From contig JAIZWL010000001.1 of the NCBI GenBank assembly GCA_021498125.1, forward strand, positions 1 to 64,000: 64,000 nucleotides of DNA, written 5' to 3'. The translations under genes and the position numbers were made by a program. This DNA is from Candidatus Thorarchaeota archaeon (GTDB taxonomy: Archaea; Asgardarchaeota; Thorarchaeia; Thorarchaeales; Thorarchaeaceae). The notes below the pieces were generated by a model. The model had not been told where the DNA came from. It made no database searches and saw only the letters and a program-made list of their open reading frames with translations. Positions 1 through 64,000 of this stretch are shown here, one piece after another; positions within the stretch are counted from its first letter, which is position 1, and each line of letters starts with the position of its first letter.

Positions 1-889
1 TGGCTGCATCCCGCGCCTTTCGTTCATCTCTCTGTGCGGCACGGACCAGCCAGTCGAGAAACCGGAGGGTCAGGGTCTGTACGCGATAGGGGGAGGACTC
101 ATGGTCACGGCCCTGAATGGGGCGAGGAAGCTTCAGATGGAAGAGGACCTCGTTCTCGCGGTCCCTGTCGAGGCTGAACCAGTAGCCCTGTCCGGGCATG
201 TTCTCGGTGGACGCTGAAAAATCACAGACTGTCGAGAGCATGAGCGGGGTCTCGAACGGGTACTCTTTCTGTAACCAGGAACAGATGGTCGAGGCTGCTA
301 GTTCCAGCACTGATCCCTCTTCTCTGACATATTTTGATACACGTCTGCGTTGAGAACTCCGCCAGCCCAGTGGTTCTTCACGACTCTCCAAGATCACATG
401 GTCGAGCCGCTTTCTCAGCTGTCGTGCTGCGGAGAGGGCATAGTAATACGAATTTCCATTCTTCTTCTTGAGGGAGTCCTTCATCAGGTGAATGAGTTCT
501 CGTGGGACATACTTGTTGCCCAAGAGCCGTCTGAGCAGGTCACGATCGTTGTTCAGGACTTCCAGTCCTGCTATTACTAACTGTCGCCTCATCCAGTCAC
601 TCTGGATAATTCTTGCCGCCTGCTCTAGTGCGTTCCGATACAGCCGTTCATATGTCTTCTCTCGGATCTCCTCATTATCTTTGTATGCCAGAGGCCTCTC
701 ACGTTTCAGAACTACGTAGCCATGACCATATTCATCGATCAGTGCAGTTCCTATTTGCTCTAACAGCGCATCATCACTATATATACGAGAGAGGACCTCA
801 TTTATCAGTCCCACATACTTCGTAAAATGGGTATCGAGAATATCCAGATCTATCCGTTGTATCTTTCGTCCTGTCCCTCTGCCCAACAC
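1..889 (-). CDS. Probable TnpB/OrfB-like transposon nuclease, N-terminal part, cut by the window edge
   Basis: An open frame runs from a GTG at 889 (AAGGAG directly upstream; an in-frame TAA lies further upstream) to the window edge, 296 codons without a stop. The first ~200 residues look helical and charged. A stretch near residues 235-285 containing FSLDRD, VLFHLKLP, GRDHESSPYR and TLTLRFLDWL reads like the OrfB/TnpB beta region before the RuvC core. The catalytic residues and zinc ribbon would lie beyond base 1, so nuclease activity cannot be judged. The family call is by resemblance only; an unrelated archaeal protein remains possible. No IS end or TnpA partner is visible. Confidence 0.5.
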   Translation of the reverse strand, partial: MLGRGTGRKIQRIDLDILDTHFTKYVGLINEVLSRIYSDDALLEQIGTALIDEYGHGYVVLKRERPLAYKDNEEIREKTYERLYRNALEQAARIIQSDWMRRQLVIAGLEVLNNDRDLLRRLLGNKYVPRELIHLMKDSLKKKNGNSYYYALSAARQLRKRLDHVILESREEPLGWRSSQRRRVSKYVREEGSVLELAASTICSWLQKEYPFETPLMLSTVCDFSASTENMPGQGYWFSLDRDRENEVLFHLKLPRPIQGRDHESSPYRVQTLTLRFLDWLVRAAQRDERKARDAA

Positions 890-971
890 CTCCTTGGCCG
901 TCTGACCGTCCGCGACCCTTGTCTTTGAGCCTCTGAGTACTGGTCTTGATTATGTCTCTGGGTCATGGCAG

Positions 972-1679
972 GTGCGAATATCATCTCGCGCGGGCGTCGG
1001 CGTCGGTGTAGGCAGTCTGAGTCGTATCGAATCGATCACTCTGAATCTCAGGCAAGTGATCCTGCTCGCTCAGAGTAAGGGCTTCTATGACGTAGATGAT
1101 GATCGCTATTATCGATATCAGGTTGAGCTGAGAGGTATTGGAGGTCTCAGATTGCCTGCCTGGGCGCTGACTTTCAATAGGTTCGTGGAGATCCTGCGCA
1201 GAGCGCGCTATCCCGTTCTTGGTGACTATGACTCCGGGGACTATGATGGCCCTGACTATGATGCGGTGAACGAGGATGGTCCTGACTATGATGAGGTAGA
1301 CTATGATGGCCCTGACTATGACTGGGTCCCAGATGATGAACTCGAATCCGAACATGAAGTGCCGGAGAGTGTGGTTCGCCCCTCTGAACGCCTCTTTACC
1401 GGCGAAACGCACGAACTGGTTGAGGTCGTGGCGTCACCATGGCAGGGCATCGTGGTCACCTTCTGGGATCGGATGGAACAGGTCAGGGTGCGAATCCCTC
1501 TGGATCTCCTACTGAGTGACCTCCGCGCAACTGGCATCTGGCGCGAATCTATCGGCGAGATCCTTGATCGCGCCCTTCAGAGGGCTGGCGTGCGCCTTGA
1601 TTTTAATCTGGATGGTGCTCTGAGGCTGAACTTTGAACGCTTCCTTCGTGAGCATGGTGTCAAATTGCTGGAAGCGTGA
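972..1679 (+). CDS. Acidic-repeat hypothetical protein
   Basis: A 235-residue frame starting at GTG, divergent from the TnpB-like gene with 82 bp between them. I recognise no family. The N-terminal ~75 residues and C-terminal ~100 residues look globular; between them lies a very acidic tandem repeat (units like DYDGPDYD, about residues 85-117). The total is strongly negative and has no signal peptide or membrane segment. Wobble positions favour C and G as in a coding frame, and the frame ends just before tRNA-Asp. An acidic DNA-mimic or inhibitor role would be speculation based on charge and neighbour. The start codon has only a weak upstream purine run. Confidence 0.5.
   Translation: MRISSRAGVGVGVGSLSRIESITLNLRQVILLAQSKGFYDVDDDRYYRYQVELRGIGGLRLPAWALTFNRFVEILRRARYPVLGDYDSGDYDGPDYDAVNEDGPDYDEVDYDGPDYDWVPDDELESEHEVPESVVRPSERLFTGETHELVEVVASPWQGIVVTFWDRMEQVRVRIPLDLLLSDLRATGIWRESIGEILDRALQRAGVRLDFNLDGALRLNFERFLREHGVKLLEA
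1224..1322 (+). repeat. In-frame tandem repeat encoding acidic DYDGPDYD-type units
   Basis: Five copies of a GACTATGA-type core, several extended as GATGGYCCTGACTATGA, lie in register with the reading frame of the acidic protein. The repeat preserves the frame throughout, which supports the frame being translated. Confidence 0.8.
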
Positions 1680-1703
1680 ATTGTCGTGTGTGAAGAAAGA
1701 GGA

Positions 1704-1842
1704 TGGCGCCCCCGCCGGGATTCGAACCCGGGTCTCAAGATTAGCCCGCTACGACCGCCACGGGCGAGCGCGTGACAGTCTTGAATGCTATATCGGACTT
1801 CCCAGGGAATCTGGGAAATTGGCCGGACTACACTACAGGGGC
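1704..1842 (-). tRNA. tRNA-Asp(GTC) with two introns, CCA encoded
   Basis: On the minus strand the acceptor arms GCCCCTG (1836-1842) and CGGGGGC (1708-1714), discriminator G and encoded CCA (1704-1706) are intact. The T arm is 1715-1731. The anticodon stem CAAGA/TCTTG encloses a CTGTCA half-loop with anticodon GTC at 1774-1776. About 31 nt (1742-1772) interrupt the loop at the canonical 37/38 position. A second insertion of about 29 nt, containing the hairpin TTCCCAG/CTGGGAA, sits in the D loop. Exact splice points are inferred from the tRNA fold; neither shows an unambiguous canonical bulge-helix-bulge by eye. Confidence 0.88.
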
Positions 1843-2541
1843 ACCGGAGTGGATGGTCCGACGCGAACAGTTGACGATGAGGTGACGAATTGAAAATCTA
1901 TTAAACTTGTCGGACGGTACGAAGTCGGAAGGGCGGAGGTGATTGGAGAAATTTAGCGATTGCAGTGAGGATTGGAAGTCGGATCATTTTAGGCGCAGGA
2001 CTGAAAGAGTCAGGCCTTGTAAAAAATCCGCAGTCGAAGATCCTTCAATGCCGATGGCCTCTCCAAGTTATGAGTTCGGTACGCCATAGCGGACAGTTCT
2101 ACTGTGAACGCACGGCCGGCGCATCACAGGTTCTATGAGTTAAAATAGTCCGATCCCACACTCACAGACAAGAATCGTGTGACATGTCATAGTCTTCCCG
2201 TACTTGGATGCCCGATTCAAGTATCGCTACGCCCTGCTCCGTGCAGTTGCTGGGGGCATGGGCTGGCGAGTGTTTGATCCCCGCACGGTCGAACAACGGA
2301 CTCGACCAAGATTTATAACGGCTCGCGTGGATGAAAGGAACGTGGTCAGAACGGCCAGAACAGATAAGCTGACTCTCCAAATATCAGGCTTTATCGCAAT
2401 GCTTTTATGTTTACAGAATTCCCCTCCATTGCTCAGGCAGAGCTGCTTCCCATCATGCAAGACCATATTCGACAGCCCCATCAAGCTAGGAGTACACTTA
2501 GTTTGGTATCTGTCGGAGCATGGATCGAAACACACACGGCA
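1843..2541. other. Intergenic region, no supported gene
   Basis: About 700 bases between tRNA-Asp and tRNA-Lys. Two overlapping antiparallel frames of roughly 100 residues occur near 2204-2560, but neither has a plausible composition, domain or ribosome binding site. A TATA-like GCTTTTATG lies near 2400 and an AT-rich CTATTAAAC near 1896 could serve the leftward tRNA-Asp. I see nothing else I can name. Confidence 0.5.
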
Positions 2542-2647
2542 GGGCTCGTGGCGCAGCTAGGTAGCGCAGCAGGCTTTTAACCTGAATGTCCGGCCACTGT
2601 GTCGGGCAGGGAAAGGGTCGCGGGTTCAAATCCCGCCGAGCCCGCCA
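2542..2647 (+). tRNA. tRNA-Lys(TTT) with an intron near position 43/44
   Basis: Acceptor GGGCTCG/CGAGCCC, D stem GCGC/GCGC, anticodon loop CTTTTAA (anticodon TTT), T arm GCGGG-TTCAAAT-CCCGC, discriminator G and CCA are present. About 29 extra bases starting ATGTCCG follow the 3' strand of the anticodon stem and carry a GTCCGGC/GTCGGGC hairpin. The tRNA-Lys(CTT) at 58766 has an insertion beginning with the same seven bases at the same place. The spliced anticodon stem would keep one terminal G-A mismatch, so the exact junction is uncertain. Confidence 0.85.
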
Positions 2648-2807
2648 CACTGTGAGAGTGGTCAGAATGATGGGGTGTAGTGAAATGCCAGGCAGAGAGA
2701 ACGGGGCGGCTATTGCAGTCTATGACAGAACCTGAATTTCTACGGGTCGAAGCAATGGGAAGCAAAGTAGTCCGCAGTAGGATCTCCGTTCCTCACTATC
2801 AGGATGA

Positions 2808-5800
2808 GTGGTGACAAGTTTGGGCACAGAAGAACGTCAGAAGTACTGGCCGATCATAGAGGCATACTTCAAGGACCGAGGCCTTGTGGGTCAGCATCTG
2901 GACTCGTTTAATCGGTTTGTTAATAATGAGTTGCAAGAAGTCGTTGACAGTGTTGCGAAGATAACCCCCAAGGTCGAGGGCTATTATGTGGAACTGGGTA
3001 AGATCTATATCGAACCGCCATCCATTCGAGAGGCTGACGGGAGCGAGCATGCTCTCTATCCTCTAGAGGCGCGGATCAGAAATCTGACGTACGCCAGCAA
3101 GTTGTATCTGGACATGACTCCGGTCAAGACCGAGGGGGCGCAGACAACACGGCTTGAGACGCTCAAAATCTATATCGGCGATCTCCCCATAATGCTCCGA
3201 AGTGAGAAGTGTCTTCTGCATGGCATGTCCGATGAGGACCTCATCAAACATGGTGAGGATCCAAAAGATCCCGGTGGTTATTTCATCATCAACGGTTCCG
3301 AGCGCGTTCTTGTCACCCAAGAAGACTTGGCGCCAAATAGGATTCTAATAGAGGCGGCCAGCAAATCGTCAGGCTATTCGCACATTGCAAAAGTATTCTC
3401 CACCGCTCGTGGCTTTCGAGCTCCTGTCACCATCGAGCGAAAGCGGACCGGCGAACTCAGAGTGTCCTTCCCGTCTGTGCCCGGAAAGATTCCTCTTGCC
3501 ATTCTGATGAAGGCCTTAGGACTCGAATCAGATCGTGACATCGTAGAGGTCATTTCAGATGACGAGGAGATACAAAATGAACTCATTGTCACTATTGAAC
3601 AGTCTTCACCCATTAATGCCGGAACTGAGGAGGGCTCCGGTTCGACCCGTGAGAACGCTTTAGACTACATCGGAAAACGAGTAGCAGTGGGTCAGACTAA
3701 GGAATATCGTCTTGCACGTGCCGAGAAGGTCCTCGATAGATATCTACTTCCACACATCGGTACGGATCCCGAGCATCGCATGCAAAAGGCCTACTATTTG
3801 GGCCAGATGGTCGAGCGTCTTCTCGAGCTTGTTCTTGGGAAACGCCAACCCGATGACAAAGACCACTATGCCAATAAGCGGCTTAAGCTCAGTGGCGACC
3901 TCCTCATGTCCCTCTTTCGTGTCGCTCTCTATTCTCTAACACGTGACATCAAATATCAACTCGAGAGAACCGCAGTCCGCGGCCGTAAACCAAATATTCG
4001 TACGGCAGTCAGGGCTGATGTCATCACGCAGCGATTGAAACATGCTCTGGCCACCGGTAACTGGGTCGGTGGAAAGGCCGGAGTTTCACAATTACTTGAT
4101 CGTACGAACTATATCTCTTCATTATCTCATCTGCGTCGTGTCGTGTCGCCTCTCTCCCGTTCACAACCCCACTTCGAGGCGCGTGATCTTCATGCCACTC
4201 ACTGGGGCAAGATCTGTCCAAGTGAGACCCCCGAAGGCCCAAACTGTGGTCTTGTGAAAAACCTTGCAATGATGGCCTACATCTCTGTCGGTACAAATGA
4301 AGAGGCCGTCGAGCGAGTGCTCTTCAAGGCGGAGGTGGAGTCGATTGAGCATCGCCGTGGTAAACGCGGTGACAATTGGGCCGATGTATTTCTCAATGGC
4401 CGGCTCATCGGTATACATCCTGCACCTAAGGTCCTTGTCAAGACAATGCGCCAGAAACGGCGTGCAGGCGAGATCGACTATGAGGTCAACATCGCATACT
4501 ACGAGGACACACACGAGGTGCAGGTCAATTGTGATGCCGGGCGAGTTCGCCGTCCTGTGGTCGTGGTGGAGAACGGGAAGAGCAGGCTCACAGACGAGCA
4601 TCTGCGAATGATTGAGGACGGCGAGTGGGGCTTTCAGGATCTTCTTCGTAATGGCATAATCGAATTCCTTGATGCCGAAGAGGAAGAGAATACGCTCATT
4701 GCTATGTATCCTGATGATATTACTTCCTCTACAACCCATCTGGAGATTGTGCCTTCCACTATTCTTGGTATCTCGGCAGCACTGATCCCCTTCCCCGAGC
4801 GGAACCAGTCGCCACGTAACGTCTACATGGCGGCAATGGTCAAACAATCTGTGGGTGTTCCTGCATCGAACTTTGCCTATCGTGCCGACACACGTTCACA
4901 CTTCTTCCACTATCCACAGGTTCCACTGGTCAAAACACGTGCCATGGACTCGATCGGCTACGAGGAGCGACCAGCCGGGCAAAATTTCATTGTAGCAATT
5001 CTGTCCTTTGAGGGGTATAATATTGAAGACGCCCTCATCATGAATAAGGCCTCTATAGATCGAGGCCTTGGCCGAAGCACCTTTGTCCGTGTCTATGAGA
5101 GTGAGGAGCGCAAGTATCCCGGAGGCCAGGAAGACCAGTTCACCATCCCTGACCGGAGCGTGAGGGGCTATCGTGCCTCTGAGGCCTACCGTAACCTTGG
5201 TGACGATGGGATCATCGAGACCGAGGTCGAGGTTCAGGGTGGCGATGTCCTCATCGGTCGGACTTCACCCCCACGGTTTCTCGAGGAGTTCTCCGAGTTT
5301 GAGATTTCCTCTCCGAACCGTCGTGAGACCTCTGTGGCCGTGCGCCATGGCGAGTCGGGTGTTGTAGACCGTGTGATCCTCACCGAGACCATTGATGGTA
5401 ACCGGTTGGTGAAGGTCAAGGTCCGTGACCTACGTATCCCCGAGCTTGGGGACAAGTACGCCTCTCGTCACGGCCAGAAGGGTGTTATCGGTTATATCGT
5501 CCCACAGGAGGACGTACCCTTCACCGAGGATGGAGTCGTTCCTGACCTGATCATTAATCCACATGCTATCCCCAGTAGAATGACCATTGGCCAGATTCTC
5601 GAGATGATCGCCGGGAAGGCTGCCTGTATGGAGGGTGTGCAACAAGATGCCACTCCGTTCTGTGGGGTTTCGGAGGAAGAACTCTACAAGATACTCCACG
5701 AACACGGCCTACAGTACTCCGGTCGTGAGACCATGTACTCTGGCATCACTGGCGAGAAACTTCAGACTACTGTGTTCATTGGTGCTATCTTCTATCAGAA

Positions 5801-6185
5801 ACTGCACCACATGGTCGCTGACAAGATCCATGCCCGGGCGCGAGGTCCCGTTCAGATCTTGACGCGCCAGCCTACTGAGGGTCGAGCACGTGAAGGTGGT
5901 CTGCGCTTTGGTGAGATGGAACGCGATGTCCTCATTGGTCATGGTGCTGCTATCCTCCTCAAGGGCAGGCTACTCGACGAGTCTGACAAGAGTAACATGC
6001 TCGTCTGTGAGAATTGCGGCCTGATAGGCGTTTATGACCGCAACAAGGACACGTACTACTGCCCCATCTGTGGGCCAAATGCCAAGATCAGTAGTGTCGT
6101 CGTCTCCTATGCTTTCAAACTTCTCATCCAAGAAATGATGTCTCTCGGTCTCGCCTGTAGACTGAGACTCAAGGAGCTGATTTAA
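2808..6185 (+). CDS. rpoB: DNA-directed RNA polymerase subunit B (unsplit)
   Basis: The second-largest RNA polymerase subunit, 1125 residues, as one polypeptide rather than split B'/B''. Near residue 737 is NIEDALIMNK and near 880 GDKYASRHGQKG, both catalytic-centre motifs of the beta/RPB2 family. A C-terminal zinc ribbon (CENCG...CPICG, about 1065-1090) is intact. The start is GTG 2808 or the adjacent GTG 2811, with AGGA a few bases upstream. rpoA1 begins one base after the stop, so the genes are cotranscribed. No rpoH precedes it; a tRNA-Lys occupies that place. No intein is seen. Confidence 0.97.
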   Translation: MVTSLGTEERQKYWPIIEAYFKDRGLVGQHLDSFNRFVNNELQEVVDSVAKITPKVEGYYVELGKIYIEPPSIREADGSEHALYPLEARIRNLTYASKLYLDMTPVKTEGAQTTRLETLKIYIGDLPIMLRSEKCLLHGMSDEDLIKHGEDPKDPGGYFIINGSERVLVTQEDLAPNRILIEAASKSSGYSHIAKVFSTARGFRAPVTIERKRTGELRVSFPSVPGKIPLAILMKALGLESDRDIVEVISDDEEIQNELIVTIEQSSPINAGTEEGSGSTRENALDYIGKRVAVGQTKEYRLARAEKVLDRYLLPHIGTDPEHRMQKAYYLGQMVERLLELVLGKRQPDDKDHYANKRLKLSGDLLMSLFRVALYSLTRDIKYQLERTAVRGRKPNIRTAVRADVITQRLKHALATGNWVGGKAGVSQLLDRTNYISSLSHLRRVVSPLSRSQPHFEARDLHATHWGKICPSETPEGPNCGLVKNLAMMAYISVGTNEEAVERVLFKAEVESIEHRRGKRGDNWADVFLNGRLIGIHPAPKVLVKTMRQKRRAGEIDYEVNIAYYEDTHEVQVNCDAGRVRRPVVVVENGKSRLTDEHLRMIEDGEWGFQDLLRNGIIEFLDAEEEENTLIAMYPDDITSSTTHLEIVPSTILGISAALIPFPERNQSPRNVYMAAMVKQSVGVPASNFAYRADTRSHFFHYPQVPLVKTRAMDSIGYEERPAGQNFIVAILSFEGYNIEDALIMNKASIDRGLGRSTFVRVYESEERKYPGGQEDQFTIPDRSVRGYRASEAYRNLGDDGIIETEVEVQGGDVLIGRTSPPRFLEEFSEFEISSPNRRETSVAVRHGESGVVDRVILTETIDGNRLVKVKVRDLRIPELGDKYASRHGQKGVIGYIVPQEDVPFTEDGVVPDLIINPHAIPSRMTIGQILEMIAGKAACMEGVQQDATPFCGVSEEELYKILHEHGLQYSGRETMYSGITGEKLQTTVFIGAIFYQKLHHMVADKIHARARGPVQILTRQPTEGRAREGGLRFGEMERDVLIGHGAAILLKGRLLDESDKSNMLVCENCGLIGVYDRNKDTYYCPICGPNAKISSVVVSYAFKLLIQEMMSLGLACRLRLKELI

Positions 6186-6186
6186 T

Positions 6187-8909
6187 ATGCTATCTGGACT
6201 CAGTATTAAAAAAATCGATGCCGTTGAGTTCGGACTCCTCTCCCCTGATGACATCCGTAAGATGTCTGTTGCCCAGATCGTCGTTGCCGATACCTACGAC
6301 GAGGACGGCTACAGTATCTCCAGCGGAATCATGGATCCGCGCCTTGGCGTGATTGATCCCGGGCAGCGGTGCCGGACCTGCGGGAATCGTGTTGGCAATT
6401 GTCCCGGTCACTTTGGCCACATCGAGTTGGCCAGACCAGTCATGCACGAGGGCTATGCCAAAGTCATTCACAAAGTCTTGCGTGCCACTTGTCGGCATTG
6501 CAACCGCCTCCTCCTCTCTGAGGACGAGATTGTCGAGTTCGAGCAACTCTTCAAGCGGTATCCCGAGATTGGCGAGCGTACCGCCGTCCTCTCCAAGGAG
6601 ATTCTCAAGCGTGCGGCTAAGGCCAAGAATTGCCCTCACTGCGGCGCCGAACAACTCAAGCTCAAACTGGAGAAGCCCACCTCAATCTATGAGGTCGGTG
6701 AGACCGGTTCAGTTCGGCTTACACCTATCGATATCCGCGAACGATTGGAGAACATCTCCGACCGCGAGTATCGACTCATGGGCATCAATCCCAGTGCAGC
6801 CCGGCTTGAGTGGGCAATATTGACAGTCTTGCCAGTCCCTCCTGTTACTGTCCGTCCATCCATTACTCTTGAGAGCGGGGTTCGATCAGAGGATGATTTA
6901 TCACACAAGGGTTTGTTCAAACAAACATTAATACCATTAAATGTTTGTTAGGTGATTTCCACCTAAACTGTGAACTGATAGACATCATTCGGATCAACCA
7001 ACGCTTAAGGGAGAACTTGGACGCAGGAGCGCCAGCGCTGATCGTAGAGGATCTATGGGAGCTGTTGCAGTACCACGTGACGACGTACTTTGACAATGGC
7101 GTGAGCGGTATACCACCAGCGCGACACCGGAGCGGGCGAGCTCTGAGGACGTTAGCGCAGCGTCTAAAGGGGAAGGAGGGACGGTTCCGATCCAATCTTT
7201 CCGGAAAGCGAGTGGACTTTTCTGCACGGACGGTGATCTCACCAGACCCGAACCTGAGCATGAACGAGGTAGGAGTGCCAGAACAGATAGCAAAGATACT
7301 GACGATACCGCAGCGAGTGACGGAATGGAACATAGAGGAGATGAAAGAGTTAGTGATCCGGGGGCCGGAGAGGCATCCGGGGGCGAACTATCTGATCCGG
7401 ACGGACGGGAGACGAGTGGACCTGAGGTTTGTGAAGGACCGGACGATCATAGCGGACACGATGGAGCCGGGGTTCATAGTGGAGAGGCACCTGGCAGACG
7501 GTGACATAGTCTTGTTCAACCGACAGCCGTCGTTGCACCGGATGTCGATCATGGCACACGAGGTGCGGGTGATGCCGTACCGAACATTTCGATTATCATT
7601 ATACGTATGTCCGCCGTACAATGCAGACTTTGATGGGGACGAGATGAACCTGCACGTACCGCAGTCGGAGGAGGCGCGGGCTGAGGCACGGGTACTGATG
7701 AGAGTGCAGGAGCAGATCCTGTCACCGCGGTACGGTGGTCCGATCATAGGAGCATTACAGGACTACATCTCGGCGGCGTTTTTGTTGACGCGGAAGTCGA
7801 GTCTATACACGCTGGACCGGGTGAACCAGTTGATGGCGGTGACGGAGTTTGCAGGGAAGTTGCCGGAGCCAGCAATCAAGGCGCCAGTGCAGTTATGGAC
7901 TGGGAAGCAGATCTTCAGCATGTTCATCCCAGAGGGGATCAACATCTCGTTCAAGGCGAACATCTGCAAGAAGTGTGATGTCTGCACGAAGGAAGACTGC
8001 GAATACGATGCGTATGTAGTGATTCGCGACGGTAACTTGGAGTTTGGAGTCGTGGATGAGAAGGCCTTTGGGGCCGGAGAGCCTGACTCACTGTTCCATC
8101 GGATCATCAAGGAGAAGGGTCCCACAGCGGCGCGGAAGTTCATGGACTCGGTTGGCCGGCTACTGGTGCGGCTAATCACGGATCGTGGGTTCTCCTTTGG
8201 GCTGGACGACGTGACGCTTCCAAAGGCGGCGTCTGAGCGGATTAAGGTAATACTGAGTGAGGCCGATGAGAAGGTGAACAAACTCATCGAGGCGTACAAA
8301 CGTGGTGAGCTGGACCCGAACCCGGGGCAGACCCTACTGGAGACACTCGAGCAGCGTATCATGGCGGTTCTTGCAAAGGCGCGAGACTCGGCCGGAGAGG
8401 TTGCAGGAGAGCACCTTGGGTTGGAGAACTCGGCTGTGATCATGGCACAGACTGGAGCGAGAGGCTCACGACTGAACCTCTCACAGATGGCTGCAGTCGT
8501 AGGGCAGCAGGCCGTACGAGGCGAGCGAATCAAACGTGGATACAAGGGGCGGACCCTGCCGCACTTTGAGAAGGGTGATCTTGGAGCCCGAGCACGAGGC
8601 TTTGTGACCTCGAGTTACAAGAGTGGACTTGATCCAATAGAATACTGGTTCCACGCAGCAGGAGGGCGAGAGGGCCTTGTGGACACAGCAGTACGAACAA
8701 GCACCTCCGGATACATGCAGCGACGGCTGATGACCGCACTGCAAGACCTGAAGGTGGAATCAGATGGCACGGTACGGACCGCCAGCGGGCGAGTTGTACA
8801 GTTCAAGTTTGGAGATGATGGAGTGGACCCGAGTAAGTCTGACCATGGTCGGGCTGTCAATATTGATATTGCCATCGAGAAAGTGCTCGGTAAGAGCAGG
8901 ATCAAGTAA
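6187..8909 (+). CDS. rpoA1: RNA polymerase subunit A', interrupted by a 65-nt intron (join 6187-6909, 6975-8909)
   Basis: The catalytic largest subunit, N-terminal two thirds. Read straight through, the frame stops at 6951 after 254 codons, and the rest of the protein continues in another frame. Joining 6187-6909 to 6975-8909 gives 885 residues, the usual A' length, and restores EDDLSHK-LIDIIRINQRL, which matches the family consensus. Zinc-binding Cys/His clusters lie near residues 62-80 and 101-152. The magnesium-binding active-site motif NADFDGD is near spliced residue 456. Exon 2 uses mostly purine-ending synonymous codons, unlike exon 1, rpoB and rpoA2. The only alternatives are an assembly artefact or a nonfunctional copy, and both fit poorly with the exact intron structure. 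Confidence 0.93.
6910..6974 (+). other. Archaeal-type intron in rpoA1 with a canonical bulge-helix-bulge
   Basis: Exonic 6897-6903 (TTTATCA) pairs with 6976-6982 (TGATAGA), 7 bp including one U-G. Central helix 6904-6907 (CACA) pairs with 6969-6972 (TGTG), exactly 4 bp. The 5' bulge is 6908-6910 (AGG), the 3' bulge 6973-6975 (AAC). The inner helix is 6911-6914 (GTTT) with 6965-6968 (AAAC). Cleavage after the second base of each 3-nt bulge, the rule for the archaeal tRNA-splicing endonuclease, removes exactly 6910-6974. Homology to A' independently predicts the same boundaries. Inside, 6920-6929/6940-6949 and 6948-6954/6960-6966 form alternative hairpins. Retention introduces a stop. It encodes no endonuclease. 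Confidence 0.9.
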
Positions 8910-8955
8910 TAGAGAGCGACGAGGAAGAAGAAGATTAAGGACGAAATCGTAGTAA

Positions 8956-10140
<1,185 letters not shown>

Positions 10141-10289
10141 AACTATGGAGTGACCGATTATGTGCCTCTGTTTCGGCTGCCTGTCCACGTACGTACATGG
10201 CGCAACCGTTAAAACCAGAGGCATTTTTCACAAGGTCACTCTGGACTATATTCAGAACCACAACATCATAGAAGAATGAGGTATTCGCG

Positions 10290-10583
10290 TTGAGCATGAA
10301 TCAACCAATTGCAAGTGCAGTCAGTACAGGCCGATGTAAAATAGGCGCAAAGTCGTCCATTGATGCGCTCAAGAAGAGAGAGGCACAGCTCGTTGTCATT
10401 GCGGCTAATTGCCCCGCCAATGAGACTTCCGATATCGAACGATATGCGGAGATGAGCGGTACGAAGATCTACAGGTTTAATGGCACCTCTTGGGACTTGG
10501 GCGAGATCGTTGGAAAGCCCTTTATGGTTTCAGCTATTGCCATTATCGAGCCTGGCGACTCTAAGATCTTAGAGATGGTGTGA
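10290..10583 (+). CDS. rpl30e: Ribosomal protein L30e
   Basis: A 97-residue large-subunit protein of the L7Ae/L30e RNA-binding fold. The segment ending VVIAANCPANETSDIERYAEM matches the family's kink-turn binding core. It sits between rpoA2 and nusA, its standard archaeal position. A TTG start at 10290 is preceded by GAGGT at about 7 bases; an ATG three codons in is the alternative. The 150 bases upstream may contain a promoter but no clear TATA element is close to the start. Confidence 0.93.
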   Translation: MSMNQPIASAVSTGRCKIGAKSSIDALKKREAQLVVIAANCPANETSDIERYAEMSGTKIYRFNGTSWDLGEIVGKPFMVSAIAIIEPGDSKILEMV

Positions 10584-10593
10584 GGCGGTAGTC

Positions 10594-11028
10594 TTGCCTC
10601 GAGTACGGCTATCCATGGATGACATGGCCTTAATTGCAACCTTTGAGCGTATCACAGGTGTGTCTGCTGTTGATGTGATTCAGGACGACACAGGCAACCG
10701 ACTCATCTTTGTGGTTCGCCCCCGTCAGCTAGGAAAGGCCATAGGAAGAGGTGGCTCAACGATTCTCTCTGTTTCTGATGCTTTTGAAAAACATGTTGAC
10801 GTTGTGGAACTTGCCGATACCGCAGAGGAGTTCATAAAGAGCGCCCTTGCCCCCGCGCGCGTAGAACACATCAAGATACAGGAAGATCGCCGTGGGCATC
10901 TTGTTGCACACGTCACGGTGAAGGCTGAGGACCGAGGCATTGCCATTGGTCGGGATGGCCGTAATGTGGCGCGGGCTCGTCTTCTGGCAAAACGTCATTT
11001 CGGTCTGGACAATGTTTTGATTGTATGA
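10594..11028 (+). CDS. nusA: NusA-like transcription termination/antitermination protein
   Basis: A 144-residue archaeal NusA, which consists only of two KH domains and lacks the bacterial N-terminal polymerase-binding and S1 domains. The KH signature GKAIGRGG is near residue 50 and a second, AIGRDGRN, near residue 118. It follows L30e by 10 bases and begins with TTG preceded by GAGGCGG. Its position between L30e and S12 is typical, and it probably binds RNA during transcription of this operon and others. Confidence 0.93.
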   Translation: MPRVRLSMDDMALIATFERITGVSAVDVIQDDTGNRLIFVVRPRQLGKAIGRGGSTILSVSDAFEKHVDVVELADTAEEFIKSALAPARVEHIKIQEDRRGHLVAHVTVKAEDRGIAIGRDGRNVARARLLAKRHFGLDNVLIV

Positions 11029-11061
11029 TCTTATTGAATTCTTTTCTCTCTCCCGTTTCAT

Positions 11062-11075
11062 AATGCTTTTAAGGA
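11062..11075 (+). promoter_or_regulatory. Probable BRE/TATA element upstream of S12
   Basis: AATGCTTTTAAGG resembles an archaeal TATA box and lies about 67 bases before the S12 start, in the 110-base gap after nusA. It suggests that S12-S7 can be transcribed apart from the polymerase genes. Confidence 0.45.
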
Positions 11076-11139
11076 TAGAACAGGGCGATGCACTGACCAC
11101 CCATAGAGTAGACTATGAATCTTATCAGAGGTAGATTAC

Positions 11140-11583
11140 GTGACAGGTTCGAAGAGTCCGCTGGGCGAGTTTGCGGCAAGACCGCTTCGCTCAAAGAGAA
11201 AACGATTTCGCTGGAAAAAGGCCAGCAACAAGCGCAGAGTGTTAAAGCTCAAGAGAAAGACTGATCCTCTTGAAGGTGCACCACAGGCAAGAGGGATTGT
11301 CCTTGAGAAGGTGGGCGTGGAGAGTAAACAGCCCAACTCAGCCATACGAAAATGTGTCCGTGTACAATTATCGAAGAATGGTAAGCAAATCACGGCCTTT
11401 GTTCCGGGTGATGGCGGTCTCAAATATATCGATGAACACGATACTGTCATTGTTGAGGGTATTGGTGGTGCTATGGGTGGAGCAATTGGGGACTTGCCTG
11501 GAGTACGCTGGCGCGTTTTCAAGGTCAATGGTGTGAGCCTCGAATCACTGATCTATGGCAAGGCCGAAAAACCAATTCGATAG
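11140..11583 (+). CDS. rps12: Ribosomal protein S12 (uS12)
   Basis: A 147-residue small-subunit decoding-centre protein of the archaeal/eukaryotic S23 type. The basic N terminus is followed by [19 protein letters not shown] and then [14 protein letters not shown], the universally conserved uS12 core. The start is GTG 11140 with GAGGTA about 7 bases upstream. The S12 stop overlaps the ribosome binding site of S7, so the pair is probably translationally coupled. Confidence 0.96.
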
Positions 11584-11593
11584 GTGGTTGCAT

Positions 11594-12253
11594 ATGTCTG
11601 AAGAAGAACGTATCGATGAAATGCAAGGTGACGAGTTCGAGCGGCCACCACGCGAGCCCTCTCTTTTCCTATTATTTGGCAAGTGGGATCCCGCCGAGGT
11701 CGAGATCAAAGACATTGGCCTACAGAGATACATCTCACTCAAGCCCGTTCTCATTCCTCATACCTCTGGTCGTCATGCTAATCGTCGATTCCACAAGTCC
11801 AGAGTGCCTATTGTTGAACGTTTTGTCAACAAATTGATGAACGCTGGGAAACGAAAAGAGAAAAAGACCCGCACTGGCCGTGGCGCTGGGAAGAAGATAC
11901 GCGCGATTGGTGTAGTCCGTCGTGTATTTGAGATCATCAATTACCGTACTGGTCTAAATCCTATTCAAGTCCTTGTGACCGCAATCGAGAATGCAGCACC
12001 CGCCGAAGAGACCACTCGTATCTCTTATGGTGGAATGGCATATCCTCGTTCAGTGGATGTCGCTCCACAACGAAGAATTGATCTTGCCCTGCGGTATCTC
12101 TCAGTAGGTGCTACTCGTAATGCTCATAATAGTGCAAAATCGTTTGAAGAATGCATAGTTGATGAGTTGCTTCTTGCCTACAAGGGCGACCCTGCAAGCT
12201 TTGCAATCGCTCGCAAAGACGAGCGCGAACGTGTTGCACGTTCAGCCCGATAA
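11594..12253 (+). CDS. rps7: Ribosomal protein S7 (uS7)
   Basis: A small-subunit head protein, 219 residues from ATG 11594. This start is preferred over an in-frame ATG at 11555, inside S12, because AGGTGG sits 7 bases before it. HTSGRHANRRFHKSRVPIVERFVNKLM and the NPIQVLVTAIENAAP region are characteristic of uS7. The archaeal N-terminal extension is acidic and longer than in bacteria. It ends the polymerase/S12/S7 unit before a terminator; EF-1A, usually next, lies 2.5 kb downstream. Confidence 0.96.
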   Translation: MSEEERIDEMQGDEFERPPREPSLFLLFGKWDPAEVEIKDIGLQRYISLKPVLIPHTSGRHANRRFHKSRVPIVERFVNKLMNAGKRKEKKTRTGRGAGKKIRAIGVVRRVFEIINYRTGLNPIQVLVTAIENAAPAEETTRISYGGMAYPRSVDVAPQRRIDLALRYLSVGATRNAHNSAKSFEECIVDELLLAYKGDPASFAIARKDERERVARSAR

Positions 12254-12267
12254 TCTGGCTGACAACG

Positions 12268-12309
12268 GCTGCACTAAACGGTGCAGTCCGTCTTTCCTCT
12301 TTTTGTTTT
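12268..12309 (+). terminator. Terminator after S7
   Basis: The stem CTGCAC/GTGCAG with a six-base loop is followed by a pyrimidine tract containing CTTTTTGTTTT. It closes the rpoB-to-S7 unit. Confidence 0.65.
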
Positions 12310-12421
12310 ATCAAGTGTTGAAACTTGGTCAGAGAGTGACTGGTGTGAATCTGTCACTGCTCCAGTAGACTAAAGTATCTTGATGGAAGCGGACGAGCGA
12401 CAATAGATGAGTGTGTAGATC

Positions 12422-13354
12422 GTGCGGCAGGTATTTGCTTGGTTGGCTCTGCTCATTACCACTGTGGCTTGGGCATCCTCACTAATTTTTGCAAAGATTG
12501 TCTATTGGGAGGTCCCTCCCATTCATTTTGTCGCTCTTCGTTATACACTGGCCCTTCCCTTTCTCCTGATTGTATTGGTCTTGTATAGTAAGGGCCGCCC
12601 TCCGCTTCCTAAGACTCGTTCTGAGTGGAAGATTCTTCTGGTGGTCGGGTTTTCAGGGCCGTTTCTCTCTCAAGTTCTTCAATACATTGGCCTTAGTATG
12701 ACCACTGCCGCAGAGACCCTGATGCTCATCAACATGAGCCCTGTATTTACTCTCATCCTTGCAGCGATAATCCTTGGCGAATCAATCACTCCTAAGAAGA
12801 TTGGCGGCTTGGTATCTGCATTCTTGGGGATGGCCCTGATCGTTCTTGGTGGTACTCCAATGACCGGATCGGTTGAGGCAGTTCGTCTGGCTGGTGACAC
12901 GATTGTGGTGATCTCAACATTGCTCTTTGCAATCAATGGGGTTTCTGGGAAAATCGCTGTCCGAAGTCTGGATTCGGTGGCTGTGACCTTCTACAGTACA
13001 CTTATTGGTATTCCCTTTATGTGGCTCTCAGCTCTACTACTTGAAGATCCATTGACTGTGTTCTCAATCAGTCTGGGGGCATGGTATATTCTAGCATGGG
13101 TTGCAATCATCAATACTGTTGTTGCCTTCATTCTCTATTATGAATCAATGAGGTACATTGAGGCCTCTCTTGTGCAGATCGGGCTTAGTCTGATCGCTGT
13201 ATGGGGTGTCCTCCTTGCAATAATCTTTCTTGGGGAACCCGCTCTCTCTCTACAATTTGTCGGTGGAGGTCTGACATTATTGGGAGTGGCCTTGGCAAAT
13301 CTCTCAGCCACCAACGATTATCAAGAATTGGATGGCGCCGGGGGAGGGATTTGA
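12422..13354 (+). CDS. EamA/DMT-family membrane transporter
   Basis: A 310-residue integral membrane protein with about ten hydrophobic segments in two repeated halves, the drug/metabolite transporter layout. Typical features are the first helix ending WASSLIFAK, the LRYTLALPFLL-like second helix, and two copies of the motif near GE (ILGESITPKKIGG; FLGEPALSLQFVGG). The substrate cannot be inferred. It starts at GTG 12422. Its last 22 bases overlap the 3' end of the convergent tRNA-Ser gene, which is unusual. It has no evident partner genes. Confidence 0.88.
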   Translation: MRQVFAWLALLITTVAWASSLIFAKIVYWEVPPIHFVALRYTLALPFLLIVLVLYSKGRPPLPKTRSEWKILLVVGFSGPFLSQVLQYIGLSMTTAAETLMLINMSPVFTLILAAIILGESITPKKIGGLVSAFLGMALIVLGGTPMTGSVEAVRLAGDTIVVISTLLFAINGVSGKIAVRSLDSVAVTFYSTLIGIPFMWLSALLLEDPLTVFSISLGAWYILAWVAIINTVVAFILYYESMRYIEASLVQIGLSLIAVWGVLLAIIFLGEPALSLQFVGGGLTLLGVALANLSATNDYQELDGAGGGI

Positions 13355-13418
13355 ACCCTCGTGTGCGGAGCACACCAACTTAGCAGGCTGGCTCCTTACC
13401 AGGCTAGGAAACCCCGGC
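13333..13418 (-). tRNA. tRNA-Ser(GCT), intronless, CCA encoded
   Basis: On the minus strand GCCGGGG/CCCCGGC acceptor arms, a class II variable arm with GTGTG/CACAC, T arm GAGGG-TTCAAAT-CCCTC and encoded CCA are present. The anticodon stem CCAGC/GTTGG encloses CTGCTAA, anticodon GCT. Its 3' end overlaps the tail of the EamA gene. Confidence 0.93.
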
Positions 13419-13572
13419 TATAGCAAGAGCGACAATGATTCTCTCTTAAACATTATCGTGAGTCATAGATTTTCATGGAGGCTAGAGCATTATAGCTCAT
13501 TTAGTACATATCATTTGTCTATTGACATGCTGCAGCAGTCATTTGAAAAATACGAATGATCTGCTATACAAG

Positions 13573-13889
13573 GTGCAGCGGCCCCGCGGCCTCGGACGTC
13601 CTTCCCCCCGGCGCGGATCTCGCACCATTCTCGAAGCGGCTACCTCTGAGGCTCCACTACTCTTCCTTAGGGCTGTTCCCGCCAGGGCCTGACCCGGTTC
13701 GGAAGTCTAAGCCAATCCCGGCAGTCCTACGACTACCGCTATGACCGTAGCAGACTTCAGAGACCGCTCGTCATAGTCCGGTACGAGGGCACACGGGAGT
13801 CCGGTTTCGCCCTCGGCGTTGGTTACTGGTCCCGGCTATTGCCATACCGGTCACAGGTCGCGGCAAACGACCCGACCCTACCCGCTGCA
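13573..13889 (-). ncRNA. Signal recognition particle RNA (7S)
   Basis: About 317 nt on the minus strand. The ends pair (GCAGCGG at 13882-13888 with CCGCTGC at 13575-13581), forming helix 1 as in archaeal SRP RNA. The conserved helix 8 segment GGGTCAGGCCC...GGGAACAGCC at 13671-13695 is the SRP54-binding site, followed by GAGTAGTGG as in eukaryotic 7SL. The region is GC-rich compared with its flanks. The helix 8 apical tetraloop reads TGGC rather than the usual GNRA type. Exact ends are approximate. Confidence 0.88.
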
Positions 13890-13968
13890 TGATGATAACT
13901 CTTCGATACGCCTAAAAAGATTGCCAAGGGACATACACACAGTAGATGGCCAATAAGGTGAGTATTCG

Positions 13969-14187
13969 ATGCTGTTTAAATTCCAAGACGACTCTTCTCG
14001 TTCGAGGCGCGTACTGGTGATCGCTGTTCTTCTGCTCCTAATCTCTCCGGGAGCATTGTTGATATTCATTACCGATTCACGAATTGCGCCCTTTCCCCTT
14101 ATTGTGATGGTCATAGTGTCTGCTGTATTTCTCTACTGGCTGGTTCACTGGCACAATCATCATTACATACAGCAAGATTTTCTTTGA
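13969..14187 (+). CDS. Small two-helix membrane protein
   Basis: A 72-residue frame with a basic N terminus (DDSSRSRR) and two hydrophobic segments, about residues 15-34 and 43-60, ending with a histidine-rich WHNHHY tail. I recognise no family. It begins with ATG, preceded by AAGGTGAG at a suitable distance, and is followed 40 bases later by another small membrane protein, so the two may form a unit. Confidence 0.55.
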   Translation: MLFKFQDDSSRSRRVLVIAVLLLLISPGALLIFITDSRIAPFPLIVMVIVSAVFLYWLVHWHNHHYIQQDFL

Positions 14188-14226
14188 TAAAGCTGGTTGG
14201 ATTGCTGCTCCTAGAGGCTGGTTGCT

Positions 14227-14628
14227 ATGAACGCGGAATCGGGAGGCCCTGCAAAGCGCGATTGGCGCGTCACATGGACTAAGATCTTTGTTATTATCTT
14301 CATGACCGCTCTCGCACTACTTGGTGCATCGCACCCTGGCTCTGATTCCTATACCTCATTCACACTTCCTGCTATGATTATTCCCGGCTTCTTGCTTGTC
14401 ATCATGATCTGTCTTTCAAGGAAGCACAGTCGGTCAGTTGATCTTGCAGAGGATGAGGCGATCTTTGCGATTCTGGAAAAGCATGCCGCCCCTGCATTGA
14501 GAGTGGAAGGTACTGATTTCTACCGATGCCCCTCTTGTGACATGACCTTTGACATTATCAATGCAGTTCAACAGGAAGAGAACGTCTATTTGTGTCCCTT
14601 TTGTGGCGTTCGGCTCTTTATCGAATGA
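14227..14628 (+). CDS. Membrane protein with C-terminal zinc ribbon
   Basis: A 133-residue protein with two predicted membrane segments (about residues 18-34 and 45-61) and a cytosolic C-terminal CPSCDMTFDI...CPFCGVRLF zinc ribbon. The combination of helices plus a CxxC-CxxC ribbon is common among uncharacterised archaeal membrane proteins. No specific function can be assigned. It lies between a smaller membrane protein and EF-1A. Confidence 0.6.
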   Translation: MNAESGGPAKRDWRVTWTKIFVIIFMTALALLGASHPGSDSYTSFTLPAMIIPGFLLVIMICLSRKHSRSVDLAEDEAIFAILEKHAAPALRVEGTDFYRCPSCDMTFDIINAVQQEENVYLCPFCGVRLFIE

Positions 14629-14697
14629 GCGCTTGCTATCCGTTCCGGTAGAGGAATGCCATCACGCAGTGTGTCTTGAAGACAATGTACTTTGTCG

Positions 14698-14713
14698 AAA
14701 GCGTTAAAAGCAA
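14698..14713 (+). promoter_or_regulatory. Probable BRE/TATA element of the EF-1A gene
   Basis: GAAAGCGTTAAAAGCA lies about 75 bases before the EF-1A start. The purine-rich BRE-like left half and TTAAAA core fit an archaeal promoter. Confidence 0.55.
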
Positions 14714-14784
14714 CCCCCGAAGTGAAGGGCAGAGTCTGTCCTGTATAGAGGACCGACTAAAAACGCGAAAGGAGAATTAATGCC

Positions 14785-16092
14785 TTGTCCAAGAAAGAAA
14801 AGGAGCACCTGAACCTCGTCGTCATTGGCCATGTTGACCATGGTAAAAGCACGATGACTGGCCGGCTCCTATATGAAACAGGCGCTGTTGATGAACGAAC
14901 GTTCCAACAGTACAAGGCCGAAGCAGAGAAACTTGGGCGGCCCAGCTGGGCATGGGCTTTTGCGCTGGACCGTCTCAAGGAAGAACGTGAACGTGGTCTT
15001 ACAATTGACATTGCGTTCTTCAAGTTCATGACTGACCGCTACTACTATACCATTATTGACGCACCCGGCCATAAAGACTTCATCAAGAACATGATCACAG
15101 GTGCGTCCCAAGCCGACGTAGGATTGTTGGTCGTGTCGGCTAAGAAAGGTGAGTTCGAGGCTGGAATAGGTCCCGGTGGTCAGACAAAGGAACATGCGTA
15201 TCTTGCCATGACCCTTGGTGTGCCCAGTTTGATCGTCTGTATCAATAAGATGGACGATGATAGCGTCAAGTACAGCGAGGACCGCTACAAAGAGGTCAAG
15301 GAAGAGGTAGAGGGATTCCTGAAGAGCATCGGTTACAAGACCGATAAGATCCCATTCATCCCCACTTCTGCCCTCGATGCTGCCAACCTGAGCAAGAAGA
15401 CCCCCGACCTGACCCCATGGTATGATGGACCCTGCTTGCTTGAGGCTCTAGACGCTGTCGAGCTTCCACCCAAACCAGTTGACAAGCCCTTGCGCGTGCC
15501 AATCAATGATGTATACTCTATCAAGGGTGTTGGTACCGTGCCAGTCGGTCGTGTCGAGACTGGTGTCATGAAGCCTGGGATGAAAGTCATCTTCATGCCT
15601 CCGAACAAGACTGGTGAGATTAAGTCAATCGAGATGCACCATGAGCAGTTGCCTCAGGCAATTCCTGGTGATAACATCGGTTTCAATGTGCGTGGTATCG
15701 AACGTAAGGATCTAGGACGTGGCGACGTTGCTGGTCCTGTTGATTCCGCCCCCACAGTTGCAGCCGACTTTACAGGGCAGGTCATGGTCATTCAGCACCC
15801 AACTGCAATCACTGTTGGTTACACTCCAGTCATCCATGCACACACTGCACAGGTTGCCTGTAGATTCGATCAGCTCCTGAAGAAACTTGACCAACGAAGC
15901 GGCCAAGTCATTGAGGAGAACCCCGACTTTGTGAAGAAGGGTGAGTCCATGTTGGCAAAACTTGTACCCCTCAAGCCAATGGTCATTGAGAAGTACAAGG
16001 AGTTCCCACAGCTCGGACGATTTGCAGTACGTGACATGGGAATGACCGTTGCAGTCGGTGTCGTTCTCGATATCACTCCACGTGCCAAATAA
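14785..16092 (+). CDS. tuf: Translation elongation factor 1-alpha
   Basis: The GTPase that delivers aminoacyl-tRNA to the ribosome, 435 residues. G1 GHVDHGKST is at residues 15-23, G3 DAPGHKD near 92, and G4 NKMD near 154, followed by two beta-barrel domains. It starts at TTG 14785, ten bases after GGAG; the ATG at 14780 is out of frame. S7 and S10 usually flank it in archaea. Here S7 is upstream across a 2.5 kb interruption and S10 is absent. Confidence 0.97.
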   Translation: MSKKEKEHLNLVVIGHVDHGKSTMTGRLLYETGAVDERTFQQYKAEAEKLGRPSWAWAFALDRLKEERERGLTIDIAFFKFMTDRYYYTIIDAPGHKDFIKNMITGASQADVGLLVVSAKKGEFEAGIGPGGQTKEHAYLAMTLGVPSLIVCINKMDDDSVKYSEDRYKEVKEEVEGFLKSIGYKTDKIPFIPTSALDAANLSKKTPDLTPWYDGPCLLEALDAVELPPKPVDKPLRVPINDVYSIKGVGTVPVGRVETGVMKPGMKVIFMPPNKTGEIKSIEMHHEQLPQAIPGDNIGFNVRGIERKDLGRGDVAGPVDSAPTVAADFTGQVMVIQHPTAITVGYTPVIHAHTAQVACRFDQLLKKLDQRSGQVIEENPDFVKKGESMLAKLVPLKPMVIEKYKEFPQLGRFAVRDMGMTVAVGVVLDITPRAK

Positions 16093-16113
16093 TTGTGTAC
16101 AACATACTGAACC

Positions 16114-16148
16114 GGGCCTAATGGGCCCGTGTTCCGCTTCTTTTTTCT
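16114..16148 (+). terminator. Terminator after EF-1A
   Basis: The stem CGGGCC/GGCCCG with a short TAATG loop is followed by TTCTTTTTTCTTG. It lies between convergent EF-1A and aIF5B and probably serves the rightward gene. Confidence 0.6.
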
Positions 16149-16153
16149 TGTTT

Positions 16154-16175
16154 TACTACTACTACTACTACTACT
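16154..16175. repeat. TAC trinucleotide microsatellite
   Basis: About seven uninterrupted TAC units lie in the short gap between the convergent EF-1A and aIF5B genes. Confidence 0.85.
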
Positions 16176-16203
16176 CTACTCACGACGGAAGTTGAGTAGT
16201 ATC

Positions 16204-17997
16204 TTATACAAATGCCCCACTATTTCTCTTGATTTGGGTGATCTCTTCGAGAATCTCTAGTTCGGCTTGAGATAGGTCTTCTTTGAACTTTTTACGGAGG
16301 GCAAAAATGTGTTTGTCGGGAATATCGACATACAGGGTCTCATCCGTCTTGACTTGGCGGCCAATCGTGGGTCCTCGAATCGAGACTGCAACTTCCATAC
16401 CCTCAGTAGCCTCATCGATATTCACCCCTCGGTCTTGTATCTGCATAATCGTTCCTACTCTCTTACCCTCTGCATTCATCAATGCAACCTTGGGTCTGAT
16501 GACTCCATGAACACGCACTCCTACAATTGCGGGATCTTTTTGTCGAAAGATATAGTCTGGAATGACATCTATCTTTCCCGGGCGGATGATATGCGCAAGT
16601 GATTCGGCCTTAGCCTGTTCGCGTTTGACTATTAACCATGCATTGTAATCATCATAGAGTCGATAGATGACCTCATTGAGAAAGATCTCAACTCCATATT
16701 CAGCAGCAAGGTCTTCAATGCCCTGTGCTACTTTGACATTGAACCCCAAAATGACCGCGTTTAGAGGGTCTGTGTCCCCAGCCGCACTTGCCTCAAGAAC
16801 ATCCCGCTTGACTATCGGCCCCACATCTGCCACTCTGACAGGGACGTTTCGTTCTTGAAGAAATTGAGTGACTGCCTCTAGGGATCCCAGTGTGTCGGTC
16901 TTCAGTACTATTCCTGAGGAGTTTCTGTGAATTCTAATAGCCCCGACTTCCTCTTGGACTTTCTGTTTGACCTCCTCGAGCTTTTCAAGGTCCTCAACAC
17001 CAAAAACGGGAGCTCCTGCAACTGCACCGTGAATATCCGGCGAGACTATCTTTACACCAGCCGCTGCATGGACTTCATCCACATGTGCGAATTTCTCACG
17101 AGGGTCTCTGATCTCATCAAGCGGCTTTGGAAGTAGAAGTGCGCGTATTTTTGCAACAATGACTTCTTCGAGCCCTCCGACGACAACTGTATCCGTTTTT
17201 CTAAGGACCCCATCATAGATGATTGTGTCGAGTGTCACGCCAAGACCGGTTTCTTCTCGAACCTCAAGAACAACCCCTTTGGCTGGTCCTGTAGATACAA
17301 GTAATCTATCTTTCATATACTGCTGCGTGAGACCCGCTAAGACCATTAATAGCTCAGGAATGCCCTCACCAGTTTTGGCACTTGTGGGTACGATTGCTAC
17401 ATTTTTAGTAAAATCAGTAATTCTATCGAAACGTTCGGATAAGATGTCGTTGGCGGATAGGGCCCCCACAATCTCGTAAAGCCTCCTATCGACCTCCATT
17501 TGAACACTCTTACTCTGTGCCTTGATGGCGGCCGCCAAGGGTAGTTCGGGATGAGGTTTCCAGCCGGGAACCTTATCCAGCTTGTTTGCAGCTATTAAGA
17601 AAGGAGTCTTTCCGGAGCGGAGGATCTTCAACGACTCGTAAGTCTGTGTCAGTGGCCCCTCATTGATATCGATGACCAAGATGGCAATGTCCGCAATTGC
17701 GCCGCCGCGTCTTCGAAGATTGAGGTACGCCTCGTGTCCGGGTGTGTCGATGAACAATAGGCCTTCGATCTCGAGTTTGGTCTTTACAGCCTTTAGTAAT
17801 GTTCCACACACAGAAAGGATAGTCTCGGTGGGGAAAAATGATGCACCTATGTGTTGTGTGATTCCGGCTGCCTCGCGATTCTGTACAGCAGTTCCACGCA
17901 TCCTGTCAAGAAGGGAGGTCTTTCCGTGATCAATATGCCCAAGGACTGTGACTATTGGGGATCGTAGTTTTGGGGTTCCTGAGTCTGACTGTGGCAT
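16204..17997 (-). CDS. infB: Translation initiation factor aIF5B (IF-2 family)
   Basis: A 597-residue GTPase that promotes initiator tRNA placement and subunit joining. It has the archaeal/eukaryotic form lacking the long bacterial N-terminal region. G1 GHIDHGKTSLL is near residue 20, G3 DTPGHEAY near 84 and G4 NKLD near 139, followed by domains II-IV with the conserved GVRVHG and GDTDPLN segments. No intein is present. In most archaea NDK lies directly upstream on the same strand; here NDK lies upstream but faces away. Confidence 0.96.
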   Translation of the reverse strand: MPQSDSGTPKLRSPIVTVLGHIDHGKTSLLDRMRGTAVQNREAAGITQHIGASFFPTETILSVCGTLLKAVKTKLEIEGLLFIDTPGHEAYLNLRRRGGAIADIAILVIDINEGPLTQTYESLKILRSGKTPFLIAANKLDKVPGWKPHPELPLAAAIKAQSKSVQMEVDRRLYEIVGALSANDILSERFDRITDFTKNVAIVPTSAKTGEGIPELLMVLAGLTQQYMKDRLLVSTGPAKGVVLEVREETGLGVTLDTIIYDGVLRKTDTVVVGGLEEVIVAKIRALLLPKPLDEIRDPREKFAHVDEVHAAAGVKIVSPDIHGAVAGAPVFGVEDLEKLEEVKQKVQEEVGAIRIHRNSSGIVLKTDTLGSLEAVTQFLQERNVPVRVADVGPIVKRDVLEASAAGDTDPLNAVILGFNVKVAQGIEDLAAEYGVEIFLNEVIYRLYDDYNAWLIVKREQAKAESLAHIIRPGKIDVIPDYIFRQKDPAIVGVRVHGVIRPKVALMNAEGKRVGTIMQIQDRGVNIDEATEGMEVAVSIRGPTIGRQVKTDETLYVDIPDKHIFALRKKFKEDLSQAELEILEEITQIKRNSGAFV

Positions 17998-18147
17998 CGA
18001 GGGCGCCTCACAACGAGTTGCTTGCGACTGACAAGTTGTAGTTTATGAAAGTTGCCTTACGGTGTATTCTTGGCCTTATGGCATTGTCACAACTCTAAAA
18101 TAACACAAACTTTGCGAGTGGCATAGTCATAACTAATGGTGACCATA

Positions 18148-18813
18148 ATGGAACGATCTCTAGTAATAATCAAGCCTGATGGGACTGTGCGTCGAAAGAT
18201 CGGTGCCCTTGTCATCAAGGCACTCCGTGATAGAGGATTTACTATTCGTGCATTCAGGGAGATGGAAGTTTCTCAAGCTCTTGCTGAGCAACATTATGCT
18301 GTACACAAAGACAAACCCTTCTTTCCGTGGCTCGTTCAGTTTATCACATCCGCTCGTGTGTTGGTCTTGATTTTCGAGGCCGACAATGTGATACAGGGCA
18401 TTCGAGATGCGTTAGGTGCAACTTTTGTCCAGAAGGCAGCACCAGATTCCCTGAGAGGCAAATACGGTATTTGGGGTGGGATCAACATTGCTCATGCCTC
18501 AGATGCTCCTGAGACCGCCTCCAATGAGATTGCTCTCTGGACAAAGGAGGGAGGGCTCGTAGAGTCTGATGCTGCTGATGCAGAAGTCATGGCCTATATT
18601 GAAAAATATGCGAGTGATGGGGTCGATCATACTCTTGAGATTCGTGAGACCATCGTTAAGGCAATCGAGACAAATTCGGTATCTGATGATGTCCTACATT
18701 CTCTTGAAGACCTTCTTGGTCTTGACGCTCGCAATATTAATGACGAGGAAGTCAAGGCACTGGCTGAGGCTATTTTTGCTCTAGTTAAAGAAGAAGTTGA
18801 AAAGAAACAATAA
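18148..18813 (+). CDS. ndk: Nucleoside diphosphate kinase with C-terminal extension
   Basis: Transfers the gamma phosphate between nucleoside triphosphates and diphosphates through a phosphohistidine. The start MERSLVIIKPDG aligns with the family, so ATG 18148 (GGTGA 5 bases upstream) is preferred to the ATG at 18136. The nucleotide-binding RGKYG and active-site NIAHASDAPE with the catalytic His are present. The protein is 221 residues against the usual ~150. The extra ~75 residues are acidic and probably helical and resemble nothing I recognise. The gene is inverted relative to the ribosomal genes and infB around it. Confidence 0.92.
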   Translation: MERSLVIIKPDGTVRRKIGALVIKALRDRGFTIRAFREMEVSQALAEQHYAVHKDKPFFPWLVQFITSARVLVLIFEADNVIQGIRDALGATFVQKAAPDSLRGKYGIWGGINIAHASDAPETASNEIALWTKEGGLVESDAADAEVMAYIEKYASDGVDHTLEIRETIVKAIETNSVSDDVLHSLEDLLGLDARNINDEEVKALAEAIFALVKEEVEKKQ

Positions 18814-18857
18814 GTGGCAGTAGGTGGCGCACTGCCACCTCTACTACCTTTTTGCGA
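18814..18857 (+). terminator. Terminator after NDK
   Basis: An 8-bp stem GTGGCAGT/ACTGCCAC with a nine-base loop follows the NDK stop, then CTCTACTACCTTTTTG. It may also act for the convergent L24e operon. Confidence 0.65.
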
Positions 18858-18872
18858 TTATTGACTACGGAA

Positions 18873-19073
18873 CTATCTGCTGGTCTTTCCACCTTTCTGA
18901 TAGCCTGCAGTCCATTTGGTATCTCTTGGTTTCATTCCTCGCTTGAGTGCAGCCACCTTGCACTTGTTCGAGCAATACCAATTCACAGAGCCATCTTTTG
19001 TGCGGACAAACGCAATACCTGTTCCTGGCTCGATATCCTTGCCACAGAAGGCGCATTTTTGCGTACCAACCAT
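18873..19073 (-). CDS. rpl24e: Ribosomal protein L24e
   Basis: A 66-residue zinc-binding large-subunit protein. CAFCGKDIEPGTG and WYCSNKCKVAALK supply the four-cysteine zinc site near residues 7-10 and 33-37. It follows S28e by one base on the minus strand, part of L7Ae-S28e-L24e. Start ATG is clear. Confidence 0.95.
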   Translation of the reverse strand: MVGTQKCAFCGKDIEPGTGIAFVRTKDGSVNWYCSNKCKVAALKRGMKPRDTKWTAGYQKGGKTSR

Positions 19074-19074
19074 T

Positions 19075-19299
19075 TTATCGCCTCCTCATCTTTCGAGCCT
19101 CACGCTCTGTTTCACGGAGTATCAGGATATCGCCTAGCCTGACAGGGCCCTTGACATTTCTTGTGAGAACTCTGCCCTTGTCTCTCCCCTCGAGGATCTT
19201 CACTCGGACCTGTGTGATCTCACCGGTCACACCAGTCCTTCCAAGGAGCTGAATGACCTCTGCAGGAATGGCTGGCTCTCTATCTTCTTCCTTGCTCAT
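19075..19299 (-). CDS. rps28e: Ribosomal protein S28e
   Basis: A 74-residue small-subunit OB-fold protein. The core [24 protein letters not shown] and the tail [15 protein letters not shown] are diagnostic. It lies between L7Ae and L24e in the standard archaeal order. Confidence 0.96.
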
Positions 19300-19323
19300 T
19301 GAAATCCATCACCTAGCAACGTC

Positions 19324-19695
19324 TTATTTGCGTAGTGCCGCAATCTTTTCAACGACATCCGCAACAAGGTCCTTTGCCTTTCCTTCAACGAGAATGGAGG
19401 CTGCTGCTGTTGGTCGTTCAATACCCACGGCAGCTCCAATATCCTTCTTACCTTTCACAAAGATGTAGGGGATTTTTTTATCATCACAGAGGCCTGGCAG
19501 ATACATGATCACCTCTGGTGGTTCTACATCTTCAGCAATGAGCACCAGCTTGGCAGTGCCTCGTTCGATGGACTTGGTGGTCTCATTGATTCCTTTCTTA
19601 ACTCGTCCTGAGCCTCTGGCTCCTTCAAGGGCTTCAAGTGCCTTCTTCTGAAGCTCTTCAGTAGGCTCCCAATCTACAAAACTTGGTTTAGGCAT
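19324..19695 (-). CDS. rpl7ae: Ribosomal protein L7Ae
   Basis: A 123-residue kink-turn RNA-binding protein. Besides being ribosomal, in archaea it is a core part of box C/D and H/ACA RNPs and RNase P. ARGSGRVKKGINETTKSIERG, VLIAEDVEPPE and the YIFVKGKKDIGAAVG segment match the family. It is first in the leftward unit L7Ae-S28e-L24e, with a TATA-like element about 85 bases upstream. Confidence 0.96.
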   Translation of the reverse strand: MPKPSFVDWEPTEELQKKALEALEGARGSGRVKKGINETTKSIERGTAKLVLIAEDVEPPEVIMYLPGLCDDKKIPYIFVKGKKDIGAAVGIERPTAAASILVEGKAKDLVADVVEKIAALRK

Positions 19696-19776
19696 TTTTT
19701 AGTACCTCTGTCTTACACTTCATTGGTATGACCCTCACTCAACATAGAGTGAGTTCCTGTCGCTGTCATGCCCTTG

Positions 19777-19789
19777 TCTTTTAAAACTG
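19777..19789 (-). promoter_or_regulatory. Probable promoter of the L7Ae operon
   Basis: On the minus strand AGTTTTAAAAGAC forms a TATA-like element between the end of G1PDH and the L7Ae start, so the ribosomal unit probably has its own promoter. Confidence 0.5.
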
Positions 19790-19800
19790 TCGAAGTGAAT

Positions 19801-20790
19801 CTACTCTTCACTATATAGTTCATTGATCATCCGGCGAAGCTCATCATCTGCTACTCCCTCGAGAACACTATGCCTTTCGCGTTTTCTCATGATATTAAGT
19901 GCATGATGAATATCATCAAGGAATTGTTCCATAGTAATTGACATAGAGGACAGCGTGAGGGGCAGATCTCTTGCGACCATTATCTTGCGAATCTCGTGAG
20001 GGTCGTAGAGAGAATATCCTGCTTTTTCGAGATAGTGGAGGCAGAGTGGAGTTGCAAAGATCACTTGTAATCCATGAAGGTTATGTTCTCTTCGTTCCAT
20101 TGCATGAGAGATCGCATGTTCAGTCCCCGAACATGGTCGTGAGCTCCCCGCAAGATACATCGCTTTTCCGGCATCGATCTCCGCCATGATTAGAGTTTCC
20201 AAGCTCTCATCAGATAGTACCGTGTCTAGTGCATGTTTAGTCAGTTCAAAGGCTTCCTTATTGAACGACTCCCCATGAATCTCGTTTGCCATTTTCCATT
20301 CGCTAAGACTTGAGGTCTTGCAGAGAATATCTCCCGTCCCTGCAAGAAAGAGGGCTCTTGGGGCTTGCGCTATGATTTCTAAGTCCGCAATGACTGCAAT
20401 CGGAAGCTTGCATCTCTTTGAGTATCGGTATCCGTTATGGCTGACTGAGGCTGCTTCACTTGCAATCCCATCATGTGATGCGGCTGTTGGCACTGATATC
20501 CACTCAAGACCCGTTTCAGCAGCAATGAGTTTTGCAGTATCAATACTTCTTCCTCCCCCAAATCCCACAATAACATCTGCTGTGGCTGAAGGTTCTCGTT
20601 TTTCTGGATGGTCATCCACCATTATCCATGTCGGGTCCACATCAAGAAAATCATCCAAGATCATCTTGTATTTATCAAAAATGATTGCATCTGATACGAA
20701 CATGGCCTGGCCATATTTTGCCACTATCTCTGGTAGTGCCTGAAGAGCTCCCTTCTTAATGACTACTATCTCTGGACCTACAATTGCCAT
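19801..20790 (-). CDS. egsA: sn-Glycerol-1-phosphate dehydrogenase
   Basis: Reduces dihydroxyacetone phosphate to glycerol-1-phosphate, setting the stereochemistry of archaeal membrane lipids. The 329-residue protein has GFGGGRSIDTAK near residue 75 for NAD(P) binding, PTAASHDGIAS near 102 and zinc ligands in GTGD, SGTEHAISHAME and the later HGLQV region, as in the iron/zinc alcohol dehydrogenase superfamily. It lies alone upstream of the L7Ae unit on the same strand. Its presence shows the organism can make archaeal-type lipids. Confidence 0.93.
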   Translation of the reverse strand: MAIVGPEIVVIKKGALQALPEIVAKYGQAMFVSDAIIFDKYKMILDDFLDVDPTWIMVDDHPEKREPSATADVIVGFGGGRSIDTAKLIAAETGLEWISVPTAASHDGIASEAASVSHNGYRYSKRCKLPIAVIADLEIIAQAPRALFLAGTGDILCKTSSLSEWKMANEIHGESFNKEAFELTKHALDTVLSDESLETLIMAEIDAGKAMYLAGSSRPCSGTEHAISHAMERREHNLHGLQVIFATPLCLHYLEKAGYSLYDPHEIRKIMVARDLPLTLSSMSITMEQFLDDIHHALNIMRKRERHSVLEGVADDELRRMINELYSEE

Positions 20791-21023
20791 GCTATCAGAC
20801 CATCCGCATTATTCTCATTCCTCTTGTTAAGAGCTTCGATATATGGCATGATCTCAGTGTTGGCCTTAAATTATTCAGACAACTATCTACCTACGAGTGG
20901 ATGCGATATGGAGTCAAGATTCGACTTGAGCCATATATGAAGTGAGTGTTACTATCGTAACACGATAGCTGATATTCCAATGTTGGTAGACAAAATCGTA
21001 ATACTACGCTGGAGTTGCTGAAT

Positions 21024-21521
21024 ATGACCCGATACGTCAAGGTCGCGCTTATGGGTGCTGGTTATGCGGGTAAATCGACGTTGATTCGTCTCCTTACCGA
21101 TGATGTGACTAAACTGGACTCGAAATACAATCCTACAGCCGGAATGGACTGTGGGACAATTACACTGGATAATACAACAAAGATTTCTCTCATTGAGATG
21201 GGTGGGCAGACTCACTTTGAGTTTATGTGGCCTGATCTCATGAAGGGGAGCCAAATGGTCGTTGTAGTCACAGAGAGTACACCAAAGGCTGTTCTCAAGA
21301 CCCGCCAATTATTGGAAAAATACAGGGAATTTCTTGTTGGGAAACAAGTGATTGCAATTGCAAACAAGCAGGATATTTCTGGTTCAATGAAGCCTGCATC
21401 GGTACAGGACTTGTTAGGTGTACCGACCTATGGAATGGTTGCGATTGATCCCAAGCAGCGGCTCCACGGTTACCGTCTAATCGTTGATGGACTCAGAGAC
21501 ATGGTCCAGATGGCTGCATAA
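21024..21521 (+). CDS. Arf/Rab-like small GTPase
   Basis: A 165-residue Ras-superfamily GTPase. G1 GAGYAGKST is near residue 10, a PTAGMD switch I threonine near 36, G3 EMGGQ near 57 and G4 ANKQD near 111. The G3 position normally holding Asp is Glu while the catalytic Gln is kept. No CAAX box or N-terminal myristoylation glycine is visible. ATG 21024 with GGAG nine bases upstream is preferred to TTG 21015. Such single-domain GTPases are expanded in Asgard archaea. The regulatory target is unknown. Confidence 0.8.
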   Translation: MTRYVKVALMGAGYAGKSTLIRLLTDDVTKLDSKYNPTAGMDCGTITLDNTTKISLIEMGGQTHFEFMWPDLMKGSQMVVVVTESTPKAVLKTRQLLEKYREFLVGKQVIAIANKQDISGSMKPASVQDLLGVPTYGMVAIDPKQRLHGYRLIVDGLRDMVQMAA

Positions 21522-21633
21522 CCCGCATACTGACCGGAATTGATGGCTCCCCCAGATTCGCGTTTCAACGAAATTTTAGAGTGATCTGTGGGAGCTTATC
21601 ATTGACGTATCACGCATAATTTTGCCTATGACA

Positions 21634-21646
21634 ACGCTTTTATGTA
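21634..21646 (+). promoter_or_regulatory. Probable promoter of the rpoD operon
   Basis: ACGCTTTTATGTA resembles an archaeal TATA element, about 130 bases before the preferred rpoD start. The long leader between may be untranslated. Confidence 0.45.
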
Positions 21647-21775
21647 CTGTCAAGGCAACGCACCATTACCCAGGACACGGGCGAGTGAGCTAATTGGCCA
21701 AATGGTCCTTAGCGAGTCCGTTCGGGAATAGTGTCTTTTGGGTGGACACGTACAACCTCTAGGTTTGGTGATAGA

Positions 21776-22576
21776 GTGGAAATCACAATCATACACATGG
21801 AAGACAATGTGTGCCACTTCCTCATCGAAGGAGTCGATGTAGCATTTGCGAACGCATTACGCAGAACAATGTTGACCCGTCTGCCTTCGATGGCAATAGA
21901 TGAAGTGCTCATCCTTGAGAACACAAGCGTCATGTATGACGAGATGTTGGCACACCGGCTTGGTTTGGTCCCCCTTGTCACGCCTCTTGATGACTACAAT
22001 CGTCCTGAGGAGTGTGATTGTGAGGGTAAAGGCTGTAGTCTTTGTCAATGCACTCTGACACTTGAGGTTGAGGCTGGGGACGAAGAGGTCATGGTGTATT
22101 CTGGTGACCTGCAGTCCCAAGATCCCAAAGTCGTACCCGCCATAGACAAAATTCCCCTCGTGAAGCTCGCTCCTAGGCAGAGCCTAATTATTGAGGCGTA
22201 CGCTCGTCTTGGAACTGGTCGGGAGAATGCCAAGTTTCAACCAGTTTCAACAGTTGCTTACAAGTATGTTCCCGCCGTTAGTGTGGACAAATCGAAGTGT
22301 ACCAAGTGTGGTGCCTGTGTCGAAGTCTGTCCAAAGAACATCTTCAATCTGGATGGTGGTGTAATCTCTACCCAGAATACACTTGCGTGTAGCCTCTGTG
22401 AGATATGTGTCCGAGAGTGCGAACCCGGTGCGATCACAATCGATTCGAAACCAAATAGCTTTCTCTTCAAAGTGGAATCTACCGGAGCTCTCTCCCCTGA
22501 AGAGATCATAGAACGCTCAGTCGAGCTTCTCAGGGAGAGGTTTCGCACAGCTCTTGACTTTGCAAACTCTTTGTAG
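21776..22576 (+). CDS. rpoD: RNA polymerase subunit D with a ferredoxin domain
   Basis: The alpha/RPB3 homologue that nucleates polymerase assembly with subunits L, N and P. GTG 21776 gives the family N terminus VEITIIHMEDN; a GTG at 21731 would add 15 atypical residues. FANALRRTMLTRLPSMAIDEV is the dimerisation motif. An inserted dicluster domain near residues 180-225 carries CTKCGACVEVCPKNIF and CSLCEICVRECEPGAI, enough cysteines for two 4Fe-4S clusters. An additional cysteine-rich CDCEGKGCSLCQC segment lies near 85-100. Confidence 0.95.
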   Translation: MEITIIHMEDNVCHFLIEGVDVAFANALRRTMLTRLPSMAIDEVLILENTSVMYDEMLAHRLGLVPLVTPLDDYNRPEECDCEGKGCSLCQCTLTLEVEAGDEEVMVYSGDLQSQDPKVVPAIDKIPLVKLAPRQSLIIEAYARLGTGRENAKFQPVSTVAYKYVPAVSVDKSKCTKCGACVEVCPKNIFNLDGGVISTQNTLACSLCEICVRECEPGAITIDSKPNSFLFKVESTGALSPEEIIERSVELLRERFRTALDFANSL

Positions 22577-22590
22577 GAGCGGAAATACAG

Positions 22591-22953
22591 ATGGTTCGAT
22601 CTGGTTCAACTGATCCAAACACACGTGCGTTACTTAACTTGTTGAGGAAGACTTCAACAAAGCATAGTGTCAAGATTTGGAAGCGAGTTGCTGAGCTGAT
22701 AGCCCGGCCAGCAAGAAAACGTGCAGTGGTCAACATAGGAAAAATCGATAGGTACACAAAAGATGGGGACATCATTGTGATTCCTGGCAAAGTGCTTGGG
22801 GCTGGAGTTCTTACCCACAAGGTCACTGTGGCAGCTCTTAATGCCTCTGCAACAGCACGCTCAATTATAGTGGGTGCTGGTGGCTCACTAATATCGATTG
22901 ATGAACTGCTGACCAAAATACCCGCAGGAAGCGGTGTGACTATTATTACCTGA
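22591..22953 (+). CDS. rpl18e: Ribosomal protein L18e
   Basis: A 120-residue large-subunit protein of the L15 fold. SGSTDPNTRALLNLLRKTS and VVIPGKVLGAGVLTHKVTVAAL are conserved. It lies 14 bases after rpoD, in the archaeal order rpoD-L18e-L13-S9-rpoN. Confidence 0.96.
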   Translation: MVRSGSTDPNTRALLNLLRKTSTKHSVKIWKRVAELIARPARKRAVVNIGKIDRYTKDGDIIVIPGKVLGAGVLTHKVTVAALNASATARSIIVGAGGSLISIDELLTKIPAGSGVTIIT

Positions 22954-22963
22954 GGTGGTCTTG

Positions 22964-23416
22964 ATGAGTGAACGAAGAGTTAAGGTCTATGATGCCGAAA
23001 ATATGGTTGTGGGTAGACTAGCCGCAAAAGCTGCAAAGGCCGCCCTACTTGGTGATCTTGTGATCATAGTAAATGCCGAAAAGGCGATAATCACAGGCGA
23101 CAAAAGGACAGTCATTGATGCGTATAAGGAGAAGCGAAATATTCGGACTTCCTATAATCCTCGGAAGGGACCATTCCATCACCGACGACCCGATAAAATG
23201 GTCCGACGAATGATTCGAGGGATGCTCCCATATCCCCGGCCACGTGGGAAAGAGGCATACAAACGGGTGAAGGTCTATATTGGTGTACCTGATGAATATT
23301 CTGGCACAGAGAAGATTATTCTTGAAGGAGCGAGATATACAAGCCTTACACGAAAGCATATTACAATTGGAGACCTCTGCTACGAGCTTGGCTGGAGGAA
23401 CCCGGAGGTAGTTTAA
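22964..23416 (+). CDS. rpl13: Ribosomal protein L13 (uL13)
   Basis: A 150-residue large-subunit protein. VVGRLAAKAAKAALLGD and RMIRGMLPYPRPRGKEAYKRVKVY are diagnostic. ATG 22964 with GAGGTGG upstream is preferred to a GTG at 22955 that overlaps the same ribosome binding site. Confidence 0.96.
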   Translation: MSERRVKVYDAENMVVGRLAAKAAKAALLGDLVIIVNAEKAIITGDKRTVIDAYKEKRNIRTSYNPRKGPFHHRRPDKMVRRMIRGMLPYPRPRGKEAYKRVKVYIGVPDEYSGTEKIILEGARYTSLTRKHITIGDLCYELGWRNPEVV

Positions 23417-23417
23417 G

Positions 23418-23816
23418 ATGCGTGTTATAGTTTCAACTGGTAAACGAAAGACCTCGTTGGCCAAGGCCACAATTAAAGAGGGCAAGGGCCGTATCCGAAT
23501 TAATGGGGAACCATTAGAGATATTGCAACCAGAAGTGGCAAAAGCTCGGATCATGGAGGCATTGCTCCTATTTGGCGAAAACTGGACAAAGTATGACATC
23601 AAGGTTCGAGTTCGTGGTGGTGGCTTCATGGGACAGGCCGATGCTGTCCGGATGGCGATTGCTACTGGTCTGATTAAGATCAGTCAGGATTACGAGGCGC
23701 GTTCTCGAATGTTGGAGCATGATCGAACAATGCTTGTTGGTGATCCTCGTCGTACTGAACCCAAGAAGTTTGGTGGGCCCTCGGCAAGGTCCAGATATCA
23801 GAAATCATACAGGTGA
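23418..23816 (+). CDS. rps9: Ribosomal protein S9 (uS9)
   Basis: A 132-residue small-subunit protein. TGKRKTSLAKATIKEGKG, VRGGGFMGQADAVRMAIATGL and the basic C terminus ending PSARSRYQKSYR, which reaches the P-site tRNA, are all present. It begins one base after the L13 stop. Confidence 0.97.
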   Translation: MRVIVSTGKRKTSLAKATIKEGKGRIRINGEPLEILQPEVAKARIMEALLLFGENWTKYDIKVRVRGGGFMGQADAVRMAIATGLIKISQDYEARSRMLEHDRTMLVGDPRRTEPKKFGGPSARSRYQKSYR

Positions 23817-23829
23817 GGTGTTATAGAAA

Positions 23830-24045
23830 ATGATTATTCCTGTTCGATGTTTTACTTGTGGCAAAGTTGTGGCCGACAAGTACGAGGAGTTCAGGCGTGA
23901 GGTCCGACAGGGTGCAGATCCTGGAGAAGTTCTTGATCGTCTGGGGCTGCATCGATACTGTTGCAGGCGAATGCTTCTAGCACATATTGACATCATTGAT
24001 AGTTTCATGGCATTTGCCACAGTTAAGGTTGAGGAGGCACAATAG
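23830..24045 (+). CDS. rpoN: RNA polymerase subunit N
   Basis: The 71-residue RPB10 homologue, a zinc-bundle protein that docks with subunits D and L. CFTCGKVV near residue 7 and YCCRRMLL near 43 give the typical CX2C-CC zinc site. Confidence 0.96.
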
Positions 24046-24046
24046 T

Positions 24047-24682
24047 TTGAGTGAGGCTGAGATTAGCGAAACCGACCTTTTGACATCATTGGACAACTAT
24101 CTTGCGGCAGGGTGCCATATCGGAACTCATGTGAAGACCGAAGACATGGAGCCTTTTGTCTACCGACAGCGACCTGTGGGACTTTATGTTCTGGATGTGC
24201 GAAAGACCGATGAACGACTGCGTGTTGCAGCCAAGTTCATTGCACGATTTGACCCGTCCAAGATTGCAGTGGTGTCTGGCAGGCTTTATGGTAAGAAACC
24301 CGTGGAGACCTTTGCGTCATATATCGGTGTTAATGCATTTACGGATCGTTTTGTCCCCGGTACCTTGACCAATCCCAATATTGCGGGTCCACGAGTATAC
24401 ATTGAGCCTGATCTTGTCATACTGACCGACCCTCGTACTGATCAACAGGCTCTGACCGAGGCATCACGCATTGGAGTGCCTGTTATTGCTCTCTGTGACA
24501 CTGATAATGTTACCACCAATGTGGATCTCGTTGTTCCCACTAATAATCGTGGGCGAAAAGCATTGGCACTGGTATATTATCTCCTGACTCGCCAGGTGTT
24601 GATCGAACGTGGGGACATCCCTGAGGATGCCGAACCCGCTTTCACGCATGAGGACTTTGAGCCACAAGTTCAGAGGTTCTAG
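24047..24682 (+). CDS. rps2: Ribosomal protein S2 (uS2)
   Basis: A 211-residue small-subunit protein. [22 protein letters not shown] and [10 protein letters not shown], followed by [13 protein letters not shown], match archaeal uS2. TTG 24047 with GAGGAGG eight bases upstream sits two bases after rpoN; an in-frame upstream ATG lies inside rpoN. The end overlaps the convergent dehydratase small-subunit gene by 4 bases. Confidence 0.95.
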
Positions 24683-25071
24683 CTCAATATGGTGATGACG
24701 CCTTTATCGGCGTCCACCTCCACTTTTTGTCCCGTCTTTAATTTTTCAATATCGATCTTGTCTATTGCAGGAATCTCGCTAATGATGCAACCTACAGCAA
24801 TAACCGGGTCTGTATTCCTGTTGATGATCGCTAAAGGTGCTTTCCCTGTCTTCTTTAACGCATAGAGGACATATGACCCCACTGTACTGCCCTTTCCAGT
24901 TGGGAAGACCAGCACTTTTCCCGCAACGCTTTGTCCCTCAAGTGGATGATCCTTTTCAACTATCTCCCCTGTATCCGGGTCGCACCCACCATAAAATGAT
25001 ATGTCTGCATCAGTGAATAGGATCTCCCCTGTGGTCTTTCCCTTGAATATTCGTCTTCCCTGCAGTTTCAT
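24679..25071 (-). CDS. Phosphomevalonate dehydratase small subunit (aconitase X swivel domain)
   Basis: The DUF126 swivel domain that pairs with the aconitase X catalytic subunit to dehydrate mevalonate 5-phosphate to trans-anhydromevalonate 5-phosphate. [17 protein letters not shown] carries the conserved active-site serine segment. ATG 25071 overlaps the large-subunit stop as ATGA, implying coupling; the frame extends seven codons further upstream but that start is less likely. It is last in a four-gene isoprenoid operon. Confidence 0.9.
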
Positions 25072-26264
25072 GATGTCGCCTCCCTGATACATTCTTCAAC
25101 AGTTCGTATCTTTATCTTGAACTTGTTTTTCCCTCTTGCATAGAAACATGCCTTTGCGGAGTCAGTCATCAGTCCTTTGAATCGGCCCTTTAACGGGGCA
25201 ACCGCGCAACAGGCATCACTCACTAAGAATGCTCCCGCGCTCTCAATCTTGTCATAAAATCCCATCTTGATTGCAAGATCTTTGGTCGGTCTTGCAGTGG
25301 TTATCCATACCGTCTTACCCTCTGTGACCTGTTTACCCTCCAACATTTCCGCTATCTTGGCGATCTCCTTGATACTTGCATGTGGGCAACCTATGCTTAT
25401 GAAGTCAATCTCAGCATCTTCGTCATCAAGTGCCGACCTAGCCTCATCAAGATCTTCCTGAGTAACAATCTCGACCTTCTCCGGAATGGGTGTCTTGTTA
25501 GGTGTGATTCCCTCGATATGAAATATCCCCAGTCCTCCATAAGTTGCTATGGACGCGCACAGGGACTTCAGTTCTTCTGTTGTTGCGCTTTTGATTCCTG
25601 TGATGAATGGGACTTGTTTCTTTGTTCGTGCGCCAATGACTTCTCCTAACAGACCAAAATCATCCGTCCCCTTTAGTTCTACTTGAACCTCATACTTGAC
25701 TTGGGCATGGCGATTCTCATCCAGATGGAGTCCGTACTCTGCTGTGCGACCAGTGAGTGCTGCTGCAAGGGCACTTGGGCCTCCCTCTCGGTTAGTCCTT
25801 GCTCCTATTACTGCGTTAGCAAAGCAAACTGCTGATGACTCAGCCCATGCGACATGTTCGCCATAATGTGGCAAGTTTCCGATGAGATATGGTGTGCAGG
25901 TACATGTTGTGATGACTCCCATTTTAGCGAAGGCCTCAACAACTCGCTGTTGGTTGGCCGCAAAGTCTTCGGGAATACCATGCTTTTTCCACTCTGTAAG
26001 ATCCATTCCGGCCGGGTTTAATGTGGTAAGTACTCGTACCTTTCCATCTTCTGCCATCTCATCGAGATACTCTAGACCCGGTTCGCCTAAATTATGGTAG
26101 GATACTCCTGCAATCTGTACACTGGATACGGGAATTAGTCGAGTCGCTCCATAAATCTCACCAAGTGTTGTGATGATCTCCATGGCCTTGCGTGTGGCCT
26201 TCCCATGTTTTCCCTCCAGCATCTCCTGCTCTTCTTTAGTCAGTTCGAGAACCATCTCACTCAC
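25068..26264 (-). CDS. Phosphomevalonate dehydratase large subunit (aconitase X catalytic domain)
   Basis: A 398-residue DUF521/AcnX protein that binds an iron-sulfur cluster. CTCTPYLIGN near 122, a CPHAS segment near 292 and SDACC near 355 provide the conserved cysteines. ARTNREGGPSALAAALTGRTAEYGLH is diagnostic of the family. It overlaps the UbiD-like gene upstream by 8 bases. Its neighbours make the mevalonate function far more likely than the cis-hydroxyproline dehydratase role of some bacterial relatives. Confidence 0.92.
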   Translation of the reverse strand: MSEMVLELTKEEQEMLEGKHGKATRKAMEIITTLGEIYGATRLIPVSSVQIAGVSYHNLGEPGLEYLDEMAEDGKVRVLTTLNPAGMDLTEWKKHGIPEDFAANQQRVVEAFAKMGVITTCTCTPYLIGNLPHYGEHVAWAESSAVCFANAVIGARTNREGGPSALAAALTGRTAEYGLHLDENRHAQVKYEVQVELKGTDDFGLLGEVIGARTKKQVPFITGIKSATTEELKSLCASIATYGGLGIFHIEGITPNKTPIPEKVEIVTQEDLDEARSALDDEDAEIDFISIGCPHASIKEIAKIAEMLEGKQVTEGKTVWITTARPTKDLAIKMGFYDKIESAGAFLVSDACCAVAPLKGRFKGLMTDSAKACFYARGKNKFKIKIRTVEECIREATS

Positions 26265-27594
26265 CTACAAACTGTTTCAAGTCCACAGTTGGGAATTTTG
26301 CCTTGTCAAAGCTCTTCCCCTTTGTCACCATCGGTTTGGTGCAATCAAACCCGACTTTCGTAGTCATCTTGGTCCCAGGTTCGGCGCTTGGATCAAGCGA
26401 GCTTCCCGGCTCCTTATCCTTGATGAGCAAGTCCACATCTGCTTGGAATCTTGTCGCCATTGCCCATTCGCGTTCTTGTTCGTTGTATATATCAATATCA
26501 TCATCGTAGACCCATACATGTTTCGCACTATGGTGCCCTGCAAACGCGGCCTCTACGGCGCGAAGCCCATCATCCTCATTCTGTTTGCGTATCTTGACTG
26601 CAATGTGTAACCAGCTCGCTCCTCCAGGTGTAATGTATACGTCCTGTACATCAACGCCTCTCTCCTTCACTTTCCTGAAGACAGTTGGCTCACGTGGCAT
26701 TCCCATTAACAGTTTGTGCTCAAGTTTTCCTGGGAGCAGTGCTTGCCAAATGGCGCTCTTACGATGGGTTATCTTTCGGACCTCAAAGATTGGTTCTTCT
26801 CTTACTACATCTACTGTTTCTGTGAGATCGATAAATGGCCCCTCTGCATGTTTTTCCTCTAGAAACACACGGCCCTCAAATACAAATTCTGTGTCTGCTG
26901 GAATTAGGAGGTCTGAGGTCTTTGCTTTAACAACTTGAATCGGTCTGAGCGCATTGGCTATCTCTAACTCGTTGATCCCTGTTTCAACGGATGTGGCCGC
27001 TGCAATCAAGACCTCTGGAGTATTCCCGATACAGAAGGCCACATCGAGTTCGCCGTTACGTGAAAGAAACTTGTGGAAGTCGCGGCCACGTACAACACGG
27101 ATGACCATGTGGTTCTTGTCTATCTGCATTGCTCGATGGAAATCGAGGTTTTGACCGTATTCGGAATCACCGGCGACCATCACGCCCGAAGAGACATATG
27201 GGCCTCCATCCACTTTATTGTGGATGAGAATTGGTATCTTGTTCAAGTCAACATTATCTTGGATCACTTCTTGAGAGGGGGCGTTTGTGACAACCTCTGG
27301 TGGGCTTCTATTCTCAATAGCCTCAGTAAGTGTTGGGATGATTTGTTCAACTCCAATTCCAAAATAGTCCGCAATTTGCGACTTTGTACAGAACAGATTT
27401 CCCACCGCCCGAAATTCGCTCTCTTTTACATTCTCAAAGAGTATTGGTGTGGGTTCCATCGAATTGAGTACTGCTGCAATCTCAAGCTCTCGTGAGATTG
27501 GTGTAGTGACTACTCTCAATGACCCCTTTTCTCGGAGTTCCTCAATGTATCTCTCAAGTATCATGAGTTCCACCACATATTGGTTACAGTCCAA
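26257..27594 (-). CDS. UbiD-family anhydromevalonate phosphate decarboxylase
   Basis: A 445-residue member of the UbiD family of prenylated-FMN decarboxylases. In the archaeal mevalonate pathway it converts trans-anhydromevalonate 5-phosphate to isopentenyl phosphate. Typical stretches are the SGVMVAGD-containing centre, RVVRGRDFH, and EGPFIDLTETVDVVREEP near residues 255-272 with the catalytic Glu region. The 11-base overlap with the mevalonate kinase end and position beside both dehydratase subunits support this over a generic UbiD role. The flavin prenyltransferase UbiX is not in the window. Confidence 0.9.
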   Translation of the reverse strand: MDCNQYVVELMILERYIEELREKGSLRVVTTPISRELEIAAVLNSMEPTPILFENVKESEFRAVGNLFCTKSQIADYFGIGVEQIIPTLTEAIENRSPPEVVTNAPSQEVIQDNVDLNKIPILIHNKVDGGPYVSSGVMVAGDSEYGQNLDFHRAMQIDKNHMVIRVVRGRDFHKFLSRNGELDVAFCIGNTPEVLIAAATSVETGINELEIANALRPIQVVKAKTSDLLIPADTEFVFEGRVFLEEKHAEGPFIDLTETVDVVREEPIFEVRKITHRKSAIWQALLPGKLEHKLLMGMPREPTVFRKVKERGVDVQDVYITPGGASWLHIAVKIRKQNEDDGLRAVEAAFAGHHSAKHVWVYDDDIDIYNEQEREWAMATRFQADVDLLIKDKEPGSSLDPSAEPGTKMTTKVGFDCTKPMVTKGKSFDKAKFPTVDLKQFVGE

Positions 27595-28525
27595 ATGATG
27601 TTATCCATACTGCGGCAGCCCCATTTTTCTTTAAGGCATCCGCAATCTTAGTGACAGACGCGCTGTCCGAAGCCAACGCAATCATATTTCCACCCCTTCC
27701 CGTACCAGTCATCTTGGCGCCAAGAGCCCCATTCTCTCTTGCAACTGTGACAAGGGCATCCAGTTCCTTACATGATACGGTCAGATCCTGTAATAACTCA
27801 TGGTTCCTGTTCATGAGTTCTCCTACCCTCTTAAGATCCACATCAAGAAGTGCCTTACGTGCATCTTGTACTAGTCTGTCGTATTCGGAGGCAACTCCCT
27901 TAAACCACTCCGGGTCCGTCTCTTTCTTCTCACGTACATCTCCCACAACCTCTGTTGTGCTGGCGGTCAACCCGGTAGCCGCGATTACAAGATCTACCGC
28001 CTTGGGCAGTTTGATCTTTTCAAAAAGTGGGGGCCCTCCACTTAAATCTCGTACATACCAGACGAGTCCGCCAAATGTTGAGGCTGTATTGTCAATGCCT
28101 GATGGAGTCCCATGGTACCCTTTTTCTCCTTCATATGCAGCCTCATTGATCCTCTCATCATCAAATCCAAGATCGAATTCATCATTAAGAGCTCTTGCTA
28201 TTGCTACACAGCTTGCAGCGCTTGCGCCAATCCCCGAGGCACAGACTAACTCGCCTCCAAGCTCGATATGAATCCCCTGTTCCGAGAGATCAATACCGCA
28301 AAAGCCAATCACATTTTCAATGGAGACCTTTTGTTCGTCCAGTTTCTTTTCTTTATAGCCTGGCATTTCTGGCCGCCTGTCATCAATGCTCCATCCCGGT
28401 GTGCTCTTTCTAGTCACCTTTGCAATGGTCTCATCTGCTATCCCGGCAGCTATCGCGGGATATCCATACACAACAAAGTGTTCTCCAAAGAGTATAGTCT
28501 TACCCTTGCCAGTACCGGTACCCAT
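27584..28525 (-). CDS. mvk: Mevalonate kinase
   Basis: Phosphorylates mevalonate to mevalonate 5-phosphate, 313 residues, GHMP kinase family. Motif 1 is KTILFGEHFVVYGYPA near residue 9, motif 2 SGIGASAASCVAIARAL near 113, and motif 3 KMTGTGRGGNMIAL near 274. It is first in the leftward operon mvk-UbiD-AcnX large-AcnX small, so the operon covers three successive steps. Isopentenyl phosphate kinase, needed to finish, is not here. Confidence 0.94.
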   Translation of the reverse strand: MGTGTGKGKTILFGEHFVVYGYPAIAAGIADETIAKVTRKSTPGWSIDDRRPEMPGYKEKKLDEQKVSIENVIGFCGIDLSEQGIHIELGGELVCASGIGASAASCVAIARALNDEFDLGFDDERINEAAYEGEKGYHGTPSGIDNTASTFGGLVWYVRDLSGGPPLFEKIKLPKAVDLVIAATGLTASTTEVVGDVREKKETDPEWFKGVASEYDRLVQDARKALLDVDLKRVGELMNRNHELLQDLTVSCKELDALVTVARENGALGAKMTGTGRGGNMIALASDSASVTKIADALKKNGAAAVWITSFGL

Positions 28526-28671
28526 ACATTCACGCTCAACAGAATTGTGATGCGCACTCGTATTTAATCATTACATTTGAATACTCTGACAATCTTCCAC
28601 ATCGTACTATATGTGGCAGTTCATAAGGCTCACGTTACTTGTTCCCCTACAATACTCGGGAGGATTCCCTC

Positions 28672-29637
28672 ATGCGCTTGCGGATATTGGATCTATTCTG
28701 TGGGGCTGGCGGTTTCTCATTAGGATTCCAGCCCCCCATCTCAACACACTTGGCAATCGATATAGATCCTTATCCGCTTGCCACGCTTGCCATTAATCAG
28801 CCATCGGTAACAACATTACAGGCTGACATTCGTGTGCTGCACTCTCAGCAAATTGAACAGTTTCTCGGGGGACGCCCAGATATCATTATTGCCTCCCCAC
28901 CATGTGAGGAGTATAGCCTTGCAAATCCTACAAGCGAGCAACCTGCTGTAGACCGTGTATATGGTACGGGGACTGCGCGTCTGCTTCTTGATGCGATTCG
29001 AATAATCGGAGATCTTGAACCGACAGTATTTGTCATTGAGAATGTGGCCGCCATCCTTCGGGCCGGCGGTCGTGAGATAATACGTCACGAGCTGGAGCGT
29101 GTGGGAATTGATGATGTGTTTTTCAATCTGATACGTGCCGAACGCCATGGCCTACCATCAAAGCGTTTGCGTGTTTTTATCAGTAATATCCCGTTACGAT
29201 TGCCTCAGCAAAGATCTCCGACCGTTATGGGGGCCATTGGTGACCTTCCATCCTTAGGTGTTGATGCTCTCTTTGAGATGCCTAAGGACATTCCTAATCA
29301 TACCTTACGTATTCTGCCAGACAGCAAACAAAAATTGGTCCGTAAGGCAAAGAGAGGTCGAGGCGCTCAACACTTTAAATCGAGAGGGCGTACAATCCCC
29401 AACTGGGTGCGGCTATTCCCTAATCAGGTGGCTACCTCGATAAATGGACTCTCACGTTACATTCATCCCTATGAAGATCGCCTTCTGACAGTGAGGGAAC
29501 ATGCAAGGCTCATGAGTTATCCTGATGAGTACATTTTTTCCGGTCCTGTGGACAGCCAGTACAATCAAGTAGGAGAGAGTGTTCCACCACTCATCTCGCA
29601 CCTTATATCAAAGGAGGTTCAAATGCATATTGACTGA
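28672..29637 (+). CDS. Orphan DNA cytosine-5 methyltransferase
   Basis: A 321-residue C5 methyltransferase. Motif I ILDLFCGAGGFSLGF is at the N terminus, the catalytic PC motif is SPPCEEYS near residue 76, and ENVAAIL near 125 is motif VI. Glu after the catalytic Cys replaces the more usual Gln. ATG 28672 has GGAGG eight bases upstream. No restriction endonuclease is adjacent, so an epigenetic or regulatory role is more likely than restriction. The target-recognition region is short. The end overlaps the next gene by 8 bases. Confidence 0.9.
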   Translation: MRLRILDLFCGAGGFSLGFQPPISTHLAIDIDPYPLATLAINQPSVTTLQADIRVLHSQQIEQFLGGRPDIIIASPPCEEYSLANPTSEQPAVDRVYGTGTARLLLDAIRIIGDLEPTVFVIENVAAILRAGGREIIRHELERVGIDDVFFNLIRAERHGLPSKRLRVFISNIPLRLPQQRSPTVMGAIGDLPSLGVDALFEMPKDIPNHTLRILPDSKQKLVRKAKRGRGAQHFKSRGRTIPNWVRLFPNQVATSINGLSRYIHPYEDRLLTVREHARLMSYPDEYIFSGPVDSQYNQVGESVPPLISHLISKEVQMHID

Positions 29638-30097
29638 ATTCAAAAACGTCTTTGTAGTACTTCACAATGTACATGCAGTAAGCAAGGTAATCGACACGGC
29701 TCAGGTCGTGTATGGTCTGGGCTTCTCTCATTTTATCGTATCAAAATCTGAGGGGACTGCTGCGCAGACTGGAGTCCCTGATGCGAACAAGCTTGCCTTC
29801 AAGCTAAAAGGAAACTTCATGGTGTTTCCTGACCTTCCAGATGTGATCGATCTCTTAGAGATTACCCGCCCCTTGCTCTTGGTCTCCCCCAAGTTGACCA
29901 AGTCTCGTATCCAGCTAGACGAACTCAGTAAGCGGGTCTCCTCTGGTGAGCCAGTCATGATCGTTCTGTCTGGGAGTCCAAGTTCCTTTTCAAGAAAAGA
30001 GATGGATCTTGGGGAATGTGTCTCTCTTGACTCACGCATTGATATTGGTCCAGCAGCCACTGCGTCAATTATACTCCACTCTCTGAAACGCTCATGA
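29630..30097 (+). CDS. SPOUT/RecB-like archaeal protein (COG4080 type)
   Basis: About 155 residues. VFVVLHNVHAVSKVIDTAQVVYGLGF followed by IVSKSEGTAAQTGVPDANKLA resembles the archaeal family annotated variously as SpoU-like methylase or RecB-family nuclease. The glycine-rich C terminus (IDIGPAATASIIL) would fit a knotted SAM-binding end. I would not assign a reaction. TTG 29630 overlaps the methyltransferase stop, downstream of AAAGGAGG, so the two are probably cotranscribed. A longer upstream frame is unlikely. Confidence 0.68.
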   Translation: MTEFKNVFVVLHNVHAVSKVIDTAQVVYGLGFSHFIVSKSEGTAAQTGVPDANKLAFKLKGNFMVFPDLPDVIDLLEITRPLLLVSPKLTKSRIQLDELSKRVSSGEPVMIVLSGSPSSFSRKEMDLGECVSLDSRIDIGPAATASIILHSLKRS

Positions 30098-30138
30098 TTT
30101 CCATGGTTATTCAAATCTTGGCTAAAACAAAGAGGAGA

Positions 30139-30215
30139 TGGTGGGCCGGGTGCGATTCGAACGCACGATCCCTTGGTCCCGAACCAAGAATCATACCAAG
30201 CTAGACCACCGACCC
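30139..30215 (-). tRNA. tRNA-Pro(CGG), intronless, CCA encoded
   Basis: On the minus strand acceptor GGGTCGG/CCGGCCC, anticodon stem CTTGG/CCAAG around TTCGGGA (anticodon CGG), T arm GTGCG-TTCGAAT-CGCAC, discriminator A and CCA are all present. Confidence 0.93.
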
Positions 30216-30248
30216 TGTGAAAGTGGCAACTACTTGAGAGTCATTTAA

Positions 30249-31064
30249 TCATTTCGTTGACTCGACTAACGACTCGATAGTGCCAAGGTATACATTATCT
30301 ATACTATAGACTTCTGCTGTGTGGGTCTCAGCGCAGCCTCTCTCAAAGAGTGGTCCCTGTAAAGTCATATCCGGCCGATTAATTCTATTTCCTGAAGCGA
30401 GCGTATTGAAACTGGGAAGGACGATTAGCGTTCCAACTGGGTCATCCTGAATCTTATCCGCACCAATATGCTGTCTGACACAGTTTTTCTCAAGACGTGT
30501 CTTAATGATGGCTGGTAGTGATCCTGCACTTCTCCTAATAGGCACCTGTGAATGTGTTCTTGCTACTCGCGTAATTCCAATACTGGGATGGTTGTGACCT
30601 ATGACAAGAATATTTGCAGCCAATGCCTGTTCTGACGGCCACGCATGACCATGGAGCGCAGCAATATATGGTGGTTCCTCTGTTACCATTATTCCGTGTA
30701 TGTCCGCAATAGATGTCTGGCGCGGAAGCAATGCATAGAGATCTCCATCATGATTTCCAGGGATTATTACAAGATCCGATGATCGCTGGAGCCTCTTGAT
30801 GAACTCTGGAATGGCCTCCCAATTATACGACTCATCAGCGCCTATACTATGCTTGAGGTCTCCTAAGATATAGGTGGTCTGGACATTGTATTTGTCGATC
30901 AATCTTCTAATGCGTTCAAGTATCTCCTGATGCTGTGGTGGGAAGACTGCTCCTATTCGGTGTTCCATCTCAATATGATATCCTAAATGGATGTCCGCGA
31001 TCAATAGTACCGTCTTTGCCGTGCCTGAGATGAGCATAGCACGGTCCTCGAATATGATCTTCAT
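30249..31064 (-). CDS. Calcineurin-like metallophosphoesterase
   Basis: A 271-residue phosphoesterase of the archaeal SbcD-related family. Metal ligands appear as ADIHLGYH near residue 23, GDLKH near 68, GNHDG near 102, and HGHAW and GHNHP near 139 and 156. The usual linked helicase or nuclease partner is not adjacent, and the substrate is unknown. It stands alone, convergent with tRNA-Pro's upstream side and divergent from the SWIM protein. Confidence 0.88.
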   Translation of the reverse strand: MKIIFEDRAMLISGTAKTVLLIADIHLGYHIEMEHRIGAVFPPQHQEILERIRRLIDKYNVQTTYILGDLKHSIGADESYNWEAIPEFIKRLQRSSDLVIIPGNHDGDLYALLPRQTSIADIHGIMVTEEPPYIAALHGHAWPSEQALAANILVIGHNHPSIGITRVARTHSQVPIRRSAGSLPAIIKTRLEKNCVRQHIGADKIQDDPVGTLIVLPSFNTLASGNRINRPDMTLQGPLFERGCAETHTAEVYSIDNVYLGTIESLVESTK

Positions 31065-31120
31065 CGTATTATTGGTCTCAACTGCAACATTTTAACGCAA
31101 TTATTGGTCCATTACATCTG

Positions 31121-31513
31121 ATGCCGATGGTGCTTAGCGCGAAAGAGACCCAGATGCTTGTCGGGGGCAGTCCAAGTCAAGAGGCAGTACTATATTTCCG
31201 TAACAAGTATGGGGACCGTTTTGTGCGTGCATTGAGAGCAGTCGAAGAGGGGCGGGTCACAAAATATGTATTCCATCCAAGTAATACGAGTACATGGATT
31301 GTCAAAGGTCGCCGTCGTGACTACATGGTCATTCCTGATGTCTACTGCAGCTGCAGAAGTTTCTATCAGGATGTTGTAATTGCACATAGTATGGATTTTT
31401 GCTACCATCTTCTTGCGCAAGAAATTGCCCAACTATGGGGCCACTACAAAATAATTGATCAAAGTGACAGAGAACGAAGAACACTCTATATTCAATGGCG
31501 CCGGACTGATTGA
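31121..31513 (+). CDS. SWIM zinc-finger protein
   Basis: A 130-residue protein with a C-terminal CSCRSFYQDVVIAHSMDFCYHL segment near residues 79-100, matching the CXCXnCXH SWIM zinc finger that binds DNA or protein. The N-terminal part is predicted globular. Some archaeal SWIM proteins act with Rad51/RadA paralogues; here no recombinase is adjacent, so that is only a possibility. Confidence 0.75.
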   Translation: MPMVLSAKETQMLVGGSPSQEAVLYFRNKYGDRFVRALRAVEEGRVTKYVFHPSNTSTWIVKGRRRDYMVIPDVYCSCRSFYQDVVIAHSMDFCYHLLAQEIAQLWGHYKIIDQSDRERRTLYIQWRRTD

Positions 31514-31618
31514 CCAAACTTATTGCTGTGGCCTAGTACATTTTGTAATTGAGGAATATGTTTAAAACCGCTATCAAACTGGAGATTGCAGTCTGAGCAG
31601 GAAGGTCGGAAAACGCAA

Positions 31619-32716
31619 ATGTCAAGGCTCAGGAATTCAACCCGGTTCTTTGCAGTAATCATTTCACTTCTCGTCATTGCATCGTCGATGCCTGTCAAGG
31701 TACAGGCCCAAGCGTCATTGGACACAGTGGTAGTATTGTATGATGCAAGTCATGCTCCACAATTTCCACCTGATGATGCAGAAAAAGGTCTAAAATTGAT
31801 GCTTGATATGGTGAATGCCACAACACGATATATTGTTCGAGTTCATTCAAATGGTCCGATCAACGAATCGGTTCTAAATGGGGTTGACATTCTGATCGAG
31901 GCTTCCCCTGATACCACGTATCCCTTTGATTCAGACGAGATAACAGCAATCTCTCGAATGCTTGATAATGGAAGTTCGCTCTTAGTCATGGGCGATCCCG
32001 CAATTGCACAGAACTCTACTTACTGGGATGAACTAGAATTCAGAGATCTTGGCGATAATGTTGCAGTCAACCGGTTTCTGGATCAGCTCAATATCACCGC
32101 GGTCAGATTCAGTGTCAACTCAACTGAGACCGGGCATTGGTCTGATTCTATGTTTGATTATAATCACACCCTCAATATCACAAATCCGCAGCTTATCCAG
32201 TTCGATAGCAGTACTTGGGACGCAGACCATCCAATCTTCCATGACATTAACGAACTTGTTCTCATGACCTCTACGTTGAAGCCAATCGATGCCTCTTGTG
32301 CCATTGCGCATGGATATGACACATCTTTCGCGCAGTACAGAAAGGGTCCCTTTACTTTTGCGAACATCTCATTCCCAAATACAACCGAGTACGAGTCACA
32401 TCCTCTCTCGTATTCAGCAGTAAATGGTACTTTTCCACCCTGGCTTGCTGCGTTTGAGTTCAATGGAAGCCGTGTCATTGTTTCTGGGTCAACAATAATG
32501 TTCTCAGGTCGTCCTATTGACTTGCCCGAATCGGACTCGCGTTCCGAGACTCAATGGTTCTACATGGCCGATAATTCTAGGCTATTCATGAACATGCTCA
32601 ACTGGCTTTCAGCAGATTTTGTTGAGCCTCCAAGTGCAATCTTCCCCATGCTGGTCTTGTCATCAGCCATCCTTCTTGTGGGAATTGCTTATTATGCGTT
32701 TAAAAAGATACGATAA
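31619..32716 (+). CDS. Secreted, C-terminally anchored surface protein
   Basis: A 365-residue exported protein. A signal peptide covers about residues 1-30 (hydrophobic FFAVIISLLVIASS then VQAQA), and a membrane helix near the C terminus (MLVLSSAILLVGIAYYAF) ends in KKIR. About a dozen N-X-S/T sites fit N-glycosylation by the STT3 encoded later. VVVLYDASHAPQF and ISRMLDNGSSLLVMGDP resemble glutamine-amidotransferase-like DUF4350 domains, without a clear catalytic triad. ATG 31619 is chosen because the signal peptide begins there. Confidence 0.7.
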   Translation: MSRLRNSTRFFAVIISLLVIASSMPVKVQAQASLDTVVVLYDASHAPQFPPDDAEKGLKLMLDMVNATTRYIVRVHSNGPINESVLNGVDILIEASPDTTYPFDSDEITAISRMLDNGSSLLVMGDPAIAQNSTYWDELEFRDLGDNVAVNRFLDQLNITAVRFSVNSTETGHWSDSMFDYNHTLNITNPQLIQFDSSTWDADHPIFHDINELVLMTSTLKPIDASCAIAHGYDTSFAQYRKGPFTFANISFPNTTEYESHPLSYSAVNGTFPPWLAAFEFNGSRVIVSGSTIMFSGRPIDLPESDSRSETQWFYMADNSRLFMNMLNWLSADFVEPPSAIFPMLVLSSAILLVGIAYYAFKKIR

Positions 32717-32729
32717 GTTTCACGGGGAA

Positions 32730-33356
32730 CTACCATGGTAGTTTCCCAATGCCCTTTCTTTTTAGTGCCTCTTCAACTCTGTACTTCAAGTCTGATATGC
32801 CCTCTCTCTTTGTAGCAGATGTGATCACAAGATTAAGTGGCCTATCAGGGACTTCCTCTCCTAATCGTTGAGTCACATACTCGATTGTTCTCTGTTGTTC
32901 TCGTTTCTTTACCTTGTCTATCTTATTTCCTACAACTATGACCTGTGGCGATATCTCGCTGAGAAATGTGTAGAATTCAATATCGATTGGAATCTCCCCT
33001 CTGCTCTCCCAGCGTTCGGCAATCTCCCGAAACAGGGACACATCTAAAATGAGTACAGCGAGTACTAACCGATCGCTCCATGATTCAAGTTTTTTTACAA
33101 TAGTTGTCTTCATCTCCTCGATTTCTGATTTACTGCGTTTGGCCATGAAGCCAAAACCTGGGATGTCAATGAATACGACTGGCCCCATATCGATTGGGAT
33201 CTCCCATGTAGTGCTTCCCGGTTTCTTGCCTACTCGCACTTTTTTCCCCGTGAGCAACCGGATAAGACTACTTTTACCCACATTGCTTCTACCAGCGAAC
33301 ACCACAAGTGGCTTCTCTTCTTCTTCTTCAATCCCAGAACTGTCTTGTCTGTGCAT
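32730..33356 (-). CDS. engB: GTP-binding protein EngB
   Basis: A 208-residue TrmE-Era-EngA-EngB family GTPase, implicated in ribosome or cell-cycle function. G1 GRSNVGKSSL is near residue 22, the TTWEI switch I near 50, G3 DIPGFGF near 63 and G4 GNKIDK near 141. The start overlaps the helicase stop upstream by 29 bases, and both are on the minus strand, so they form a unit. Confidence 0.88.
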   Translation of the reverse strand: MHRQDSSGIEEEEEKPLVVFAGRSNVGKSSLIRLLTGKKVRVGKKPGSTTWEIPIDMGPVVFIDIPGFGFMAKRSKSEIEEMKTTIVKKLESWSDRLVLAVLILDVSLFREIAERWESRGEIPIDIEFYTFLSEISPQVIVVGNKIDKVKKREQQRTIEYVTQRLGEEVPDRPLNLVITSATKREGISDLKYRVEEALKRKGIGKLPW

Positions 33357-36171
33357 ATGTCTTCTCCGCCTTTGCTATGGCTCTCAACAATTGCAGTCGG
33401 TCCTTGGCGCTACTAGGTGTCAAAATCCTTGAGGCTGTAGTTGGGCCAATACCCCTTCCGGCCATTGTCAGTAATGCAAGTTTTCCGTATGTGGATACCA
33501 TTGTTGCTGAGAGCATTGCGCCTCTAAATTTTTTCTCCTCCTCTTTTGATAGAGGTTTTCCCCCTTTTCTCTTTCGGATAATGGTCCTTAATGCTGTGTC
33601 ACTGGTCGATGTTACTGCAACCATCTTGGAACCACACAACGGGCATGTGATTGGATCGTCAAGAGTCGATATGGTACGGACCGAGTCCCAGTCCCCCGAC
33701 AAGCATACCAACCTGAGTCGACTTGACCGTAGTCTTGTTTCAAGCAATCTGAGGATCTCGTCTTCCTCGGTGAGTTCCCCCATTACCTCAAATCTGGATT
33801 GCCTCTCCAAAATCAATTTTGCCAGAGGTGAGGGTTCTTCTGTTCGAACAATCACTAACTTGCGTTTTCCTGCTGCTATGTCCTCAAAGATGTCCCCCAT
33901 TCGGTTCTCGTCCATCTTTTCGCGTAAGACCTCTTGCATAGCCTCATCAAAGACTGGGGTCTCGCCATAGGCATTCATGAGATACTTGACTGGAATGTCT
34001 TTGATGCGTGCATCTTTCTTTATGATTCGCATCCGACGAGCAACATGAATGAAACGGGATGCAAAGGTCTGTGTCTTACGCAATGCCAGCCTCAGAATGA
34101 ATGAGACCTGTTCTCTATTATATCCGCCAAGGATGCTCTTTACATCTTCAGCATGAAGCAGCTCCGAAGCAGTGAGAAGAATCCTATAGGGATCGCGTTC
34201 CACTGCAACATCGATTCCTGTCTGTGTTGTGAGGAGCGATGCGATCACAATTCCTAATGCCTCATTAGTCATCGTTCCAAAGGGGGCATGGATCACTATT
34301 GTCTCTCCAAAACTCTCGATCACAAGTCTGTTCTTATCCGGGAGGACGCCTAATACGGACATGGACTTAGAAATCATCTCATACAGGTGACTTGAAGCAT
34401 CTGCTGAGAGGCCATATCGTGTAGTAAGTTCGGCTAATGATTTCTCTCTATTCTCTGTGGCAATCTTGTTCCATACATCGGCAACCTCACTGGCGACCTC
34501 GTAGGGGACCGGGATCATCTCGCCAACCCATCGTGGGGCTTCTGATCCCTTTTCACTGATAGGTGCACATAGTACTTCATTCTCCTCGATTGTGACCACT
34601 TGATATGGTCTGCCCCGTATAATGAATACCGAACCTGTTTCGACATTATCTGCGACATAATCCTCATCAAGAACTCCAATACTCTTTCGGGTGACACTAT
34701 CAACTGCTGTAATTTGTCTAATGTCTGGAATCATGCTTAGGTTCTCGTAGTAATATTGCCGTGTTCTATATCCCATCTTGACCGAGTCGCTCTCGCGTCG
34801 TGCTAGTTTCTGTTGGATCATGAATGATAGGATGGTTTCAAGTTGCTCTTCATCGACTGAATGGAATGGATATGCGGATTGCACTATCTCTAAGAGGCCA
34901 CTCACATCAATCTCCCCCATGTCAAGAAGAATTCCTGCGATTTGATGGCAGAGCACATCCCATGCATTAGTCGGGATGTCCGCAGGTTCTACTTTATTGG
35001 ATCGCGCGCGTCGCAAGATGACTCCTGACTCTGTTATATCATCAATATTGACAGTTGAGATAAATATGCCCTCTGAGATTTTTCCAATCGCATGCCCCGC
35101 TCGGCCTGTACGTTGGAGCGCGCGTGAGACCTCTCGTGGACTACTATATTGGATGACCAGATCGGCGTATCCAATGTCTATTCCCAGCTCAAGACTCGAA
35201 GTGGCAATAATTGCTCGCGATTGTCCTGTTTTTAGTCGGTCTTCTGCTGCATGGCGAATTGACTTGGATAATGATCCGTGATGCACATCGAATTCGAAAT
35301 CGGGATCTAAGAGGTGCATCTTTGCCCCAAGGATCTCTGCAAAAGACCTTGTATTTGTAAAAATGATTGTTGACCGGTGTGCGTTAATATGCTCCACAAT
35401 TCGACGCAGACGTGCTGTAGAATGTGCTGGATAGACTATTTTTTTACTTAATTCATAGTCCGTCTTGGTCGGAGTGGGCATCTCTACTTGAAGTTTGAAC
35501 TCTCTGTTTCTGTATCCTGCCCAGATGGTTTTGGTATGATGTCGCATTCCTCCCAGAAGAAGGGCGACCTCCCTTGGATTGCCCACCGTTGCCGAGAGAC
35601 CAATTCTACGAATGGGTTTCCCAACTAGTCTTTCTAGACGCTCTAATGCAAGACTAAGTTGAACTCCCCTTTTACTATCTGCCAGTTCATGGACCTCATC
35701 CACAACCACCGTAAAGACGGTCTTGAGATTATATCGTAATCTCTTCCCCGGTAGGATTGCCTGTAGTGACTCGGGAGTTGTGATTAGCAGGCTGGGTGGA
35801 TTAAGTGACTGCTTTCTACGGAAGTACTGACTTGTGTCACCATGGCGTACAGATACAGTAAGGCCAATGTGGTGACATAATCCCTCAATGCGTTTAAACA
35901 CATCCCGATTAAGAGCACGTAATGGTGTCACATATAGGATATAGAATCCGTAGAGACCTCCCTGTTTTTCCTTTATCGTCAATAATTGATGAAGTAACGG
36001 TAATAATGCAGCCTCTGTTTTACCAGTGCCAGTTGGGGCCAAAAGCAAAAGATTCTCGTCTGTGTCCAAAATGGATGGAATTGCTTTCTGTTGAATATCT
36101 GTGGGACTAGTTATTCCTTGATGGCTCAAAAATTGACTTATCCGCGAATCAAGACTTGCAAACACATCCAT
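33328..36171 (-). CDS. Lhr-like SF2 helicase
   Basis: A 947-residue ATP-dependent helicase. Walker A APTGTGKTEAALLPL is near residue 45, the DEVH box near 148 and LSATVGNP near 183; FTNTRSF and QRTGRAGH are motifs IV and VI. A long Lhr-type middle region follows. A C-terminal CPLCGSKM zinc element and a GRGIGPTTASRIL helix-hairpin-like segment resemble the aLhr2 class found in archaea. It starts with ATG overlapping the stop of a small upstream gene as TAATG, indicating coupling. Confidence 0.88.
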   Translation of the reverse strand: MDVFASLDSRISQFLSHQGITSPTDIQQKAIPSILDTDENLLLLAPTGTGKTEAALLPLLHQLLTIKEKQGGLYGFYILYVTPLRALNRDVFKRIEGLCHHIGLTVSVRHGDTSQYFRRKQSLNPPSLLITTPESLQAILPGKRLRYNLKTVFTVVVDEVHELADSKRGVQLSLALERLERLVGKPIRRIGLSATVGNPREVALLLGGMRHHTKTIWAGYRNREFKLQVEMPTPTKTDYELSKKIVYPAHSTARLRRIVEHINAHRSTIIFTNTRSFAEILGAKMHLLDPDFEFDVHHGSLSKSIRHAAEDRLKTGQSRAIIATSSLELGIDIGYADLVIQYSSPREVSRALQRTGRAGHAIGKISEGIFISTVNIDDITESGVILRRARSNKVEPADIPTNAWDVLCHQIAGILLDMGEIDVSGLLEIVQSAYPFHSVDEEQLETILSFMIQQKLARRESDSVKMGYRTRQYYYENLSMIPDIRQITAVDSVTRKSIGVLDEDYVADNVETGSVFIIRGRPYQVVTIEENEVLCAPISEKGSEAPRWVGEMIPVPYEVASEVADVWNKIATENREKSLAELTTRYGLSADASSHLYEMISKSMSVLGVLPDKNRLVIESFGETIVIHAPFGTMTNEALGIVIASLLTTQTGIDVAVERDPYRILLTASELLHAEDVKSILGGYNREQVSFILRLALRKTQTFASRFIHVARRMRIIKKDARIKDIPVKYLMNAYGETPVFDEAMQEVLREKMDENRMGDIFEDIAAGKRKLVIVRTEEPSPLAKLILERQSRFEVMGELTEEDEILRLLETRLRSSRLRLVCLSGDWDSVRTISTLDDPITCPLCGSKMVAVTSTSDTALRTIIRKRKGGKPLSKEEEKKFRGAMLSATMVSTYGKLALLTMAGRGIGPTTASRILTPSSAKDRLQLLRAIAKAEKTYAQTRQFWD

Positions 36172-36410
36172 TAGCGTTGCTTCCTCTTTCGGAGGTCATG
36201 TTCTATTTCATTGATCAAGATTCGAATATCGGTCTGTAACGTAATTCTAGATGTCTGTGACCTCTCTTGTAGCATCTTAATTAGTTCTTTAATACTCTGA
36301 GCCTGTAAAATCGTCTGCTTGGTAATTTGTTCCATTTCGCCAATATTTGAAAAGTGGGCTGCGGCTCTCTCGAACGAGGCCCAGATAGACTCAGTATCTT
36401 GGCCGTCCAA
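36171..36410 (-). CDS. Small helical hypothetical protein coupled to the helicase
   Basis: About 79 residues from a TTG at 36410 that follows GAGGGG by 7 bases; a longer frame to 36473 is possible but overlaps the next small gene. It is helical and charged (KELIKMLQERSQ, EIEHDLRKRKQR), with possible coiled coil. I recognise no family. Its stop overlaps the helicase ATG, which supports it being a real, cotranslated gene. Confidence 0.5.
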   Translation of the reverse strand: MDGQDTESIWASFERAAAHFSNIGEMEQITKQTILQAQSIKELIKMLQERSQTSRITLQTDIRILINEIEHDLRKRKQR

Positions 36411-36432
36411 AAAAACACCCCTCTTGGGGGAA

Positions 36433-36549
36433 TTATTCCTCGCCTGTGTCTTCACCGTATACTGTATATCCAAGAATCAAGAGCAGGGCAACAATACCTA
36501 ATATTTCCAGTATAATCGTGACAATCTGAGTGGTCGTTTCTGCCTGCAT
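36433..36549 (-). CDS. 38-residue single-pass membrane protein
   Basis: An ATG at 36549 opens a 38-codon frame ending TAA at 36433. A threonine-rich start (MQAETTTQ) is followed by one hydrophobic segment (IVTIILEILGIVALLLIL) and an acidic tail EDTGEE. It precedes the helical protein, Lhr helicase and EngB on the same strand. It is too short for homology to be judged by eye; the clean hydrophobic span is the main evidence. Confidence 0.45.
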   Translation of the reverse strand: MQAETTTQIVTIILEILGIVALLLILGYTVYGEDTGEE

Positions 36550-36610
36550 GTCAATCACGCACTTCCAAAATTAGCTCTCTTATAATGATTACTGACAACT
36601 AACTGTTGTA

Positions 36611-36871
36611 CTATGCTGTGACTTTTCGCTCCTCATAGAATCTATCGATGAAGCTCCCATACACATCAACTGCTTCTGTGAGAGAGTTGACCTCATCAAT
36701 GACCATCTCAAGTCCACATGATCCGCATTTGACCACGGCCATGCCATTGTCACGGTAGAGTTCGATCTTAATTGCAGTGTTACCGCATTCAGGACATGGA
36801 TAGACATCGGGGATTCTCTTCTGTGGTCTTCGGATCACTTTTTGTCTGCGTCGTCTTCCCAATTTATACAC
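36611..36871 (-). CDS. Transcription elongation factor Elf1 homologue
   Basis: An 86-residue protein with a basic N terminus (GRRRRQKVIRR), a zinc ribbon CPECGNTA...CGSCG (residues ~26-52) and the tail EAVDVYGSFIDRFYEE. This order, including the VDVY...D motif, matches eukaryotic Elf1 (ELOF1), which binds RNA polymerase II near the downstream DNA. It stands alone with its own upstream region. Elf1 occurs in Asgard and some TACK archaea. Confidence 0.85.
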   Translation of the reverse strand: MYKLGRRRRQKVIRRPQKRIPDVYPCPECGNTAIKIELYRDNGMAVVKCGSCGLEMVIDEVNSLTEAVDVYGSFIDRFYEERKVTA

Positions 36872-37032
36872 CTTACCTATTTTTCACAGTCCAACTAGCT
36901 CTGTGAAAAGGAGCAATTTCAACCACTTGAAGAGTTCATTTAAGCATTGTGTTAAGTATACTTCTGTTTGATTTACGCATAGTTGTCTAAACAGAAGATT
37001 TCTTATTGTTGATATATCCCGCTCACTTGACT

Positions 37033-37266
37033 ATGTCCGACCTCTCAAAAAACGCTCAATGTGTCTTACGCATCCTCCAAACTGCTGAGTCTTTGACGAC
37101 ATCAGAGATTTTGGAGATTGCCAGAAAAGAAGATTTCTCAGATCTCTGTAACGATTGCGCTGGTGGCGATTCTTTCGTTGCAGCAGCAAATGAGCTTGTC
37201 ACACAGGGTCTGATAACTAAAAAATTCGGGAAGGGCGGCTATCGCTGGTCATTAGTGAGGGAATAA
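37033..37266 (+). CDS. Small winged-helix-like protein with a CxxC
   Basis: A 77-residue protein from ATG 37033. AQCVLRILQTAESLTTSEILEIA followed by AANELVTQGLITKKFGKGGYRWSLV reads as a compact winged helix with a beta-wing end. CNDC near residue 39 could bind a metal or cluster. It ends 4 bases before the cysteine desulfurase, so the two form a unit; a sensor of sulfur or cluster status is possible but unproven. Confidence 0.6.
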   Translation: MSDLSKNAQCVLRILQTAESLTTSEILEIARKEDFSDLCNDCAGGDSFVAAANELVTQGLITKKFGKGGYRWSLVRE

Positions 37267-37270
37267 TATC

Positions 37271-38512
37271 TTGACTGACTGGGACAAGATTAGAGATGAC
37301 TTTCCCGTATTAAAGAGAGTCATCAATGGAAAGCCAATCGTATACTTGGACAGCGCGTGTATGTCGTTAAAGCCACGCCAAGTCGTCTCTGCAATGAACG
37401 AATATTATGAGAAGTTTCCTGCTTGTGGTGGTCGAAGCATTCATACTCTTGGGAAAGAGGTTTCTGAGGCCTACACGCTGGCTCGTGAAAAGATGGCGCG
37501 ATTTATCAATGCACCACAAGAAGAAGAATGCATATGGACCCGAAATGCCTCCGAGGCCATTAACATTGTTGCCCGGTGCCTCCGGTTTTCGGATCGGACC
37601 AAGATTGTTACTACCTCCCTTGAGCATCACAGTGGATCTCTTCCGTTTATAGAACGTGCAAAACGGGACGGTCTCAAAGTGGATATTGTCAAAGCACAAA
37701 ATGATGGGAGTTTTGATATCGAAGACTGGAAAGAAGCAATTGATAGTAATACGCGCTTGGTCTCAGTCGTTCACTCTTCCAACGTTACAGGCACAGTCGC
37801 GCCTCTACGCGAGATTGTTGAGATTGCCCATGATCATGGTGCCCTTGTACTGTCCGATGATGCGCAGTATGCACCTCATCATCCCATGGATGTTCAGGCG
37901 TTCGATGTTGATTTCTCGGTCCTTTCGATTCATAAGATGTGCGGGCCCTCAGGAATGGGGCTCCTGTATGGGAAACTAGACCTGCTCAAAGATATGGATA
38001 TGTTTCTCACTGGTGGTGATACTGTTGCGGATGTCCGTTATGAAAATGGAGAGATCATCCCCGAGTATTTGCCTCCTCCTGAGAAATTTGAAGCGGGTCT
38101 CCAAAATTATGCCGGAGCGATTGGTTCTGGTGCCGCTGCTGACTATCTCTCGGCAATTGGAATGGATGAGGTAGAAAAGCACGAACGTAAACTGTTAGCC
38201 GCTGCAATCTCCGGTCTTAAAGAATTGGATCATGTGCACATCTTAGGTACTGATGATGTATCCAAAAAGACTGGACTTGTCACCTTTACAGTCGATACTG
38301 TTAGTTCAGCTCATGATGTTGCAACATTTCTCAATGATGAGTATGCTGTAATGGTCCGAAGCGGAGCGCATTGTGTTCATCCTTTCCATTATCAACAAGG
38401 TATTCTCCCCAGTGTTGGAACTGCCCGGGCGAGTTTCTATCTCTATAACAATGAACACGATGTGGAGGTATTCCTTGAAGGAATGCGCCGCTTGATTGAG
38501 ATGAGCTCCTAA
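37271..38512 (+). CDS. Cysteine desulfurase, SufS/CsdA type
   Basis: A 413-residue PLP enzyme that removes sulfur from cysteine for cluster or thionucleoside synthesis. TTSLEHHSGSLPF and the PLP lysine in SIHKMCGPSG near residue 221 are present, and the persulfide cysteine is in RSGAHCVHP near 367. The start is TTG just after the winged-helix gene. No SufBC scaffold genes are adjacent, so its acceptor is unknown. Isopenicillin epimerase-like relatives are excluded by the active-site Cys. Confidence 0.9.
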   Translation: MTDWDKIRDDFPVLKRVINGKPIVYLDSACMSLKPRQVVSAMNEYYEKFPACGGRSIHTLGKEVSEAYTLAREKMARFINAPQEEECIWTRNASEAINIVARCLRFSDRTKIVTTSLEHHSGSLPFIERAKRDGLKVDIVKAQNDGSFDIEDWKEAIDSNTRLVSVVHSSNVTGTVAPLREIVEIAHDHGALVLSDDAQYAPHHPMDVQAFDVDFSVLSIHKMCGPSGMGLLYGKLDLLKDMDMFLTGGDTVADVRYENGEIIPEYLPPPEKFEAGLQNYAGAIGSGAAADYLSAIGMDEVEKHERKLLAAAISGLKELDHVHILGTDDVSKKTGLVTFTVDTVSSAHDVATFLNDEYAVMVRSGAHCVHPFHYQQGILPSVGTARASFYLYNNEHDVEVFLEGMRRLIEMSS

Positions 38513-38560
38513 CATATTCACCTTTTGCTCTATATGGTGTCTGAGGCCTTAATGGTTCAT

Positions 38561-40327
38561 TTATTCCATTAATGCCTCTACTCTTTTTGATTCTTTATCT
38601 ATCTCTGCTGCCAGATCTGGGAATAATAGTGCTGAAACCGCAATCTCTGTTGAGTCTCTGAAACGGGTCACTCTCCCCTTTACAACTACTCTGGCTCCAA
38701 GTATTCGATGAGCGTTCTTGTCAAAAGGCTCTGTAGGATTTCCCGTCTTTGAGATTAGATCTTGAGCCTCAGCAGCGTTCATCCCAAGTAATTGTTCTCC
38801 CGCCTCGCCAAAGAGTGTGATAGGGATCGAGCCTGAGCCATCATCAAGAGTCACCTTGTATAGCATCCTATACTCTGGTGCTGCAACATCTCCACAGGCG
38901 GGACACTTGAACTGGCCCCCTTCTTCTTCGAGCTTCTTCTTGCAATTAGGACACGCTGGATATACTGGACTTCTCTGGGAGATCGCCATGATAATTCCGC
39001 TCACCTCGACGTTTTTGCCCTCACTGTTCTCATCTAGGGACTCGATGAGTACTCTACCCGTCTTTGGCATAGGTGTGGACGTAATTGTTATCCGTGATAC
39101 ATCCAAGTCTTTGAGGCCGGATCCTTCAGGATTGATCTCGATCTCCGCTTTGCGTCCGACATGAAACTCGACCCCGCCCCGAAATCCATCCTTGACGTAT
39201 CCGTGTTTTATTCTGACAACATCTCCTTCTTCAAGCGCCTTGATTGAAGTCACGTCATCATTCCAGAATGTAACACGCACCGTTGCAGTACCATCAGTGA
39301 CTAAGATATTCTGAACTTGGCCCTCCTTGCCGCCTCGTTCAAAGGTTGAAACAGGAAATATCTTGACGACCTTCCCCTCGATATCTACATCTCTCATCTC
39401 AGTAGAAAGTTCGGAAATGGGCTGCATCCCCACTTCCTCAAATGTTGGAGTGGTTGGCGCCACTGCATCAATGGACTCCTTAAGATTACGTTCAATCGTG
39501 GATGTTCTGCCCGCATGAACCTCAACATCTCCATAACGCCCTTTGCGTGTATATGCTCCAGAGAGTCTGATGACCTCGCCTTCCTGTGCTTCTTGCATCT
39601 GTTCAGCAAATGCATCCCAGAACACAACTCGTGTAGTACCTGTTTCATCCGCTCCAATAACACTGAGTACCTTTCCCTCCCCTCCGTCCTTGCGAGTAAA
39701 TGTCGATAATCCGAAGACTCGTTGAACACTGAATAAGATTGTAATGTCGTACATGCCCTCTTGAAGGTCCTTTATCTTGGTGGACTCGCCAGCTTTCACA
39801 TCTATATCGATCTCTTTAGCCTCATACTCGTCAAGTACTTTGAAGCCACCCATGCGCCCGAGATTGAGCTCTAATGTATCTCTCAGGCCTCGCTTGACAT
39901 AGGCATTACGAATCTGAATCCAATCGCCTATGTTTACTACTCCATCAGACACTACTTTTGTCATCTCATCCCAGAGAACGACTCGGATCTTTCCTGTATC
40001 ATCTGCAATCGTGATACTTGTGACCTTACCTGTGCCTCCACCAGAACGGGAGAACTCACGGACTGTATTAATCCCAACGACCTTTGCGGTCAACGTGACA
40101 CTTCGAGTGCCCTCGGTGATCTCTTCAATCTTCATTCTTGGACGGGGTGATAGTTGTTGGAGATCGATTCCCAGATCCCGCGCTACGATCATGGCGGCGG
40201 ACTCTTCATTTACAAGATCGGGACCCATCTGTTCCCGTTTTTCTTGGATCATCTCCATGACCGCCTTGCGATCTAACTCGGAGCGATGCTTCAAAATCAG
40301 TTCGATTGTCTGTTCAAGTGTTAGCAC
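38561..40327 (-). CDS. rpa: Replication protein A, multi-OB single-strand DNA binding protein
   Basis: 588 residues. A helical N terminus (about 1-60) is followed by four OB-fold repeats seen as recurring GTGKVTSITIADDTGKIRVVLWDE-like units near 90, 200, 330 and after 430. A CPNCKKKL...CPACG zinc finger near residue 468 lies inside the last OB fold, as in archaeal RPA large proteins. It coats ssDNA in replication and repair. It is divergent from the PolD gene, 166 bases away. Confidence 0.93.
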   Translation of the reverse strand: MLTLEQTIELILKHRSELDRKAVMEMIQEKREQMGPDLVNEESAAMIVARDLGIDLQQLSPRPRMKIEEITEGTRSVTLTAKVVGINTVREFSRSGGGTGKVTSITIADDTGKIRVVLWDEMTKVVSDGVVNIGDWIQIRNAYVKRGLRDTLELNLGRMGGFKVLDEYEAKEIDIDVKAGESTKIKDLQEGMYDITILFSVQRVFGLSTFTRKDGGEGKVLSVIGADETGTTRVVFWDAFAEQMQEAQEGEVIRLSGAYTRKGRYGDVEVHAGRTSTIERNLKESIDAVAPTTPTFEEVGMQPISELSTEMRDVDIEGKVVKIFPVSTFERGGKEGQVQNILVTDGTATVRVTFWNDDVTSIKALEEGDVVRIKHGYVKDGFRGGVEFHVGRKAEIEINPEGSGLKDLDVSRITITSTPMPKTGRVLIESLDENSEGKNVEVSGIIMAISQRSPVYPACPNCKKKLEEEGGQFKCPACGDVAAPEYRMLYKVTLDDGSGSIPITLFGEAGEQLLGMNAAEAQDLISKTGNPTEPFDKNAHRILGARVVVKGRVTRFRDSTEIAVSALLFPDLAAEIDKESKRVEALME

Positions 40328-40493
40328 GGGTCGTTCATCCTCTCATGTGTCTCGTACAAGAATTATTGTTGTCCATTGCTTTAAAGCCTCACTGCTCGGT
40401 CACAGCGAGTTCGATGTTCCCATTTATTATCGTTGGCTATTTCACCAGTCCAAAAGCTCAAATGGCGATACCTAACATACACCCTGACCGATT

Positions 40494-43400
40494 GTGACTG
40501 ATGAAGAACTAAGCCTACCCACTCATAGCCCCCATTACGGCGTATACTTCAACTCTCTCAACGAGGAGATAAAAAAGATCTATACGATTGCTGAGGCCGC
40601 CCGCTCAATGGGTTTTGATCCTCAGACCAAGGTGGAAATCCCTCCAGCCCACGATGTTGCAGCGAGGGTTGAGGCGACCCTTGAAGGCCCAGTTGGGGTT
40701 GCAAGACGGATACGCGAATTACAGGAAGACAGTTCCCGAGAAGAGGTGGCTTTTCAAGTCGCAAAAGAGATTGCTCTTGGTGACCTTGGGGGGATTGAGG
40801 ACCGCGAGAAGGCTGCAGATAAGGCAGTACGAGTCGCATTGGCAATTCTCACAGAGAGTATTACGGCAGCTCCCCTTGAGGGGATCGCAAAAGTTCGCAT
40901 TCGTGGTTCCGGGGATGAGCGATATTTGGCGCTCTATTTGGCTGGGCCGATACGTGCCGCTGGTGGTACTGAGGCGGCCGTCACAGTACTTGTTGCTGAC
41001 TATGTTCGTCAAGTCTTGGAGCTTCCTCCATTGACCTCTACTCCTGAAGAGGTCGATCGTGCTTTTGAAGAGGTGGAACTCTATTCTCGCGCTGTTCATC
41101 TACAATATCCTATTCACGAAGACCTGATTCGATACGCAGCTGAACACTTGCCGATTATGTTGACAGGCGAGCCTACAGAAGAGTTTGAGGTATCTGGCAC
41201 CCGTGATCTTCCCAGAATCGAGACGAACCGGGTCCGCGGAGGCGCTGTTCTGGTCCTTAACGACGGAGTTGTGGGGCGTGCAGCCAAACTTGCACGTATC
41301 GTGGATCGTGTCAAGATTCCTGGTTGGGAATGGCTCAATGAGATTGCACTTCGTCTCTCTAAGACAAAAAAGGCCGAGAAGTCTGATGACGAGTCGAAAG
41401 AAAAGGGAATTGCCCCCAAACCGGATTATCTGGCCGATGTGATTGGTGGGCGGCCTGTCTTTACACACCCCATGCGTCCTGGTGGATTCAGGTTACGATA
41501 CGGCCGGTCTCGTAATACGGGACTTGCCGGGGTTGGCATTCATCCTGCAACTATGCATATTGTTGATGACTTCCTTGCCACAGGGACTCACATACGTACC
41601 GAACGACCCGGGAAAGGGTCTATTGTTGCTCCGGTCGATACAATCGAAGGCCCCATAGTCCTTCTTGATGATGGAACTGTGCTTCAAGTAAATACTGTCA
41701 CCGATGCAATGCGTCTACGAGATCGCGTACGAAAAATCCTCTTTCTGGGTGACATTCTAATTGCTCTTGGAGAGTTCCTTGAAAATAATCATCCTCTAGT
41801 TCCATCAGGGTATTGTGAAGAATGGTGGTCTCATGATTTAGAGCGTGTGCTGGCTGATATATCCCCCTCATCCCTTCAAAGGCGCCTCAAGAAGTGTAAG
41901 ATCTCAACAGAAGAACTCTCCACATGGATCCACGAGCCCCTCAAACACCATCCTACTGCCGAACAGGCCGTTTCCCTATCTACTACATTCGGCGTTCCCT
42001 TGCACCCACGATACCTCTATCGTTGGGCGATTCTCTCTCCCGATGAGCTGGTGAGATTGAGGGATTGGATACTAGATTCGATGACAATAGACTCCACCTC
42101 AAATGGGTCTCAAATTTTGTTGCCCTCGTCTGATGAGTTTAAGGCGTTATTAGAAAAACTAGGGGTTCCACATGCATATGATTCCGACCGAACCCATATC
42201 ATTCTTTCAGATCCCTCCGTTTCAATACTTGCTCAATTGGGTGATGCGGATGCTTCAATGACCGGTGAATCATCTCTTGCGATGATCTCCTCTGTGGCTC
42301 ATGTACCACTCCGTGATCGACTCGGTGTTGCAATTGGGGCTCGTATGGGTCGCCCCGAAAAAGCCGAAGAGCGTCGTATGCGCCCTCCCGTGCAGACGCT
42401 GTTTCCCGTAGGTAGAGATCTGGGAAGCGAACGTAATCTTGAGCGGGTTGCAAAAGAGATTGATCATCAGTATGCGTTGTCCAGTGATGGGGCCTCTGTT
42501 GATCTCTCATCTAAAGGCCGTTCAGGTGTTTCAGTTGAGATGGTCACACGTATATGCCCGAGTTGTGGCAATGAGACCTTCGAATCGCGATGCCCTACCT
42601 GTGGAGTACACACAAACATTCTCCGTTATTGCTCCCAGGAAGGTTGTGGTCTGCCAATTGATGAGAGCACTGGAATGTGCCCACGAAGCCATGATATCAA
42701 TCTGATTCGTGCCACAAAAAAATACGCTCTTGATTTTCAGAGTGTCTTGCAACGAGTGAAAGAAGAGATCGGGGAGCCCCAGACCTATGGAGTTCGGGGG
42801 GTTCTAGGTCTGACCAATAGCCTAAAGATTCCCGAGTATCTTGGAAAAGGAATACTACGTGCCAAGCACTCGGTCTATTGCTATCGGGATGGCACTGCAC
42901 GATTTGATGCAACCGATGCGCCGCTCACTCATTTCATTCCCCGAGAGATTGGTGTTTCTATCGAGAAATTACACAGCTTGGGATACCATACTGATTACAT
43001 GGGCAACCCTCTAGAATCCGATGAGCAAGTGGTCGAACTAAAAGTACAGGATATTATTGTCCCCGAAAATTGTGCTGATTATCTTCTACGTGTGGGCAAG
43101 TTCGTGGATGATAGTCTTGAAAAAATCTACGGCCTCAAGCGCTATTACAAATTTAAGGCGTTCAATGATATCATAGGCCAACTTGTCATTGGTCTGGCCC
43201 CACATACTTCTGCTGGGATTATCGGACGTATTATTGGGTTTACAAATGCAAGCGTCTGTTATGCCCATCCATATTGGCATGCCGCAAAGCGCAGAAATTG
43301 TGATGGGGACGAGGATGCTGTTATTCTCGTTCTCGATGCACTACTCAACTTCTCAAAGTCTTTTCTTCCTGCTGGCCGTGGTGGCTTCATGGATGCGCCA

Positions 43401-44039
43401 CTTGTTCTCTCAGTGATTCTTAATCCGGAAGAGGTCGATGATGAGAGTCATAATATGGAAATCTGTGATCGATACCCCGCCGAGTTTTATGACAAGGTGG
43501 CTGAGGGGAAGCATCCCAAAGAAGTAGAAGGTCTTGTGGATATAATTGCTCGGCGACTTGATACAGAGGCTCAATATGAGGGATTTGCATTTACTCATGG
43601 GACTTCATCATTTGATGCTGGTCCTCGGAATACACGCTATAAGACACTTGGTAGTATGGTCGAGAAACTCGATGCGCAACTCAAGTTGGCTCGATTGATC
43701 AGTGCTGTAGATGCTCAAGATGTGGCTGAGCGTGTTCTAGCACACCATTTTATTCGTGATATCCGTGGGAATTTACGGGCCTATTCAACTCAAAAAATAC
43801 AATGCCTGAAATGTCATCGTGTATATCGTCGTATACCTCTCTCTGGAACTTGTGTATGTGGTGCACCGCTCTCTCTTACTGTACGCCAGAAGAATATCTC
43901 GAAGTATATGGGTGTGGCTAAGAAGATGATTGAGGAATACAATTTGAGCGCTTATCTCAAAGAGCGGATTCGACTTATTGAAGTGTCTCTTAGTACCCTT
44001 TTCTATTCCGAACAGACTTCGCTTACAGATTATTTCTGA
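40494..44039 (+). CDS. polC: DNA polymerase D large subunit DP2
   Basis: The catalytic subunit of the archaeal replicative polymerase PolD, 1181 residues. The active-site segment NCDGDEDAVILVLDALLNFS is near residue 940, followed by LPAGRGGFMDAPLVL. Zinc clusters CPSCGNETFESRCPTCG near 685 and CLKCHRVYRR...CVCG near 1103 are intact. No intein is inserted, which is notable because DP2 often carries one. GTG 40494 is the start. The exonuclease subunit DP1 is not in the window. Confidence 0.96.
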   Translation: MTDEELSLPTHSPHYGVYFNSLNEEIKKIYTIAEAARSMGFDPQTKVEIPPAHDVAARVEATLEGPVGVARRIRELQEDSSREEVAFQVAKEIALGDLGGIEDREKAADKAVRVALAILTESITAAPLEGIAKVRIRGSGDERYLALYLAGPIRAAGGTEAAVTVLVADYVRQVLELPPLTSTPEEVDRAFEEVELYSRAVHLQYPIHEDLIRYAAEHLPIMLTGEPTEEFEVSGTRDLPRIETNRVRGGAVLVLNDGVVGRAAKLARIVDRVKIPGWEWLNEIALRLSKTKKAEKSDDESKEKGIAPKPDYLADVIGGRPVFTHPMRPGGFRLRYGRSRNTGLAGVGIHPATMHIVDDFLATGTHIRTERPGKGSIVAPVDTIEGPIVLLDDGTVLQVNTVTDAMRLRDRVRKILFLGDILIALGEFLENNHPLVPSGYCEEWWSHDLERVLADISPSSLQRRLKKCKISTEELSTWIHEPLKHHPTAEQAVSLSTTFGVPLHPRYLYRWAILSPDELVRLRDWILDSMTIDSTSNGSQILLPSSDEFKALLEKLGVPHAYDSDRTHIILSDPSVSILAQLGDADASMTGESSLAMISSVAHVPLRDRLGVAIGARMGRPEKAEERRMRPPVQTLFPVGRDLGSERNLERVAKEIDHQYALSSDGASVDLSSKGRSGVSVEMVTRICPSCGNETFESRCPTCGVHTNILRYCSQEGCGLPIDESTGMCPRSHDINLIRATKKYALDFQSVLQRVKEEIGEPQTYGVRGVLGLTNSLKIPEYLGKGILRAKHSVYCYRDGTARFDATDAPLTHFIPREIGVSIEKLHSLGYHTDYMGNPLESDEQVVELKVQDIIVPENCADYLLRVGKFVDDSLEKIYGLKRYYKFKAFNDIIGQLVIGLAPHTSAGIIGRIIGFTNASVCYAHPYWHAAKRRNCDGDEDAVILVLDALLNFSKSFLPAGRGGFMDAPLVLSVILNPEEVDDESHNMEICDRYPAEFYDKVAEGKHPKEVEGLVDIIARRLDTEAQYEGFAFTHGTSSFDAGPRNTRYKTLGSMVEKLDAQLKLARLISAVDAQDVAERVLAHHFIRDIRGNLRAYSTQKIQCLKCHRVYRRIPLSGTCVCGAPLSLTVRQKNISKYMGVAKKMIEEYNLSAYLKERIRLIEVSLSTLFYSEQTSLTDYF

Positions 44040-44069
44040 CAGCGTATTTTGTTCAGGTCACTTGAAGTT

Positions 44070-44918
44070 TCACAGTCCTATGGCAAGTTTTAGCAGGTTT
44101 CTATCCTCAATCATCCCAATCAGATTACCTGCCGCTGAGAGCACAGGTGCCTGATCTATGTCGTATTTGCGTAGTATCTTTACACACTCTGAAACCGATG
44201 TCACTTCGGTCACATTAATGATTTTTTTAGTCGTCACTTGGCCGACCTCGACTGCTGGGAGTTTCAATAGCTTTCTAGTGACAACAAGAAATTCTTTTGA
44301 AGTCCATCCCCAATCTACTGCATTCTCTGTTCCACTGAATGTTGTGGAAATATTATCTTCGATTGTTTCTTCCGAGAGCCGTATGAAATCGCTGGCAGTG
44401 ATCATTCCTGTTACGCCCCCTGCGTCATCAAGTACAACAAGCGCATTTTGCCCTGCCATGTCCAAGATCATGTATGCTAAAGGTAGCGGCGTTCTATCCC
44501 ATACAGAAACAATCTGACGCTTGATATAATCTCTGATTTGCATCTGATTAAACTTTTCAGAGTCTTCAAGAAGTACTCCAAGGATATCTGGTACAGATAC
44601 AAGCCCTACTAATTCATTTTTATCGACTACTGGGAGTCTTCGATAACTGTTTTCAAACATAATTTTGGCTGCTGTAATGATGTCCGTGTCAGGCGTGACA
44701 GTTGTGGGATCTCGTACCATAAGCATGGCAATCTGATCCTCGTCTGCTTTCCTGAGCAGATCCGTCCTTGTCACTATACCCACAAGGTGTTTTGTGCCTT
44801 TCTTGACAACTGGTAGGCCATTAATCTGTTTTTCAGCCATTATCCGCAGAACATCTTCCCTTGTGCCTGGCACAGAGATGTGTACTACGTCTGATTGCAT
44901 ACAATCGACTACCTTCAT
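44070..44918 (-). CDS. Protein with four CBS domains
   Basis: A 282-residue protein made only of two CBS pairs. Repeated blocks read PVVKKGTKHLVGIVTRTDLL, RRLPVVDKNELVGLVSVPDIL, and later ALVVLDDAGGVTGMITASDFI and QAPVLSAAGNLIGMIEDRNLL. CBS pairs bind adenosyl ligands and regulate partners, but none is fused or adjacent. It is convergent with PolD. Confidence 0.88.
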   Translation of the reverse strand: MKVVDCMQSDVVHISVPGTREDVLRIMAEKQINGLPVVKKGTKHLVGIVTRTDLLRKADEDQIAMLMVRDPTTVTPDTDIITAAKIMFENSYRRLPVVDKNELVGLVSVPDILGVLLEDSEKFNQMQIRDYIKRQIVSVWDRTPLPLAYMILDMAGQNALVVLDDAGGVTGMITASDFIRLSEETIEDNISTTFSGTENAVDWGWTSKEFLVVTRKLLKLPAVEVGQVTTKKIINVTEVTSVSECVKILRKYDIDQAPVLSAAGNLIGMIEDRNLLKLAIGL

Positions 44919-45054
44919 AATGCTGCGACTCCGGTATCGAGAAGATTGCCAGCGCCCATTGAGAGGGAATATCCACTGGACGCTTTTGTTCCATTCTCAT
45001 ACCACTCCTTTTTAATATATCTTTCAACAATATGTCTAGTAAAATGGTCGTAGT

Positions 45055-45618
45055 TTACCATGGATGTTTCTTAAATCCCAAGAGATATCCCATCACGTTA
45101 CTAATATAATGAATTAACAATGTAAAACCAATGAGTATCATCACAAAGATGTGATTGGGTCTGATAAAAGGGGCGGCAATAAGCAATCCGAGAATGATAA
45201 ATCCCAATTGATCCAATACTGGTGCTGGCCCCCCACTTTGGAGGTTAATTCTCCGTTTTATGAATGAGCCTACCATGTCTCCAAGAAGGGCCCCAATTGA
45301 CATTGCGAAGGCAGCTTGGACATTTATGAAAAGTACTGTCTCCATCTCAGTTGTGATTGTGACATATTGACTTAGTACTGGTACGATATATGGCACGGCA
45401 GCAGCTTGAAGTGTCCCCGTAATTGTGCCAAAAACGACGCCGACTATGAATCCTCTCACAGTCTTCCCATCGCCAAGAAGTCTTCTCCCGTCTCGAAATA
45501 GATGCCCCCCATCTATGGGCCTGCCACCGCCAAAGATGACTGGGGTTGCATTTGCGATCCATGCAGGAAGACCTAACCAAATCGCAAGTTCAATTAATGC
45601 CAGTTCCTTGTACATCAC
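45055..45618 (-). CDS. carS: CDP-archaeol synthase CarS
   Basis: Transfers CTP to digeranylgeranylglyceryl phosphate in archaeal phospholipid synthesis. The 187-residue membrane protein has five hydrophobic segments; ANATPVIFGGGRPIDGG and GDGKTVRGFIVG near residues 24 and 50 are the DUF46/CarS signature, and GDMVGSFIKRR near 113 is the conserved cytosolic loop. It lies 31 bases downstream of radB on the same strand and complements the G1PDH gene seen earlier. Confidence 0.93.
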   Translation of the reverse strand: MMYKELALIELAIWLGLPAWIANATPVIFGGGRPIDGGHLFRDGRRLLGDGKTVRGFIVGVVFGTITGTLQAAAVPYIVPVLSQYVTITTEMETVLFINVQAAFAMSIGALLGDMVGSFIKRRINLQSGGPAPVLDQLGFIILGLLIAAPFIRPNHIFVMILIGFTLLIHYISNVMGYLLGFKKHPW

Positions 45619-45649
45619 TTTCTCTTGTCTGGTATTTCTTCAGGCCATA

Positions 45650-46357
45650 TCATTGTTTCTTATACTGCAGGCCTTCGGCGAAACCGTTCATAGTGAGAAT
45701 CAGATGGCAAGATGATGGACTGTACCCATCAGCTATCAGTTCGATGGTGCGTTCTCCACTCTTCTGGCCTATTGATACCTTGAGCGTGGTATCAGCCCAA
45801 TACTCCATTATGTTTCTTGCAACAGGTTCAAACTCGTTATATTGCCCTCCCATATGTGCCCGGACCTGATTCAGGACTAATACAATGGCATCATGATGTC
45901 TTGCTAAACCCTTCAGTATTCCCGCCTGTCTATTTAATTCTCTATGTGCTTCATAGTTACGTTTTTTCCCCTCGAGACTGGCCCTATATAACCGAGTAAG
46001 AGTGTCTACAATTATTAATCGCGTATTCTCTCGCATGAAAATCTCTGCATCCTCTAGAAGAATTCCTTGTTCCTCGAAGGTTTTCGGTGTGAGTACATGA
46101 ATGGTATCACTAAGGTGGGAAAAGGATGTCTCTGCAATCTGTTCTAACCGTTCAATTGGTGATCCCGCTTCCGCATTGATGAAGAGCACATTAAGCCCCT
46201 CTTTATGTGCGGCACTTGCAGCTATGAGTGCCAGAGTCGTCTTGCCTGCTGCGGCCTCTCCATAGATCTGAGTGAACCTTCCTGTTTCAAGTCCACCCCC
46301 AAGGAGACCGTCAACGCAGGGTACACCAAGAGGAAGCTTCATAGTATCCTTCGCCAA
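45650..46357 (-). CDS. radB: DNA repair and recombination protein RadB
   Basis: A 235-residue RecA-family ATPase, the archaeal RadA paralogue that lacks the N-terminal HhH domain. Walker A GEAAAGKTTL is near residue 34 and Walker B LIIVDTL near 117; VLVLNQVRAHMGG near 158 is the L1-like segment. It may modulate RadA. It is divergent from the RuvC-like gene with 51 bases between, and upstream of carS. Confidence 0.88.
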   Translation of the reverse strand: MAKDTMKLPLGVPCVDGLLGGGLETGRFTQIYGEAAAGKTTLALIAASAAHKEGLNVLFINAEAGSPIERLEQIAETSFSHLSDTIHVLTPKTFEEQGILLEDAEIFMRENTRLIIVDTLTRLYRASLEGKKRNYEAHRELNRQAGILKGLARHHDAIVLVLNQVRAHMGGQYNEFEPVARNIMEYWADTTLKVSIGQKSGERTIELIADGYSPSSCHLILTMNGFAEGLQYKKQ

Positions 46358-46408
46358 ACACTGAATTAATACGATTATCTGATAAGCGTAGCTACTTGAG
46401 GAACAAAC

Positions 46409-47185
46409 ATGTCATGGCCGAGGCTTGTTGTGGCTGTTGAGAATCCCACGATTCGCTTTCTATTATTAGATCGCCTGAATCAGCTCGGCATTCAATTCTT
46501 GATGTGTGATCTTGATGATGCAATTTGTGAGGTTGCATCTGTAGTACTGAGCGACCACATTGAACGGGATGTTTCCTCCAAGCGTTTTGTTCTTATTCGT
46601 GATAGTGATGATATTGAGAGTGCTCTGATTGCTACATTGATTCGTCTTCATGGAATACACACTCCTCTATTTGCGGTAATCGGAATCGATCCTGGTCTTC
46701 GTTTTGGTATTGCATTAGTCGTTGACGGGATTCTGATTCATTCTCTTCCGGCTTCTACACCTAGCGCCGCCGCTTCGGTGACAACGCGGTGGGCCTCCAT
46801 TTTGCGCCATCGTTTTGCCGCATGTGAACTGGTCATTCGTGTTGGTCGTGGCTCGCCCCTTTTTGCAACCTTATTCCTTCGCACATTGAATTGGCGGTCT
46901 AAGCGGTTTGTTGTAGAACTTGTTGACGAACATCATACAACACTTACCAGTGGTTCCCATAATGATCAGTCCTCAGCTGCGCTAATTGCCCAGCGCCCCG
47001 GAAGCTCGGCCGAAACGATGTCATTAGAATTAGAGCATAAGGAGGGCTATATCCGCTTGTTGAAGCGTCTTTTTCAGCGTCTGACTGGTGGTGCCATGTT
47101 GTCTACAGAGATTGCTGACAGAATTCTATCAGGAACAATGTCTCTTGATGAGGCTGTTGCGAATTATTCTTCAAAAAAGGAATGA
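46409..47185 (+). CDS. RuvC-like RNase H-fold protein
   Basis: A 258-residue protein whose central domain begins GIDPGLRFGIALVVDG near residue 93, the first-strand motif of the RuvC/RNase H superfamily with the catalytic Asp. A later acidic VELVDEHH near residue 170 and HNDQSSAALIA near 188 could give the remaining carboxylates. The first 85 residues are a separate alpha/beta region. Adjacent to RadB and XPD, a recombination or repair nuclease is plausible but untested. It overlaps XPD convergently by 22 bases. Confidence 0.65.
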   Translation: MSWPRLVVAVENPTIRFLLLDRLNQLGIQFLMCDLDDAICEVASVVLSDHIERDVSSKRFVLIRDSDDIESALIATLIRLHGIHTPLFAVIGIDPGLRFGIALVVDGILIHSLPASTPSAAASVTTRWASILRHRFAACELVIRVGRGSPLFATLFLRTLNWRSKRFVVELVDEHHTTLTSGSHNDQSSAALIAQRPGSSAETMSLELEHKEGYIRLLKRLFQRLTGGAMLSTEIADRILSGTMSLDEAVANYSSKKE

Positions 47186-49101
47186 ACATGTTCGGCCACT
47201 ATTGATGGATCATTTGGGAGGACTTCGGTCACTTCTGAGAGCCATCTTGGAAGAAATCTCTTGAGATAGGGGGTTGCAAATCGCTGATCAAGCAATACTA
47301 TAGCTCCCTTATCATCAAGTCTTCTCACCGGTCGTCCAGCAGCCTGTATTGCTCTTGTCATTGCGGGGAGGACATATGCGTAATCACGACCTTTGCCCCT
47401 GAATCGATCATCAAAATACTTGATGAGTGCCTCTATCCGTGGAGTGGGTCGCGCATAGGGAACACCTACTACTATTACACTATTCATAGTATAGCCTGGG
47501 AAGTCGCCCCCTTCAGAATTTCGTCCTCCCTGTACACCAAGAAGCACTGCTCCAGGCCCATCTCCCTGTTCTTTGAATTTCTCGATCAGATCGTCATTCT
47601 CTGTATTTTTCATTCCCTGTTGCTCTATGAATATCTTCTTTTTCAGCCTCTTTCCAAGACCTGCTTTAATCAGTGCTTTTGCAATCGCATAGCTTGTGGC
47701 AAAGATTCCGGTGTTTCCAGGGGTTGCATGGGCAACAGCCACGCAATGATCAACCATCATTTTGTATGTTTCTTGCGATCTTCCGGCATATGATGTGTCA
47801 AGTCCTTCAACAACGATTCCAAGTCTGTTGCGTCTGGCGAATGGGCTCTGGAATGCACGAATCTTGGCCGATGATCCTAACCCAAGCATCTCCGCATATG
47901 CTCTCAGTGGTGAAATCGTCCCCGATACTGCCACTGCGCAGTGTACTCGACTGAGGATTGGACTTGTCACTGAAGTTGGATCCAGCGCGACTAATTCCAA
48001 GGCCACACGTTTGTTCCCCCTCATCGAAGTATTGGACGATAGAATAAATGCAAAGTCATCACGTTCGGAGTAGTCCAGCCATCTGAGGAGGAACTCTGCC
48101 ACTCGATGAATGGCCGATATCGGGAATTTGCCCACTCGAACTAGGCCTTTCTTTATTTTCAATCCCAGGTCCCTCATATATGGGAGTGGTCTTCCAGTCC
48201 CCTCAAGTTTTGCGTATTTGATCGCCGTTGTATATACACTAACTGGATCAACTAACATTTCACTGTTATCAGACATATTCTCTGAGGTCTCTAATATCGT
48301 CTTGGTCAGGCCGCGTCCGAACTTTTTGGAAATTGTGTCATTGTATGTATTTGCCTCAGTCATTGATTGTCGAATTGTTCTCAGTGTCAGTGCATCACTG
48401 GCTGAATCTAATGCTGTTGTGGGGACATTGTGTGCTTCATCTTCAATGAGTACAGTCTTTGCAAGAGGGACCTCTAGTTCGGGGATGAAAGTCTCAAGAA
48501 TGAATGGATCAAAGACGTAAAGATACGACAATGCAATGACATCGACGGCCTTTGCTAACTTCTTTGCCAGCTCATACGGGCAGATCTCATGTTTCTTGGC
48601 ATATTTGACGATGTCGGGAGCTGTCAGGACACGCTTTGGCATATCTAATAACAAATCCTCGGCCGATCCCATATTTCGTAGTTTCTCGTAGAAGGGGCAT
48701 TTTCCTGCTGATTTGAGATGGCCGCAGACTTCACTGACAGGGGCGATCGAACCTGCGTTCTCGATGACAAATTCATTGATGCACATATGGCGCCTTCCAC
48801 GAAATGAAATTCCTGAAACATCTTCTCTATCTTGTATTACCGAGAGCTCTTCTACCACTCGATCCAACTGCCTGTGTGTGCGTGCGCAGTACAAGATCTT
48901 CCCATCATTTTCTTTAATCCATGGTAATACACCTGAGAGAGTGACACACGTCTTTCCAAATCCGTTTGGTGCCTCTATGCATATGTGATTGCCTTGACGA
49001 ACTGCCTCCTCAATTGTTCGCATCATCTCTTCTTGTCCCGGTCTCAATGACTTGTACGGAAAGTAGTTTGAATAGGCAGTTCTTTTCGACATGGTCCTCA
49101 T
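47164..49101 (-). CDS. xpd: XPD/Rad3-family iron-sulfur helicase
   Basis: A 645-residue 5'-3' DNA helicase. Walker A APNGFGKTCV is near residue 45 and the DEAH box near 223. Between them four cysteines (CINEF, CGHLKSAG, KCPFYEK, CPYEL) form the iron-sulfur domain at about 108-175. C-terminal motifs VPYARPTPR and QAAGRPVR are present. The start overlaps nothing; convergent overlap with the RuvC-like gene is 22 bases. Confidence 0.92.
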   Translation of the reverse strand: MRTMSKRTAYSNYFPYKSLRPGQEEMMRTIEEAVRQGNHICIEAPNGFGKTCVTLSGVLPWIKENDGKILYCARTHRQLDRVVEELSVIQDREDVSGISFRGRRHMCINEFVIENAGSIAPVSEVCGHLKSAGKCPFYEKLRNMGSAEDLLLDMPKRVLTAPDIVKYAKKHEICPYELAKKLAKAVDVIALSYLYVFDPFILETFIPELEVPLAKTVLIEDEAHNVPTTALDSASDALTLRTIRQSMTEANTYNDTISKKFGRGLTKTILETSENMSDNSEMLVDPVSVYTTAIKYAKLEGTGRPLPYMRDLGLKIKKGLVRVGKFPISAIHRVAEFLLRWLDYSERDDFAFILSSNTSMRGNKRVALELVALDPTSVTSPILSRVHCAVAVSGTISPLRAYAEMLGLGSSAKIRAFQSPFARRNRLGIVVEGLDTSYAGRSQETYKMMVDHCVAVAHATPGNTGIFATSYAIAKALIKAGLGKRLKKKIFIEQQGMKNTENDDLIEKFKEQGDGPGAVLLGVQGGRNSEGGDFPGYTMNSVIVVGVPYARPTPRIEALIKYFDDRFRGKGRDYAYVLPAMTRAIQAAGRPVRRLDDKGAIVLLDQRFATPYLKRFLPRWLSEVTEVLPNDPSIVAEHVHSFFEE

Positions 49102-49149
49102 CCAATTCAGCAGATGATATATTGATAAGGTTGACCTCTTTGTAAGACT

Positions 49150-49539
49150 GTGATACTATGGCACAATTGCCATTTGCAGACAATGTTGATGGTGTTTATA
49201 GTGGAAGGAATTGAGGATTTTACAGTGTCTATTGGTGAGACCGAGATCTTTCTCAGGATAATGCAGCTTGAGAATGGTCTCTCTGTCTTCATCTCTTCCT
49301 CCTCCCAACCCCGCCTTGGCCCAATTGCATTGGCATCCCCCCCTGCTCTTGGAGGATCAGAACCCAGTTCCAGTAGTCTATTTGGCATGGATCAAGAGGC
49401 TGCTCTGGTACGCACAATTGCTGAACGCATAGCTGTCTGGTCCAATCAATCTTGTCTTGTTGTCATATCCGTGAAGAATCTCACCCGGTCTCTGGTCATG
49501 GAGATACTTAGGTCCCTGAACTCGCATCTTTTGTCCTAA
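49150..49539 (+). CDS. Proteasome assembly chaperone 4-like protein
   Basis: About 110-129 residues. The order LENGLSVFISSSSQP, GPIALASPP, SLFGMDQEAALVRTIAERIA and CLVVISVKNL resembles the PAC4/PSMG4 family, chaperones of 20S proteasome assembly. Several starts (GTG 49150, ATG 49183, GTG 49201) are possible. No proteasome gene is adjacent. The family call rests on pattern resemblance alone and needs profile comparison. The end overlaps the opposite small zinc protein by 32 bases. Confidence 0.55.
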   Translation: MILWHNCHLQTMLMVFIVEGIEDFTVSIGETEIFLRIMQLENGLSVFISSSSQPRLGPIALASPPALGGSEPSSSSLFGMDQEAALVRTIAERIAVWSNQSCLVVISVKNLTRSLVMEILRSLNSHLLS

Positions 49540-49744
49540 GAACTTCAACAATCTCTTTGACCCAGCTGCCCGTTCCATCCAGTTCTATCACTCTGTCAAG
49601 ATACTCCTCCCATGAGATGTCTAAGGCGCGCTTCCATTTCTCATAGCTGGTCGCGAGGTTCTTTTTTGCTTCAAGATGGTAACGACAGAACCCATTATCT
49701 GCATCCTCTGAAATCCTGTTGCATATCGGGCATCTATTCATCAT
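49508..49744 (-). CDS. Small zinc-finger protein upstream unit of TopA
   Basis: A 78-residue protein starting MMNRCPICNRIS with CxxC at residues 5-8, then CRYHLEAKK near 20, giving a potential CCCH zinc site. The remainder is helical (YEKWKRALDISWEEYLDRVIEL). It follows the topoisomerase gene by 9 bases on the same strand. Similar tiny proteins with KW-S-WEEYL motifs occur in other archaea, but I know no function. Confidence 0.65.
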   Translation of the reverse strand: MMNRCPICNRISEDADNGFCRYHLEAKKNLATSYEKWKRALDISWEEYLDRVIELDGTGSWVKEIVEVLRTKDASSGT

Positions 49745-49753
49745 GGATCTCTC

Positions 49754-51859
49754 CTATTTCTTCCGCTTAGTCCTCCTCTCCTGTAAGGCCGCGATATCCT
49801 TCTGCCGGCCGGGGCACTCGGCCCAATTAATGCACGTTTCCCATGTTCTTCGACCGGAGACTATCTTGATTATCTGATACCCGCAAAACTCGCATTTTTT
49901 ATCAAGAGGTACTATGGTCCCTCTCTGGGGTAAGGGGAATGTCTGGTCACAACCACCCTCCTTGTATCTTGAGCATCCAAGAAATCGTTTTCCTGTCTTC
50001 GGAGATCTAACAATTACAAGGGTTCCTTCACCACACTTGGGGCATGGTCCTATCTCCTGTTGCTCCCTCCAGTATCGTTGTAAGCCCTCTACCAGTTCTT
50101 GCCCAATTATTTTCTCTTGATTGCGAAAGTTATCAAGGATATCTAGCAGCTCCATCTTGGCAGCGTCTAATACTTCTGTCCGAGATCGTTTTCCTTCACG
50201 AATCTGTTCCATCTCTTGTTCAAGGTGTTTAGTAAAATCCACCGAGAGTATTTTTGGGATGTGATTTTCAAGGGTCTCAAAGACCGCATACCCTAGTGTG
50301 GAGATCTCAAATCGATCATTGAGCGTATAGCCACGTGACTTGAGAGAATCGACAATTCCTGCCCGTGTTGCTTTTGTTCCTAGGTTCTCACGTTCCATTT
50401 GTTTTAGAAGACTGGACGGGTTGAATCTGGCCGGAGGCGCCTCGTATTTCTCATCCGTTCGAATCGATTCTATCTTGACCAAATCGCCCTCTTCTATCTG
50501 AGGCAATTCTTGTTCTTCAAACCTTGTATATTTTCCATAGAGAAGGATCCATCCTGGTTCTAGTATTCGCTTTCCTCTCAGATAGAATGTATGTGTTTCA
50601 TACTCGAGATCTGCTCTTGTGCTCTCTCTCTTTGAACCTTGACCAAATAAGGCAAGAAATCTGCAGACAATTAAATCATACACTTTTTTCTCACTTGGAG
50701 TAAGGCGTCTGTCAGGTCTCTTTCCAGTGGGATGGATTGCAGGATGGGCCGGATCATCCTTCTTCCCCTGCATAGGGGTTTTGCGTCCTCCCCTGAGAAC
50801 TATGTCTACAAGCTTAGAGTATGTCTTTTGTGCCCTAAGATCCGAGAGAATTTTCCCGGTGTCAATATTGGGTGGTATTTTCTGGCTTGATGTACGAGGG
50901 TATGATATCAACGCATCAAGATAGAGTCGTTGCGCCAGTGCCAGTGTTCTGCTCGGCTTGAATCCAAAGTGTCTGTATGCTTCACTCTGAAGCCCACTAA
51001 GATTGAATGGTATTGGTGGTGCTACAGAGATAATTGTGCTTTTGATCTTGCTGACAGTAAGCATCTGGTTCGTGAGGTCTTGAACGATCTTTTTGGCCTC
51101 TTGATATATGTCGATGCGCCGGCGTGAATATTCGAGTTGCACCTTACTATCTTTGAACGTACCAATGGCATCAATCGTCCAGTAGGGTACTGGGACAAAT
51201 GTGTTGATCTCTCTCTCTCGTTCTGCAACAAATGCGAGTACTGGTCCCTGAACTCGCCCAGTTGACACGATCTTAAACCATCCACTAGCACGTTTAATTG
51301 CTAATGTGAGTGCCCGTGTGAGGTTGATCCCATATAGCCAATCGACCAAGTGTCGAGTGCACCCCGACTCGATCATTGGGAAATCGAGACTGTCCGACAT
51401 ATCCCTGTACGCCTGCTCAATCTCTTCTCTTGTCAATGTTGAGAATCTCATGCGGCTGGCCCTGTTGGGGTCGCTCTTGCATGCATATTTTAGAGTCAAG
51501 TATCCAATTAGACTGCCTTCAATGTCATAGTCTGTTGCAATCACAAATTTGTCTATTTCTCGAGAGAGCCGTTTGATGAGATTGATTATGGTCTTTGTCG
51601 CACCTGCCTTTTTATCAACTTCATATTTTGGAACCCATTGCGTTTTCAATCTTGGATACGTCCATCCCTTCTCGATCTGTTTTAACTCGAAGAGGTGACC
51701 TAGCGCATAGACAACTAATATGGAATCACCGCCCCTCTTACACTCAAAGTATGAGGCCTTTCTCTTCTTGATTGTCTGAGGTGAATGCTTCTCGTCAAGG
51801 GCGTACGCGATTCTCTCCGCAGCCATAGGTTTCTCAGAGATTACCATGATTCGTGCCAA
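49754..51859 (-). CDS. topA: DNA topoisomerase I (type IA)
   Basis: Relaxes negative supercoils by passing one strand, 701 residues. The Toprim region IVISEKPMAAERIA...ATDYDIEGSLIG begins the protein; the catalytic Tyr lies in ISYPRTSSQK near residue 317. Two C-terminal zinc ribbons, CPKCGEGTL...CSRY and CEFCGYQI...CINWAECPG, follow near 605-690. It lacks a reverse gyrase helicase, fitting a non-hyperthermophile. The small zinc protein follows in the same unit. Confidence 0.95.
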   Translation of the reverse strand: MARIMVISEKPMAAERIAYALDEKHSPQTIKKRKASYFECKRGGDSILVVYALGHLFELKQIEKGWTYPRLKTQWVPKYEVDKKAGATKTIINLIKRLSREIDKFVIATDYDIEGSLIGYLTLKYACKSDPNRASRMRFSTLTREEIEQAYRDMSDSLDFPMIESGCTRHLVDWLYGINLTRALTLAIKRASGWFKIVSTGRVQGPVLAFVAEREREINTFVPVPYWTIDAIGTFKDSKVQLEYSRRRIDIYQEAKKIVQDLTNQMLTVSKIKSTIISVAPPIPFNLSGLQSEAYRHFGFKPSRTLALAQRLYLDALISYPRTSSQKIPPNIDTGKILSDLRAQKTYSKLVDIVLRGGRKTPMQGKKDDPAHPAIHPTGKRPDRRLTPSEKKVYDLIVCRFLALFGQGSKRESTRADLEYETHTFYLRGKRILEPGWILLYGKYTRFEEQELPQIEEGDLVKIESIRTDEKYEAPPARFNPSSLLKQMERENLGTKATRAGIVDSLKSRGYTLNDRFEISTLGYAVFETLENHIPKILSVDFTKHLEQEMEQIREGKRSRTEVLDAAKMELLDILDNFRNQEKIIGQELVEGLQRYWREQQEIGPCPKCGEGTLVIVRSPKTGKRFLGCSRYKEGGCDQTFPLPQRGTIVPLDKKCEFCGYQIIKIVSGRRTWETCINWAECPGRQKDIAALQERRTKRKK

Positions 51860-51922
51860 AGGCAGTCCCTCCAGCCTTGGTTCGGAATGTTGCTATTATA
51901 GTACAACACTACTTCTCGCGAT

Positions 51923-51937
51923 AGTCTTAAAAGCCGT
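51923..51937. promoter_or_regulatory. TATA-like element between topA and the OSTC-like gene
   Basis: AGTCTTAAAAGCCGT is TATA-like on the plus strand about 35 bases before the OSTC-like start; its reverse, CTTTTAAGAC, could serve topA. Confidence 0.4.
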
Positions 51938-51967
51938 CCGCCATCTCGCTCCCTGAGGTTACCCCCA

Positions 51968-52384
51968 ATGAAACTCTGGTGGCCAAAGTTCATCGTAAAA
52001 CCACAGGTGCGTCTGGCTCGACCACGTTTTGGAGCGCCAACTCGTCCTCCTGATATTGTAGTCTTTGGAGTGATGTTTGTATTTGTTCTGTTTATCCTTG
52101 GTGGGAATATCTATACACTTGTAAAAAATCCGCCTCCCATTGCTGGTGGGCAGAATGGCGAACCTATTTTGGTAATTAGGGGTCTCGATCTACAGCTAGG
52201 CTTAGAAGGACTAGTGGCCTCAGTTGTGATTTTCATCGGCACAATTGGACTAGGTCTATTATACTACTCCTCAAAATATGTATTCCAGCCGGGGTATGCC
52301 ACTCGATTAATGGTGCTTGGATCTCTGCTTGCAGGTGTGGCCTATCTTATTATGACATATCTTCTTGGGCTCAAGATTGGATGA
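51968..52384 (+). CDS. OSTC/Ost3-6-like oligosaccharyltransferase subunit
   Basis: A 138-residue membrane protein with three or four hydrophobic segments. The first helix ends LGGNIYTLVKNPPP, where eukaryotic OSTC has TGGIIYDVIVEPPS. GLEGLVASVVIFIGTIGLGLLYYSSK parallels OSTC's [23 protein letters not shown], and a final helix matches in place. OSTC is an accessory subunit of the eukaryotic oligosaccharyltransferase. The catalytic STT3 is 1.9 kb downstream on the same strand with only the gcvT and gcvH genes between, which supports the call. Confidence 0.7.
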   Translation: MKLWWPKFIVKPQVRLARPRFGAPTRPPDIVVFGVMFVFVLFILGGNIYTLVKNPPPIAGGQNGEPILVIRGLDLQLGLEGLVASVVIFIGTIGLGLLYYSSKYVFQPGYATRLMVLGSLLAGVAYLIMTYLLGLKIG

Positions 52385-52385
52385 T

Positions 52386-52418
52386 TGCTGCACTCGATGC
52401 AGCACTCCCTCTTTTTAT
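52386..52418 (+). terminator. Terminator after the OSTC-like gene
   Basis: A 7-bp stem TGCTGCA/TGCAGCA with a five-base loop is followed by CTCCCTCTTTTTATT. Confidence 0.7.
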
Positions 52419-52533
52419 TCTTATTTTTCATGGTGAGTTATTGAAGTAATATGAGCTGGCTCCCTACTTGTTGCTATGGAAGAAAATAAAACCTTGCTAA
52501 TATGCGATAGAAGTGATGCAGCAAGGTGATATT

Positions 52534-53682
52534 ATGAGCAGCGAACCTAAGAGAACTCATCTTTATGAATGGCATAAGGCCCATGGTGATGTCATTGATT
52601 TTGCGGGTTGGTTAATGCCTGTGCGCTATACGGACATACGTGAAGAGCACATGGCTGTAAGGGACTCCGTTGGCATCTTTGATACCACTCATATGTTCCG
52701 ATTTCTTGTTGAAGGTCCTCAGGCTGTCGAATTTCTCCAGACCCTGACCTCTAATAACGTGCGAAAGCTCAAGGAGCATATGGGGCATTATACTACCTGT
52801 TTAAACGAGCATGGTGGAATTCATGATGATCTAATGCTCTATCATATTGAGGATGACAAGTTCATTTGGGTCACTAATGCTGGCAACGGTCCTAAGATCT
52901 GGAACCATATGAAACAGCACGCCTCTGATTTTGAAGTTCACATTTCAGATTTATCCCGTGATATAGTTATGATTGCTGTACAAGGCCCGAAGTCTTTAGC
53001 CATGATGTCGCAGATTGCGGGAACTGATATCTCAGCACTTCCACGATTAAGTATCACAAAAATGGATCTACTTGGTAGTACTTGCTACCTTTGCAGGACT
53101 GGATACACTGGCGAGGCTGGCGTGGAAATACTCTTGTTGGATACACCCTTCAATGATGCTGGCATAAAGAAAGCCATTTCCTTTTGGGAGGGGCTTCTCT
53201 CTGCTGGGGCCGAGTTTGGGGTGAAACCTTGTGGGCTGGGGGCACGCGATTCTACTCGATTGGAGGCTGGCTTTGTGCTCTACGGGAATGAGCTTGACGA
53301 GAATACCTCACCCATTGAGGCGCGAGTTCCGTATGCGGTCAAGTTCAAAGTAGACCCTCACTACATAGGTTACGATGTTGTTTTACGCCACAAAAAAGAA
53401 GGTGTAACAAAGACGCGTATTGGCTTTGTAATGATTGATCGAGGTATCCCCCGGCATGGGTACGATATTCTCATTAATGATGAGAAAGTTGGCGTGGTTA
53501 CCAGTGGTGGTCTGTCGCCCATCTTACAAAAGGGCATTGGAATGGGTTATATCAAACCCGATCTAGTTTCTGATGGTGATGTCATACAGATTGATCTTAA
53601 GGGTCGTATACGGCGTGCAGAGGTCAAGACTTGGCCGTTCTATGATCCCGATCGATATGGCGCCACACGAAAAAGCGAATGA
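52534..53682 (+). CDS. gcvT: Glycine cleavage system T protein (aminomethyltransferase)
   Basis: Transfers the methylene group from aminomethyl-H protein to tetrahydropterin, releasing ammonia. About 382 residues from ATG 52534, preceded by AAGGTGAT. The folate-binding segment FDTTHMFRFLVEGP near residue 47 and the RTGYTGEAGVEI loop near 187 are conserved. gcvH follows in the same direction. The P and L proteins are not in the window, but SHMT, which shares the one-carbon pool, is. Confidence 0.93.
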   Translation: MSSEPKRTHLYEWHKAHGDVIDFAGWLMPVRYTDIREEHMAVRDSVGIFDTTHMFRFLVEGPQAVEFLQTLTSNNVRKLKEHMGHYTTCLNEHGGIHDDLMLYHIEDDKFIWVTNAGNGPKIWNHMKQHASDFEVHISDLSRDIVMIAVQGPKSLAMMSQIAGTDISALPRLSITKMDLLGSTCYLCRTGYTGEAGVEILLLDTPFNDAGIKKAISFWEGLLSAGAEFGVKPCGLGARDSTRLEAGFVLYGNELDENTSPIEARVPYAVKFKVDPHYIGYDVVLRHKKEGVTKTRIGFVMIDRGIPRHGYDILINDEKVGVVTSGGLSPILQKGIGMGYIKPDLVSDGDVIQIDLKGRIRRAEVKTWPFYDPDRYGATRKSE

Positions 53683-53699
53683 GTTTCGGCTATGGTAAG

Positions 53700-53714
53700 T
53701 GATTTAAAGAAATA
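53700..53714 (+). promoter_or_regulatory. TATA-like element before gcvH
   Basis: TGATTTAAAGAAATA in the 61-base gap between gcvT and gcvH could give gcvH its own promoter. Confidence 0.4.
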
Positions 53715-53743
53715 TAGCAGGGCATCAAGACAGGTGGACTCTA

Positions 53744-54139
53744 ATGAGCGAAGGAACAAAAGTGGTCGATGGACTCTATTACAGCAAGGACCATGAATGG
53801 GCCAAAGTCGAGGGTGACATTGTCACTATTGGTATTACTGATCATGCTCAGCACTCTCTGCATGAAATCACTTATGTTGAACTCAGCGAGGTCGGCTCGG
53901 TCATCAAAGCTGGTGAAGAGTGTGGTCTAGTTGAGTCTATGAAGGCATCTTCCGATATTCTCTCTCCACTTAGTGGTGAGATTGTGGAAGTGAATTCCGA
54001 GCTTGAAGATGCTCCTGAAGTTGTCAATGAAGACCCTTATGGCAAAGGTTGGCTATTCAAGCTCAGGCCATCAAACCTAGATGCTGAACTCAAGGATCTG
54101 ATGGATAGTAAGGCTTACGCCGAATTGATTGCGCAATAG
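53744..54139 (+). CDS. gcvH: Glycine cleavage system H protein
   Basis: The lipoyl carrier of the glycine cleavage complex, 131 residues. The lipoylated Lys lies in [22 protein letters not shown] near residue 67. [13 protein letters not shown] opens the protein and [12 protein letters not shown] ends the domain. It sits after gcvT. A GC-poor tail with a weak GGAGA/TCTCC stem and CCTCTTTTTTG terminator follows. Confidence 0.94.
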
Positions 54140-54222
54140 ATTTCGATTGAGGAGACCTCTCATTAGGAGACGTTCTCCCCTCTTTTTTGTTGGATGATAG
54201 TACAGCGCTCTCTCAAACGCAA

Positions 54223-54235
54223 CCTTTTTAGATAC
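54223..54235 (+). promoter_or_regulatory. Probable promoter of the STT3 gene
   Basis: CCTTTTTAGATAC is TATA-like, about 35 bases before the STT3 start. Confidence 0.45.
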
Positions 54236-54267
54236 TCTACAGACTGCTGCGGGTGATTCGAGTCTGT

Positions 54268-57051
54268 ATGGAGAGCGCACTAGGTATGACCAAGCTCAAA
54301 CGATTCAAACGATCCTCTGAACGCTTCCTCAAACAGGTCTTTCACAAGCCAAAGGCGAAGATCTCCCGAGGATCCGTAATGATTGTGGTCACTATGACTA
54401 TAGTCTTCTTTTCCTCGCTCGCCTTACGATTGCTTCCTATGATCAATGCCCAGCCAATCGTACGTGCGTTCGACCCATGGTTCCAACTCAAAGTGACCCG
54501 TTATATTACCGAAAATGGCTATGGTGCCTTCTTCTCATGGTATGATGACACATCTTGGGTTCCATTTGGGCATGATATAACAACAGCCGCATATGTTGGT
54601 GTACCTTTCACAAGTGCATTTCTCTACTTTGCAGCTAATGCATTGGGCCTCGGAGTCGATGTCACCTTTGTGTCAATTGTGATGCCCGCTCTACTCGGTG
54701 CAATCACCACAATTGTCGCCTTCTTCCTTGGTCGTGAACTCTACAACAACACTGTCGGAATGCTCAGTGCTCTCTTTATGGGATATATGCCTGCATTCCT
54801 CCAGAGAACTGTTGTGGGTTTCTTTGATAATGAATGTGTGGGCGTTCTTGCCATCGTCCTAGGTCTGTTCTTCTTTGTACGGGCCCTAAAACGTGACTCT
54901 TTGGCTTCCGCTGTGGGTGCAGGAGTATCCGTCGGCTATCTTCTTGCCTCTTGGGGTGCATCAGACTTTCTGATTGATCTCTTTGCAATGTATGCATTTC
55001 TTATGCTGATTGCTGGGAAATACAGTCGTCGGTTGTTATCGACCTATACGCTCACTATGACTATAGGATTCTTTATTGGTTGTCTGGTGCCACGTAACAG
55101 TTTTGATAAACTCACAACTTTTTCCTTCTTGGTGCCAATTGGCGTAGGTGTTCTTCTGGCGGGTTTTGAGATCTGGACTCGGATTGGTGGTTATCGTGAG
55201 ACCACTGCTGCTGCTCTCTCACCACATATGAAGCCTCTTCTTCTCTCTCTTATTATGCCCGCTGTGGCTGTTTCAGGTTATTTCATTTACGCAAATAATT
55301 CAGATTTAACAATTCGAACGGCTTCTTCGAATCCGTTCCTCACTCTTGGTGGGAAGTTCCTTACAGTCATAAACCCATTTTATAGACTGGACCAGCGAAT
55401 CTTTGCTTCTGTTGCAGAGCATCTTCCTAGCCCATGGTCTACATTCTATAATACTCTACTAGTTCTCATCTTCTTCTTCCCCTTGGGCATGTATTTCTTG
55501 TTCAAGCGTGGACACGATGAGGATTGGCTGATTCTTCTTTATGGGCTCACTTCAGTCTACTTTACGGGTAGCATGATTCGGCTTGGGCTTATTCTTGCTC
55601 CTGGAGTGGCGGTACTGGCCGCTGTGGCTGTAAATAATATTCTCTCGCCGTTTGCGAAGATCGTAACACAGTCATCGGTCTTTGAACGGCGTCGGTTCCG
55701 TGTCAGTTCATCTCTCACATCAGAACAGGCTCTCATCACCTATGGTTTCATTGCGATTGTCCTCTCGATGGCCGTACTTGGTGGAGTGAACTATACATCT
55801 ACACAGGTCGGGCGTCCTGAATTTGCATCGGGCAAGCTTTCTGATGGTGCAAAGTACACGGACTGGCAGACTGCTATGAACTTCGTACGAAATGTTCTCC
55901 CACCATCCGCTACAATAGCTAGCTGGTGGGACTATGGATATTGGATAAATAGTGCAGGGGATGGACGTACTATTGTTGATAACTCCACGCATAATCGAAC
56001 ACAGATTGCGCTGATGGGGTACGCGATGATGGCACTCAATCTGACAGAGTCATTGCGTGTGTTCCGGCAGTGGAATACCACCCATGTACTTGTCTACTGG
56101 GGCCACCGAATCTCCGGATTTGGTGGTGACGAGGGCAAGTGGCCATGGATGGTCCGGATCGCGGAGGACAGATTCGGTTCGAGTATGATAGATGATGCCA
56201 CCTATCTTGGTGACAATCCCAATACTCCTGATACTGTCGAAACCGAGTACACACAGGATGCTTTCTTCCAGTCCACAATCTACAAACTCATGCTTTATGG
56301 TGAGCCACGCTCAGAACAGGAGGCCAATAACATGGGCCTCTCTGATTCTCGTAAGGCTGTCGATTTCCAAGGATACTTCAAAGATCCTGATACACGTTGG
56401 GTTGAAAATATTCCAACCAATCTTCATAATGCCTTCAAGCTTGTGCATGTGAGTGCAGAGTACGGTCTTGTGAAGATATACGAAATCGACTATACCCTGC
56501 TTGATCAGGCCCTTAACAGGTCAGCAGCAGACTGGAAGATTGAAAAGGATTCCCTCAGCGATATGAGTCTTGATGGCTCCCTCTCCACCGCTGAGAAGGG
56601 CTATAGCAGCTATGATGTCATCTTTGGAGGTGACTACAAAGCAACTGTCTATACGCGCTCTAATGGTACCCATATGTACTACGGCATCAAGATGGATTCC
56701 TTTGATAATCTCAGGGACTCTTTAGGCATCCAGATTGCTCCACTTAGTGGCACAACCTATTCAGACATCCGAGCTGTCAATTATGACGGTCATGATGCCT
56801 ATGATGGGCATGTAAGCTTTGATGGGTCATGGAATCTTGATTCCACGGGAGCAACCGCATCGGAATTTGCTTATGGTAAGGGTGTGGTTGAGTTTCTTGT
56901 CCCGCTGAATGCTACGGACACACAGGATGTTATGATGGAAGAGGGAATGAATTATCGTATTCGGCTGTTCTTCTGGAATAACATTAACATTGGCGAACCC
57001 ACATATGCATCCGACTGGAATACTTTCTGGGTTCCAATCGAGTTATACTAG
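54268..57051 (+). CDS. aglB: Oligosaccharyltransferase catalytic subunit STT3/AglB
   Basis: Transfers lipid-linked glycan to Asn of N-X-S/T in secreted proteins. It has 927 residues from ATG 54268; GTG 54253 and a later ATG are alternatives. A first luminal loop bears the catalytic AFDPWFQLK segment near residue 70, then about eleven to thirteen membrane helices. The peptide-binding WWDYG is near residue 552, followed by a DNSTHN region and a C-terminal globular domain. The OSTC-like gene nearby suggests a multi-subunit complex. Confidence 0.94.
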   Translation: MESALGMTKLKRFKRSSERFLKQVFHKPKAKISRGSVMIVVTMTIVFFSSLALRLLPMINAQPIVRAFDPWFQLKVTRYITENGYGAFFSWYDDTSWVPFGHDITTAAYVGVPFTSAFLYFAANALGLGVDVTFVSIVMPALLGAITTIVAFFLGRELYNNTVGMLSALFMGYMPAFLQRTVVGFFDNECVGVLAIVLGLFFFVRALKRDSLASAVGAGVSVGYLLASWGASDFLIDLFAMYAFLMLIAGKYSRRLLSTYTLTMTIGFFIGCLVPRNSFDKLTTFSFLVPIGVGVLLAGFEIWTRIGGYRETTAAALSPHMKPLLLSLIMPAVAVSGYFIYANNSDLTIRTASSNPFLTLGGKFLTVINPFYRLDQRIFASVAEHLPSPWSTFYNTLLVLIFFFPLGMYFLFKRGHDEDWLILLYGLTSVYFTGSMIRLGLILAPGVAVLAAVAVNNILSPFAKIVTQSSVFERRRFRVSSSLTSEQALITYGFIAIVLSMAVLGGVNYTSTQVGRPEFASGKLSDGAKYTDWQTAMNFVRNVLPPSATIASWWDYGYWINSAGDGRTIVDNSTHNRTQIALMGYAMMALNLTESLRVFRQWNTTHVLVYWGHRISGFGGDEGKWPWMVRIAEDRFGSSMIDDATYLGDNPNTPDTVETEYTQDAFFQSTIYKLMLYGEPRSEQEANNMGLSDSRKAVDFQGYFKDPDTRWVENIPTNLHNAFKLVHVSAEYGLVKIYEIDYTLLDQALNRSAADWKIEKDSLSDMSLDGSLSTAEKGYSSYDVIFGGDYKATVYTRSNGTHMYYGIKMDSFDNLRDSLGIQIAPLSGTTYSDIRAVNYDGHDAYDGHVSFDGSWNLDSTGATASEFAYGKGVVEFLVPLNATDTQDVMMEEGMNYRIRLFFWNNINIGEPTYASDWNTFWVPIELY

Positions 57052-57220
57052 TGGAATACACATATACACTGGCAAGGTCACTCCGCCTTGCCATCTCTTC
57101 TCTTTTTCTTATAAATCAATGATCTCTGTAGGAATCAATATTTCTGGCCATCAAGACATCTTCAAAACAGTATGTCATTTACTAATTGGTATGTCGGTGA
57201 TCAGTTCTCAAAATCTTCCA

Positions 57221-57397
57221 TCAATCATGTTGATGTTGTCTTGCCTTTCTCTTTGCCTCGCGTCTATACGCACCATACTTGTCTTGAGGGCTGAATTTTG
57301 CTGGAAGTGGACTATATACTTCTCCACCACAATACGGGCAACGTTTTTCATCAAGTGTGTATTCTTTACAGTGTGCGCATTTCAAGAGCAAGGTCAT
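57221..57397 (-). CDS. nop10: Nop10, H/ACA ribonucleoprotein subunit
   Basis: A 58-residue protein. The start is ATG 57397 and the TGA is at 57221. LKCAHCKEYTL and CPYCGGEVYSP make the four-cysteine zinc site, followed by PAKFSPQDKYGAYRREAKRKA, the conserved Nop10 tail that binds Cbf5. It guides pseudouridylation. It lies 10 bases after aIF2alpha, as in other archaea. Confidence 0.93.
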   Translation of the reverse strand: MTLLLKCAHCKEYTLDEKRCPYCGGEVYSPLPAKFSPQDKYGAYRREAKRKARQHQHD

Positions 57398-57406
57398 CTA
57401 TGTCGC

Positions 57407-58201
57407 CTACTTTCGTGAAAACTTGAATGTGCCCCCGTCGCTTTCAACGCTCTTGCTAACGGTTTCCAGAATTACTGAAAGTATATCTTCGGCCTCCTTG
57501 TAATCTGGACTGACAATTCTGAGTTTATATCTTGGAGCACCCAGTGTATAGATCTCTACAGTTGACTTCTCATACTTTTGGCCCAGTGTGAGCCCTTCAG
57601 TGAGTGCCTTCTTAATTACATTCACTCCCTCTGGACCGGGGACTGTAATGGTCAATTCACCATCAATCTCGACTGAGGGAATTTCAATCCGGGCTTTTGC
57701 CAGCTCGACGAGCTGTTCTTTGAGGTCTTTTGGAATATCCACATCTGCTAGGGCTTCCATGCCTCCATCAGCTGCTTTTTCCAGACCCCTATAGAGTTCG
57801 CCAAAGGTATCTTCTAGTGGCCACCCGACCTTTTCGTACGCCTCTTCTAAAGACATATTGTTGTCTTTGGCGATAAACTCGAGTAGTTTTTCTGCCTTCT
57901 GTGATCTTTTCCATTCGTTGTTCTTCTTTCTCTTTGCTTCTGTTGAGACTCTTCGCAACGAACAATCAATGTGTCGTTTTTGGGCATCTACCTGTAATAC
58001 CTTGGCAATGACTCTTGCACCCTCGTGAATATGATTCCTGATGTTCCTTACCCACGTGCTGCTTATCTCCGAGATGTGAATGAAGCCCTCTTTGTCCCCA
58101 TACTCTGGAAGGGTGACATATGCTCCATAAGGCGCCACCTTTGTTGCTACAGCCACGACGTATTCGTCTGGCTGAGGCCATTCTGCACGTTTCCGGACCA
58201 T
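57407..58201 (-). CDS. eif2a: Translation initiation factor aIF2 alpha subunit
   Basis: A 264-residue subunit of the ternary complex that binds initiator tRNA. An N-terminal S1 domain reads VVAVATKVAPYGAYVTLPEYGDKEGFIHISEIS with the eIF2alpha S51-equivalent region after WVRNI; a helical domain and a C-terminal alpha/beta domain follow. The gene lies between S27e and Nop10, the archaeal order. L44e, usually first in this unit, is elsewhere. Confidence 0.95.
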   Translation of the reverse strand: MVRKRAEWPQPDEYVVAVATKVAPYGAYVTLPEYGDKEGFIHISEISSTWVRNIRNHIHEGARVIAKVLQVDAQKRHIDCSLRRVSTEAKRKKNNEWKRSQKAEKLLEFIAKDNNMSLEEAYEKVGWPLEDTFGELYRGLEKAADGGMEALADVDIPKDLKEQLVELAKARIEIPSVEIDGELTITVPGPEGVNVIKKALTEGLTLGQKYEKSTVEIYTLGAPRYKLRIVSPDYKEAEDILSVILETVSKSVESDGGTFKFSRK

Positions 58202-58241
58202 CTTGGTTTATCTCCATCACTTAAGTCGTCGTCAGTTGCGA

Positions 58242-58451
58242 TCACAACAGCTCTTCGATTATTCGTGCTGTAGGTTCGAGCTGTGCCTTACCGCCTGCGG
58301 GTCGTGCTAGGACTTTCCCACACTTAAGGCATTTTACTACAGTCGATGCGTGGCCGAAGATGATCTGTTCATTCTCGCAGTCCAGACACTTCACCTTGAG
58401 AAATCGAGAGTTAGGCTGTTCTACTATTTCCTTTTTGGTCAACACTATCAC
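58242..58451 (-). CDS. rps27e: Ribosomal protein S27e
   Basis: A small-subunit zinc protein of about 64-69 residues. FLKVKCLDCENEQIIFGHAST and VKCLKCGKVLARPAGGKA give the CX2C...CX2C site. It heads the unit S27e-aIF2alpha-Nop10. The exact start among a few candidate codons is uncertain. Confidence 0.94.
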   Translation of the reverse strand: MIVLTKKEIVEQPNSRFLKVKCLDCENEQIIFGHASTVVKCLKCGKVLARPAGGKAQLEPTARIIEELL

Positions 58452-58486
58452 CGCTGTTATTATACTCGTCAGTCATGCCTCTACAA

Positions 58487-58518
58487 AGAGAAAGAGGCCC
58501 ACCGGTGGGTCTTTCTCT
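58487..58518. repeat. Perfect-centred inverted repeat upstream of S27e
   Basis: AGAGAAAGA (58487-58495) pairs with TCTTTCTCT (58510-58518), and the centre CCCACCGGTGGG is itself a palindrome, with two unpaired G's. It lies about 36 bases upstream of S27e on the divergent side. It could be an operator or a transcript hairpin in the leader. Confidence 0.6.
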
Positions 58519-58765
58519 CTCAGATTGGTGTTGTATTATAACTCTATCTCTACAGCTCTCTTAACTGAAGGTGAATATATTGCTGTATTCATTTTATTTC
58601 GAGTTTCCTGTATTGCAGACGGTATGCCCGTATATCTTATTCAATTCGAGTGATTTGTGCGATTCGTGTTGTAGATACGATCATTCTTTTTTTGCGCAAC
58701 ACCAAAATCATTATATTGCAACTCTGAGGCTGAGTCATTCGGTCACTTCCTGATTGTGTTCAAAT

Positions 58766-58902
58766 GGGCTCGTGGCTAAGCCAGGTATAGACATCTCGCC
58801 TTGTGCGAAGGTCACCTACAGCGACAGGCTCTTAACTTGTATGTCCGCTCACTTCGACGGACAGAGGTCTGGTCGCGGGTTCAAATCCCGCCGAGCCCGC
58901 CA
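58766..58902 (+). tRNA. tRNA-Lys(CTT) with two introns, CCA encoded
   Basis: Acceptor GGGCTCG/CGAGCCC, T arm GCGGG-TTCAAAT-CCCGC, anticodon stem ACAGG/CTTGT around CTCTTAA (anticodon CTT), discriminator G and CCA are present. A 31-nt insertion interrupts the D stem 3' strand near 24/25 (GCTA...TAG|...|C). About 29 nt, ATGTCCG...GAGGTC with a GTCCG/CGGAC hairpin, separates position 43 from the TGGTC variable loop. The second insertion starts with the same bases and lies at the same place as in tRNA-Lys(TTT). Confidence 0.87.
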
Positions 58903-59066
58903 TTTTTTACTGCCGTAGAGCTGAAACTCTACTGAGTAAAACTATGGTATATCCTCTTTACATCCCGAATTATAATAAAAATAGACGTAATAGTATGGGA
59001 TACAAATAATCGCCCACACTATACTTAGTTCAGTCTGTTGCTTGTCAGTATTGATCTTCTTCGCGT

Positions 59067-59717
59067 CTAGATCTTCTTCTTACAGAAGAACCAGTCTGCG
59101 CAATCATAGCCCTCTTCAAGACGTTTCTTGGCCTCATCGACCGTGCCCGGAGGTGGTACGATCACATCATCGCCCGGTTGCCAATTGGCAGGGGTCGCCA
59201 CGCCATGCTTGTCTGAGGTCTGGAATGCATCAATGGCCCGAAGTATCTCCGCCATGTTCCGGCCGTTGCTGAGCGGATAGTAGATGAGTGCTCGAAGCTT
59301 GAATTCCGGATCGATGAAGAAGACCGCACGCACTGCCGCTGTGGAACTCTGTGCCGGATGTATCATGCCATACTTTTTGGCAACGTTCATGCTCAGATCT
59401 TCAATGATCGGGAATGGTATCTCTTTTCCAAGCTTCTCCTTGATCGCTCGTGTCCATGCAATGTGTGAATAAATGCTGTCGATACTGAGGCCTATCAATT
59501 TCACATTACGCTTTTTCAACTCGTCAAAAATATCTGCGAAGGCCATAAATTCGGTCGTGCATACAGGTGTGAAGTCTGCCGGATGGGAGAATAAAATCAC
59601 CCAGCTGCCCTTAGCCCACTCTGAAAATTTGATGTGACCATGTGTAGTGTTTGTTTCAAAATCAGGTACTTTTTCACCAATTAGAAGCATCCGCTTTTCC
59701 ATCTCTTGCGTTTCCAT
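59067..59717 (-). CDS. Peroxiredoxin (Prx6-like)
   Basis: Reduces peroxides through an N-terminal peroxidatic cysteine in [11 protein letters not shown] near residue 46. About 216 residues from ATG 59717, preceded by AAGGTGAG; a longer frame upstream is less likely. The C-terminal CADWFFC provides candidate resolving cysteines. [20 protein letters not shown] is typical of the archaeal Prx6 group. It is divergent from the Fur-family gene, suggesting peroxide-controlled expression. Confidence 0.92.
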
Positions 59718-59774
59718 ATTTCTCACCTTGTTTCTGATCTCCCTGTCGGATCTCTTTCTAGAGGGAGTTAACAT

Positions 59775-59788
59775 AATGAATAATCATT
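59775..59788. promoter_or_regulatory. Candidate Fur/PerR operator between peroxiredoxin and its regulator
   Basis: AATGA-ATAA-TCATT is an AT-rich inverted repeat in the divergent gap, upstream of the peroxiredoxin start and about 80 bases before Fur. PerR boxes have similar inverted AT-rich form. Confidence 0.45.
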
Positions 59789-59870
59789 CTTATTTAAGTA
59801 TTGTTATCTATTACTCTTCAATTGTAACTAAGAATAGTTTTATTTAGCCTTATGATTATGTGACACTGCC

Positions 59871-60296
59871 ATGATATCGTCAAGACATGAAATCGCCGAC
59901 CGCATCAGAAAGACTGGTAAACGCGCCACCCCCCAGAGAATTATCATCTATGAGGCCATGTGGAAGTCCCGCTCTCATCCCACCGTTGCTGATGTTCACT
60001 CCTATGCCATCCAATCCGATCCTTCTATCAGTCTTGCTACAGTCTATAAGACTCTCCATCTGTTCGAAGAGATTGGCCTCGCCTCTGAGTTTGTTGATGG
60101 CGATGGAACTACCCACTATGATCCCGAGACTCGCCCTCATATCAATCTCATATGCGAACGCTGTGGCAAAATCGAAGATTTTGAGGCCCCTCCTCTTTCT
60201 ACGCTGGCCTCTGATATTGAGTCTAAGACCGGTTTCAAAATAACCTCTCAGACTTTTGAGATCAGAGGCATTTGCCCCGACTGCCAACGTTCATGA
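59871..60296 (+). CDS. Fur-family regulator, probably PerR-like
   Basis: A 141-residue metal-dependent repressor. TGKRATPQRIIIYEAMWKSRSHPTVADVHSYA is the winged helix, and SLATVYKTLHLFEEIGLA the recognition helix. The metal site HYDPETRPHINLICERCGKIEDFE includes the H-H and CERC ligands, and a second CPDC ends the protein. Divergent placement with a peroxiredoxin supports a peroxide-sensing PerR role. Confidence 0.9.
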   Translation: MISSRHEIADRIRKTGKRATPQRIIIYEAMWKSRSHPTVADVHSYAIQSDPSISLATVYKTLHLFEEIGLASEFVDGDGTTHYDPETRPHINLICERCGKIEDFEAPPLSTLASDIESKTGFKITSQTFEIRGICPDCQRS

Positions 60297-60482
60297 TCCA
60301 CACTGCCGACTCCCTGCCTCTCTATGAATCTATCATCGTTCTTTGATCCTTACTCTTTCCTGCTTGCGCGAGTGGGACATAGCCATGAATTTAGAAAGGA
60401 TTTTAACTGTTAATAGTAGACTTCGGTTTGTATTTGTCGTATGCTTCGTCAGATACTTCCTGTAATTTGGAGATGAAAATCG

Positions 60483-60677
60483 TTGCCTAAGACTGCTAAA
60501 AAAAGAAAGGGTAAATCTGGTGATTCGGGACGCCTTCCAAGTGGTGGCGCCGGGCTGGTTAGATTCTTCGAAGATGAAACACCCGGGATAAAGGTCAGTC
60601 CGACGATTGTGGTCGTATTCGCGGCGATTTTGGTTGCAGCGACCGTATGGGGTCATATTTTATCTATGAAACCATAA
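60483..60677 (+). CDS. Sec61 beta, protein translocase subunit
   Basis: A 64-residue tail-anchored subunit of the SecYE complex. A basic start (PKTAKKRKGKSG) and the LPSGGAGLVRFFEDETPGIKVSP motif precede one membrane helix (TIVVVFAAILVAATVWGHIL). TTG 60483 is the start. It is independent, convergent with the Ntn hydrolase gene. Confidence 0.92.
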   Translation: MPKTAKKRKGKSGDSGRLPSGGAGLVRFFEDETPGIKVSPTIVVVFAAILVAATVWGHILSMKP

Positions 60678-60715
60678 CATAGGTGAAACGCTCGTCCCAC
60701 AATGGTGGTCTAAGA

Positions 60716-61708
60716 TTACGATTGGGATTTCTGAGATTTGCGGAAGATGGTAAGGAGACCGACGAGGGCGAAGAGAAGGATAGAGAATGCCACAATCATT
60801 GGTAGAATGATTGATGCCGAGCCCGCCTGCTATGTTGAAGTTTCTGTAACAGTGAGTGATAAGGTTTCAGTGAGGTTTGTGGTAGTAGTTGAGCGGAAAA
60901 GATCACGCAAGACGAATGAATGCCAACCTTTCTTAAGTTCATTATCAAGATGGAGCACTACTTCTTTTGAGAAATTGTGGTTGAAGTAGACATAGAGGTC
61001 ACGATTCACAAGATCGTAAACGCAAGAGAACGCAGTATAGACCGACCGGGCAGCATCCAGTACATCCCGCGCGTTAGCAATAGTGATGTTGGATCCTATC
61101 TGTTCCAACAGCACCTTTGCCTGATGATATCTCTGTACAGAGGAACTGCTCTGTCCGAGTTCAGGATAGGCGATATTTCCGTTTGTGATTAGTTGGTATG
61201 TTGCATTTTTCCGGATATATTGTATAGTTTTATCCGGCCCAGCGACGATCACGACGGACTCACCAAACCTATCAGCCACAAGGATTTGCCACTCCCACAC
61301 GTCCGCGATATTGTATTGCATGAACAGATCAATCGAATCGTTGACAGAGGCGCAAGTTCGGAGAACATACCTAAACAAATCCCGATTCAGATACGGTATA
61401 TCTGGATCTGGCGTCACGTTGGAGGGGGGAACCAACGTACTACCTATGAACACACCTTGATCATTCATTCCTGTACGGATGTCTTCAAAATGCTCAGAGT
61501 GCGTAAACGCAGCATAGCCGTGACCTTGGCTGTTCTTTGGATAAAAAAGGATGCTAAAGTTAGTGTGGCTCCAGTCTTCATTATTTGCAACAAGTGTTGT
61601 TTCCCCGTTTGAGGCCGAAAATATCGTGCAAGCAGCAGCATATGAACTGAAGCTGTTCAACACAATGATCAATAAGAGAGCACTAATTGCCATTCTCTGA
61701 AGCGACAC
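60716..61708 (-). CDS. Secreted Ntn-hydrolase-like protein; membrane anchor separated by in-frame TAG
   Basis: The main frame (61708-60830) encodes 292 residues. A signal peptide runs to YAAA-C27, and cleavage there exposes the Cys nucleophile of a linear amide C-N hydrolase (choloylglycine/acyl-coenzyme A:6-APA type): CTIFSA, NNEDW, GMNDQGVFIG. A Thr-rich stalk ends in TVTETST, then TAG (60830-60832). The same frame continues for 37 codons with ASIILPMIVAFSILLFALVG and RKSQ before TAA at 60716. The added tail looks like a normal C-terminal anchor. The substrate is unknown. Confidence 0.75.
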
Positions 61709-61828
61709 ACTGTTCGTGTAGTGCGAGTACTGATATAATCTGTATGACTCTCACATTGTATCCGTTTTAGGAACACAACCGTAACATATGTCTTAAGACG
61801 AATGCTGCGATTCATCTGCTAATGATGT

Positions 61829-61996
61829 GTGTTCAAAGAACATATCGCCATCAATGAGGCCCAGATGACTTGTGTCAGGGATTTCCCCCATGTTGATTTA
61901 TCTCTCACAGGGGATGCCGACAGGCTTCCGGATGATGAGCTAATCCCGAAGGATTATAAGGCGAAACAAGTCGGAGAGAGCGCCCCTAAGTGGTGA
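61829..61996 (+). CDS. Short frame directly before L44e
   Basis: A GTG-initiated frame of 55 codons, or ATG 61865 of 43 codons, ends six bases before L44e. HVDLSLTGDADRLPDDELIPKDYK is acidic and balanced in a protein-like way. I recognise no family, and it could be a leader region rather than a gene. The upstream base run is weak. Confidence 0.3.
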   Translation: MFKEHIAINEAQMTCVRDFPHVDLSLTGDADRLPDDELIPKDYKAKQVGESAPKW

Positions 61997-62002
61997 ATAA
62001 CA

Positions 62003-62284
62003 ATGAAGATGAGCAGTACGGTCAACAAATACTGTCCGAAGTGCAGGGGATATACCGTTCACACGGTAAGTGTATACAAGAAGGGAAAGGACCGCTCAAT
62101 GGCTCAGGGTGCACGACGGATGGCACGTAAGACTCGTGGATACGGATCATTCCCGAAGCCTATCCAGAAACGATTTGCAAAGACCACAAAGAAGACGGTA
62201 CTGAAGTACAAGTGTAAAGAATGCGGTTACACAATTCAGGGCAAAGGCCTGCGACTGAAGAAGGTCGAGGTTCAGAAGGGATAA
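62003..62284 (+). CDS. rpl44e: Ribosomal protein L44e
   Basis: A 93-residue large-subunit E-site protein. CPKCRGYTVHTV and YKCKECGYTIQGKG supply the zinc site; the GYGSFPKPIQKRFAKTTKK segment is conserved. ATG 62003 or 62009 starts it. Normally it precedes S27e; here it is 3.5 kb away and faces the opposite direction. Confidence 0.95.
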   Translation: MKMSSTVNKYCPKCRGYTVHTVSVYKKGKDRSMAQGARRMARKTRGYGSFPKPIQKRFAKTTKKTVLKYKCKECGYTIQGKGLRLKKVEVQKG

Positions 62285-62508
62285 TTCATTCGGTGCATCT
62301 ATCTTTGTAGTACCGCAAGAGTGCAGCATTTGAACGATAGAATGCTGTTTGCTGTAGCAATGTGGCATGTCCTATTTGTTCGCTGTCGTATGATATTTTC
62401 CAGTCCATGGTCTGTTTGCAACTCTCCATCGACTGATGCAGTGATGACATAACTCATATAACGAAGATGGACATAGCGGAGGTCGTGTCGATAGCCCAGT
62501 AACTGGGA

Positions 62509-63840
62509 GTGTCAAATGTGAGCGACCATAAAGAATTGTATGATAAAGTGTTTGGGCTTCTTGAGCAACATGATGAATGGATGCAAAAGACGATCAATCT
62601 CATTGCATCTGAGAACATCTCATCTCCCGCCGTCCGATCTGCCATTGTCTCTGATTTTCGTGATCGGTATGCAGAAGGCTGGCCTGGTGAACGTGTCTAT
62701 GCAGGGTGCACGTACATTGATGAGGTAGAGTTCATCACCATGGACCTTGCGAAGAAGCTCTTCAGGGCTGAGTTTGCAGATGTACGACCTGTATCGGGTG
62801 TTGTTGCCAACTTGATCATGTACACTGCTTTCATGAAACCCACTGATCGAATGATGGCACTGTCCATTGCTCATGGTGGTCATATCTCTCACGCACGAGG
62901 GAATCTTGGAGGGACCGCAGGAGCAGTCCGAGGTCACAAGGTTCAGAACTACGTGTTTGATGAGGAGACCTTCAACATCGATATTGATGCAAGTATCAAG
63001 AAGATTCGTTCTCTGTTCGATGATGGGAAAGAAGTAAAGTTTCTGCTCTTCGGTGGCAGTGTATTTCTATTCCCCCATCCGGTAAAAGAGTTCCGTGAGA
63101 TCGCCGACGAATACGGAATGCATATTGGCTATGATTCAGCCCATGTTTCAGGACTCATTGCTGCTAACAAGTTTCAGGATCCTTTGAGAGAGGGCGCAGA
63201 GGTCATGACTGCAAGCACGCACAAGACCATGCCCGGCCCACAACATGGTATTGTCCTCTCAAAAGAGGAGTTCGCGCCTGCAATTAAGAAGGCCGCCTTC
63301 CCCGGTCTCTTGAGTAACCATCACCTTCACAATGTGGCAGGTCTGGCTGTTGCACTTGCAGAGATGATAGAGTTCGGTGAAGATTATACCGAACAGATTC
63401 TCAAGAATGCCCGAGCACTAGGCCAGGCATTGCATGAACGTGGTTGGCATGTCATTGCAGCCGATAAGGGATTCACTCGCTCGCACCAGATCCTTGTTGA
63501 TGTTTCCGAGTCCCCCATGAAAGATGGGCGCAGAGTTGAAGAAGAGCTCGAAAAAGCCAACATTATCATCAACAGGAATCTGCTTCCTTGGGACAAGAAG
63601 AGAGGTCGTAATTATCTTGCACCTGGTGGGATTCGCCTTGGTGTTAGTGAGATGACCCGTCTTGGAATGAACGAGTCTGAGATGGATACAATTGCTGAGT
63701 TCATGACCAGGGTTGTCATGAAAGAGGAAGATGTGAAAAAGGTCGCTGCGGATGTTGCTGAATTCCGGAAGGACTATCAGCATGTTCACTACGCCTATGA
63801 CACTGAGACCCCCGCTTACAAGCATCTCAGATTTCTATGA
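62509..63840 (+). CDS. glyA: Serine hydroxymethyltransferase
   Basis: Interconverts serine and glycine using tetrahydropterin, 443 residues. The N-terminal NLIASENISSPAVR and EGWPGERVYAG segments and the PLP lysine in STHKTMPGPQHG near residue 239 are typical. GTG 62509 or 62518 is the start. Together with gcvT and gcvH it links to one-carbon metabolism. A strong terminator follows. Confidence 0.93.
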   Translation: MSNVSDHKELYDKVFGLLEQHDEWMQKTINLIASENISSPAVRSAIVSDFRDRYAEGWPGERVYAGCTYIDEVEFITMDLAKKLFRAEFADVRPVSGVVANLIMYTAFMKPTDRMMALSIAHGGHISHARGNLGGTAGAVRGHKVQNYVFDEETFNIDIDASIKKIRSLFDDGKEVKFLLFGGSVFLFPHPVKEFREIADEYGMHIGYDSAHVSGLIAANKFQDPLREGAEVMTASTHKTMPGPQHGIVLSKEEFAPAIKKAAFPGLLSNHHLHNVAGLAVALAEMIEFGEDYTEQILKNARALGQALHERGWHVIAADKGFTRSHQILVDVSESPMKDGRRVEEELEKANIIINRNLLPWDKKRGRNYLAPGGIRLGVSEMTRLGMNESEMDTIAEFMTRVVMKEEDVKKVAADVAEFRKDYQHVHYAYDTETPAYKHLRFL

Positions 63841-63848
63841 TTTTGATA

Positions 63849-63871
63849 GGGGGCATTTGACTTTGCCCCCT
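63849..63871 (+). terminator. Terminator after SHMT
   Basis: A perfect 7-bp stem GGGGGCA/TGCCCCC with an eight-base loop lies 8 bases after the SHMT stop. No long T run follows, so it may instead protect the transcript end. Confidence 0.6.
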
Positions 63872-63891
63872 ACTCCCATGGAGGCTAATTT

Positions 63892-64000
63892 ATGGAGATC
63901 AAAGACGCTCAGGATATGATGAGGCGAATCTACTTTGAGCGTGATAAGGCGCGTGGGATTGACCGCACGATCCTTCGTACCTTTCAAGAGCTGGCCGAGC
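63892..64000 (+). CDS. MazG-like nucleotide pyrophosphohydrolase, N-terminal part
   Basis: The frame starts ATG 63892 with GGAGG about 8 bases upstream and runs 36 codons to the window edge. MEIKDAQDMMRRIYFERD followed by RTFQELAE resembles the MazG helical core that begins the EEXXE metal site. It is too short for certainty. Confidence 0.6.
   Translation, partial: MEIKDAQDMMRRIYFERDKARGIDRTILRTFQELAE

Follow-up and report, generated by a model that had tools for sequence, protein, structure and literature searches.

How does a gene for a catalytic RNA polymerase subunit come to have its reading frame broken inside a conserved motif? The window analysed here, a stretch of 64,000 nt from a thorarchaeal genome of 3.11 Mb in 14 contigs (G000), holds the gene order rpoB-rpoA1-rpoA2-L30e-nusA-S12-S7, plus EF1A, most of these names being assigned by recognition, and its rpoA1 frame is interrupted at 6909/6910 (+), inside the motif DDLSHK-LIDIIRINQRL. 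Excision of 65 nt restores this motif exactly, and the flanking segments, once joined, form an unbroken frame of 885 codons with a terminal stop, encoding an 885-aa RNA polymerase A' subunit (Table 1). The joined product scores 1402.9 bits against the RpoA1 model TIGR02390 over residues 8-872 (cut-off 1042.55), compared with 347.4 bits for the truncated product, and the open reading frame present without excision (6187-6951) encodes 254 aa. A preliminary description had proposed the break in the motif, its exact repair by removal of these 65 nt and an unspliced product of 254 residues, and all three are borne out. It had also named a second intact rpoA1 elsewhere as grounds for rejecting its reading; such a copy was looked for in the genome and none was found, rpoA1 being matched once. 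We conclude, with a probability of roughly 90%, that these 65 bases form an archaeal pre-mRNA intron of the bulge-helix-bulge (BHB) class, removed by the tRNA-splicing machinery and of a kind that recurs in Thor- and Lokiarchaea.

Table 1 The rpoA1 locus of the window and putative introns of related genomes; a caret marks the point of insertion.
Feature	Genome	Positions	Strand	Size	Basis or site
rpoA1 (A') exon 1	G000	6187..6909	+	241 codons	Frame, TIGR02390 match
Putative BHB intron	G000	6910..6974	+	65 nt	Frame restoration and BHB register
rpoA1 exon 2	G000	6975..8909	+	644 codons and stop	Frame, TIGR02390 match
Exon helix, 5' strand	G000	6897..6903	+		Pairs with 6976-6982
Central helix, 5' strand (CACA)	G000	6904..6907	+	4 bp	Pairs with 6969-6972
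5' bulge AGG, predicted cut 6909/6910	G000	6908..6910	+		BHB rule
Inner helix, 5' strand	G000	6911..6915	+		Pairs with 6964-6968
Intron hairpin 1	G000	6920..6949	+	10-bp stem	Folding
Intron hairpin 2, AUUUC loop	G000	6948..6966	+	Stem of at most 7 bp	Loop motif recurs in related introns
Inner helix, 3' strand	G000	6964..6968	+		Pairs with 6911-6915
Central helix, 3' strand (UGUG)	G000	6969..6972	+		Pairs with 6904-6907
3' bulge AAC, predicted cut 6974/6975	G000	6973..6975	+		BHB rule
Exon helix, 3' strand	G000	6976..6982	+		Pairs with 6897-6903
rpoA1 intron	G020			31 nt	
rpoA1 intron	G031			30 nt	
rpoA1 introns	G148, G169, G101, G112			30 nt each	GHFGH^IEL
rpoA1 intron	G163			50 nt	Slightly downstream of GHFGH^IEL
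rpoA1 second intron	G112			35 nt	Slightly downstream of GHFGH^IEL
rpoA1 intron	G159			30 nt	TYDEDG
rpoA1 second intron	G101			31 nt	TYDEDG
rpoA2 introns, one base apart	G009, G019			30 nt	TLRT^FHYAG
rpoB intron	G161			31 nt	
rpoB introns	G056, G106			32 nt	
IF5B intron	G161			30 nt	P-loop GHIDHG^KT

The substrate of the archaeal splicing endonuclease has a 3-nt bulge on either side of a 4-bp helix, and each bulge is cut after its second base; the RNA around the break can adopt this arrangement. All seven positions of the exon helix pair (one G-U), as do all four of the central helix, followed by an inner helix of five pairs (one G-U); two 3-nt bulges with a 4-bp helix between them and helices on either side are therefore present, and the canonical motif previously described holds, with these G-U pairs counted. 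Cuts after the second base of both bulges delimit the same 65 nt as the frame repair, as had been claimed; the predicted cuts coincide with the exon borders, and this register is the best among the motif-restoring registers listed. Hairpin 2 overlaps hairpin 1 and the inner helix by its outer 2 bp, so the three cannot all form simultaneously. BHB-like motifs are common by chance, with 34 (outer helix at least 6, inner at least 4) over the whole window, both strands counted, and the weight of the argument thus lies on the register, not on the motif. Within 6301-7600 on the + strand there is a single BHB (outer at least 5, inner at least 4, intron 20-200), the one that restores the frame, and the probability of 16 pairs arising at one fixed register is ~1.6e-7. 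Folding by itself is no proof, because the enforced BHB fold (-25.1 kcal/mol) lies 1.1 kcal/mol above the minimum free energy (-26.2 kcal/mol) and is near-optimal but not optimal; pair probabilities in the central helix are 0.29-0.43, and the 106-nt fold around the intron has z = -2.29. The exon helix is fully paired here (7/7) versus at most 5/7 in 30 family loci without an rpoA1 intron at this site, and from this comparison the exon flanks seem adapted to the intron.

The enzymes that such splicing would use are encoded in the same genome. Two EndA-family genes are present. The first has 3p1z as its nearest crystal chain (E 1.6e-42) and retains the aligned Tyr, His and Lys, which we take to have active-site roles in 3p1z-like EndA; the second is without His at the aligned position, and a pair of this kind fits an (alpha-beta)2 enzyme. 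RtcB, examined in this genome only, is also encoded. Of 30 tRNA matches listed, ten have lengths of 95-139 nt; one tRNA has a 31-nt canonical BHB intron, and others likely contain noncanonical introns, judged by reading. The structure of the locus, its frame, the co-adapted exons and the genes for the enzymes can all be read from the sequence. In the proposed route, the rpoA1 transcript would fold so that exon and intron bases pair over 4 bp with a 3-nt bulge at each end, EndA alpha and beta, the two subunits of the tRNA-splicing endonuclease, would cut each bulge after its second base, and RtcB would ligate the exons to give the 885-aa A' subunit. We infer cutting by EndA, joining by RtcB and the need for splicing, and with these a dependence of RNA polymerase synthesis on splicing.

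Two further tRNA genes in the window, at 2542-2644 and 58766-58899, were matched by Rfam and missed by ARAGORN; they look like tRNA-Lys genes with introns off the usual position, the second perhaps with two. An archaeal SRP RNA lies at 13576-13887 (-).

The closest labelled relatives of this genome belong to the Thorarchaeota. Comparison across related genomes, which the preliminary description had proposed, indicates that the intron is probably young, since three congeners (G001, G002 and G003; 95-96% identity) have an unbroken A' with no insert at the site. Genomes with a match numbered 140 of 149, own included, and among the matches listed only that of the window's genome is split there. 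Codon differences from G003 are 114 synonymous to 7 nonsynonymous in exon 1 and 304 to 25 in exon 2, and by these counts both exons are under purifying change. Third-base composition shifts abruptly close to the intron (C39/T25 in exon 1; G50/T8 in the first 310 codons of exon 2), with a change-point log-likelihood ratio over 6187-8909 of 31.8 at -13 codons from the intron (permutation maximum 9.7). A fainter shift, almost at the corresponding point (12.5 at -9), is present in intron-less G003, and the change in composition may therefore be older than the intron. Import of exon 2 from outside was considered as the main account of the codon shift and rejected, G003 being the nearest of 15 relatives in most bins of both exons.

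The window's intron belongs to a larger set. Sixteen more frame-breaking inserts were found in rpoA1, rpoA2, rpoB and IF5B of 13 other Thor- and Lokiarchaeal genomes, and in every case excision at a BHB register repairs the protein motif; the total is thus 17 putative introns at 10 sites in four genes of 14 genomes; these genomes fall into two families of one phylum, as grouped by the analysis tool, and each of the 14 has two EndA-family matches. Borders were placed by hand for G112, G163 and the three rpoB introns, and where several motif-restoring registers were possible the best-pairing one was taken. The earlier proposal of a protein-coding BHB intron in rpoA1 stands, with the refinement that the intron is no singleton but one member of a recurrent set in Asgard RNA polymerase and IF5B genes. 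For rpoA1, 199 genomes were searched and 184 gave a match, many of these matches being partial; at least nine of the 184 have introns. The 47 Thor genomes searched yielded rpoA2 introns in two and none in rpoB or the PolD large subunit, and a Loki-centred set (57 of 60 genomes matched) yielded rpoB introns in three and none in rpoA2. Among the matches listed, IF5B, Lhr helicase and TopA showed no introns in 27 Thor genomes, and a search of IF5B and PolD in 58 Loki-centred genomes gave an IF5B intron in at least one. Reading served to set aside stops judged to lie past gene ends, contig breaks, inteins and single-base changes, and some of these cases were checked on the sequence; also uncounted were a one-base shift in PolD of G156, fragmented or shortened PolD and IF5B genes in G024 (77% complete), and insert-less internal stops in rpoA1 of G014 and rpoB of G009 and G163. 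Fifty-seven of 80 rpoA1 loci carried no Asgard label (at most 68% identity) and none had a stop or split in rpoA1, a control that is soft because the collection is biased to well-aligned genes. High conservation at the insertion sites has weak support (p ~0.04, five rpoA1 sites).

Several of these genes have other peculiarities. The insert-less single stops replace a conserved Trp with TAG in G014 rpoA1 (L024) and a Ser with TAA in G009 rpoB (L192/L075), and G163 rpoB (L200) has one such stop in an otherwise intact gene. The two rpoA1 introns of G112 (L174) are four bases apart, and the second centre helix has 4/4 pairs with the first intron out and 3/4 before (by hand), which hints that the two were inserted, or are spliced, in a particular order; the stricter idea that this helix forms only after removal of intron 1 was dropped, 3/4 pairs being available already. 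In G019 (L177), a partial second rpoA2 lies at about 7168-7425, just after rpoA1, and the full intron-bearing rpoA2 is at 14241-15425, about 7 kb downstream. Long open-frame inserts near residue 455 of A' in G050, G067, G103, G130, G131, G169 and G170 are probably inteins at the catalytic motif, and G169 has both this insert and a micro-intron in rpoA1.

The introns have a common plan, in which four exon bases pair with four intron bases, a bulge NN^N follows, then a stem-loop and usually AA^N; 14 of 17 are 30-32 nt long (lengths overall 30, 31, 32, 35, 50 and 65 nt). Centre pairs number 59 of 64 over 16 introns, whereas exchanging introns between sites gives 31 on average and 50 at most, and the IF5B intron of G161 has 4/4; five of the 17 have 3/4. 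Since the best register had been chosen, the test was repeated with six registers allowed and one intron per site, and the resulting 37 of 40 pairs were not reached in 100000 draws (pair chance 0.376). Nine relatives' introns with a scored best register have 0-2 adjacent exon-helix pairs and are thus relaxed motifs, whereas the window intron is of the strict form. Nine 30-nt introns align without gaps, with 88.0% of cells paired versus 54.6% when shuffled and a covariation score of 0.959 versus 0.277 ± 0.052 shuffled (0/500) and at most 0.216 slid; 12 of 13 pairs have changed on both sides (reached by 5/500 shuffles), and RNAalifold unaided recovered 12 of 13. This alignment was stacked by assumed register and its members are non-independent (G009/G019; four at one site). 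The covariation supports the structure of these nine related introns; the 65-nt intron, at a unique site, is outside that set, and R1, a covariance model of the 30-nt class, does not match it. An AUUUC loop is found in 10 of 17 introns (six of 10 sites, three genes, two families), this 5-mer making up ~0.12% of those on the window's + strand, and 15 of 16 introns, plus that of IF5B, end in AA, to which register choice may contribute. A model of EndA cutting and RtcB joining accounts neither for the uniform length nor for the AUUUC loop; both may stem from shared ancestry or from movement.

An alternative interpretation is translational bypass, as in T4 gene 60 and the byp elements of yeast mitochondria, with ribosomes hopping over the hairpin insert. 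Short hairpin inserts, several with in-frame stops, would suit such a process, but we consider it very improbable because take-off and landing codons, whose match is the hallmark of bypass, differ in the two cases read (AAG versus GAA in G000; CAT versus TAA in G148), because the spread of lengths from 30 to 65 nt is incompatible with a fixed hop, and because covariation of 5' exon bases with 3' intron bases is a prediction of BHB splicing and not of bypass. We give a similarly small chance to true introns that are removed by a different enzyme or by self-splicing: the AUUUC loops, which EndA recognition leaves unaccounted for, speak in favour, but the cut sites fit EndA geometry and, at gathering scores, Rfam found no intron family and no group I or II RNA in the window. 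A group I or group II intron was specifically rejected, given the lack of a catalytic-core family at gathering score and an insert of only 65 nt, as was an intein, the insert having an in-frame stop and not being an in-frame protein insert.

Slightly less credible still is an assembly error or a dead gene. The exact insert occurs in one assembly only, and relatives' polymerase genes do contain the isolated substitution stops noted above; however, the gene is essential and no other copy was found, conservation of exon 2 extends over its 644 codons, and 16 similar inserts with covarying structure come from 13 other assemblies. A split gene, with A' produced in two pieces and translation of the second initiated at TTG 6945 within the insert, finds some encouragement in the frame shared by this TTG and exon 2 and in the split archaeal RNA polymerase subunits of other lineages, but is hardly tenable, since the break lies within a motif contiguous in 30 family loci, the BHB register would be a coincidence, and in G148 and G169 the final in-frame stop abuts the resumed motif and leaves no space for a start. 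Removal of a BHB intron by the tRNA-splicing endonuclease, as originally suggested, is instead supported jointly by register, exon co-adaptation, enzyme genes, the failure to find another rpoA1, intron-less congeners and independent introns of like design in relatives.

Searches for copies of the 65-nt intron in its own genome and 43 relatives returned only weak matches beyond itself (best E 0.003), and three 20-mer matches in viral contigs were seen. A blind scan covered 464 kb of G000 and 228 kb of G161; many of its joins were false, and reading them revealed no clear case beyond rpoA1. It missed the IF5B intron of G161, where it reported only a gene-end join, and a looser trial scan on 20 kb was noisier. 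Model R1, which is limited to the 30-nt class, had 0 matches at E<=2 both in the 464 kb of G000 and in 90 loci taken as free of that class. Run over four Loki genomes (665 kb), it returned the two known introns and six weaker matches; none of the six joins a frame that stays open beyond 25 codons in both directions. A bolder interpretation, which we offer tentatively and at rather less than even odds, is that a spreading Asgard family of ~30-nt BHB micro-introns (9-bp stem, often an AUUUC pentaloop, 3' AA) repeatedly enters core genes of transcription and translation and makes RNA polymerase dependent on tRNA splicing, with some activity, suggested by the AUUUC loop, moving or tagging the introns.

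If true, the 17 putative introns in RNA polymerase and initiation-factor genes would suggest that mRNA splicing by the tRNA enzyme originated repeatedly in Asgard archaea, the group nearest to eukaryotes, and would couple the transcription machinery's expression to tRNA splicing. Apparently recent gains together with intron-less sister genomes form a set for testing intron birth, and essential genes in these genomes may be miscalled as frameshifted in annotation.

The cbf5 pre-mRNA intron of Crenarchaea, reportedly described by Watanabe in 2002, is the closest known counterpart. The accessible portions of Yokobori 2009 (PMC2738675) describe it as a protein-coding BHB intron cut between the second and third bulge residues by hetero-oligomeric EndA, with gain and loss and a variable interior, and tie relaxed mRNA BHBs to the hetero-oligomeric enzyme; they also mention putative introns predicted in other archaeal protein genes, unconfirmed and including 12-bp ones in a virus, which are likewise short. 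By 2020, one additional BHB intron had been reported, in cbf5 mRNA, according to the available text of PMC7714728. In the open PMC literature, as far as its accessible text goes and with subscription journals and preprints largely outside it, we found no report of Asgard protein-coding BHB introns or of a BHB intron in an RNA polymerase gene, consistent with the initial remark that none was known in a catalytic subunit; the confirmed cases of pre-mRNA introns in archaeal coding sequences that we found in print are all in cbf5. Introns occur in 92-95% of tRNA genes in three Asgard genomes, as stated in the part of PMC11291895 seen. The HVO_1309 BHB of Haloferax is likewise an mRNA substrate of the splicing endonuclease, but it is in a 5' UTR and leaves the coding frame uninterrupted, unlike the rpoA1 intron (PMC7714728, accessible text). 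Archaeal pre-tRNA BHB introns, present in the window's genome, share the motif, the cut rule and the presumed enzymes, whereas the Asgard cases are in mRNA, within coding motifs. Descent within the cbf5 intron lineage was rejected, the gene being rpoA1. The likeness to cbf5 is in a coding-sequence BHB intron, the same cut position, EndA, gain and loss and a variable interior; the differences are another gene and another phylum, and one site, in the accessible text of PMC2738675, compared with 10 sites in four genes here. Splicing of cbf5 was demonstrated with cDNA, whereas the Asgard introns are known from their sequences, and the 30-nt stem-loop design with its AUUUC loop is a feature of the Asgard introns and not of cbf5.

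Follow-up and report, generated by a model that had tools for sequence, protein, structure and literature searches.

A gene for a secreted hydrolase in a Thorarchaeota (Asgard) genome ends at a TAG, and directly behind this stop codon the same reading frame encodes a membrane anchor. Is the anchor still made, or has the enzyme lost it? The gene lies in a 64,000-nt stretch of contig JAIZWL010000001.1 (the window), which belongs to a MAG of 3.11 Mb that is 98% complete. The first-pass annotation listed four possibilities, namely stop-codon readthrough, pyrrolysine, a recent nonsense mutation, and a sequencing error. The third is the best supported of the four: translation probably ends at the UAG of a recent, lineage-specific nonsense allele, which leaves an exported, unanchored enzyme.

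The hydrolase and the frame beyond its stop codon

The ORF of 292 codons is located on the minus strand (60830-61708) and runs from a GTG at 61708 to the TAG at 60832-60830 (codon 293); an ATG at 61693-61691 is a possible alternative start. Residues 1-26 (61631-61708, minus strand) form a predicted signal peptide, as judged from a predicted helix at residues 3-18 and from the relatives. The signal peptide ends directly before Cys27, which is invariant in 24 relatives and preceded by a hydrophobic segment. Cys27 is the predicted N-terminal nucleophile and would be exposed once the signal peptide is removed; in secreted penicillin V acylases (PVAs) the signal peptide is cleaved next to the Cys. 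According to the alignment and the AlphaFold2 model, the catalytic Ntn domain covers residues 27 to about 270 (60899-61630, minus strand), and the alignment shows that the family-invariant residues C27, D45, N82, N176, N178, and R193 are present.

The AlphaFold2 model (pLDDT 88.1) displays an Ntn fold that is finished by about residue 270 and is followed by a low-confidence linker. In Foldseek, the model matched structures of bile salt hydrolase (BSH), PVA, and isopenicillin N acyltransferase with E-values of about 1e-11, and together the model and the matches reveal the alpha-beta-beta-alpha arrangement characteristic of the CGH/PVA/AAT superfamily. A phmmer search of the PDB sequences with the single hydrolase protein returned nothing meaningful, while the family profile found BSH/PVA chains at an E-value of 5e-8. 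The hydrolase resembles the choloylglycine hydrolase/PVA family in its Ntn fold and Cys nucleophile (Foldseek E-value 7e-12), but most structural matches have only 12-16% identity, and the Asgard members differ by their C-terminal stalk and transmembrane anchor. As in the isopenicillin N acyltransferase/C45 group, the AAT profile PF03417 scores above its gathering cut-off (40.9 vs 23.2 bits), and the isopenicillin N acyltransferase structures 2x1c/2x1d had the lowest rmsd among the top Foldseek hits (3.5-4.1 Å). Unlike that group, the hydrolase has no propeptide, Cys27 following directly after the signal peptide, and its score with the C45 proenzyme model NF040521 (67.9 bits) is below the curated cut-off of 85. 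On the modeled structure, the gene is assigned to the Cys-nucleophile Ntn hydrolases with the BSH/PVA/isopenicillin N acyltransferase fold.

The catalytic domain is followed by a Thr-rich, disordered stalk (residues 271-292, STTTTNLTETLSLTVTETST; 60833-60898, minus strand) with pLDDT values of about 48-56. In the model, the TAG falls inside this linker, after the complete enzyme domain. As the domain is complete upstream of the TAG, the cell most likely exports a hydrolase whose stalk ends freely. The shortened enzyme is also predicted to be active, because the invariant residues are intact and the fold is complete.

Past the TAG, the frame continues for 37 sense codons (60829-60719) to a TAA at 60718-60716. 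These codons, QAGSASIILPMIVAFSILLFALVGLLTIFRKSQKSQS, encode a single strong transmembrane helix with a basic tail behind it, as the first-pass annotation had stated; the stretch QAGSASIILPMIVAFSILLFALVGLLTIFR exemplifies the extended frame past residue 293. When the read-through protein was modeled with AlphaFold2, a helix was predicted at residues 298-329, after the linker. When the 111-nt post-TAG piece was shuffled with its dinucleotides preserved, only 0.5% of the shuffles both remained open and had a 19-residue hydropathy of at least 2.0, and the observed value of 2.83 was reached by 0.005%. ORF and stop statistics were taken from a 464-kb sample (400 kb taken in stretches) and not from the whole genome. 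Within it, a helix of hydropathy at least 2.0 with a basic tail was found in 0.06% of 37,353 post-stop segments of at most 80 codons, and among 411 ORFs the hydrolase alone was a secreted ORF that lacks a C-terminal transmembrane segment and has a transmembrane helix with a basic tail behind it in the same frame. The codon usage of the window genes fits frame 0 of the post-TAG segment best of the six frames, and this frame is well preserved, with neither a second stop nor a frameshift. The post-TAG anchor frame is beyond chance. Such an intact frame would, however, also be expected under readthrough or a sequencing error.

Relatives and the sec61-beta/L44e locus

Matches to the hydrolase were found in 66 of the 295 genomes searched, the window's own genome included. 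They make up an uncharacterised, Asgard-wide family (loci L002-L030) that combines a signal peptide, a Cys1 Ntn hydrolase, and a C-terminal membrane anchor. Up to six matches occur in one genome. NF040521 recognizes 19 of 24 family members at an E-value of 1e-3 or better.

The nearest relative, from Candidatus Thorarchaeota isolate Zod_maxbin.0292 (JAFGAR010000165.1), is 52% identical over residues 1-327 and was the sole match in the scan of named genomes. It belongs to another genus of the same family and has a Thr/Ser stalk, a helix, and a basic tail of its own, with no stop through the stalk. The same continuity was seen more widely: among the loci read, all 28 complete relatives reach the C-terminal hydrophobic segment unbroken, the opposite of orthologues that end before the helix. 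Its hydropathy is at least 1.88 in 26 of them, and two borderline cases have values of 1.40 and 1.64. Four of the 28 are longer proteins with several transmembrane segments. A single stop at the stalk/anchor boundary was seen in none of the other matches from the 295 genomes, so the TAG is conserved in no relative and the allele is carried by one genome only. The unbroken anchor of the complete relatives indicates that the post-stop frame is the ancestral anchor and that the TAG is the exception. The earlier description of a secreted Ntn hydrolase with a Thr-rich stalk and an anchor past the TAG was right.

In the window the gene stands between sec61-beta and ribosomal L44e, in the orientation opposite to theirs, while in three congeners (G001, G002, and G003) sec61-beta adjoins L44e and the hydrolase is missing. 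The segment 60680-61930 would accordingly represent a lineage-specific insertion, or a loss elsewhere. No same-genus copy was found in the congeners, at the locus or elsewhere, two of these three genomes being incomplete (74% and 87%). From its gene order, the hydrolase appears to be a lineage-specific accessory gene of the sec61-beta/L44e locus, and its lack at the same locus in three congeners makes a dispensable accessory gene plausible.

Reading of the TAG

The most probable course of events starts from an accessory gene encoding a signal peptide, a Cys1 enzyme, a Thr-rich stalk, and a C-terminal membrane anchor. A real, recent, and lineage-specific nonsense substitution would have hit a stalk codon at the stalk/anchor junction, and translation would stop at the UAG essentially completely. 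Once the signal peptide has directed export, Cys27 would form the new N-terminus, and the product would be released, its stalk free, rather than anchored; we infer that it is still exported and active. The 37 post-stop codons would then be a relic, no longer translated but so far undecayed. Recently interrupted archaeal genes (pseudogenes and nonsense alleles) similarly show a single in-frame stop and an intact downstream frame that are not shared by relatives. The difference here is that nothing but an accessory anchor is cut off by the stop, the enzyme domain being complete.

A consensus or assembly error, with the organism itself having a sense codon and making an ordinary anchored enzyme, is possible but unlikely. 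The source is a MAG, and the rest of the architecture is intact and typical of the family, which would fit such an error. On the other hand, 15 genes in the neighbouring 20 kb, compared with their congener orthologues, contain neither a premature stop nor a frameshift, and none of 62 ABC-domain matches from across the genome is interrupted by a stop, which indicates a low error background. The genome is also assembled into 14 contigs, including one of 1.55 Mb. The base at the TAG is therefore probably real.

Readthrough of the UAG, basal or programmed, would yield secreted and anchored enzyme side by side. We regard it as quite unlikely, and for its programmed form we found no positive support. 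In its favour, the intact anchor frame is hydrophobic and looks like coding sequence, and the stop is placed exactly at the linker, where both products would be expected to fold. The next codon is CAG, and in eukaryotic systems with eRF1 a UAG followed by CAR is leaky; the host here, however, is an archaeon with aRF1. CARYYA is a known leaky stop-codon motif, but the context UAG CAG GCG does not complete it. Furthermore, genes with programmed readthrough are recognized by a conserved stop together with a conserved extension, and here the extension is conserved while the stop is not. RNA folding downstream of the TAG was no stronger than in shuffled sequences (z 0.22), no tRNA with a CUA anticodon was among those resolved, and the 464-kb sample contained no second case of a secreted ORF, stop, and anchor. 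A 2021 review gives archaeal stop readthrough for selenocysteine and pyrrolysine only (PMC8211752). That released and anchored forms of one enzyme arise either by leaky aRF1 termination or through an orphan tRNA-Pyl remnant carrying a standard amino acid is, taken together, decidedly improbable.

Decoding of the UAG by a suppressor tRNA, for instance an orphan tRNA-Pyl that carries a canonical amino acid, is very improbable. A study reports tRNA-Pyl remnants in Thorarchaeia that lack pylSBCD (PMC9723677), and our tRNA inventory is incomplete, those for Gly, Asp, Asn, His, and Phe not having been resolved. Nevertheless, none of the about 30 tRNAs resolved with the Rfam tRNA model and intron-aware ARAGORN has a CUA anticodon. 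A genome-wide search for a CUA loop with a T-arm gave 23 hits vs 51 in the reversed control, and ARAGORN called a CUA tRNA for none of the 23. Moreover, TAG terminates 118 of the 411 sampled ORFs (about 29%), which efficient suppression would damage. For two TAG-ending genes of the window, 54253-57051 and 59067-59774, the congener orthologues stop at the same codon with TAA/TGA. This stop usage and these orthologue ends rule out a general reassignment of TAG, in agreement with the first-pass annotation.

Pyrrolysine is effectively excluded: the in-frame TAG recalls the UAG recoding known from another Asgard class, Sifarchaeia (PMC9723677), but PylS and PylC had no match in the 98%-complete genome, PylD had one weak partial match (19.6 bits vs the cut-off of 150), and the site is a residue of a disordered stalk and not a catalytic one as in the methylamine methyltransferases.

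The window held one other TAG that was considered and rejected as a second candidate, that of a 701-aa gene at 49754-51859. A small zinc-ribbon-like ORF (49509-49754) starts 12 nt past this TAG in frame; with an ATG of its own, it is apparently a separate gene. The orthologue of the 701-aa gene has a TGA at the same point in G001 and about a dozen codons further in G002.

Significance and gene order around the locus

The first-pass observation is accurate and its best explanation is an ordinary one; only peptides from beyond residue 293 would give it more than limited interest. With a single nonsense allele converting a surface hydrolase from anchored to released, the case would be a small example of a change in localisation by one substitution. 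Beyond this, the allele would be of consequence only if the cell continues to make the anchored form, archaeal readthrough other than for selenocysteine and pyrrolysine being absent from the review cited above (PMC8211752). Readthrough, if true, would be an archaeal counterpart of the C-terminal extensions made by readthrough in animals and viruses, outside selenocysteine and pyrrolysine. The expanded Asgard family of membrane-anchored hydrolases with the BSH/PVA fold will probably be of more lasting use than the nonsense allele.

Some minor features of the region were noted. A tRNA-Val (CAC) at 58766-58902 contains an intron and escaped ARAGORN at its default settings; introns as long as about 64 nt occur in several of this genome's tRNAs. 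The cluster of sec61-beta, L44e, S27e, IF2-alpha, Nop10, and OST is contiguous in the congeners and rearranged in the window (60680-61930, 57230-58560, and 59067-60296). The block from OST to S27e is inverted at 54.2-58.6 kb and is separated from sec61-beta by the tRNA-Val, a peroxiredoxin, and a Fur-like gene, the hydrolase being inserted before L44e. In congener G003, a 326-aa ORF (L044:52-1032), which by eye resembles a LAGLIDADG endonuclease, is located just upstream of sec61-beta, so the sequence flanking the locus differs from species to species.
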